A stretch of DNA of 37,484 bases from Methanotrichaceae archaeon. Lineage in GTDB: Archaea; Halobacteriota; Methanosarcinia; Methanotrichales; Methanotrichaceae. Position numbers and translations under genes: made by a program. The notes under the pieces were generated by a model, which worked only from the letters and a program-made list of their open reading frames with translations, had not been told where the DNA came from and made no database searches. Positions within the stretch are counted from its first letter, which is position 1, and every line of letters begins with the position of its first letter. Shown here piece after piece: positions 1-37,484 of the stretch. The stretch is from NCBI GenBank assembly GCA_022865315.1, contig JALHSR010000118.1:1-37484 (forward strand), read 5' to 3'.

Positions 1-352
1 AAACATCATCTTCTTCGAGGTAGTAGGGAATATTATTATTTGGCCTTATAAATTTAAAGGAAATGGATTCACCGCGCATCTTATAGTACTTGCTTATTGC
101 GAAAGAGTAGTTGTTAATAGAACTACGAGAGAGATTTTTCTTCAAAAGGTGTTCCCTAAAATCTTCGAAATCAGTTAGAGATGGCCTATCATTTTGTACA
201 AATTCCAGAAACTTGCCCACTCGTATCAAGTATGATTCAATCGTGGATCTTCTAATGCCATTGTCTTGCAGATAACTTGTGAACTTATTCAATGCATGTT
301 GATGTGATATCTCAGACGATTTCACTTCCCAATTTACATCAAGCTTCTCCAT
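1..352 (-). CDS. Tyrosine recombinase (phage integrase/XerA-like), N-terminal part; runs off the left edge
   Basis: An open frame starts at ATG 350-352 and continues to the window edge without a stop, giving about 117 residues. The protein begins MEKLDVNWEVK. It contains a helical block resembling the SAM-like core-binding domain of tyrosine recombinases: a segment like ALNKFTSYLQDNGIRRSTIESY, then LTDFEDFREHLLKKNLS, then SSINNYSFAISKYY. The acidic YYLEEDDV near the edge is where the linker to the catalytic domain usually lies. The catalytic R-H-R-Y residues would be left of the window, so activity cannot be judged. The gene begins 85 nt past the 3' end of tRNA-Leu on the same strand, a typical layout for an element integrated at a tRNA gene. 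It could instead be the resident chromosomal XerA. The family call is good; the biological role is inference. Confidence 0.72.
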   Translation of the reverse strand, partial: MEKLDVNWEVKSSEISHQHALNKFTSYLQDNGIRRSTIESYLIRVGKFLEFVQNDRPSLTDFEDFREHLLKKNLSRSSINNYSFAISKYYKMRGESISFKFIRPNNNIPYYLEEDDV

Positions 353-437
353 AATGCCTCCACAGGAGAAGTGTACAATCCTGTTGCATGTTGCCTTGAA
401 TCACATGGATAACAGGCTTAAAACCAACAACAGCAGT

Positions 438-521
438 GCGGGGGATGGGATTCGAACCCACGAACGTCTGCACGACTGGACCCTGAATCCAGCGCCTTTG
501 ACCTGACTTGGCAACCCCCGC
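438..521 (-). tRNA. tRNA-Leu (anticodon CAG)
   Basis: An 84-nt class II tRNA folds on the minus strand. The acceptor stem GCGGGGG pairs with CCCCCGC. The anticodon stem CTGGA/TCCAG encloses the loop TTCAGGG, giving anticodon CAG. A long variable arm is present, and the T arm reads GTGGGTTCGAATCCCAT. The long variable arm fits Leu. No intron is visible and the CCA end is not encoded. A partial integrase gene lies just past the 3' end, so this tRNA may be an attachment site. Confidence 0.95.
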
Positions 522-552
522 TTCAAAAGCAGCCTTTCTCTAAGGCTTGTAG

Positions 553-560
553 TATATATT
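553..560 (-). promoter_or_regulatory. TATA box for tRNA-Leu
   Basis: The minus strand reads AATATATAC about 32-39 nt upstream of the tRNA 5' end, the usual distance for an archaeal TATA box with a very short leader. A second strong TATA-like site (GATATAAATTT on the minus strand, about 638-648) lies further upstream and might be an alternative promoter. Assignment is by sequence and spacing only. Confidence 0.55.
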
Positions 561-663
561 CTATTCGTTAACCGCGCTCTGCAAAATTGATTAGGCTTGT
601 TCATGAACTCAATTTATTGCTTCTCTTAGATACCCCAAATTTATATCCCGTTTTTCTGTTTCA

Positions 664-1047
664 TCACTTTCTATTGATGGAATTGATATACAGATAAAAA
701 TTGATTCCGTCCTTTTCATCATTAAAGATTATTTTCTCGACTGTTTGACCTGTCGCTAGTTTTAGCGTATTTGTGAGAAACTCATCGACGTATTCCACAC
801 CGGTTACTTTGTCCAACGAAATTGTCTGAACATTATCCCATAACAAACCTGGTCTTACATAATGAACACTTTTTTCAGTGGCAACTATATACCCAAAATT
901 TCTGTTTTCATTCATTCCCATCCTTACTATCGCCCTCATCTTCTGAGTGGAATGTCTCTCAAGGATGGCCGGAGCGATTAGGATCGCATTTTCGCCTTGA
1001 TCATTAAGCTTCTTCAGAAATCTTTGAAGATTTTTTGGAGCATCCAT
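664..1047 (-). CDS. PH-domain-like (YokE/bPH type) small cytoplasmic protein
   Basis: The 127-residue protein has no signal peptide or membrane segment. A short helical N-terminus (PKNLQRFLKKL) is followed by a beta-rich region: ILIAPAILER, then FGYIVATEKSVHYVRP, then LWDNVQTISLDKVTGVEY, and a late LKLATGQTVEKIIF. This pattern (a strand reading out a visible state, then WDxVxxISLDKVTGVE and a C-terminal F-x-x-x-I helix) resembles bacterial PH domains of the YokE/SHOCT-associated type. No catalytic residues are seen and the function is unknown. It starts with ATG only 11 nt after the purP stop, so it looks like the last gene of the fwdDBAC-purP transcript. Whether it has a role in that pathway is unknown. 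Confidence 0.65.
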   Translation of the reverse strand: MDAPKNLQRFLKKLNDQGENAILIAPAILERHSTQKMRAIVRMGMNENRNFGYIVATEKSVHYVRPGLLWDNVQTISLDKVTGVEYVDEFLTNTLKLATGQTVEKIIFNDEKDGINFYLYINSINRK

Positions 1048-1058
1048 AGTTTGTCAAT

Positions 1059-2234
1059 CTAGGTTACAATCTTATGCAATGCATCTTGCTCCAGGGCAAA
1101 TCTGACCTCTCTAGCAAGCCTACGCCCAGTGGACATATTCGTCCTCCATAAGGAATTTCCATAAGGATGGCCTACGGCCATATGCACATTTGTGCCCCCT
1201 CCAATACGTGGAGCAACGTCATAGATATAGAATTTTAGATCTTTATCCACACAAGTCTGAAGACAGAATGGTCCTATGATACCTGGTGGATAGTAGTCTT
1301 TAGTTACTTCAACATATGTCTCAGCCAGCTCAAAAGCTTTCTCTAATAATGATTCTCTCAATGTGGCAGAATTGTGTCCACAAACGGTGTACTCTGGATT
1401 TATCTGTCGCTCATTTAGCGTTAATTGTTGAGTAGCGGGCAACCTCACATGGCCATCAAGGCTAGTCTCGAAACGCCAATCTATGCCCAAAAGCTCTATG
1501 CTATTTACAAGCGGCGAATAGAAGAAATCCAAGTTAAATACCGGTCCGATGACATAGCGCTCAACCCTTGCCAAGTCCAGACCGTCCTGATCAATAACGC
1601 CATGTTTCAAGAGAAGATCAGCCTTTTGGCAATACTCCTCATAAGATCCAGCTGTAAAAAATCCTCTTTCAAGAGTTTTGACTGCATGTGGAAGTTTTAC
1701 CATTACAAGCTGATCGATTTCTTCTGGTTCAACTTGCTCCGGATAGGGCAAACCGGCCTTTTCTAGCAGCCAATAATAATCTTTTTTGTCACCTCTCTCC
1801 TCCGATCTTAAGAGATTTCTTGCGCCTAGCAAGGGAACCATGAATTGATCTTCAACTGCATCGATGCCACAATAAGATGTGAATGACCTATTAGGCACAA
1901 ATAAGGCGTTCTTGGCTCTTAAAAAGTCTTGATTTTCCTGATCAATAATATGAGAGAATTTTTTCAGGATCAAGAAATCGTCGATCATGCCTGTAACAAT
2001 ACTTCCATTAACGCGGTTGGCCCGGAAATATTTGACATAAGGCTTTTCCCTGCCTTCCTGACAAATAGCTAAAGCTCTAAAATTCTCCTCCACTGCGCCA
2101 TCGGCCACATCAAGAGCAGAATGTGATGCAATCATACCTATCCTCAGATCGCCAAAGTTGTATCCCTCCAGAACTTCGGAGATCCTGCTGCGATCTATCA
2201 AGTCATAGCACCTCAACATAATTAGATTGGTCAA
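1059..2234 (-). CDS. purP: 5-formaminoimidazole-4-carboxamide ribonucleotide synthetase (formate-AICAR ligase, PurP family)
   Basis: This 391-residue ATP-grasp enzyme matches archaeal PurP, which uses ATP and free formate to formylate AICAR in purine synthesis in archaea that lack the folate-dependent PurH step. Visible family features are the N-terminal IGMIASHSALDVADGA block, the central LMVKLPHAVKTLERGFF strand, GPVFNLDFFYSPL, PPGIIGPFCLQ, and the C-terminal metal/ATP segment DVAPRIGGGTNVH followed by MSTGRRLAREV. The length is typical or slightly long. The longest frame starts at TTG (2234); an in-frame ATG at 2219 would give 386 residues, and neither has a strong Shine-Dalgarno site. It lies 20 nt downstream of fwdC on the same strand and is probably cotranscribed with the formylmethanofuran dehydrogenase genes. 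PurP paralogues exist in archaea, so the exact substrate is family-level knowledge. Confidence 0.88.
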   Translation of the reverse strand: MTNLIMLRCYDLIDRSRISEVLEGYNFGDLRIGMIASHSALDVADGAVEENFRALAICQEGREKPYVKYFRANRVNGSIVTGMIDDFLILKKFSHIIDQENQDFLRAKNALFVPNRSFTSYCGIDAVEDQFMVPLLGARNLLRSEERGDKKDYYWLLEKAGLPYPEQVEPEEIDQLVMVKLPHAVKTLERGFFTAGSYEEYCQKADLLLKHGVIDQDGLDLARVERYVIGPVFNLDFFYSPLVNSIELLGIDWRFETSLDGHVRLPATQQLTLNERQINPEYTVCGHNSATLRESLLEKAFELAETYVEVTKDYYPPGIIGPFCLQTCVDKDLKFYIYDVAPRIGGGTNVHMAVGHPYGNSLWRTNMSTGRRLAREVRFALEQDALHKIVT

Positions 2235-2254
2235 TCATTTCCGTTCAAAGTTTA

Positions 2255-3028
2255 TCAAGATGACTGTGCTTCAGCCAAGAATAGCTCGCCTTTACCATTT
2301 TCAACCAGGTCCCCTACATATTTTCGGTATTTGATGCCTTCAATATCTACTATCTCGAGTTGTTGGTAGCTTGGCAACAATCTAGCCGGACCTTTGATAG
2401 TTATTGTTCCGTTACCCATCTCTGCGCCTGGCAGATATGTCGATCCTCCAATGATAATGGTTCCCCCCTGGTTCAAACTCCCAGGAAAGTCTCCGACATC
2501 ACCATGAACGAATATGCTCCCTCCACACATATGTTCCCCAAGCAAAGCGCCTGCATTTCCATGTATCTCGACCTCCCCTCCACGCATGCCGCATTTCTCA
2601 CCGCGATAACCTGAGCCCGCATAATTGCCAACGTTTCCAGAAACCGTTATTTTTCCACCTTGCATTTCCCGTCCAAGCCAATCGCTTGCATCTCCCATGA
2701 TTCGCAAAATGCCCCCTTTCATCTTAGCCCCGGCGTGCATTCCGACATTGCCATAAACTTCTACAATACCGTTGGACATGCCCTCTACAAGGCGCTTGAT
2801 ACGAGAAAAGTCGCCTTCCAGCCGTACAAACATATCTTCCGTCTTGGCAGAACCCTCATCGCCATCGACCTGAAAAAAGTCCTCTAATTTCATTTTACGA
2901 TTGCCTTGCCATATTTCTAGAGCATTTATCTGGCTTAACGTCAAAGGAGCAAATTTATCCGGAGAGATGCTTTCTGCTTCTAAAGAAATTTGAATGGAAT
3001 GGATCAGCCTAATGATTATTGTCCTCAA
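2255..3028 (-). CDS. fwdC: Formylmethanofuran dehydrogenase subunit C (beta-helix scaffold)
   Basis: The 257-residue subunit C is homologous to the C-terminal beta-helix domain of glutamate synthase. From about residue 70 to 215 it shows repeated glycine-rich turns (GNVGMHAGAKMKGG, GDASDWLGREMQGG, GNVGNYAGSGYRG, GNAGALLGEHMCGG, GDVGDFPGSLNQGG), the right-handed beta-helix signature. In the complex it packs against FwdA and FwdB. The start is TTG at 3028, immediately after the fwdA stop, with a clear Shine-Dalgarno AAGGAGGT 8-9 nt upstream inside the fwdA end, so translation is coupled. The gene order fwdD-B-A-C is conserved in methanogens. The sequence does not tell a tungsten from a molybdenum isoenzyme, so the symbol could equally be fmdC. 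Confidence 0.95.
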   Translation of the reverse strand: MRTIIIRLIHSIQISLEAESISPDKFAPLTLSQINALEIWQGNRKMKLEDFFQVDGDEGSAKTEDMFVRLEGDFSRIKRLVEGMSNGIVEVYGNVGMHAGAKMKGGILRIMGDASDWLGREMQGGKITVSGNVGNYAGSGYRGEKCGMRGGEVEIHGNAGALLGEHMCGGSIFVHGDVGDFPGSLNQGGTIIIGGSTYLPGAEMGNGTITIKGPARLLPSYQQLEIVDIEGIKYRKYVGDLVENGKGELFLAEAQSS

Positions 3029-4744
3029 TTAGGCAACCTCCTTTACAAGACTTCCGGATTCCAGCTCTAGACCTGCTTTTATCACTGCTGGATTTGGTAT
3101 ATAGGCATCCTGAACCATATAATTTGATAATCGGATGCTGTAATACTTCTCGAATTTCTCATTTAGATCAATCATGAGCCTATCCATATCTGCCTTTGGG
3201 ACACTGGCGTCTACCCAATAGGTTCGGCCTTCCGGAACGGCTAGGATTTCTCCCTGTTTGGCAACAATCAATCCGCTCTTAATTGTGTATTTAGTCGTAG
3301 CCATGGCCTTCTTCACCAATTGATAATCCATGCTGGGATCTACATCCTCCGGTTTCAGATCATATATGGCAATATCTGCATCCGCACCAATGCCCAAATG
3401 ACCTTTATCTTCCAAGCCCAGTACCCTGGCCGGTGCAGCTCTAGTCATAACGGTTATATCGCCCCAGTCTAGCTCACGGTCAACGTTAGCCAGAACTGTT
3501 CTTTTCGAAACCTGCTCATGCAAAGTGGCCATCTCTGCGTCCCTTTTGGGCTTGCTCATAAGCAACGATATTACTTCTGGATAATTTACGAATGGACTGC
3601 CATTGGGATGATCCGTTGTCATCAATACTTTCCACGAATCTTTGGTGAGCAAAGCCAACTCCAAACCAATGGCCCATTGTATTGCATTAACTAGAGCCTT
3701 TCTGAAATAGATCATCGGCACTACGCCACTAGCTTCCTCCAGTTCAAGATCTAGGTTGGACCATTTATTATGCGTCAGCCTTGCATTGCTATACTCTAGA
3801 GGAGCATCGGCAGTCATAGTAGTAGCGCTTCCAAAAAGAAGTTGCCCCATGTCCATAGTAGCATGGCTATTCTGATTCATATAATCCGCGATGGCTGGTG
3901 CTTTCGACTCGAAATCTCTCCACGAAGTGCCTCCATACGCAGAGAACTGCATATGAGCCACGTGGACTACTTGTCTCATTCGGCTGGGTTTAATATCCTT
4001 GAGAAGCTCCAGTGTCTCTATAGCTGTTGCGTAGTTACCTGGTTTGCCCAAATTGTTGAAATGCAAATGGATAGAATGTGGCAGTCTAAGCATTTCATTG
4101 GCCTGTGCCAGTCCTCGAATTATATCGGCTGGAGTAATATCGAAGTTCGGCACCGTATCATGAATACCTTTCACATTGGAGCCAAAACCCCATGCTTCGC
4201 CACCACCCGGATTGACAATCTTGACACCGTACCCTCTGGCAGCGCGGAGACCCCAGGCTATGAATGCAGATAGTTTGGCAATGTCCTTATCCCGTACACT
4301 TTCCATGACTTGCCAATTATTGCCAAATAGTGTAAGCGCACCTTTATCTACGATAGGTATCTCTTCTAGCTCTTCGTGGGTGTGTCGGGCACTGATTATG
4401 GGCGTAGCCGCCTCAAAGGCCGTAGTGTATCCCAGCTTCGCATAACGATAGCCTATTGCATAGCAATTAGGCACGGTGTAGCCAGTAGAGGGGCGACATA
4501 CTCTAGTTCTAGGTTCAACGCCTGATCGGGAGTCGTCCGGCCTCATGATGCGACCTGTGTTTACCTTGCCGCCCGCAATGTGGGAATGAGCATCCACGCC
4601 TCCAGGCATAACTAATAGACCTCTAGCGTCGATCTCCTCACCTTTAGCATCCTCCACCACCCTTCCCTTTTCTATGCAGAGATCCATTTCTTCGCCAAAT
4701 ATCCCATTAGTCGGATCGTAAATTATCCCTCCACGAATGATCAT
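3029..4744 (-). CDS. fwdA: Formylmethanofuran dehydrogenase subunit A (amidohydrolase, formate condensation site)
   Basis: This 571-residue amidohydrolase-superfamily subunit forms or hydrolyses the formyl-methanofuran amide, joining formate with methanofuran at a dinuclear metal site. Metal-site motifs are visible: GGVDAHSHIAGG (His53 and His55), LPHSIHLHFNNLG, QVVHVAHMQFSAYGG, and the late Asp in MTTDHPNGSPF. The C-terminal amidohydrolase segment LGIGADADIAIYDL is present. Length is normal for the family. It starts with ATG, preceded by a strong GGAGGG Shine-Dalgarno, two nucleotides after the fwdB stop. In methanogens the complex reduces CO2 or, in reverse, oxidises the formyl group. The ferredoxin-type subunits (FwdE/F/G) are not encoded in this window. 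Confidence 0.97.
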   Translation of the reverse strand: MIIRGGIIYDPTNGIFGEEMDLCIEKGRVVEDAKGEEIDARGLLVMPGGVDAHSHIAGGKVNTGRIMRPDDSRSGVEPRTRVCRPSTGYTVPNCYAIGYRYAKLGYTTAFEAATPIISARHTHEELEEIPIVDKGALTLFGNNWQVMESVRDKDIAKLSAFIAWGLRAARGYGVKIVNPGGGEAWGFGSNVKGIHDTVPNFDITPADIIRGLAQANEMLRLPHSIHLHFNNLGKPGNYATAIETLELLKDIKPSRMRQVVHVAHMQFSAYGGTSWRDFESKAPAIADYMNQNSHATMDMGQLLFGSATTMTADAPLEYSNARLTHNKWSNLDLELEEASGVVPMIYFRKALVNAIQWAIGLELALLTKDSWKVLMTTDHPNGSPFVNYPEVISLLMSKPKRDAEMATLHEQVSKRTVLANVDRELDWGDITVMTRAAPARVLGLEDKGHLGIGADADIAIYDLKPEDVDPSMDYQLVKKAMATTKYTIKSGLIVAKQGEILAVPEGRTYWVDASVPKADMDRLMIDLNEKFEKYYSIRLSNYMVQDAYIPNPAVIKAGLELESGSLVKEVA

Positions 4745-4746
4745 CT

Positions 4747-6060
4747 TTATGTCCCTCCTTCGACAATTACATTAGATCTTAATCTCCTGACACTCGCGAT
4801 GATATTGTGAACGACCTCTTCGTCGCTTGGATAGGATGATTCGACAATTTTCTTTACCCTCAACGACATGCCATCCATTCGATAAGCTGTTCCCTCGGCT
4901 TCAATCCCGGCAACAGCACTAGGTATAACTACATCCGCCAAGAAGGTGGTCGGATTCTCATGAGGATCAATTTGAATAACGGGTATCTTGGCCAAGTATT
5001 CTACCACCGATCTAGGAAAATTTGATGCTGGATCAGCTGCTATTACAAGCGCAGCATCGGTATCCTGCCGAGCTAGAACATCACAGGCGGCTGTCTCCCC
5101 CGGATTGAAATACGGCATCCCTCGAGAGAAATCTATGGCCATAGGGAAACCAGTCTCCCAAGCCGCCACCTGGCCTATTCCTGCTACGTTGTAATGGCCC
5201 CGCATTGGCTGTATTATGAACTTAGTTTGAGCGTTGAGTTCTGCGATAAGTGATAATGCATTATCTATATTCTTGTATCGACCTCGGCTATGTGTTACTC
5301 CCAAACCGAAAAATAAGGCTCCAAATTTTGCCGACTTGAGAAGCTCCACGAGCGATATCAGCTCGGCCTTAGATACGCCACCTATTTCATCGGGTAATAT
5401 TTCGGCTTTGCCAGATAGAATCATGCGTAACGCCGAAATCACTTCATAATCCGATCCAGGCTTAAGTCTAATGAATTTATCAGCATTCTTAGAAGTCCTG
5501 GTTTCACGAACGTCAACAACTATCACCTTTTTGCATTTGCGTCCTTCAGACGTAAACTTTCCACAAACGTTTGACGAATATCTCAATGTATGGCGAGGAT
5601 GAGCTTCAGCGGGATTGCAACCCCAAAAAACTAAGAGATCTGCTCTATTCTTGACCTGACCCAGTGTGGCACCCGCTAACCCTTTTTCCTCTATACCTAT
5701 GACTGAAGGTCCATGGCAAACTGTAGCTGTGGAATCGAGTATCCCTCCGACTTCCTCCGCAAGAAGTATTCCCTTTTTCTGGGCTTCGCATACAGTCGAA
5801 GCCCAACCATAGAGTAACGGGTGCTTCGCCCGCAAGAGAATCTCTGCAGCCTTATCGTAAGCTTCCTGGTAGCTGACCTCCGTGAGTTCACCATTCTGTC
5901 TTATCATCGGTGTTTTAATTCGGTCATGACCCATGAGTTTGCTGGCTCCCAGTCGACATGAATGCTTAACGCGTTTTACTTGATTGTCTTCCACTTCTAC
6001 GGTCAAATCGTCACAAAGGCAACCGCAAAATGAGCAGATCACATCTTCGTGGACGATCAT
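4747..6060 (-). CDS. fwdB: Formylmethanofuran dehydrogenase subunit B (molybdopterin/tungstopterin catalytic subunit)
   Basis: This 437-residue subunit carries the pterin active site that reduces CO2 to formate, which is then passed to FwdA. The N-terminal [4Fe-4S] motif is intact: Cys9, Cys12 and Cys16 in CSFCGCLCDD, with Cys35 in KHSCRLG. The metal ligand appears as Cys115 in TATVCHGPS, so this is the cysteine rather than the selenocysteine form. VFWGCNPAEAHPRH and FIRLKPGSDYEV match the pterin-binding core of the FdhA family. The start is ATG 6060, overlapping the fwdD stop as ATGA. Whether the metal is Mo or W cannot be read from the protein. Confidence 0.96.
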   Translation of the reverse strand: MIVHEDVICSFCGCLCDDLTVEVEDNQVKRVKHSCRLGASKLMGHDRIKTPMIRQNGELTEVSYQEAYDKAAEILLRAKHPLLYGWASTVCEAQKKGILLAEEVGGILDSTATVCHGPSVIGIEEKGLAGATLGQVKNRADLLVFWGCNPAEAHPRHTLRYSSNVCGKFTSEGRKCKKVIVVDVRETRTSKNADKFIRLKPGSDYEVISALRMILSGKAEILPDEIGGVSKAELISLVELLKSAKFGALFFGLGVTHSRGRYKNIDNALSLIAELNAQTKFIIQPMRGHYNVAGIGQVAAWETGFPMAIDFSRGMPYFNPGETAACDVLARQDTDAALVIAADPASNFPRSVVEYLAKIPVIQIDPHENPTTFLADVVIPSAVAGIEAEGTAYRMDGMSLRVKKIVESSYPSDEEVVHNIIASVRRLRSNVIVEGGT

Positions 6061-6452
6061 GCTTCTATCCTTCCGATATCACTAAAAAGTGCTCGAATGT
6101 CCAAGACTTTAGAAGCTGTAGCCTCAACCTCAACTTCTACACCTTTATATTGAGGCATACCACATCCACCTGTATCTGGACCGACTAGGACATTTGCCCA
6201 AGGGCCCATAGGAATAAATATGATACCTTCAGGCAAACCGGAGTCCATTCGCGCGGATAGCACTGCTTGTCCAAATCTGCTTCTAATCAAAACGTTTTTT
6301 TCCTCAGCTTGAACCAACGATTTATAGTCTGCCTCTGAAAATGAGCAAATGGATACCGCCTGAAAATATTCCTGCGTCATCTTGGACTCACAACCGGCAC
6401 CTTGCGCTAGTGTTCGACCGGAGATCATGATCGCTTTCGTGATAACCACCAC
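6057..6452 (-). CDS. fwdD: Formylmethanofuran dehydrogenase subunit D (molybdopterin dinucleotide-binding)
   Basis: Small subunit with the molybdopterin-dinucleotide-binding beta-barrel fold. The core shows ISGRTLAQGAG, then VLIRSRFGQAVLSARMDSGLPEGIIFIPMGPWAN and PDTGGCGMPQYKGVEVEVEAT, as in other FwdD proteins. The frame is open back to a TTG at 6500 (147 residues). I prefer GTG 6452, about 132 residues, because a Shine-Dalgarno-like AAAGGAAAG sits just upstream and family members begin only a few residues before the GRT motif. If the TATA box at about 6550-6560 is used, both starts remain possible. It is the first gene of the fwdD-B-A-C-purP-PH set, with its stop overlapping the fwdB start. 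Confidence 0.92.
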   Translation of the reverse strand: MVVITKAIMISGRTLAQGAGCESKMTQEYFQAVSICSFSEADYKSLVQAEEKNVLIRSRFGQAVLSARMDSGLPEGIIFIPMGPWANVLVGPDTGGCGMPQYKGVEVEVEATASKVLDIRALFSDIGRIEA

Positions 6453-6549
6453 ATCTTTCCTTTTGAATAAATTGTCCGATGCTAAATAATGCGCGGTCAA
6501 TTCAAAAAGGTTTCAAAAATCGCCACGAGATGCTCTTTTACTGCATCAC

Positions 6550-6560
6550 TTTAATATACT
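6550..6560. promoter_or_regulatory. Near-symmetric TATA element between fwdD and leuD
   Basis: The plus strand reads TTTAATATACT and the minus strand AGTATATTAAA. In the leuD direction the expected transcription start is near 6583, leaving about 19 nt of leader with a GGAG Shine-Dalgarno before the TTG start. In the fwd direction the start would fall near 6525. No other good TATA box is visible in the roughly 100-150 nt gap, so one element may serve both operons, or two overlapping ones. Confidence 0.45.
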
Positions 6561-6601
6561 ACCTCTTCATTGGATTATAGTTCACCCTTGGAGTTGAAAT
6601 T

Positions 6602-7105
6602 TTGGTAGGGAGAGTCTGGAAGTTTGAGAACGATATCGATACCGACGCTATAATCCCTGGAAGATATCTGGTTATTAATGATCCTCAGGAGCTAGCAAAA
6701 CATCTATTCGAAGGCATCAGGCTGGAAATGGCGACATGCGAAAAAATTGGGGATTTTGTAGTTGCGGGAGAGAATTTCGGTTGCGGATCCTCCAGAGAAC
6801 ACGCACCTCTTGCAATCAAGGGCTCAGGAATATCGGCTGTAATCGCCAAATCATTTGCCAGGATATTCTTCAGAAACGCTATAAATATTGGTCTGACCTT
6901 ATTCATTTGCTCAGAAGTGGATAGAATTAGGGACGGAGATGTTCTAGAGATAGATATGGGTCAAGGAGTGATATACAACACCAGCAGCAATGAATATTAT
7001 AAAACGATGCCCTTGCCCAAATTCCTCATGAACATAGTTAAAGCCGGTGGATTGATTGAATACACGAAGAGAGTGGTGGCCAACGAAATGGTGACCATAA
7101 GATGA
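6602..7105 (+). CDS. leuD: 3-isopropylmalate dehydratase small subunit (LeuD/HacB family)
   Basis: This 167-residue aconitase-swivel subunit pairs with a LeuC-type [4Fe-4S] subunit not in this window. Conserved segments are [21 protein letters not shown] near the start, [39 protein letters not shown], and a short C-terminal swivel. The specificity loop at residues 22-25 reads YLVI. Published work on methanogen enzymes associates YLV-type loops with isopropylmalate and YLRT with homoaconitate (coenzyme B synthesis), so I favour leucine biosynthesis. The start is TTG at 6602, supported by GGAG about 8 nt upstream and by the family N-terminus. It overlaps the next gene by four bases (ATGA), indicating translational coupling. 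Confidence 0.88.
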
Positions 7106-8226
7106 AATACGCGGTACCTGTTATACCTGGAGATGGTATCGGACATGAAATAATAGCAGAAGGCCAAAAAGTTCTTGAAGCAGCTGCGGACAAACATGGA
7201 TTCTCTATTGATTGGATTAACTATCCCTTGGGAGCAGAGCATTATTTAAAAACGGGAGAACTAGTGAACGAAGAGACTCTCAGGGAGCTTAAAAAATATA
7301 GAGCCATCTATTTAGGTGCAATTGGGGATCCACGCGTCGAGCCAGGCATACTGGAAAAAGGAATTTTGCTTCGCATGAGATTCTTTTTCGATCAGTATAT
7401 CAACCTTAGGCCCGTGAAACTCTTAGAGGGGGTCTCGACACCCTTGAAGGATAAGAGATCCTCAGATATTGACTTTGTTGTGGTAAGAGAAAATACAGAG
7501 GACTTCTATATTGGGATTGGCAGTCGTGCCAAATCAGGACGAAGTCATGCCGACTTTGAGGTCAAACGAGCCCTTTATACCATAAAGTTTGGTTTGGATA
7601 TAGAATCAGACAGCGAGGAGATTGGCTATCAGATCGGAGAGCTATCCAAAGAAGGATGTTGCCGCGTCATCAAATATGCCTTCGACTTGGCGATGAAAAG
7701 GCGGAAAAAGGTCTCGAGCGTAGATAAAGCCAATGTACTCTCGGACATTTACGGCCTTTGGCGAGAAATATTTTTGGATGTGGCCAAAAACTATTCTCAA
7801 GTTAAGCATGATTTCAATTTTGTTGACGCAATAACTATGTGGTTTGTAAAAAATCCAGAATGGTTCGATGTTGTTGTGACGCCTAATATGTTTGGGGACA
7901 TAATCACCGACCTAGGCGCAATTATTCAAGGCGGTTTGGGACTCGCACCTGGAGCCAATCTCAACCCAGAAGGGACTAGCATGTTTGAGCCCATTCACGG
8001 TTCTGCACCGAAATACAAAGGGAAAAATATGATCAATCCAATAGCTACTATCTGGGCAGGAGCGATGCTCCTCGAACACCTGGATCAGCCATCGGCCGCC
8101 GAAGATGTTGTTAATGCCATTGAGCGAAACCTCAAAGAGGGAAAGATCAGGACCTATGACCTTGGCGGAAGGTCTACAACGTCCGAAGTAGGCACAGAGA
8201 TAGCTCGACTAGTTAAGACTTTATAG
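7102..8226 (+). CDS. leuB: Isocitrate/isopropylmalate dehydrogenase family protein (probable 3-isopropylmalate dehydrogenase)
   Basis: The 374-residue beta-decarboxylating dehydrogenase has the family hallmarks: the N-terminal [25 protein letters not shown], the substrate loop [28 protein letters not shown], Lys and Asp in [23 protein letters not shown], and the NAD-site segment [19 protein letters not shown]. The [15 protein letters not shown] region resembles the tartrate/3-isopropylmalate dehydrogenase branch. Coupling to leuD by a four-base overlap supports a LeuB role. A homoisocitrate dehydrogenase (AksF) role in coenzyme B synthesis is the main alternative and cannot be excluded by eye. 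The gene ends 91 nt before tRNA-Lys. Confidence 0.85.
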
Positions 8227-8249
8227 TAGTTTTAGCCAAATGGAAAAGG

Positions 8250-8256
8250 TTTTATG
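8250..8256 (+). promoter_or_regulatory. Candidate TATA box ahead of tRNA-Lys and the rpo operon
   Basis: GGTTTTATGT follows a purine-rich AAAAGG that could be the BRE. The expected start is near 8280, about 40 nt ahead of tRNA-Lys. No better TATA box is visible between the tRNA and rpoH (a 47-nt gap). This promoter may therefore drive both the tRNA and the RNA polymerase operon, or rpoH may have an internal promoter I cannot recognise. Confidence 0.35.
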
Positions 8257-8317
8257 TGGGAGGATTTCATCTCTCATCCGGTGCAGTTGAAGAGGCTTGA
8301 GGCATGCCAACCCATGG

Positions 8318-8405
8318 GGGCTTGTAGCTCAGTTAGGCAGAGCGTCTGGCTTTTAAAATTTTTGAAGATACCAGGTGGCCGAGGGTTCAAATCCCTTCAA
8401 GCCCG
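8318..8405 (+). tRNA. tRNA-Lys (anticodon TTT) with a 14-nt intron
   Basis: The acceptor stem is GGGCTTG/CAAGCCC with discriminator G (8405). The D arm is GCTC/GAGC and the T arm GAGGG-TTCAAAT-CCCTT (one G-T pair). The anticodon stem is TCTGG/CCAGG (one T-G pair). Anticodon TTT lies at 8352-8354. The extra bases 8356-8369 sit exactly between positions 37 and 38, and removing them leaves a normal 74-nt tRNA-Lys. CCA is not encoded. The gene lies between leuB and rpoH on the same strand. Confidence 0.95.
8356..8369 (+). other. Archaeal tRNA intron with bulge-helix-bulge splice motif
   Basis: A strict bulge-helix-bulge can be drawn. Exon bases CTTT (8350-8353) pair with intron bases GAAG (8364-8367), including one T-G pair, as the central 4-bp helix. 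The 5' bulge is TAA (8354-8356) and the 3' bulge ATA (8368-8370). A minimal outer hairpin forms from AA (8357-8358) and TT (8362-8363) with a three-base loop. Cutting after the second base of each bulge releases exactly 14 nt. This is close to the smallest size at which the motif can form. Confidence 0.88.
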
Positions 8406-8452
8406 CTTGCAGATCCTTGAGCCTTGAACCTGCTATTTCTTGAGGTGTTGGA

Positions 8453-8689
8453 GTGACCAAATTTGTTGCGAAAGATCATGAACTAGTTCCTGAGCACATT
8501 ATTCTTTTGCCTGAAGAAGGCAAAGAGGTCCTTATAAAATATGGAGTTGATGCGGCTCAGCTGCCCAAGATTCATGTGAACGACCCCGTAGCTAAAGAAA
8601 TCGGGGCAAAGGTAGGGAATATTTTGAAAATTATTAGAAAAAGCCCCACTGCCAAGCATTCGACTTTTTATAGACTGGTAATAGATTGA
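8453..8689 (+). CDS. rpoH: DNA-directed RNA polymerase subunit H (RPB5 homologue)
   Basis: The 78-residue protein matches archaeal RpoH, equivalent to the C-terminal domain of eukaryotic RPB5: HELVPEHIILLPEEGKEVLIKYG, then LPKIHVNDPVAKEIGAKVGNILKIIRKS and a terminal FYRLVID. The start is GTG 8453 with GAGGTG upstream, followed by a second GTG-free N-terminus typical of the family. It leads the conserved archaeal order rpoH-rpoB-rpoA and ends 10 nt before rpoB2. It forms part of the RNA polymerase jaw. Confidence 0.97.
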   Translation: MTKFVAKDHELVPEHIILLPEEGKEVLIKYGVDAAQLPKIHVNDPVAKEIGAKVGNILKIIRKSPTAKHSTFYRLVID

Positions 8690-8699
8690 AGGTGTTCCT

Positions 8700-10190
8700 T
8701 TGTTAGACAGAAATATTCTTTATAATAGCTATTTTACAAAAGACAAATTAGTACATCACCATTTAAACTCATTCAACGATTTCATCGATAGAGGTCTGCA
8801 AAAAGTCATCAAAGAAGTAGGAATAATTGAAACTAACATTGAGAACACATATGTCAAACTTGGCAAGATTCACGTAGAAAAACCCGTAGTGAGGGAAGCA
8901 GATGGATCCATTGAGAAACTTTATCCCAATGACGCTCGGTTGCGAAATCTAACATACGCAGCGCCAGTTAAGCTTGAAATGACTATTGTGGAAGGTGAGA
9001 CGGAGAAGGAACCGGTTGTTGCAGAAATAGGCACTATGCCTATTATGCTAATGTCCAAAGTCTGTAACCTCTACGGGATGTCACCGAAAGAGATGATTAG
9101 CTATGGAGAAGACCCCATGGATCCAGGGGGATACTTCGTAGTGAACGGTTCTGAGCGTGTAATCATAACTTTGGAGGACCTGGCACCAAATAAAATTTTA
9201 GTTGAATACAACCAGCGCTACGACGAAAATATTGAAGTTACCAAGGTATTTAGCCAAAGACAGGGTTACCGATCCCTAGTGATTGTAGAGCGGGGACGGC
9301 GCTCTATCTTGGAAATATCATTTCCTTCCGTTTCAGGAAGACTCAACTTTGTAACTCTACTACGAGCGCTCGGCATGGAAACGGATATGGATATAGTCAA
9401 AGCGGTCTCCGATAACCCCGAAATCATTAAGTTTATGCTTGAGAACCTAGAGGAGTCTGAAGTCTCTACAACAGAGGAGGCCCTGGAAAAGATCGGTTCG
9501 CGTGTGGCAGCAGGACAAGCCAAAGAGTACCAGAAAAAGAGGGCAACTTATGTTTTGGATAGATATCTGCTGCCGCACATTGGAGTAGAGGAACATGATA
9601 GATACGCCAAAGCTCTTTTCCTCGGCAAGATGGCAGAAGCTTGTTTTGAGCTAGCGTTGGGCCATAGAAATGAGGACGACAAGGATCATTACTCTAATAA
9701 AAGGCTAAAACTTTCTGGAGATCTGATGGAAGATCTTTTCAGGGTCGCCTTCAATCGTTTGACGCGCGATATAAAGTATCAGCTCGAACGTGCCTCTATG
9801 AGGAATAGGGAACTAAATGTTGTGACCACTGTAAGAGCTGATGTATTAACAGAAAGGATGATCCATCCGCTCGCAACAGGAAATTGGGTTGGCGGACGGA
9901 CGGGAGTCTCGCAGCTATTGGATCGAACTGACTACATGGCAACTCTTTCGCACCTCAGGCGAGTTATTTCACCCTTATCCAGATCGCAACCGCATTTCGA
10001 GGCCAGAGATCTGCATGCAACTCAATGGGGACGCATATGTCCTAGCGAAACACCAGAGGGACCGAATTGTGGGCTAGTCAAGAATTTTGCCCAAGCTGTT
10101 GAGCTGAGCAAAGGCATTGCGAACTATGAGGATGTTAAGAAAATAATTGTGGATCTTGGTGTGGTTCATGTAGGAGGTAATAATGGATGA
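8700..10190 (+). CDS. rpoB2: DNA-directed RNA polymerase subunit B'' (N-terminal half of split B)
   Basis: The 496-residue N-terminal half of the second-largest polymerase subunit covers the protrusion and lobe regions. The N-terminus ([23 protein letters not shown]) and [21 protein letters not shown] are diagnostic. The C-terminal [28 protein letters not shown] is the fork region that normally precedes the split. The start is TTG 8700 with AAGGTG upstream. The end overlaps rpoB1 by eight bases. The split B gene is characteristic of many Euryarchaeota (methanogens, halophiles, Archaeoglobus) and here is real, since both halves have proper start and stop signals. Confidence 0.97.
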
Positions 10191-12018
10191 GGTTAATAGA
10201 TTATCCGATGGCGCTAGGGTATTTGTCAATGGGGAGATAATCGGGCACCACCCTGAACCAAGAAAGCTGGTTGAGAACGTGAGACGGCTTAGAAGAGTCG
10301 GCACCTTTAGCAGCCAGATAAATGTAGCATATTTCGAAGAAACTAACGAGATTGTTATAAATACGGACTCCGGAAGAGCAAGGAGGCCATTGATAGTAGT
10401 GGAAAAAGGTCGTGCTCTCGTTACCGAAGGGCATACGGAACAGTTGGCTCGAGGAGAGACAACCTTTGACAATTTAGTAAATTCCGGGCTCGTAGAATAC
10501 TTGGATGCGGAAGAAGAAGAGAACAGCCTTATAGCTATCTGGGAGAGCGACCTGACTGTAGATCATACTCACTTAGAATTAGATCCTTCTTTGATTTTGG
10601 GAATTGCAACTGGCTTAGTGCCCTATCCCGAGCACAATGCGAGTCCAAGAAATACCATGGGCGCCGGAATGATTAAGCAATGTCTTGGCATGTCCATGGC
10701 CAATATGAGGCTTCGGCCTGATACGAGAGGCCATTTCCTGAATTATCCGCAGAGAGGGATTGTCAGTACAAGAACTGCCAAAGCAGTAGGATTTGACGAG
10801 AGACCGGCTGGACAAAACTTTGTCGTGGCAGTTTTGGCTTATGAGGGCTATAATATCGAGGATGCTTTGATATTAAATAAGGGATCTATAGAACGGGGAC
10901 TTGCGAGAAGCCATTTCTTTCGGGTTTTGGAAGCGGAGGAGCGCAAATATCCTGGGGGTCAAGAAGACACGTTTGAGATTCCTGACTTAGAGGTTCGGGG
11001 AGCGCGTGGATCAGAAGCTTATGAACAATTGGATTCTGATGGGTTGGTTAATCCCAATGCACAAGTGGGACCAAATGACGTCCTTATTGGCAAGACTAGC
11101 CCGCCTAGATTCCTTGAAGAGCCTACTGAGTTTGGTATTTCCCCCCAACAAAGACGTGAGACTTCCGTTACGATGAGGTCGAACGAGAAGGGCGTAGTCG
11201 ATATGGTCATTCTAACTGAATCCATAAATGGTAACCGACTTGTTAAAGTCAAAACCAGAGACCAACGCGTTCCCGAACTAGGAGATAAATTTGCCTCTAG
11301 ACACGGCCAGAAGGGCGTATTGGGCTTAATTGTTGCCCAGGAGGATATGCCTTTTACCGAATCCGGAGTGGTGCCTGATCTACTTCTCAACCCGCATGCC
11401 ATACCATCTAGGATGACTGTCGGACATGTCTTAGAGATGATTGGTGGAAAAGTTGGTTCACTTGAGGGTAGGTCTATTGATGCTACAGCCTTCTTGGGGG
11501 AAAAAGAAGTCGATCTGCGTAGTGCACTTACAAAGTTTAGTTTTTCACATACAGGCAAAGAAATCATGTATAACGGCGCCACAGGGGAACAGATTATGGC
11601 GGATATATTTGTGGGTGTAATCTTGTATCAAAAGCTTTACCATATGGTTACAGGCAAGATGCACGCTAGATCACGTGGACCAGTCCAAGTACTTACAAGG
11701 CAGCCAACGGAAGGCCGTGCTCGAGAAGGGGGCTTAAGATTCGGGGAAATGGAAAGGGATGTGCTCATTGCTCATGGCGCTGCCCTTGCTCTCAAAGAGC
11801 GATTAGTAGACGAATCCGATAAAGTAACCGAATTGGTCTGCGCGAAATGCGGGATGATAGCAATTCATGACCGCAGAAGAAATGCAGACTATTGTACAGT
11901 CTGCGGCTCCGACACGGAGATTAGCCCGGTGGAAATGAGTTATGCATTTAAGCTGCTGTTAGATGAAATTAAATCTCTAGGCGTGGCGCCCAGGCTAATC
12001 ATGGAAGACGCAATTTAG
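10183..12018 (+). CDS. rpoB1: DNA-directed RNA polymerase subunit B' (C-terminal half of split B)
   Basis: The 611-residue C-terminal half contains the hybrid-binding and clamp parts. Key segments are [14 protein letters not shown], the catalytic-side [18 protein letters not shown], the basic [15 protein letters not shown], the [16 protein letters not shown] block, and [22 protein letters not shown]. Near the C-terminus a zinc ribbon is visible: CAKCGM and, about 20 residues later, CTVCGS. The start is ATG 10183, placed just after GGAGGTAATA and within the last codons of rpoB2, so translation is coupled. Confidence 0.97.
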
Positions 12019-12026
12019 GTGAGAAT

Positions 12027-15793
<3,767 letters not shown>

Positions 15794-15797
15794 TGCG

Positions 15798-16106
15798 ATG
15801 ATAAATGTAGATAGAGCACTTAGGAGTTCCATTAGAACAGGGAAAGTTGTGCTTGGATCTAATAGAACGATTAAAGCCGGATTGAATGGACAAGCAATAT
15901 TAATCATTTTCGCAGCTGATTGCCCCAATGAAGTACGCGAGCAGCTCGATTCCATGGATACCCCATTCTATAGCTACCAAGGCATGGGATTAGACCTTGG
16001 ATCTGCCTGCGGAAAGCCTTTCTCTGTGGCATCCCTGGCAATTATTGAGCCAGGGGATTCAGAGATAATGGCGTTGCTGCGGGAGATCCGAGGTGTTGAA
16101 GCATGA
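15798..16106 (+). CDS. rpl30e: Ribosomal protein L30e
   Basis: A 102-residue member of the L7Ae/L30e fold. It shows the N-terminal INVDRALRSSIRTGKVVLGSNRTIKA, central AILIIFAADCPNEVREQL and GMGLDLGSACGKPFSVASLAIIEPG, which form the RNA-binding surface. Between rpoA2 and nusA is its standard archaeal position. It starts four nt after rpoA2 and overlaps nusA by four bases. Confidence 0.96.
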   Translation: MINVDRALRSSIRTGKVVLGSNRTIKAGLNGQAILIIFAADCPNEVREQLDSMDTPFYSYQGMGLDLGSACGKPFSVASLAIIEPGDSEIMALLREIRGVEA

Positions 16107-16534
16107 GTGAGTTCAAGCTCACGACTGAAGGGATCAGATTCATTGCTTTATTTGAGAGCCTGACTGGCGGGATAGCTAGGGATTGTGTGGTTGATGAAGA
16201 AAACGATCGCATCATTTTTGTTATAAAGAAAGGAGATATGGGAGCGGCTATTGGTAAGAAAGGCTCCAATATAAACAGGGTAAAGAAATCTACAGGCAAG
16301 CAAATAGAGATAGTTGAGTACAGCGATGATGTTAAAGAGTTCCTGGAGAATCTTTTTCAACCAGCCTCAATAAGAAACGTCGTAGTTGTTAATAAGAATA
16401 ATAAGCGATTGGCTTATGTAGATGTAGCAAATAAGGACAAGGGACTTGCTATCGGTAAGGATGGCCGGAATATCCTGAAAGCTAAAATGCTGGCGCAAAG
16501 GCATCATAGCGTCGACGATATCATAATTCAGTAG
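16103..16534 (+). CDS. nusA: NusA-like transcription factor (two KH domains)
   Basis: The 143-residue archaeal NusA consists only of the two KH domains, lacking the S1 and N-terminal domains of bacterial NusA. The GxxG loops are visible as GAAIGKKGSNINRVKKSTG (first KH) and GLAIGKDGRNILKAKMLAQ (second KH). It binds RNA and is thought to act in termination or antitermination. It begins inside the rpl30e stop (ATGA) and precedes rps12 in the usual order. Confidence 0.95.
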   Translation: MSEFKLTTEGIRFIALFESLTGGIARDCVVDEENDRIIFVIKKGDMGAAIGKKGSNINRVKKSTGKQIEIVEYSDDVKEFLENLFQPASIRNVVVVNKNNKRLAYVDVANKDKGLAIGKDGRNILKAKMLAQRHHSVDDIIIQ

Positions 16535-16569
16535 AAATCCTGTAAATCATGATTACTAAGGTGAATTGA

Positions 16570-16998
16570 ATGGGAAAGGGAATTTATGCAGCCAGGAAAC
16601 TGGAGCGTGATAGGAAGATTTTGAGATGGAGTTACCCTAAATATATTGCAAGAGTGTCGGGGAGCAAAATAAAAGCAGATCCGCTAGGTGGAGCACCTTT
16701 GGCTAGAGGTATTGTTCTCGAGAAGGTAGGAATAGAAGCCAAACAACCTAACTCTGCAATAAGAAAAGCGGTAAGAATCCAGCTCATCAAAAATGGCAGA
16801 CAGGTTACTGCGTTCACTCCTGGCGATGGAGCCATAGGTTTCATCGATGAACATGACGAAGTAGTAATTGATCGCATCGGTGGACGTATGGGAAGGTCTA
16901 TGGGGGATATCCCTGGAGTCAGGTTTAAGGTGATTGCAGTCAATAATGTCTCATTAGATGAAATGGTAAAGGGAAGAAAAGAGAAACCTGTGAGGTGA
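16570..16998 (+). CDS. rps12: Ribosomal protein S12 (uS12)
   Basis: This 142-residue archaeal/eukaryotic-type S12 has the decoding-site motif [19 protein letters not shown], the [21 protein letters not shown] segment and the basic C-terminal [10 protein letters not shown]. It starts at ATG 16570, preceded by AAGGTGAAT, 35 nt after nusA. It sits at the decoding centre of the small subunit. Confidence 0.98.
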
Positions 16999-17002
16999 TT
17001 GC

Positions 17003-17560
17003 TTGAAGGTATTCGATAAATGGGATCCAGCTGAAATCACCCTTGAAGATCCGAGCATAAATGCATACATGAACCTCACTTCAAGGTCTGTAATGCATTC
17101 AGGTGGCCGGCATGCTAAGCAGCAGTTCAAGAAATCTGAACAGCATGTAGTTGAACGCTTAGTCAATAAAATGATGAGGAAAGATAAGAACACGGGGAAG
17201 AAGATGAAAGCATATGGCATTGTAGAAGATGCTTTCGATATAATCCATAAGAAAACAAAGAGTAATCCCTTATCTGTGCTAGCCAAAGCCATATCAAATG
17301 CTGGGCCACGAGAAGAAGTTGTTAGGCTCAAGTATGGCGGTATCACTGTTCCAAAGGCGGTAGACACAGCACCACAGAGAAGAGTCGATACTGCCTTGAT
17401 GTTTATTTCTAAAGGCGCGCAGCAAGCCTCCTCTAAAACAAGAAAATCCATAGCAGACACTTTGGCTGATGAAATCATCGCTGCAGCAAACTATGATGTA
17501 AAAAGCTATGCAATAAATCATAAAGATAGTGTTGAGCGCGTGGCTAAGGCTGCCAGATAA
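17003..17560 (+). CDS. rps7: Ribosomal protein S7 (uS7)
   Basis: The 185-residue S7 organises the 3' domain of 16S rRNA. Conserved parts are [51 protein letters not shown] and the terminal [15 protein letters not shown]. The start is TTG at 17003 with GAGGTGATT upstream, five nt after rps12. In many archaea EF-2 and EF-1alpha genes follow; here the operon ends, and the next region holds an opposite-strand pseudogene. Confidence 0.97.
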
Positions 17561-17600
17561 AGGCGGCCTTTAGACCCTAATATTTTTCTGTTTATAATAG
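17561..17600 (+). terminator. Possible terminator after rps7
   Basis: The AAAGGC/GCCTTT repeat immediately past the stop, then TATTTTTCTGTTTAT, gives a short hairpin-plus-T-rich stretch. The hairpin loop is too small for a full stem, so the T-rich run is the better evidence. It fits the end of the rpo-ribosomal operon before an opposite-strand gene. Confidence 0.35.
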
Positions 17601-17645
17601 TTACAAATCCAAATAAAATCTCTGGTATCTCAATGCTAAAAAAAG

Positions 17646-18717
17646 TCACCTGAAACGCCTGATAAAGGATTTGTCAATCCAGCTTTTCAGAGAATATATC
17701 AGTCTAGTTGGTGCACCTATGCACATTTTCCCATATACACCAACTGCACAATCGCAGCCAAGAGATATCAAAGCCACTTGACTATCTGTGGATGCCCTTA
17801 CGAAATGGTTTTCCAAAAGCTTTCCTTCAGCAAGCTTAGAAAGGTTCTTTGCTGTATGATGGGCCTGACGCTCCGCCTCCAAACCAGTCTTGGTCGCTAA
17901 CCTGCCATCAATCTCTACCCAAGCACTATCGCCCTATGGCAAAAACATCAAACGATGCACGAAGGTAATTATCGACAAGAATCCAGCCTTGATTCTTGGG
18001 AAGTTCGAGGTTCTCCACAAAATCTGGCGGCTTCAATCCAGCTGTCCAAATTGCCATGTCACAATCCAAACGAACGCCATCTGAAAAAAGTATACAATCC
18101 TCCTTTACTTCACTGACCTGAACGGATGTCAAGACATTTACTCCCTTCCTGGCTAATGCACTTTCAACGAGGTGGGAAGTTTGCTGAGAAAATTGAGGAA
18201 GCAAACGATCACGAGCCTCTATGACATATGTGGATGCATCCAGACTTTCAGCAAGAACGGACGCTACCTCCACACCTGTAAGCCCAGAACCAATTATCAT
18301 AATTCTTTCTGGATTTCTGTCCTCAATAAACCTCCTAGCTTTTATTGTCTCTTCAAGAGTATTAATTGCAAAAGTGCTTTCTGCTCCTTGGATCCCATAG
18401 TAATTTTGTGAAGCGCCGGCAGCGATTACAGCAATATCGAAATCTATCTGGGATCTTTCGCATTTAACAACCTTATTGCCTAAACTTCGCGCCCTTTCAT
18501 TCACAAACTTAGCCCCGACGCGATCGCAGAATGGTTGGAGTGGCGCAGTGAGCTCTCTTATCCTTGCCAGACCGCCTAAATATTCAGGATATAAAGCTTA
18601 CAGCTCGATCCGACTCTTGGGTTCTATCAGCGTGAATCTTAAGAGCTCTGGCGACGCAACCCTAATAAGCTCTGCCCCAGCCACTCCACCACCAATAACA
18701 ACCACTTCTAATCCCAT
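17646..18717 (-). pseudogene. Degraded NADH dehydrogenase-like FAD flavoprotein (type II NDH/pyridine nucleotide-disulfide oxidoreductase)
   Basis: Reading from ATG 18717, the Rossmann motif VVVIGGGVAGAEL is followed by a TAA (18600-18598) after SRIEL, where relatives have a residue before ALYPEY. The frame then continues openly (GGLARIRELTAPL, then FDIAVIAAGASQNYYGI), with a second dinucleotide motif IMIIGSGLTGVEVASVLAE and DCDMAIWTAGLKPP. At FDVFAIG the frame breaks: GGG at 17934-17932 is one base too many. Removing one G restores GDSAWVEIDGRLATKTGLEAERQAHHTA and on to the stop at 17646. The family normally has DxAW at this spot, so both lesions are clear. Full length would be about 357 residues. 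The TAA may derive from CAA by one C-to-T change. Sequencing error is less likely for two independent lesions but not excluded. Confidence 0.88.
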
Positions 18718-18914
18718 CAATCATTCCAACTCTAGATTAGCTTCGTGCAGTCAAAGATCAGGCACTAGTAGGAGAAACTCAAAGGCATTAAACCTATTTT
18801 CTTAGAAAGGGCTCTTTCTACTTGAAGACCAAAGGCTTAGAGAATAGCCATTGAATAGCCATATTAGATATACAGTCCAGAGTTCAAACTTATCTGGACA
18901 TCTAAGAAAAAAAT
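18718..18914. promoter_or_regulatory. Divergent intergenic region with an 11-nt tandem repeat
   Basis: The spacer lies between the minus-strand flavoprotein remnant and rnhA. It holds two tandem copies of GAATAGCCAT (18842-18851 and 18853-18862) followed by ATTAGATATA. The latter could be the rnhA TATA box, 40-50 nt before its ATG. On the other strand GGTTTAATG near 18795 may be the old promoter of the pseudogene. Nothing else is recognisable. Confidence 0.35.
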
Positions 18915-19349
18915 ATGATCACAGTTTATTTTGACGGCTTATGTCAGCCTATAAATCCCGGTGGCGTGGCTACCTACGGATTTCTCGTTTATGATGAGGA
19001 GGAATTAATTCATTGTGGCTACGGGGTGGTAGGGGAAGGCAAGGGTATGACTAACAACGTAGCTGAATATGAAGGTCTAAGAGCAGCTATAATATGGTTT
19101 AAAGGAAAAAGTATTGAGGAAAAGATCGAGATTAAGGGAGATTCTATGCTTGTGCTGAACCAGATGCTTGGGAAATGGAAGGTCAGGTCAGAGACATCCA
19201 AGAAATATGTGCCCGAGATCATGAAGTTGCTGAAAAACATGGACGTAAGCTTCATCTGGATCAAAAGAGAAGAAAATGAAGATGCAGACGAGCTATCAAG
19301 AATTGCTTATAAGCGATACAATGAGACCCACCGCCCTAGCAATAAATAA
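18915..19349 (+). CDS. rnhA: Ribonuclease HI
   Basis: The 144-residue type 1 RNase H degrades the RNA strand of RNA-DNA hybrids. The four acidic catalytic residues are in place: Asp7 in VYFDGLC, Glu51 in NNVAEYEGL, Asp76 in IKGDSMLVL and Asp125 in NEDADELSR. Like other archaeal and Sulfolobus-type RNases HI it lacks the basic protrusion of the E. coli enzyme, and it has no additional N-terminal domain. The start is ATG 18915 with a short A-rich leader. It is a single gene between a pseudogene and the convergent hemB. Confidence 0.92.
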   Translation: MITVYFDGLCQPINPGGVATYGFLVYDEEELIHCGYGVVGEGKGMTNNVAEYEGLRAAIIWFKGKSIEEKIEIKGDSMLVLNQMLGKWKVRSETSKKYVPEIMKLLKNMDVSFIWIKREENEDADELSRIAYKRYNETHRPSNK

Positions 19350-19369
19350 ACAAAATAAACCAAAACAAA

Positions 19370-20323
19370 CTACCTATTCAATTCGGCATATTTCTTCGCC
19401 CAATATGTAATTAGCATATCGGCTCCAGCTCTTTTTATTGAGGTTAGTGATTCTAGAAAAGCGACGGTTTCATTTAGCCAACCCATCTGTGCTGCAGCCA
19501 TTATCATTGAATACTCGCCGCTTACCTGAAAGGCAGCTAAGGGCATACCAAACTGATCTTTTACTGCTTTCAATATATCCAAATAGGGCATGGCAGGTTT
19601 AACCATCACTATATCGGCACCCTCTTCTATATCCAACTGGACTTCCCAAAGCGCCTCTGCAGCGTTTGCAGGATCCATCTGGTATGATCTTCGATCTCCA
19701 AAGGCGAAACTAGACTCCGCTGCTCCTCGAAATGGGCCGTAGAAAGTTGAGGCATATTTAGCAGAATATGAGAGAATTGGCGTATCTGTATATCCTTCTA
19801 AGTCAAGTGCCGCCCTAATTGTTTGAACCATATGATCTATCATTCCACTCGGTGCTATTATATCAGCTCCAGATTCAGCATGGCTGGCAGCTATCATGCC
19901 AAGAACAGGCAATGTCTCATCGTTGAGAATTTTCTCGTTGCGAACCAATCCGCAGTGACCATGGCTGGTGTATTCACAAAGGCAAAGATCGGTTATTACA
20001 ATAAGGCCAGTAACTTCCTTAATTTTCCTTACGGCCTGTTGGATTATACCCTCAGAATCATAAGCTGCTGAACCTACATCATCCTTGTGAGCTGGTAGAC
20101 CAAATAATAGAACTGCTGGTACACCTAGATCCTCTAATGCGCCTGCCTCCGTTTGTATTCCTTCTAAACTCTGTTTGAACTGATTGGGCATAGGCTCGAT
20201 TGCTTTTGGTTCAGATAGTTTTTCATCCACGAATAATGGCTGGACCATGCTTTTCAAAGAAAGCCGGGTCTCTGCTACGAGATCTCTTATCCCGGGAGCG
20301 CGAAGTCTCCTCATTCTCCTCAA
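19370..20323 (-). CDS. hemB: Porphobilinogen synthase (delta-aminolevulinic acid dehydratase)
   Basis: The 317-residue enzyme condenses two molecules of 5-aminolevulinate into porphobilinogen. It has the cysteine-rich zinc site DLCLCEYTSHGHCG and Schiff-base lysines in YSAKYASTFYGPF and DIVMVKPAMPYLDI. It also shows APSGMIDHM and FQVSGEYSMI. The frame begins at TTG 20323, overlapping the hemA stop; ATG 20314 (MRRLRAPGIRD) is an equally plausible start. It is the last gene of the minus-strand tetrapyrrole set. No hemL, hemC or hemD homologue is in the window. Confidence 0.95.
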   Translation of the reverse strand: MRRMRRLRAPGIRDLVAETRLSLKSMVQPLFVDEKLSEPKAIEPMPNQFKQSLEGIQTEAGALEDLGVPAVLLFGLPAHKDDVGSAAYDSEGIIQQAVRKIKEVTGLIVITDLCLCEYTSHGHCGLVRNEKILNDETLPVLGMIAASHAESGADIIAPSGMIDHMVQTIRAALDLEGYTDTPILSYSAKYASTFYGPFRGAAESSFAFGDRRSYQMDPANAAEALWEVQLDIEEGADIVMVKPAMPYLDILKAVKDQFGMPLAAFQVSGEYSMIMAAAQMGWLNETVAFLESLTSIKRAGADMLITYWAKKYAELNR

Positions 20324-21567
20324 AGAGTTCCCCCCAGCCTGAATAATTCTAAAGCGGACTTCAAGAAAGCCACGTCTCCCTTTTCCGCAGCGTTCTTGAG
20401 GGATTTAGTAGGTTCGGCTAAAAGCTTGTTCACTATTGAATGACTCATATCACTCAAAACCTGCTGTTCTATCTCGCCTAGAGTATGGTAGAAACTAAGC
20501 TTATTCATAGCTTTCCGAACCTCTTGTTCCTTAATTGCCTCTGCTTGAGAATATAGAAGAGCCAACAATTCTTCAGCCTGTTTCCTTTTGTACTTTGCTT
20601 TTAGAAGTTCATACTCCTCCCCGATGATAGCTTCTACCTTTTCAATTTCAGCCATCCTTTGCCTCATATTCTCACTGCTTACGCATTTCAATCCATCAAT
20701 ATTGTGCAATTCTACATTATGCACTTGAGAAACCGCTTCTTCCACATCGCGGGGATTGGCTATATCAATAATGAGCAATTTCGATAGGCGGTCAGCCATT
20801 GCCTTTTCGATATCGCTTTTTAAAAGAATATAATGGGGTGCTGATGTAGCACTGATGACCAAGTCCACGACTCTAAGATGAGATTTCATTTCCTCAAAAG
20901 GTATAGCTATCCCGCCTAGACTTTCTGCTACCGATTGAGCTGAGCTGAAGGTTCTGTTAGTAACGTAAAAAGAGTCTACACCTTTATCATGGAGAGCCTT
21001 CGTTATGAGTTCACCTGTTTCACCCGCTCCTATCACCATAACGGTTTTCCCTTTTAAATCCCCAAGAATCTCTTCGGCCAAGTCCACAGAAGCAGAACCC
21101 ACCGAAACAGAACGTTCATTTATTCGTGTTTCCTTTCGCACCCGTTTTCCCACCTGGATGGATTTCTTAAGAGCAGTCTCCAGCAGCCACCCTATTGTTC
21201 CAGCTTTCTTGGCCATATGATAGAGGTCTTTTATTTGCCCAAGGATCTGATCCTCACCTAATACCATAGACTCCAGGCCGGAGGCCACTCTCAGAAGATG
21301 CAGAACAGATTCATCATGGTCGTAAAAATCAATAATGCGTGAAGAGACACGAGCTTTCTTAGCTAAATCAAAAAGTACTTTTTCTCCTTTAGGAGAGACA
21401 ACATAGATTTCTACACGATTGCATGTCTTTAGAACAGCACATTCCTCGACTTGGTCTTGAGATTTAACCCAGCTAAGAATAGTCGCAACGTCTCCATGCC
21501 AAGCTCTTTCAATTTCTTCAATGGAGGCCTTGCGATGAGTAACTAGCATTGAGGCAATCTTGCTCAT
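20320..21567 (-). CDS. hemA: Glutamyl-tRNA reductase
   Basis: Reduces glutamyl-tRNA(Glu) to glutamate-1-semialdehyde, the first committed step to tetrapyrroles. The catalytic cysteine lies in VLKTCNRVEIYVV, followed by VASGLESMVLGEDQILGQIK, the NADPH-site VMVIGAGETGELITKAL, the DLVISATSAPH strand and a helical dimerisation C-terminus. The open frame extends to ATG 21579, but ATG 21567 (MSKIASMLVTHRKASIEEIE) matches the family N-terminus, giving 415 residues. Either start lies within the 3' end of the upstream sirC-like gene, so the genes overlap by about 50-62 bases. The reductase domain is complete. Confidence 0.95.
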   Translation of the reverse strand: MSKIASMLVTHRKASIEEIERAWHGDVATILSWVKSQDQVEECAVLKTCNRVEIYVVSPKGEKVLFDLAKKARVSSRIIDFYDHDESVLHLLRVASGLESMVLGEDQILGQIKDLYHMAKKAGTIGWLLETALKKSIQVGKRVRKETRINERSVSVGSASVDLAEEILGDLKGKTVMVIGAGETGELITKALHDKGVDSFYVTNRTFSSAQSVAESLGGIAIPFEEMKSHLRVVDLVISATSAPHYILLKSDIEKAMADRLSKLLIIDIANPRDVEEAVSQVHNVELHNIDGLKCVSSENMRQRMAEIEKVEAIIGEEYELLKAKYKRKQAEELLALLYSQAEAIKEQEVRKAMNKLSFYHTLGEIEQQVLSDMSHSIVNKLLAEPTKSLKNAAEKGDVAFLKSALELFRLGGTL

Positions 21568-22222
21568 CTCGCATGGCATGTTCTCGGGCTCTCATATAGG
21601 CCTTTTCGTAGGACTCATTGAGAAGCCTCCAAACCTCCTTATCCTCGAGAATGTTCCATACTATTTTTGATCTATTGTTCTGAAGAGGCACGGATTCCTT
21701 TAGCTCTCGCCGTATATGCCCTAAGAGTCTAGCCATCCCTTGATAATCTTCCCGCAGATATTTCTCTAATTTTAAACGCAAATACTTGGAGAGAGCCGGG
21801 CTTTCTGTGGAAATGGCTATCGTTACGGGATCTCTTCTCACTATAGATGGTACTACAATATCCCCAACCCCGTCCACTTTATTAATCATAATTCCAAGAT
21901 CATTCGCTTTCTTCTCGATAGCTCTATTTAGATCAGCATCGTTTGTCGCTGGTACGACGATGAAGGCTCCCTGAAGATACCGAGCGTAGTCCTCATAAAG
22001 ATCGGCCCTTATCAGTTCCAATGTTCCTTTTTGGCTTTGCTCTATGAGATTAGTCGTGAAATTTTTGCTCACCACTTGCACACGGGAGTACTGCGAAAAT
22101 AAAATAGCTTTGCGCTCGCCTACTTTCCCCCCGCCAAATATCACAATCAGCTTCGATTTCAAATTCAAGTAAAGAGGGATAAGATTCTTCCCAAAGCGTT
22201 CTTGGTCGTCAATCTCGGCCAT
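21518..22222 (-). CDS. Precorrin-2 dehydrogenase/sirohydrochlorin ferrochelatase-like (Met8p/SirC family)
   Basis: NAD-dependent enzyme oxidising precorrin-2 to sirohydrochlorin. It shows LIVIFGGGKVGERKAILFSQ (NAD site), a segment ending in IVVPATNDADLNRAIEKKA, INKVDGVGDIVVPSIVRRDPVTIAISTESPALSKYLR and a helical C-terminal region. It lacks the CysG methyltransferase domain. TTG 22231 overlaps the ahbB stop, but ATG 22222 (234 residues) has AGGAT about 9 nt upstream, so I prefer it. Methanogens need this product for siroheme and F430. Ferrochelatase activity is uncertain. Confidence 0.88.
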   Translation of the reverse strand: MAEIDDQERFGKNLIPLYLNLKSKLIVIFGGGKVGERKAILFSQYSRVQVVSKNFTTNLIEQSQKGTLELIRADLYEDYARYLQGAFIVVPATNDADLNRAIEKKANDLGIMINKVDGVGDIVVPSIVRRDPVTIAISTESPALSKYLRLKLEKYLREDYQGMARLLGHIRRELKESVPLQNNRSKIVWNILEDKEVWRLLNESYEKAYMRAREHAMRDEQDCLNASYSSQGLH

Positions 22223-22227
22223 ACTTT

Positions 22228-22689
22228 TCAAATCCTAGCGCTGGTTTTCTTGTACTCTTTCTCGCTGAATAGAACCTTATACTCCTCTACGCTAGTGGCA
22301 TCGGAAAGCTCTTTGGCAATTCGCAGGCAATCTTCTTTGCTGCGAGAATGGATAACTGTATAAAGATTATAAGGCCAATTATGAGCGAGTTCCCTCTCAT
22401 AACAATGGGTAACCTCCTGCGAAGAGGCTAAAATCGTTCCTACTCTTTCTAAATCTTGTGGAGCTACTTTCCATGCAACCATGGCGTTAGCAACAATACC
22501 CAATGCTCGATGCCCCATAGTTGCAGCAAAACGCCTTATTATCCCTTGTTCAGTCATGAGCTTTAGCCGCTTAATTACTTCCTCGTCGGATATTCCAAGT
22601 TCCTCACCCAGAAGGAGGTAAGGTTTTTCCGTGAGTTCTATACCATTTTGAGCTGCTCTTAAAAGCGAAAAATCCAGAGAATCAATCAT
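22228..22689 (-). CDS. ahbB: Siroheme decarboxylase subunit AhbB-like (Lrp/AsnC-type)
   Basis: The 153-residue protein has an Lrp/AsnC-like winged helix (GEELGISDEEVIKRLKLM) plus the ferredoxin-like core of siroheme decarboxylases. VTHCYERELAHNWPYNLYTVIHS matches the conserved HCYER...WPYNLYxxxH block of AhbB, and MGHRALGIVANAMVAWKV is also AhbB-like. With AhbA, the enzyme decarboxylates siroheme to 12,18-didecarboxysiroheme in the alternative heme pathway. No ahbA or ahbC/D is in the window. It overlaps the upstream beta-helix gene by ATGA, and its own stop overlaps the TTG that could begin the next gene. A purely transcriptional role is less likely given the neighbours. Confidence 0.82.
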   Translation of the reverse strand: MIDSLDFSLLRAAQNGIELTEKPYLLLGEELGISDEEVIKRLKLMTEQGIIRRFAATMGHRALGIVANAMVAWKVAPQDLERVGTILASSQEVTHCYERELAHNWPYNLYTVIHSRSKEDCLRIAKELSDATSVEEYKVLFSEKEYKKTSARI

Positions 22690-24848
22690 TTCCAGCCTCC
22701 GGGATCTTGGAATGGATATTTATCGATGCCTTGGGTCCGAATCTCCTTAATCGAATTTCCAGGATTTCCTGAAACCTCGTGATCGCTCCAATAATTGCCA
22801 CCTAGCTTTGGACCCGCATTCCATTGATTAATCCCATTATCAAGTGCATTCTGATAGCCATTTTCAACGAAGATGTTGTGATATAAGAGATTATCTTTAC
22901 AATCTACGAGGTTGACGCCAGAAATCTCATTACGGATAAAATTGTTCTCTTTAATCTCGCAAAGAGATGAAAAACTCATTCTGAGACCATATCGAATGTT
23001 CTGATTCAGATTGTTGCCCTCTATTTTCGCTTTTTGGGAAGATTGGACGAAAACACCTTGACTGTTATTTAGAGCGCTATTTCCTCGTAATTCAGCACTC
23101 GAGAGCTGCTCCAGAACTATGCCATCTAGTTTATTTTCTTTTAAACTATTATTTAAAATTTGACAAGCATTAGATCCAAAGAGAGCAAGACCCCGCGAAT
23201 TCTGTTGCATTTTATTTTCTGCGATTAAGCACTTATGGGAGTTGATTAAAGCGATCCCATCATCTTTATTTTGATTGGCGGTGCAATTGATGAGGCTACA
23301 CAGACGACAGTTTACCAGTGAAATACCTTTGCCTGACATATAGGTGTCTGATGAAGTCAGGCTCAGGTTTAATGAATCCAATAATTTAAAACCAACCTCT
23401 TCACTGCCCAATGCAGTATCATTAAAAAATTGGCCATTTTTAGAATCTGTGGCCATAAAACCAATTTTGCATCCATCTGCCAAACTACCGTTCACTATCC
23501 AGTTTGAGGATCTCATAATCGCTATACCTTCTTCGCTATGCGAAATATTGCTTGCACGAATAGCGCAGCCAATAGAGTTCACAATAAGAATGCCGGCAGT
23601 GCTGTTGGATATATTTTGATTTTGAATGCTGACATTACTACAACCTATTAAGCCCACGAAGCCATAGTCATTTGTCACATTAAGATCGCTTTTATTTATT
23701 AGATAGCATATCGGCTTTCCGTCGGCTAGGTTAGAGCGATCAATATCCTGAATATAAAAATCGAAACTCGATAAAGCCAAAGGAGCGCTGGAGATTTCGC
23801 CTGAATCAATACGCAAATTAAAATGATTTTTGTTCATGGAATTGTTCCGCAAGAAATTCTGTATTGAACCCCTCAAAGAAATTCCATAATTGTTACTATG
23901 AACTTTGTTACTGTTTAGAAGATTGATGACAGAGTTGGTTAGAAGAATGCCGTTGCCATTTCCGATAAGCTCATTTTCTAGGAACATATTGCTACGAGAA
24001 TTATTCGAATAAATGCCTGCTCGTTCATTATTCTTGCAGAGGTTATCGCTCAGACTGTTATTATCGCTTTCTCTCAAGCTGATTCCTAATTTACAGTTAT
24101 TTATATAATTTTTAGAGAGGTTGTTGCCGTCTGAGACTAAAAGGTCAATACCACTTAGGTATTGGCCAGAGATATTATTATTTTCTATCCAATTTCCACT
24201 AGATTGGGATAGAGTAATGCCAAAAAACTGACCGGTTAAACTATTGCTTGATAACGTATTCTCGGTAGATGAGATAATTTCAATGCCTGTTCCGGTATGA
24301 AAACTGCATCCGTTTACCTCATTTAATGAACCATTTTTGATGGATATACCCTTATTTCCCCTGAAAGTACTGTTAATGATATTGCATCTTGAACTCGCTA
24401 ATTCCATTCCTACTTCAGAATCTAAATGACATTCTTCGAAAGTGTTATTGACACCCTTTACACTTATGCCAATGGATCCTTTTAAATCGCAATGACCAAT
24501 GAGATTACCTGAGGACTCGACAAACAAGACCTCGCTCTTCCCAGCTCCGATTAACGATAAATTCTCAGCAACGCAACCAGGAGCGTTTATGCGTAAAGCG
24601 TTACCATCATGGCCATTTATGATGACAGCGCCTTTAGCGGTCAATCCAATAATTCTGAGAGTTCGGTCAAGTAAAATGCCTTCGTATTCACCTGGCTTGA
24701 CAAGTATAGTATCTCCATCATCCGCAATTAATATTGCCTGAGATATGGTTTTAAAATCTCCCTCCCCTAATGGATCAACTACAAAAGTACTCCCTTCAGT
24801 GGTGAATACAAACATTAGAAATCCCAAGAAGAACCAAGACCATTTCAT
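22686..24848 (-). CDS. Secreted parallel beta-helix (NosD-like) repeat protein
   Basis: The 720-residue protein has an apparent Sec signal peptide (MKWSWFFLGFLMFVFTTEGS) followed by FVVDPLGEGDFKTISQAILIADDGDTILVKPGEYEG, the usual entry of NosD/CASH-domain proteins. From about residue 60 it is built of beta-helix rungs rich in Asn and Ser: N-x-I-x-x-N, LENNxIS and GIxLxxSxxNxIxxN, with LYHNIFVENGYQNALD, GGNYWSDHEVSGNP and IDKYPFQDP at the end. No C-terminal anchor is visible, so it may be secreted or loosely attached. The stop overlaps the ahbB start (ATGA), so it leads the tetrapyrrole operon. Its job is unknown; NosD proteins assist copper-enzyme assembly in denitrifiers, but nothing here shows that. 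Confidence 0.85.
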   Translation of the reverse strand: MKWSWFFLGFLMFVFTTEGSTFVVDPLGEGDFKTISQAILIADDGDTILVKPGEYEGILLDRTLRIIGLTAKGAVIINGHDGNALRINAPGCVAENLSLIGAGKSEVLFVESSGNLIGHCDLKGSIGISVKGVNNTFEECHLDSEVGMELASSRCNIINSTFRGNKGISIKNGSLNEVNGCSFHTGTGIEIISSTENTLSSNSLTGQFFGITLSQSSGNWIENNNISGQYLSGIDLLVSDGNNLSKNYINNCKLGISLRESDNNSLSDNLCKNNERAGIYSNNSRSNMFLENELIGNGNGILLTNSVINLLNSNKVHSNNYGISLRGSIQNFLRNNSMNKNHFNLRIDSGEISSAPLALSSFDFYIQDIDRSNLADGKPICYLINKSDLNVTNDYGFVGLIGCSNVSIQNQNISNSTAGILIVNSIGCAIRASNISHSEEGIAIMRSSNWIVNGSLADGCKIGFMATDSKNGQFFNDTALGSEEVGFKLLDSLNLSLTSSDTYMSGKGISLVNCRLCSLINCTANQNKDDGIALINSHKCLIAENKMQQNSRGLALFGSNACQILNNSLKENKLDGIVLEQLSSAELRGNSALNNSQGVFVQSSQKAKIEGNNLNQNIRYGLRMSFSSLCEIKENNFIRNEISGVNLVDCKDNLLYHNIFVENGYQNALDNGINQWNAGPKLGGNYWSDHEVSGNPGNSIKEIRTQGIDKYPFQDPGGWK

Positions 24849-24985
24849 TGACCAAAAATATGAACCAAAGCGTATTATCTATGACGGTCGATTTGAAATG
24901 AAATAACCTTCATCAGTAAAATGCTACTTGCAGAAAGGTAGAAATATTCAATAACACATATTTCTTAAATGAAGGTTGGGTTAGT

Positions 24986-26224
24986 ATGCTGGTTCCTTTC
25001 CGAATTTTAATAGTCGAAGATGATCCTGAACATGCTGATCTAATTAGGTTAGGTTTCAAGAAGCACGATGAGTTTTTCTTAGATTTCGTCTCGACAGGAG
25101 AACAAGGGCTCGAGATGACCGCTCATAATTCCTATGACTTAATTTCAATTGACCTTATTCTTCCAGGCATCAGTGGACTTGATGTCCTTGTTAACATTCG
25201 AAAGCTTGATCCCGATATACCTGTAGTCATGGTATCGGGGCGTGGAACTGCGGATCTAGTGGTTGTGGCCTTCGAGAACCGAGCTACTAAATATGTTGTA
25301 AAAAGCTTGGAGAGTTTCAGGAGCATGCCTTACATTTTCGAAAATCTAATTCAAGAAGCTCGGTTCAAAATTAGCGAACGCAAGATGAAAGAACAGATCG
25401 AACGCTCTGAGAGAGTCCATAGAAGCGTCGTGGAGAATGCATTAGCTGGTATCTACATTTTGCAGGAGGGATTGTTTAAACTAGTAAATCCGAAGCTTGC
25501 TGAAATATTTGGATATGATCCTGACACATTAATCGGCAATCACTTCTGGCAGTTGGTAAAACCTGATGATATAGAATGCATAAGCAAATTGGGGGGCAAC
25601 CAGCATACACCTGCGCCAGTATACGAGTCGAAGATATTGCGTAAAGATGGAGAAACGCGTTGGATTGAATTCAGAACCGTGCCCATTGAGTATGAGGGGC
25701 ATAGAGCTATTCTCGGAAATCTAGTTGATATAACGCTACGAAAAGAACGAGAGATCTCGCTACTTGAAACCAATCGAGAGCTGACTGTTATCAACAAAAT
25801 TCTCAACAGGACCATCAATACCGAATCTGATATAGAAAAAATGCTGGAAGATACTTTGGAAGATATTGTTTGCGGAATAGACGGAGCAAAGATAGGTGGA
25901 ATATTCCTTAATGAAAAAGAGGGGTTAGTACTAAAAGCTCTCAACGGCTCTGTAGAAGAGCTAATTTCATTCATAGAGGGAGTGGATCTTAGCAGCCTAA
26001 TGAATGCAACTGGATTCATTAAATGTGATCATAGATCGGCATATCAGTGGATGTCCGCTCCAATAATCTTCGATGGGATAAAGGAGGGTGCTATAATTGT
26101 AGCTTCAGAGCCCGTTGATAAAAACAGAGCTCTTGCTTTCCTGGAAAATGTAATTAGACATTTAGGCTGCTTGATAGAAAGCTATAGGCAGCATACATCT
26201 ATGCAACATGCCGTTGAGCCTTAA
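24986..26224 (+). CDS. Receiver-PAS-GAF regulator without kinase domain
   Basis: The 412-residue protein is a three-domain signalling protein. Residues about 6-125 form a receiver domain with the acidic pocket Glu11-Asp12-Asp13 in VEDDPEH, phosphoacceptor Asp56 in SIDLILPGISG, Ser in VVMVSGRG and Lys in KYVVKSLES. About 135-255 is a PAS domain (YILQEGLFKLVNPKLAEIFGYDPDTL ... WIEFRTVPI ... LGNLVDITLRKER). About 275-395 is GAF-like. There is no HisKA/HATPase or DNA-binding domain, so the output is unknown. It may be a partner of a separate histidine kinase or a sensory component whose own kinase is lost. It starts at ATG 24986 and has no same-strand neighbour. Confidence 0.85.
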   Translation: MLVPFRILIVEDDPEHADLIRLGFKKHDEFFLDFVSTGEQGLEMTAHNSYDLISIDLILPGISGLDVLVNIRKLDPDIPVVMVSGRGTADLVVVAFENRATKYVVKSLESFRSMPYIFENLIQEARFKISERKMKEQIERSERVHRSVVENALAGIYILQEGLFKLVNPKLAEIFGYDPDTLIGNHFWQLVKPDDIECISKLGGNQHTPAPVYESKILRKDGETRWIEFRTVPIEYEGHRAILGNLVDITLRKEREISLLETNRELTVINKILNRTINTESDIEKMLEDTLEDIVCGIDGAKIGGIFLNEKEGLVLKALNGSVEELISFIEGVDLSSLMNATGFIKCDHRSAYQWMSAPIIFDGIKEGAIIVASEPVDKNRALAFLENVIRHLGCLIESYRQHTSMQHAVEP

Positions 26225-26261
26225 TTGCAGCCACTAAAGAGCGGTCGTATTACTGAGTGAA

Positions 26262-26712
26262 TTAGATTTTGCCTAACCTTTGCAGCGTCGTTGCATGGCT
26301 GGCAAATAATACTGCGATCATGAACCAGCCGGAAAATTGACGAGCCAGCAATTTCCTGTGGATGCAAAGCATCTGCAAATGTAGCGATAATGATTGTTAT
26401 CAACCTATCTGCACGACCCATAATCCCTCCATACAACTGACCTAGATGCAGTGCCTGAAGCCTGCGTTCTGATATAGCTTGTCATCAGCGCCCCAAAGCG
26501 GATAGGAATCCGATTGGCCAAAGCACCATCTTTTAGGCGAAAGATTGCATTTAAAAACACTAATAATGCCGCAATAAAAACTAAGCGGACTTCAAAGGTG
26601 GATAAAAGTAGAATCCTGCAGAAGCGGCCGCGAGACAAGAGATACTAAAGATAGCGGATTTGGCGAGATTCCGAATATTTTGCGGCAACCATAAGGGGTC
26701 AATTGCCAACAT
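26262..26712 (-). pseudogene. Decayed CDP-alcohol phosphatidyltransferase (archaetidylinositol-phosphate-synthase-like)
   Basis: No single frame works, but pieces of one protein appear in order. About 26681-26635 reads KIFGISPNPLSLVSLV. 26634-26602 reads LAAASAGFYFY. About 26586-26500 reads LVFIAALLVFLNAIF then DGALA. 26497-26453 reads GALMTSYIRTQASG. 26436-26335 reads YGGIMGRADRLITIIIATFADALHP. 26333-26262 reads GWFMIAVLFASHATTLQRLGKI-stop. The pieces match the N-terminal region, the DGxxA part of the CDP-alcohol motif (the preceding Asp is absent), the TSYxxTQA loop and the C-terminal membrane segment. At least four frame changes are needed. The block between DGALA and GALMTSY, which should hold GxxxDxxxD, is missing. 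It begins at ATG 26712 just after the AK6 stop, as if it was once the next gene of that operon. An intact copy elsewhere would explain tolerance of the loss. Confidence 0.85.
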
Positions 26713-26716
26713 AGAT

Positions 26717-27238
26717 CTATTCCAAAATCCATCCAGAGTCAAGAAAATCCTCCAGCCAGTCTACCTGTCCAGGCGTAAATCTTATTTCACCCTTTATCAC
26801 TCGAATTATTAGCCCAGCAACTTGTTCTGGAGTTTTTCCAGTGGTATCTATTTCATCCACTTGATAACAATTCTCTACTGCCTCCGCCAATACGATATCT
26901 AGAGCCTCAGCTTCTAAGTTTTCGCGAATCTTCTTTTCATTATATCCCCTTGACTCCAACCTCTTTCTTAGTTCTTGCGGATTCAGTCTGAGAACAATAG
27001 CTTTCTTTGCAAAGAAATGGGAAAAATGACTATCAAGAATAAGAATATCTGCAGTATCCAGTTCACCCAGATGATCATCTATGCCATTCATGTCGGCCTC
27101 TAAACATCCCCTTTCCGGATCCATGCCAAGACAAAGACCCTCATTGACGAGGTCGTTTATGCCTACGATTCTATAGGGAAGAAGCCTAGATATCGTGGTC
27201 TTTCCTGTGCCTGGAGTACCCGTAAGTGCTATCTGCAT
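26717..27238 (-). CDS. Adenylate kinase, AK6/Fap7 type (P-loop)
   Basis: The 173-residue NMP kinase has a Walker A GTPGTGKTT at residues 7-15, a short NMP-binding segment (INDLVNEGL), ILDSHFSHFF (Walker B-like), then LRLNPQELRKRLESRGYNEKKIRENLEAEALD, the LID region characteristic of the Fap7/hCINAP/AK6 family, ending in RFTPGQVDWLEDFLDSGWILE. AK6 proteins act in ribosome small-subunit maturation and as adenylate kinases. The start ATG 27238 overlaps the hisC stop by 10 bases. Confidence 0.93.
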   Translation of the reverse strand: MQIALTGTPGTGKTTISRLLPYRIVGINDLVNEGLCLGMDPERGCLEADMNGIDDHLGELDTADILILDSHFSHFFAKKAIVLRLNPQELRKRLESRGYNEKKIRENLEAEALDIVLAEAVENCYQVDEIDTTGKTPEQVAGLIIRVIKGEIRFTPGQVDWLEDFLDSGWILE

Positions 27239-28284
27239 AGCTTCTGATATACTTCGAGAAAACGATTATTTTGCTCCGATGTTCCAACAGTCACCCGGAT
27301 ATGATGGCTCACAGCGCCACGAAAAGAATGACAATCCCTGATGATAATTCCTTGCTTGAGAAACTTTTCGGCGGTAATATCGGAAGGTTCGATTGTCTTT
27401 ACATACAAAAAATTAGCTTGGGATGGATAAGATCTCATTTCTTTAAGAAGACGCTCCCGCTCCGATCGAATCTTCAAAACAGAATTGTGCATGTAGTCAA
27501 GGTCATTTAGGGCGGTTATGCCTGCAGCTACCGATGCGCATGTTATGCCAAAGAAGGGCGGGGCAGCTCTTCTATACTGATTAGCAATCCAATCAGGAGC
27601 AACTGCGTAACCAATACGGAGGCCAGCAAGACCAAATGCTTTGGACATCGTTCTGCCTACTATGAGATTGTCGTTATCTTTCACCAAGTTTACAAGGCTC
27701 TTATCTGCAAATTCTACGTAGGCCTCGTCGAGGAAAACGATTGCTTCGGTCGTTTCCAATATTTGGAGCACCGTCTCCTCTGAGGAGGCATTACCTGTGG
27801 GATTATTAGGTGAACAAATGAAGGCCATCTTCACGTTATTAGGAACAGTTTGAGGAATTTCGAAATCTAAACTGCGATCAACAAAGACCGGGGTTGCCCC
27901 GCTTAGAATCGTCAGAATCTCGTAATAGCTAAAAGTCGGAATGGGGATAAAGGATTTATCACCTTTTTCTAGGAATAGCCTGGTCAGAGTTTCCATGACC
28001 CCATCCATTCCAGCTCCTACAACTATATTCTCTTCAGGGAATCCTATATATCCTGACAGAGCACTCAGCAATTCTTCTGGTTCCGGGTAACGTTCAGGAA
28101 AGATACTCTGAAGGGCCCTTGCCACTTTGGGAGTTGGGCCATAAGGATTCTCATTGCTGCCTAGCTTGACAATATCTCCCGGAGGGAGATTATATTTCCT
28201 GGAGATTTCTGTGTAGCCTTTGCCGGCTACATAAGCATTGAGCTGGGATAGGCATGGCCTAAGCTTCAGCGCTCGTTTCTCCAA
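27229..28284 (-). CDS. hisC: Histidinol-phosphate aminotransferase
   Basis: The 351-residue PLP-dependent class I/II aminotransferase fits HisC: LRPCLSQLNAYVAGKGYTE at the N-terminus, IVKLGSNENPYGPTPKVARAL, VVGAGMDGVMETLTRLF, SPNNPTGN, LDEAYVEFAD and the PLP lysine in GRTMSKAFGLAGLRIGYA. HIRVTVGTSEQNNRFL is the family C-terminal arginine motif. The start is TTG 28284, 25 nt inside the argD 3' end, with GGTGAAGG just upstream, so the two genes are translationally linked. The function is histidine synthesis; substrate spread to tyrosine or phenylalanine is common in HisC. Confidence 0.93.
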   Translation of the reverse strand: MEKRALKLRPCLSQLNAYVAGKGYTEISRKYNLPPGDIVKLGSNENPYGPTPKVARALQSIFPERYPEPEELLSALSGYIGFPEENIVVGAGMDGVMETLTRLFLEKGDKSFIPIPTFSYYEILTILSGATPVFVDRSLDFEIPQTVPNNVKMAFICSPNNPTGNASSEETVLQILETTEAIVFLDEAYVEFADKSLVNLVKDNDNLIVGRTMSKAFGLAGLRIGYAVAPDWIANQYRRAAPPFFGITCASVAAGITALNDLDYMHNSVLKIRSERERLLKEMRSYPSQANFLYVKTIEPSDITAEKFLKQGIIIRDCHSFRGAVSHHIRVTVGTSEQNNRFLEVYQKLCR

Positions 28285-29416
28285 TTACCTTCACCACTCT
28301 ATCTATCTGCTCCTTTGTAACAATAAGAGGGGGGACTAACCTTATTGTATAATCTCCAGTGTTGTTAAGCAGAACTCCATGTTCCCTTGCTTTTTGTACG
28401 ACAAAACTGCAATCTGCCTCTAAATCCAAGCCAACCATGAGTCCAAGTCCACGGATATCTTTGGGGCCCAGTTTGGTCAACTCAGAACGCATATACGCCC
28501 CCATCTCCTCAGACCTCTTAACAAGGCCTTCTTTCTTTATTACTTCTATAGAGGCCAAGGCAGCAGCACTTACGAGAGCGCCTCCTCCAAATGTTGAAGC
28601 ATGGTCGCCTCTCTGAAATATTTCGGAAACGTTTTCCGATGCTAACATTGCACCCATGGGCAGGCCTCCTGCAATGGCTTTAGCCAAAGTGATTATATCA
28701 GGCTTGACATTGCTATGATCTTTGCCAAACCATTTGCCTGTCCGTCCAAAACCTGTTTGGACCTCATCAAGAATCAACAAAGCTCCAGTCTCATCACAGA
28801 TCTGACGAGCAGCACGTAGAAAATCGGGATCTGCCACGTAAACTCCTGCCTCGCCTTGGATAGGTTCAAGAATAACGGCACATGTTTCTTTTGTTACGGC
28901 ATTTTTTAAGGCTTCGGAGTCGTTATAAGGTATGTAAATTGCCTCATTGAGTGGCCTAAATGGCTCTCTATATACGGGTTTATATGTTATACCCAAAGCA
29001 CCCAAAGTCCGTCCATGGAAGCAGCCGGTAGCTGCCACAACCTCAGACTTGCCTGTTGCCAGGCGGGAAAGTTTCAAGGCAGCTTCGACGCTCTCGGCAC
29101 CGGAGTTGCAGAAGAATGCTTTTTTGGTTCCTGTTATTTGTTCGAGCTCTTCTGCCAAAAGCACCTGATTCTCTGTGTAATACAGATTAGATGTATGAAT
29201 AAGGATCTCAGCCTGCTTCTTTATTGCCTCAACGACATGTGGATGACAATGACCCACGTTGTTAACGGCTATCCCGGCGACGAAATCTAAATACTCGTTT
29301 CCCTCCAGGTCCCATAAATGCGCTCCTATGCCACGCAAAAAAGCTACATTCTGGCGTGTATAGGTCTGCATTATTGCTTCCGATTCCCTCTTGATGAGTT
29401 CCTTAGAAGCTATCAT
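28259..29416 (-). CDS. argD: Acetylornithine aminotransferase
   Basis: The 385-residue class III PLP aminotransferase shows the family blocks LWDLEGNEYLDFVAGIAVNNVGHCHPHVVEAI, FFCNSGAESVEAALKLSR, TGCFHGRTLGALGIT, EPIQGEAGVYV, LLILDEVQTGFGRTGKWF, the PLP lysine in TLAKAIAGGLPMGA and the terminal DYTIRLVPPLIV. It makes ornithine or lysine precursors from acetylated semialdehydes. The start is ATG 29416, overlapping the upstream hydrolase stop by ATGA. ArgD-type enzymes often also serve lysine or N-succinyl substrates. Confidence 0.93.
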   Translation of the reverse strand: MIASKELIKRESEAIMQTYTRQNVAFLRGIGAHLWDLEGNEYLDFVAGIAVNNVGHCHPHVVEAIKKQAEILIHTSNLYYTENQVLLAEELEQITGTKKAFFCNSGAESVEAALKLSRLATGKSEVVAATGCFHGRTLGALGITYKPVYREPFRPLNEAIYIPYNDSEALKNAVTKETCAVILEPIQGEAGVYVADPDFLRAARQICDETGALLILDEVQTGFGRTGKWFGKDHSNVKPDIITLAKAIAGGLPMGAMLASENVSEIFQRGDHASTFGGGALVSAAALASIEVIKKEGLVKRSEEMGAYMRSELTKLGPKDIRGLGLMVGLDLEADCSFVVQKAREHGVLLNNTGDYTIRLVPPLIVTKEQIDRVVKVIGETSAEA

Positions 29417-30054
29417 AGAACGCTCCTTGCAAACCGGAGACTCATTTGAATCTGGCGGTTGACGTCTATGTTAGTTATCTCCATATGACCTGGATACATT
29501 GTCTTAACATCTAGACGCGAAAGTTTTTCGATGGATTTCACTAACATATCTATGCTGCCACCGTACATGTCTGTTCTACCAATGCTACCATCGGGAAAGA
29601 CTGTATCTCCTGAGAACAGAACCTTAGCATTTGGATCGTACAGACAGATACTACCTATAGAGTGTCCGGGCGTCTCCATGACTTCAAGCTTCCAATCACC
29701 TAAATCCAAGATCATACCATCTCTGAGAGTCCCATCCACTTTGTACTCGGGCGCCTCCAAACCAAAAAGGTAAGACACTGTAGTAAGGTTGTCGCCTATA
29801 CATCCTACTTCCTTTTCGCTTAATAACAACTCTGCTCCTGTCGCCTGCTTGATCTCAGGAGCAGCTCCCGTATGGTCATGATGACAATGAGTGAGGACAA
29901 TCATCTCTATTTCAGGTAGATCAATATATTTTTTAATATTTTTTAAAGTGGTTCGAGCCATCATGCCTGCATCTACTAATATCGGATGTTCGTCCAATAC
30001 TAGGTAGACGTTGCCATCAAAGGCGGCACCGCTAACCTTATGCACTTCAACCAT
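29413..30054 (-). CDS. Metallo-beta-lactamase-fold hydrolase (glyoxalase II-like)
   Basis: The conserved metal ligands are present: THCHHDHTG (HxHxDH), the distal His in TPGHSIGSI, Asp in LFSGDTVF and the last His in MYPGHME. The frame is open to ATG 30078, but I prefer ATG 30054 (213 residues). AAAGGTG lies 6-7 nt before it, and the TATA box at 30089-30097 would place transcription start near 30065, after the upstream ATG. The substrate is unknown; the fold is common among archaeal thioester hydrolases. It leads the minus-strand set continuing to argD, hisC, AK6 and the CDP-alcohol transferase remnant. It shares an intergenic region of about 50 nt with thiC. Confidence 0.88.
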   Translation of the reverse strand: MVEVHKVSGAAFDGNVYLVLDEHPILVDAGMMARTTLKNIKKYIDLPEIEMIVLTHCHHDHTGAAPEIKQATGAELLLSEKEVGCIGDNLTTVSYLFGLEAPEYKVDGTLRDGMILDLGDWKLEVMETPGHSIGSICLYDPNAKVLFSGDTVFPDGSIGRTDMYGGSIDMLVKSIEKLSRLDVKTMYPGHMEITNIDVNRQIQMSLRFARSVL

Positions 30055-30088
30055 GCAAACACCTTTGCAAACGGACATTATCTAATGA

Positions 30089-30097
30089 GATATATTA
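30089..30097. promoter_or_regulatory. TATA element between the MBL hydrolase and thiC
   Basis: The sequence GATATATTA is roughly symmetric. For the minus-strand gene the start point would be about 30065, upstream of ATG 30054. For the plus-strand thiC it would fall near 30118-30120, close to the second ATG of that gene. It probably serves the hydrolase operon; use for thiC is less clear. Confidence 0.45.
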
Positions 30098-30108
30098 GTT
30101 GATTTGCC

Positions 30109-31368
30109 ATGAGCCTTATGGAAGAAGTAAGCAGAGGACGCATACCCGAAGCAGTTGCTATAGTGGCCAAACGAGAAGGAATTAAACCCGCCAAACTGAC
30201 AAAGCTAGTTTCTGCCGGCCGAGTTGTGATCCCCATGAATGCCAGGCGTGAAATCAGGCCATTAGGAATTGGGGAATTTTTGACTACGAAGGTTAATGTC
30301 AATATAGGAACATCTAAAGCTTTTGAATCCTCAGAATCGGAGAATGGAAAAGCCCAGGCAGCTGTTGAAGCGGGCTCCGATACAATTATGGATCTATCAA
30401 CAGGTGGGGACCTAGATCTTATCCGCCGGAACCTACTAGCAGCTCTTAAAGTCCCAATTGGAACCGTGCCAATATATCAAGCTGCTATAAATGGGGACCT
30501 GAGCTCTGAAAGGATGTTTAATGCCCTGGAAAACCAAGCCAAGGATGGCGTCGACTTTGTCACAATTCATGTAGGGGTCAACAAGAACAGCTTAGAGCGC
30601 CTCAAGTACAGTCCCAGAATTATGGGTATAGTAAGCCGGGGCGGATCACTAACCATGAAATATATTGTAGAGACAGATCAGGAAAATCCATATTATGATG
30701 AATTCGATTATGTTCTAGAAATAGCAAAAGAGCATGAATTGACTCTTAGCTTGGGTGATGGATTGCGACCGGGATGCATTGAAGATGCCTCTGATCGAGC
30801 CAAATACATGGAGTTCATAATGTTAGGGGAATTAGTCCAAAAGGCTCGTCAAGCAGGTGTGCAGACCATGGTGGAAGGGCCTGGACATATGCCAGCGAAC
30901 GACATTGAAACTAGCGTTCGGGCAATAAAACATCTCACCGATGGAGCGCCTCTTTATCTTTTAGGTCCGTTGGTGACAGATATAGCTCCAGGATACGACC
31001 ATATTACAGCTGCAATCGGTGGAGTGATTGCCGGAATGGCAGGAGCAGATTTTCTATGCGCAACTACCCCCAGCGAGCATCTTGATCTTCCAACCAGGGA
31101 AGATGTAATTGAAGGTACTTATGTAACTAGAATAGCTGCTCATGCAGCAGACCTGAACAAGATGGGTGTAAAAAAGCGAGCTAGAGAATGGGATCTGGAA
31201 ATGGCTAAAGCTAGAGTCGATTTGGATTGGGAGAGACAATTTAGAGCAGCTATAAACCAAAGATTAGCCAGACAAATCAGGCACCGCCGTGGCGTCGAGA
31301 TCGACACATGCACTATGTGTAGTGACCTATGCGCGATACGAATAGGGAGAGAATTAGTAAAAAAGTAG
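30109..31368 (+). CDS. thiC: Phosphomethylpyrimidine synthase (HMP-P synthase, ThiC)
   Basis: The 419-residue radical-SAM-type enzyme converts 5-aminoimidazole ribotide to HMP-phosphate for thiamine. Matching parts are VNVNIGTSK, AGSDTIMDLSTGGDL, VGTVPIYQA-like GTVPIYQAAI, VDFVTIHVGVN, the SRGGS segment, SLGDGLRPGCI, MVEGPGHMPANDIE, YLLGPLVTDIAPGYDHITAAIGG and FLCATTPSEHL. The C-terminal cluster cysteines read CTMCSDLC, one residue shorter between the second and third cysteine than the bacterial CxxCxxxxC form, as seen in archaeal ThiC. The start is ATG 30109; ATG 30118 (MEEVSRG) is possible. No riboswitch is visible in the short leader. Confidence 0.95.
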   Translation: MSLMEEVSRGRIPEAVAIVAKREGIKPAKLTKLVSAGRVVIPMNARREIRPLGIGEFLTTKVNVNIGTSKAFESSESENGKAQAAVEAGSDTIMDLSTGGDLDLIRRNLLAALKVPIGTVPIYQAAINGDLSSERMFNALENQAKDGVDFVTIHVGVNKNSLERLKYSPRIMGIVSRGGSLTMKYIVETDQENPYYDEFDYVLEIAKEHELTLSLGDGLRPGCIEDASDRAKYMEFIMLGELVQKARQAGVQTMVEGPGHMPANDIETSVRAIKHLTDGAPLYLLGPLVTDIAPGYDHITAAIGGVIAGMAGADFLCATTPSEHLDLPTREDVIEGTYVTRIAAHAADLNKMGVKKRAREWDLEMAKARVDLDWERQFRAAINQRLARQIRHRRGVEIDTCTMCSDLCAIRIGRELVKK

Positions 31369-31400
31369 CACTAGCTCTGAAATCAAGCATAAAAACTAAA

Positions 31401-31419
31401 TTTTTTGATTAATAATCAA
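31401..31419 (+). terminator. Candidate terminator of thiC with a 7-bp inverted repeat
   Basis: A run of six T starts 33 nt past the thiC stop and leads into TTGATTA-A-TAATCAA, a perfect inverted repeat with a one-base centre (31405-31419). Archaeal termination is usually at oligo-T runs, so the T6 is likely sufficient. The repeat could instead be a binding site. Confidence 0.4.
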
Positions 31420-31478
31420 TCAAATGGATGGCACAATAGTTCGGATAAGCGTAATTGAATTTCTCAAAAATAAAGGCA

Positions 31479-31487
31479 AAAAAAAAG
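31479..31487 (-). terminator. Oligo-T terminator for the AMMECR1 gene
   Basis: Nine consecutive A on the plus strand are nine T on the minus strand, 25 nt past the AMMECR1 stop. This matches archaeal intrinsic termination at U-runs. No hairpin is required or seen. Confidence 0.5.
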
Positions 31488-31511
31488 CATAGCCATTATA
31501 TTGATGCAGAA

Positions 31512-32123
31512 TTAGACTCCACAGGAGGTATCAGCATAATTCTTCTCAATGATTTCGCGGCCAGGTGCCACCTCTGCAAAAATTTGAGCTTCAAAATGCC
31601 TAATTTCAGTATTTTCGTCCAGCCATGCATCAGCTGGCAAACCGGCTTTGAGGCAAGTATGACTCAAAAATTCAATGGAATCAAAATCCCATTCTGGGGC
31701 TACTTGAGGAAGAAGAAGGCCGGAATAATCACCTCTTGAAACAATAAGTCCATCCTTTCCTATCCTGACCGCCGCTGGAAGTCTGGTCTTGGGAACATTA
31801 TAGAGTTCTGGTTTGGTAAGAATTGTAACTTCCAATTCAATATTTATTATCTCAGTTGGCTTGATACAAGGGAAACGAGGGTCACGTGAACATGCGTTGA
31901 TAGCTGAATCCACAATGGCTATACCTAAAGGCAATACTGGTTGGGGATATCCGATACATCCTCTAAGCTCGCCATCTTCATGAAGCGTGACAAAAACACC
32001 ACGTTTTTCGTTAAATAGGGGGGGCAAACCCTTTGGCTGAATCCTTGCTTTCTTTTCGATGAAACAAGTCAGTGCTTCCCTAGCCAACTTGATAGCAATC
32101 TTCCCCTCATCAAGAGTGAGCAT
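31512..32123 (-). CDS. AMMECR1 domain protein
   Basis: The 203-residue protein is a stand-alone AMMECR1 domain. Diagnostic parts are GVFVTLHEDGELRGCIGYPQP (LRGCIG is the strongly conserved core), FPCIKPTEIINIELEVTILTKPE, IRIGKDGLIV-like RIGKDGLIVSRGDYSGLLLPQVAPEWDFDSIEFLSHTCLKAGLP and WLDENTEIRHFEAQIFAE. The function is unknown; homologues occur across archaea and in humans. The start is ATG 32123. A TATA box 22-31 nt upstream suggests a leaderless mRNA. It converges on thiC. Confidence 0.92.
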   Translation of the reverse strand: MLTLDEGKIAIKLAREALTCFIEKKARIQPKGLPPLFNEKRGVFVTLHEDGELRGCIGYPQPVLPLGIAIVDSAINACSRDPRFPCIKPTEIINIELEVTILTKPELYNVPKTRLPAAVRIGKDGLIVSRGDYSGLLLPQVAPEWDFDSIEFLSHTCLKAGLPADAWLDENTEIRHFEAQIFAEVAPGREIIEKNYADTSCGV

Positions 32124-32144
32124 ATGATCAAATTGAATCGGAAG

Positions 32145-32154
32145 ATATTAAAAA
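32145..32154 (-). promoter_or_regulatory. TATA box for AMMECR1 (leaderless)
   Basis: The minus strand reads TTTTTAATAT with its 3' end about 22 nt from the ATG at 32123. Initiation about 22-25 nt downstream would start the mRNA at or near the first codon, and no Shine-Dalgarno site is present. The rest of 32155-32323 is AT-rich with no gene. Confidence 0.5.
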
Positions 32155-32323
32155 CTTGTCCGGTCATTATTCACCAATGTAAATTATTTATATTTTTAAT
32201 CATTAAATTAAATGGAGATGATTACCGAAAGATTTATAATATTAAAGTAATAAAATAAAAAATTATTTTCCTAGATTTGCCCCAGCAAAAATTAGATTCA
32301 AAGTCTTGCGACACTTCAGATCC

Positions 32324-32989
32324 CTAGGTCCACTTGAGCCGGTTCCAATACTCATACTCGTGTTCCCATTCCTCTTTATGAATCTCAACCAATTTTTTAA
32401 AATAGGTTCTACTCTCCTCCAAAGTTTCTCTCTGCTCGATGTAGTCTCGTCTGACCTTTATATCTTCTGCTAAAGCTTTTCCAAGATTAAAAGCGCCCTT
32501 CTCTGTCTTCTCCATAACTTGCAATCCGCCAGATACTGAACCCCCAACTCCCCCGGTTACAAAGGAGCCAAAGTTCATCAGTAATCCATTTAAATAATCC
32601 GTAACCTCATCGTACTTGGATCCACCGGCTGTGGCCACGGAACACGAATACTTTCCGGTGAATAATTGGCAATGTATAGCATCAGCCATCCTGTCTATCA
32701 ATGTCTTCAACTGAGCAGTAATGCTTCTAAAGTAATTTGGCGAACCCCAGACCATGCCATCTGCGGCTAGTATCTTATCAAACAAACCCTGAAAATCGTC
32801 TTCTTGCACACATTTTCCTGTCTTGAAGCAGACCTGGCAAGCATTGCAATACTTGATATTAAGCTTGCAGACGTCTATTAGATCCGTTTCAGCCCCTGCA
32901 GATTTTGCTCCTGCCAAAACAGCCTTGACTAACCGCAGGGTTTGACTCTTCTCGCCTCGAGGGCTAGCATTGATGCCCAGAATCTTCAT
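32324..32989 (-). CDS. Iron-sulfur flavoprotein (Isf-type, NADPH-dependent FMN reductase fold)
   Basis: The flavodoxin-like protein has LGINASPRGEKSQT at the N-terminus (FMN phosphate loop) and VWGSPNYFRSITAQLKTLIDRM later. The compact cluster motif at residues 48-60, CNACQVCFKTGKC (Cys48, 51, 54, 60), matches the CxxCxxC...C signature of methanogen Isf. Isf transfers electrons from ferredoxin and protects against oxygen or peroxide. The frame extends to ATG 32995, but GGAGG sits too close to that codon, so ATG 32989 (221 residues) is preferred. TATTAAT-like DNA near 33030 could be its own promoter. It follows the ABC permease by about 80-90 nt. Confidence 0.88.
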   Translation of the reverse strand: MKILGINASPRGEKSQTLRLVKAVLAGAKSAGAETDLIDVCKLNIKYCNACQVCFKTGKCVQEDDFQGLFDKILAADGMVWGSPNYFRSITAQLKTLIDRMADAIHCQLFTGKYSCSVATAGGSKYDEVTDYLNGLLMNFGSFVTGGVGGSVSGGLQVMEKTEKGAFNLGKALAEDIKVRRDYIEQRETLEESRTYFKKLVEIHKEEWEHEYEYWNRLKWT

Positions 32990-33077
32990 TTTCATTTGCC
33001 TCCTTTGAGTATCCTTGTGCTCTTGATTAATAAAATCAGATGGTGGCCACCTTGCCCGATCCAGTTGGGGTTTTCTA

Positions 33078-33920
33078 TTAAGTCACTATTGCTTTTTCGA
33101 ATACCCGCCAGGCCAATAGGAACATCAAAACGCAAAAAAAGACTAGAGCCAGAAAAGCCACAATTGTCTGTTGCAGATCATACGAATAATGATACCCCAT
33201 GGCGTAAAAGTCGGTGCCTATGGCAAAGTATCTCAAGCCATAGATCAGGTAAGTAAGAGGATTCAAGAGTGATAGATATTGGATGAATGGCGGAAAAGAA
33301 TCTATCGGATACAAGGCATTACTGGCAAAGAACAGAGGCAGACTTAATAGAGTGATTATGCCCTGCAGGCTCTCAGGAGTCTCCATGCTCATAGAGATTG
33401 CTGATGAAAAGAATAGGAAGCCTAATGAGAATATGGCCACAAAAACAAGTATTCCTAAGATGGCCGTGGCCGTTTCAAAGATAGAGTAACCTTGGAAGAA
33501 CTCAACGCCAATCAGGAGGCCAAAGACCATTATTACTACCACCTGCAGGATGGATTTTGTGACTCCGCTCAGGCCTACGCCAATTATTATATGAGTCCTA
33601 GGTGTTGGGCTGGCGAAGATCTCTCTCATAAGACCCCAATTCTTATCGAATAAAAGAGAGACCCCGCCGAAAAGGCTAGTAAAAAGCGTAGTTAAAGCAA
33701 TAACTCCTGCACCTAAGAATGTGAGATATGAAACGGAAATATCGCCGGGTGGAATGGTAAGAGCAAAGGTAAACCTAGAAAAGTTGCTTGACATGGCGGC
33801 CCCATAAAGTGCCAGCCATAGAGCTGGCTGGACCAACGATGAGAATAATAGTGCCCTAAACCTGAAAAACCTGAGCATATCGCGCCAATATATCGTTAAG
33901 AATTCCGAGCTCATAGTCAT
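33078..33920 (-). CDS. ABC-2 type transporter permease (DrrB-like)
   Basis: The 280-residue membrane protein begins FLTIYWRDMLRFFRFRALLFSSLVQPALWLALYG and has about six hydrophobic segments, including FGLLIGVEF, ILGILVFVAIFSLGFLFFSSAISMSMETPESLQGIITLLSLPLFFASNALYPIDSFPP and LNPLTYLIYGLRY. The loop MREIFASPTPR is the usual cytoplasmic coupling region of ABC-2 exporters. It overlaps the ATPase by four bases, so the two form one exporter. The substrate (drug, lipid or antibiotic-like compound) is not indicated. Confidence 0.9.
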   Translation of the reverse strand: MTMSSEFLTIYWRDMLRFFRFRALLFSSLVQPALWLALYGAAMSSNFSRFTFALTIPPGDISVSYLTFLGAGVIALTTLFTSLFGGVSLLFDKNWGLMREIFASPTPRTHIIIGVGLSGVTKSILQVVVIMVFGLLIGVEFFQGYSIFETATAILGILVFVAIFSLGFLFFSSAISMSMETPESLQGIITLLSLPLFFASNALYPIDSFPPFIQYLSLLNPLTYLIYGLRYFAIGTDFYAMGYHYSYDLQQTIVAFLALVFFCVLMFLLAWRVFEKAIVT

Positions 33921-34903
33921 CGCCCCCCTCGGCTCAGCATCCGGCTGGTCATACGCTCTGCACTATCATTCCTGAGTTCTCGTCCTGTGTAATGTACGAA
34001 TACATCATCTAAGGTAGGTTTTTTCAAGTTGACGCTGGTAATTCCAATATCACTGCCTTTCAGCTTGTCCATAATGACAGGAAGGCAATGAGTCCCATCA
34101 CTATTGATTGTAACGACAAGCCCTTTGGATGTTACCTTGACATTATTCACTACATCGAGGATTTTTAGAATATCTGCAGCCCTTGCGTCGTCAGAGGTCT
34201 CGAGAGATATCATGTCCATTCCCAATGCGTTCTTTAGCATAAGGGGCGTACCTGAAATGATGACCTTACCTTTATCAAGGATGCTTATCCAATCACTAAC
34301 TTGATCGGCTTCATCCATGTAATGCGTGGTCATAAAAATAGTAGTCCCCTCTTCATTAACTTCTTTTAGATACTCCCATAATCTCATTCGTGTCTGAGTA
34401 TCCAAACCTAAAGTTGGCTCATCTAAGAAGAGTACCTTCGGTCTAGTCATAAGCCCTCGAGCGATCTCTAAGCGGCGTTTCATGCCACCGCTAAGATTCC
34501 TCGTCCGAACATTTCTTTTATCATCCAGCTCGACCAATTGTATCATTTCATCGATTCGTTGCCTGCGCTGATTGCGTGGTATGGCATAAAGTCGACCGTG
34601 GAATTCAAGAGTCTCCCAGACGGTAAGGTCACGATCAAGAGTCTCGTCCTGGAAGACTATTCCAATCGATCTCCTTACTTGTTCGGGCTGCGTAGCTAGA
34701 TCATAACCATCCACCTTAATTGTGCCCTTCTGAATTGGTAAAAGGGTAATTAATATGTTTATAACAGTGCTTTTTCCAGCTCCATTCGGTCCCAGGAATG
34801 AAAAAATCTCTCCTTCAAAAACATAAAAGCTAACATCATCTACGGCCCTGAAATCGCCATAATTGTGCTCTAGATTATTAACCTCAATGATTTTATTTTG
34901 CAT
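33917..34903 (-). CDS. ABC transporter ATP-binding protein (DrrA-like)
   Basis: The protein has Walker A FLGPNGAGKST at residues 36-46, Q-loop IGIVFQDETLDRDLTVWE, signature RNLSGGMKRRLEIARGL, Walker B KVLFLDEPTLGLD and switch His in MTTHYMDEAD. A C-terminal VNLKKPTLDDVFVHYTGRELR is typical of DrrA-type exporters. The open frame reaches 34984, but ATG 34903 (MQNKIIEVNNLEHNYG) matches the family start. A TATA box (minus strand AGATATAAA, 34931-34939) would begin transcription near 34905, upstream of it. The length is then 328 residues. It forms an exporter with the permease it overlaps. Confidence 0.93.
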   Translation of the reverse strand: MQNKIIEVNNLEHNYGDFRAVDDVSFYVFEGEIFSFLGPNGAGKSTVINILITLLPIQKGTIKVDGYDLATQPEQVRRSIGIVFQDETLDRDLTVWETLEFHGRLYAIPRNQRRQRIDEMIQLVELDDKRNVRTRNLSGGMKRRLEIARGLMTRPKVLFLDEPTLGLDTQTRMRLWEYLKEVNEEGTTIFMTTHYMDEADQVSDWISILDKGKVIISGTPLMLKNALGMDMISLETSDDARAADILKILDVVNNVKVTSKGLVVTINSDGTHCLPVIMDKLKGSDIGITSVNLKKPTLDDVFVHYTGRELRNDSAERMTSRMLSRGGR

Positions 34904-34930
34904 TTCCGAAATTCCAGATACCTTAAGAGA

Positions 34931-34939
34931 TTTATATCT
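34931..34939 (-). promoter_or_regulatory. TATA box for the ABC exporter
   Basis: AGATATAAA on the minus strand ends 28 nt before the preferred ATG at 34903, suggesting a leaderless or nearly leaderless transcript. If correct, the ATG at 34984 is not used. Confidence 0.5.
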
Positions 34940-35152
34940 AAGCAATGGGTTCAAATTGAATTCAAGATTAAGAAAAAGCCTCATATTTAACGAAAGAAAT
35001 TGTAGGGGCGGTTCCTTAATGGAAAAACTGATTAGTACAAATCGAAGCCCTTATGGATAATCACAAGCGTGATTTTAAGATATATTTTAATTTTTATATT
35101 TAAATATTTCAAAAAAAACCTCTGTGGATCGATTCTTAATAAGTCCGTGCCC

Positions 35153-36064
35153 TTAGTCCCTCAAGCTGGTGACAACTTTCAGCTTGTTCTCAGTCAGTAT
35201 TACATGAACCTCTGTTAACTTTCCCATGTCGACTGAATTCCAAATTATCTCTTTTTTTTCTTTATCACAAATGATCCTATAGTATGGATACCTAAAGAAG
35301 CCCATCTGAGCCTGGACCATTGGATGCCAATAGCTGTAGACCAAATCTTGACAAGTGCTTATCTTATTTTTTCTCTCTTTTGGTATACTATATCGTTCGA
35401 TTCCGTCCCTCGTTTTAAAATAGATCTCTATTTCTTCGAATGTATCGATTCTCTTGGCAAATTTCCACTTCCAAGGCAAGACTGTAGGCAGCGCGACAAA
35501 CCCTATGTTCTCTTGCTTTCTTTCATTGTAAGTCTTAAGCAGAAATCTCGATACAAGGTAAACAATATATATTAAACCCAAAAGAACGGCAGCTTCGGTC
35601 ATGCTCAAGATCCCAAGATAGCCGATACTTACTATCACTAAAAAGATCATTCCCATAAAAGAAAAGGTCATCAGAAAAGGATTATTTCCCAAGTCGATAT
35701 TCAGGCTTGAATAACCTTTTTCCAAGGGATAAAGAGGCGCTACTCCGCCAGTTCCCATAAAATCCCCTAAGATATGGAGCGAGCCAGTCAGTACCATTAT
35801 GTATAGAAGCTTAAGATCTGAGTATCCAAAAAAGAAGGCTAGCACAGCATAAATGATTCCTGAAGTCAATAGAATAAAGACCAACGTGTGCGTGATTCCA
35901 TGATGCCCTGCGAGGGGCATCCTTTTCCAAAGTGGAAAGAACGCGAAATCGAAATCCGGAAGAAGCCCTATTAAAACTCCGAAGAGAGCATAAACATTAG
36001 CAAGCGAGCCACTTAAAAGTATTGAAATCAATAAGCTGATCGTGAGATGAGTGAAAAAGTCCAT
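35153..36064 (-). CDS. Membrane-bound YdjM-type (DUF457/metal-dependent hydrolase) protein with a soluble C-terminal region
   Basis: The 303-residue protein has the conserved His/Asp pattern of the YdjM/DUF457 family: THLTIS near the start, LIGLLPDFDFAFFPLWKRM, GHHGITHTLVF and GSLHILGDFMGTGGVAPLYPLEKGYSS. About five hydrophobic segments occupy residues 1-175. The C-terminal 120 residues are soluble and positively/negatively mixed, with RDGIERYSIPKERKNK and YRIICDKEKKEII, not seen in short family members. Hydrolase activity is assumed from the family only. The start is ATG 36064. The long spacers on either side have no gene and are AT-rich. Confidence 0.82.
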   Translation of the reverse strand: MDFFTHLTISLLISILLSGSLANVYALFGVLIGLLPDFDFAFFPLWKRMPLAGHHGITHTLVFILLTSGIIYAVLAFFFGYSDLKLLYIMVLTGSLHILGDFMGTGGVAPLYPLEKGYSSLNIDLGNNPFLMTFSFMGMIFLVIVSIGYLGILSMTEAAVLLGLIYIVYLVSRFLLKTYNERKQENIGFVALPTVLPWKWKFAKRIDTFEEIEIYFKTRDGIERYSIPKERKNKISTCQDLVYSYWHPMVQAQMGFFRYPYYRIICDKEKKEIIWNSVDMGKLTEVHVILTENKLKVVTSLRD

Positions 36065-36216
36065 CGATAATGATATTTAGGCTTAATTAATAATATTTTG
36101 CTGGAAATCCTGACTTTCCGTAGATTCTATATCTTTAGAGTATGTGGCGTTTTCGACTATATCACCTGCTATTGCGAATATAAAAATTAAAGGTGAAGCG
36201 ACGAATTTTTCTCAAC

Positions 36217-37146
<930 letters not shown>

Positions 37147-37484
37147 TCAAAAATTTTTTGTCCAGCTTGAGATACCCATTGTTTTAAAAGCTGATTGAAT
37201 TCTATCGGCAAACTTTAGCCACAATAACTTGCATCCAGGAATGGTCTCATCAATGCCCAAGTGAAGCACCTGGCTTCTGCTTCCGTACCTGAAGACAGTA
37301 ACGCCCTTGCATCCAAGATCATAGGCCATATTGTAGACATCTAGGGCATCGCCTACACTGGCTCTGTTAGGGAGATTTACCGTCTTGGATACAGCGTTAT
37401 CCGTATATTTCTGGAAAGCAGCTTGGATTCTTACGTGCTGTTCTGGTGGAATGTCTAGCGCTGTGACGAAAAGATCCTTCAAAT
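37147..37484 (-). CDS. Adenosylcobalamin-dependent ribonucleoside-diphosphate reductase, C-terminal part; runs off the right edge
   Basis: The frame continues past the window; the leftmost codon shown as start is an internal TTG. The visible tail has the class II ribonucleotide reductase signature [24 protein letters not shown], followed by [28 protein letters not shown]. After that come [16 protein letters not shown] and about 25 more residues that I do not recognise from the family. The enzyme makes deoxyribonucleotides using cobalamin. Because only the end is visible I cannot say whether the gene is complete. The tail could be a normal short archaeal C-terminus or a lesion. Confidence 0.85.

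Follow-up and report, generated by a model that had tools for sequence, protein, structure and literature searches.

Relic of an operon-linked CDP-alcohol phosphatidyltransferase gene in a Methanotrichaceae archaeon and the putative acceptor of its intact relatives

The window analyzed here, a 37,484-nucleotide stretch of contig JALHSR010000118.1 from a draft Methanotrichaceae genome (3.03 Mb in 353 contigs, 97% complete), carries on its reverse strand, at positions 26742–26274, what is, judging from its sequence, almost certainly the non-functional remnant of an operon's third gene. The explanation that best accounts for the findings jointly, and that we consider very probable, is that a hisC–AK6–headgroup transferase operon has been caught here in the middle of deleting its last gene, whose intact form appears to encode an archaetidylglycerophosphate synthase. 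The finding is a genuine pseudogene from an already known enzyme family, and the lesion is in itself ordinary. Its value lies in the place of this family in a conserved operon for whose transferase the acceptor has been stated to be undecided (PMC8305020): related methanogens, some with the gene, some with it broken and some without it, amount to a natural experiment on glycerol versus inositol.

The first two genes of the operon are intact in the window, each with an open frame and a recognizable domain: a hisC-type aminotransferase (PF00155; 27229–28284, reverse strand) and an AK6-type kinase (PF13238; 26717–27238, reverse strand). At the far end of the relic lies a convergent open frame on the forward strand (24986–26224) encoding a response regulator with a PAS domain. 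Such a convergent neighbor is common to many relatives, and in genus g11 of the family sample described below a PAS gene follows the transferase too. Beyond it, the reverse strand encodes (22686–24848) a 720-residue protein with an N-terminal hydrophobic stretch and, by eye, NosD-type β-helix-like repeats.

Between AK6 and the PAS gene, only short frames are found. A profile built from 15 intact same-family orthologues (alignment A1) was run over this spacer with frame changes allowed, and the resulting alignment traces a CDP-alcohol phosphatidyltransferase from 26742 to 26274 on the reverse strand, covering residues 1–195 of 202, with eight frame changes and one 37-residue deletion (residues 77–113) in about 470 bases and no stop within the aligned codons. 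The alignment scores 343 half-bits, against a mean of 33 (sd 5) and a maximum of 65 for 400 dinucleotide shuffles, 46 for the highest-scoring of 278 other window tiles and 24 for the opposite strand. The first-pass annotation had described pieces of this enzyme lying in order in shifting frames, and these scores bear it out. A separate HMM search, run over the entire genome with A1, recovered the relic unprompted (57.9 bits, E = 1.9e-15), together with a second piece of it at 19.8 bits; the ordered similarity and the HMM match place the relic by descent among the CDP-alcohol phosphatidyltransferases. The PF01066 model itself gave no match to the relic, presumably because the similarity is split among short frames.

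Read along the reverse strand, the alignment comprises residues 1–15 (26742–26698), 16–24 (26698–26672), 25–36 (26672–26637), 37–47 (26637–26605) and 48–76 (26605–26521), the last containing the first half of the catalytic (CAPT) motif. After the junction of the 37-residue deletion (26520–26521), it continues with residues 114–122 (26520–26494), 123–134 (26494–26459), 135–176 (26457–26332; the longest piece, beginning QALHLGQLYGGIMGRADRL) and 177–195 (26330–26274). The gene had been thought to begin just after the AK6 stop, but its former start codon, TTG (26740–26742), lies inside the 3′ end of AK6, giving an overlap of 26 nt. In the cases read among intact relatives, the transferase overlaps AK6 by 14 nt. 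Thus, both the gene order and the AK6 overlap of the hisC–AK6–transferase operon are seen at the relic locus.

The catalytic motif is destroyed. Functional PF01066 members have the motif D-x2-D-G-x2-A-R-x(7,8)-G-x3-D-x3-D in a single open reading frame of about 200 residues, and the relic has neither. Where relatives read FDAVDGALAR, the relic reads FRLKDGAL: the first aspartate (D1) is replaced (D70 to R), whereas D2 and G1 are kept. The A, R, G2, D3 and D4 positions are gone with residues 77–113, so that the earlier observation of a removed block holding the last part of the motif holds true, with the substitution of D70 in addition. With D1 substituted and these five positions deleted, an active enzyme cannot be made. 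Over 158 aligned residues, the relic is 54% identical to the g11 orthologue and 43–51% to others, and over the same columns functional orthologues are at least 53% alike (median 60%). It also keeps 42 of the 57 aligned invariant residues. Because identity stays near the level of orthologues, most invariants persist and no stops have arisen, the decay looks recent relative to the genus split and seems to have proceeded mostly via insertions and deletions.

In a draft as fragmented as this one, with its 353 contigs, errors of sequencing or assembly might be suspected of having broken up an intact gene, yet they are extremely improbable as the source of the frame breaks. Eight frame changes fall within 470 bases beside open frames for AK6, hisC and the PAS protein, errors would have to account for the 37-residue deletion and for substitutions at 15 of the 57 invariant positions (D1 included), and the gene is wholly absent in related genera. 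We give equally little credence to the idea that a fragment is still made and functional, for example as a short membrane peptide from a 77-codon frame. Frames of 71 and 77 codons do remain open, but they depart from the old reading frame, the catalytic motif is destroyed, and no trace of such a fragment is seen in the losers looked at. The evidence for a pseudogene is instead the usual combination of disabling lesions here, intact neighbors and an intact orthologue at the same site in relatives.

The distribution of the gene was followed in a family sample of 50 genomes with genera labeled g1–g11, g6 being left out of the present/absent call. The intact gene is present in seven genera (g3, g4, g5, g7, g9, g10 and g11) and lies directly after AK6 in all of them; the g3 copy, at the same site, has an assembly gap inside and is open on either side. 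These intact copies at the same site uphold the proposal that an archaeal phospholipid-headgroup enzyme was lost in the window, whose genus, g1, is in the relic state. The A1 profile search found the operon gene in none of the 26 genomes of g2, which we take to be Methanothrix proper, and in none of g8; several g2 genomes are incomplete, so that single absences weigh little, and the more complete ones all agree. Among the family's genomes, we take G015 to be Methanothrix soehngenii (M. concilii GP6), G014 to be M. harundinacea and G016 to be M. thermoacetophila. Relics were sought at seven loci of losers (L006, L007, L008, L009, L012, L013 and L019), and none were found there, the scores being at shuffle level; the space after AK6 is closed, taken by another gene or, in L007, a spacer without similarity.

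A tree from AK6 and HisC only had been too weak (p-AU 0.046), and RpoB was added, giving a species tree based on 1121 columns. Its topology, (g8,(g1,(g3,(g11,g2)))), is well supported except for the separation of g11 from all of g2. The losers require three changes on this tree, and a single loser clade is rejected (p-AU 0.0008). Because the losers do not form one clade, the gene was probably lost at least three times in the family, and the window is one such loss caught midway. One ancestral loss in the g8–g1–g3–g11–g2 clade, followed by regain through transfer in g3 and g11, would take three changes on the tree as well. This scenario is improbable, however: the g11 copy occupies the ancestral site with the 14-nt AK6 overlap and falls inside the family's gene clade, the g3 copy is also at the ancestral site, and the window retains a relic, so its gene was still recognizable after g8 split off. 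Repeated loss, the history we prefer, spared AK6 in the losers examined, and both hisC and AK6 have open frames in the window; AK6 is therefore independent of the third gene.

A survey of the remaining CDP-alcohol transferase genes, as had been proposed, returned two intact PF01066 genes in the genome: a pssA (L002) and a PIP-synthase-like gene of the L001 type, which groups with the PIP-synthase-like clade in the transferase tree described below. The first-pass annotation had suggested either a takeover by another copy or an end to archaetidylinositol synthesis. Both of these kinds of copy also occur in relatives whose operon gene is intact; therefore, no new copy replaced the lost gene, and a takeover is unsupported. 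As for inositol, the window's genome has an intact gene for myo-inositol-1-phosphate synthase, which every family genome sampled has kept; the losers are no exception, and they also keep the L001-type gene. One of the losers, M. concilii GP6 (taken to be G015), makes a phosphoinositol lipid. At L002 (1288–3322), the pssA (archaetidylserine synthase) gene adjoins genes for a serine decarboxylase and archaeosortase A, an arrangement that fits NCBIfam's protein-sorting set. Two candidate markers failed: PgpA (PF04608), considered for archaetidylglycerol synthesis, is present in nearly every family genome (archaeal members of PF04608 include CobZ), and matches to PLDc_2 (PF13091), considered for cardiolipin synthesis, do not track the operon gene.

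The operon is not confined to this family. Its gene order recurs in haloarchaea and other methanogens, and hisC–AK6 adjoins the transferase in 16 of 16 loci (L227 and L229–L243), which come from families resembling haloarchaea and other methanogens. For nearly all of the Methanosarcinaceae loci, neither AK6 nor hisC turned up next to the transferase. Loci of other families with the operon order score 160–270 bits against the family alignment. In Haloferax, HVO_1297 (aisA, synonym pgsA2) belongs to the same protein family and forms with hisC (HVO_1295) and adk2 (HVO_1296) a three-gene operon conserved in haloarchaea (PMC8305020). Going by locus numbers, its gene order is the same as that of the relic's intact relatives; HVO_1297 is intact, whereas the gene in the window is decayed. 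The aisA annotation rests on 25% identity to MTH_1691, and whether the acceptor is glycerol phosphate or inositol phosphate has been named an open question (PMC8305020).

Comparative sequence evidence makes glycerol phosphate the likelier acceptor, and the intact enzyme is probably an archaetidylglycerophosphate synthase, which would move the archaetidyl group from CDP-archaeol to glycerol phosphate. Its loss would mean that archaetidylglycerol is no longer made via the operon route, with serine/ethanolamine and inositol headgroups still being made, so that the likely consequence is the loss of archaetidylglycerol and not of archaetidylinositol. With slightly less confidence, we also lean towards the broader proposal that the operon transferase now labeled aisA or archaetidylinositol phosphate synthase is the archaeal archaetidylglycerophosphate synthase, dropped at least three times by Methanothrix and its neighbors, which would hence be without archaetidylglycerol. 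The archaeal archaetidylglycerol synthase has been described as biochemically uncharacterized (PMC4244643, PMC9385802). We favor glycerol because of four observations: the co-occurrence of the gene with inositol-phosphate synthase, the residues that distinguish two transferase clades, a gene neighborhood in family f5, and the synthase and L001-type genes retained by the losers.

Co-occurrence was examined in 296 genomes of the phylum, with an A1 match at E < 1e-40 counted as the operon gene and a PF01658 match as the inositol-phosphate synthase. The operon gene is present in 246 of the 296 genomes, 140 of which have no PF01658 match; conversely, 45 of the 50 genomes without the operon gene have one. 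Although the 296 genomes are not independent, the pattern holds family by family: the gene is present and the synthase absent in 30/30 genomes of f15, 24/24 of f22, 13/13 of f18, 12/12 of f17 and 10/10 of f12, and in f8 (probably Archaeoglobaceae) the synthase is present without the operon gene in 38 of the 41 genomes. Thus, the intact relatives do not show the co-occurrence with inositol-phosphate synthase by which an archaetidylinositol phosphate synthase would be recognized. Strong matches to the operon gene occur in all genomes of f12, f17, f21 and f22, which we infer to be haloarchaeal, and haloarchaea make phosphatidylglycerol-type lipids (PMC8305020).

The transferase tree (85 sequences, MTH_1691 not among them) separates an operon clade with the pattern SYxGTQAQ...GRADR from a clade with SYTRARAE...ER that includes f8 and a second Methanosarcinaceae-type copy; this deep split has moderate support (SH-aLRT 82). 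Among solved structures, the one nearest in sequence to the orthologue profile is that of the M. tuberculosis PIP synthase (MtPIPS; 6h53, 6h59 and 6h5a; E = 2e-17), for which residue roles have been described (PMC4634129, PMC6506517). The SYTRARAE clade resembles the MtPIPS sequence SYIKARAE, whereas the residues matching MtPIPS K135 and R137 are G and mostly Q, respectively, in the operon clade, so that the intact relatives do not show the PIP synthase pattern of K/R-135 with R-137. The R137Q substitution merely halves the activity of a PIP synthase (PMC6506517). Both clades retain R155 and R195, which are thought to hold the phosphate of the acceptor (PMC4634129); such conservation would be expected if each of the two acceptors carries a phosphate. 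In two f5 genomes (G282:C24, L247; G309:C34, L246), the inositol-phosphate synthase match has a PIPS-like gene on the same strand at a distance of about 0.6 kb, and no operon-type gene was found in either genome. A further transferase clade, with the pattern KPVVYAE...GRPET and without the R155 of PIP synthases, is formed by the Methanomicrobia-like L252, L253, L254 and L249.

That the lost enzyme was an archaetidylinositol phosphate synthase, so that archaetidylinositol is no longer made, is possible but unlikely. In its favor, NF040950, the NCBIfam model for archaetidylinositol phosphate synthase (the superfamily member typified by MTH_1691), is the top NCBIfam model for the intact relatives, and the operon's Haloferax gene, HVO_1297, bears the aisA annotation (PMC8305020). 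Against it stand the inositol-phosphate synthase retained here and throughout the sampled family, the lack of a PF01658 match in 140 of the 246 genomes that have the operon gene, and the existence of a distinct PIPS-like clade, whose position 135 is K or R and which adjoins inositol-phosphate synthase in f5; with a PIPS-like L001-type copy also kept in the genome, the suggestion that archaetidylinositol ceased to be made is not favored. The four family members scanned score 148–166 bits against NF040950, below its curated cut-off of 180, and some Methanosarcinaceae-type members score 180–208 bits. If glycerol phosphate is the acceptor, as we prefer, many genes of haloarchaea and methanogens may be mislabeled as archaetidylinositol phosphate synthases, and NF040950 labels may mix two activities. 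Some operon-type genes pass the NF040950 model (L195; G026, 208 bits).
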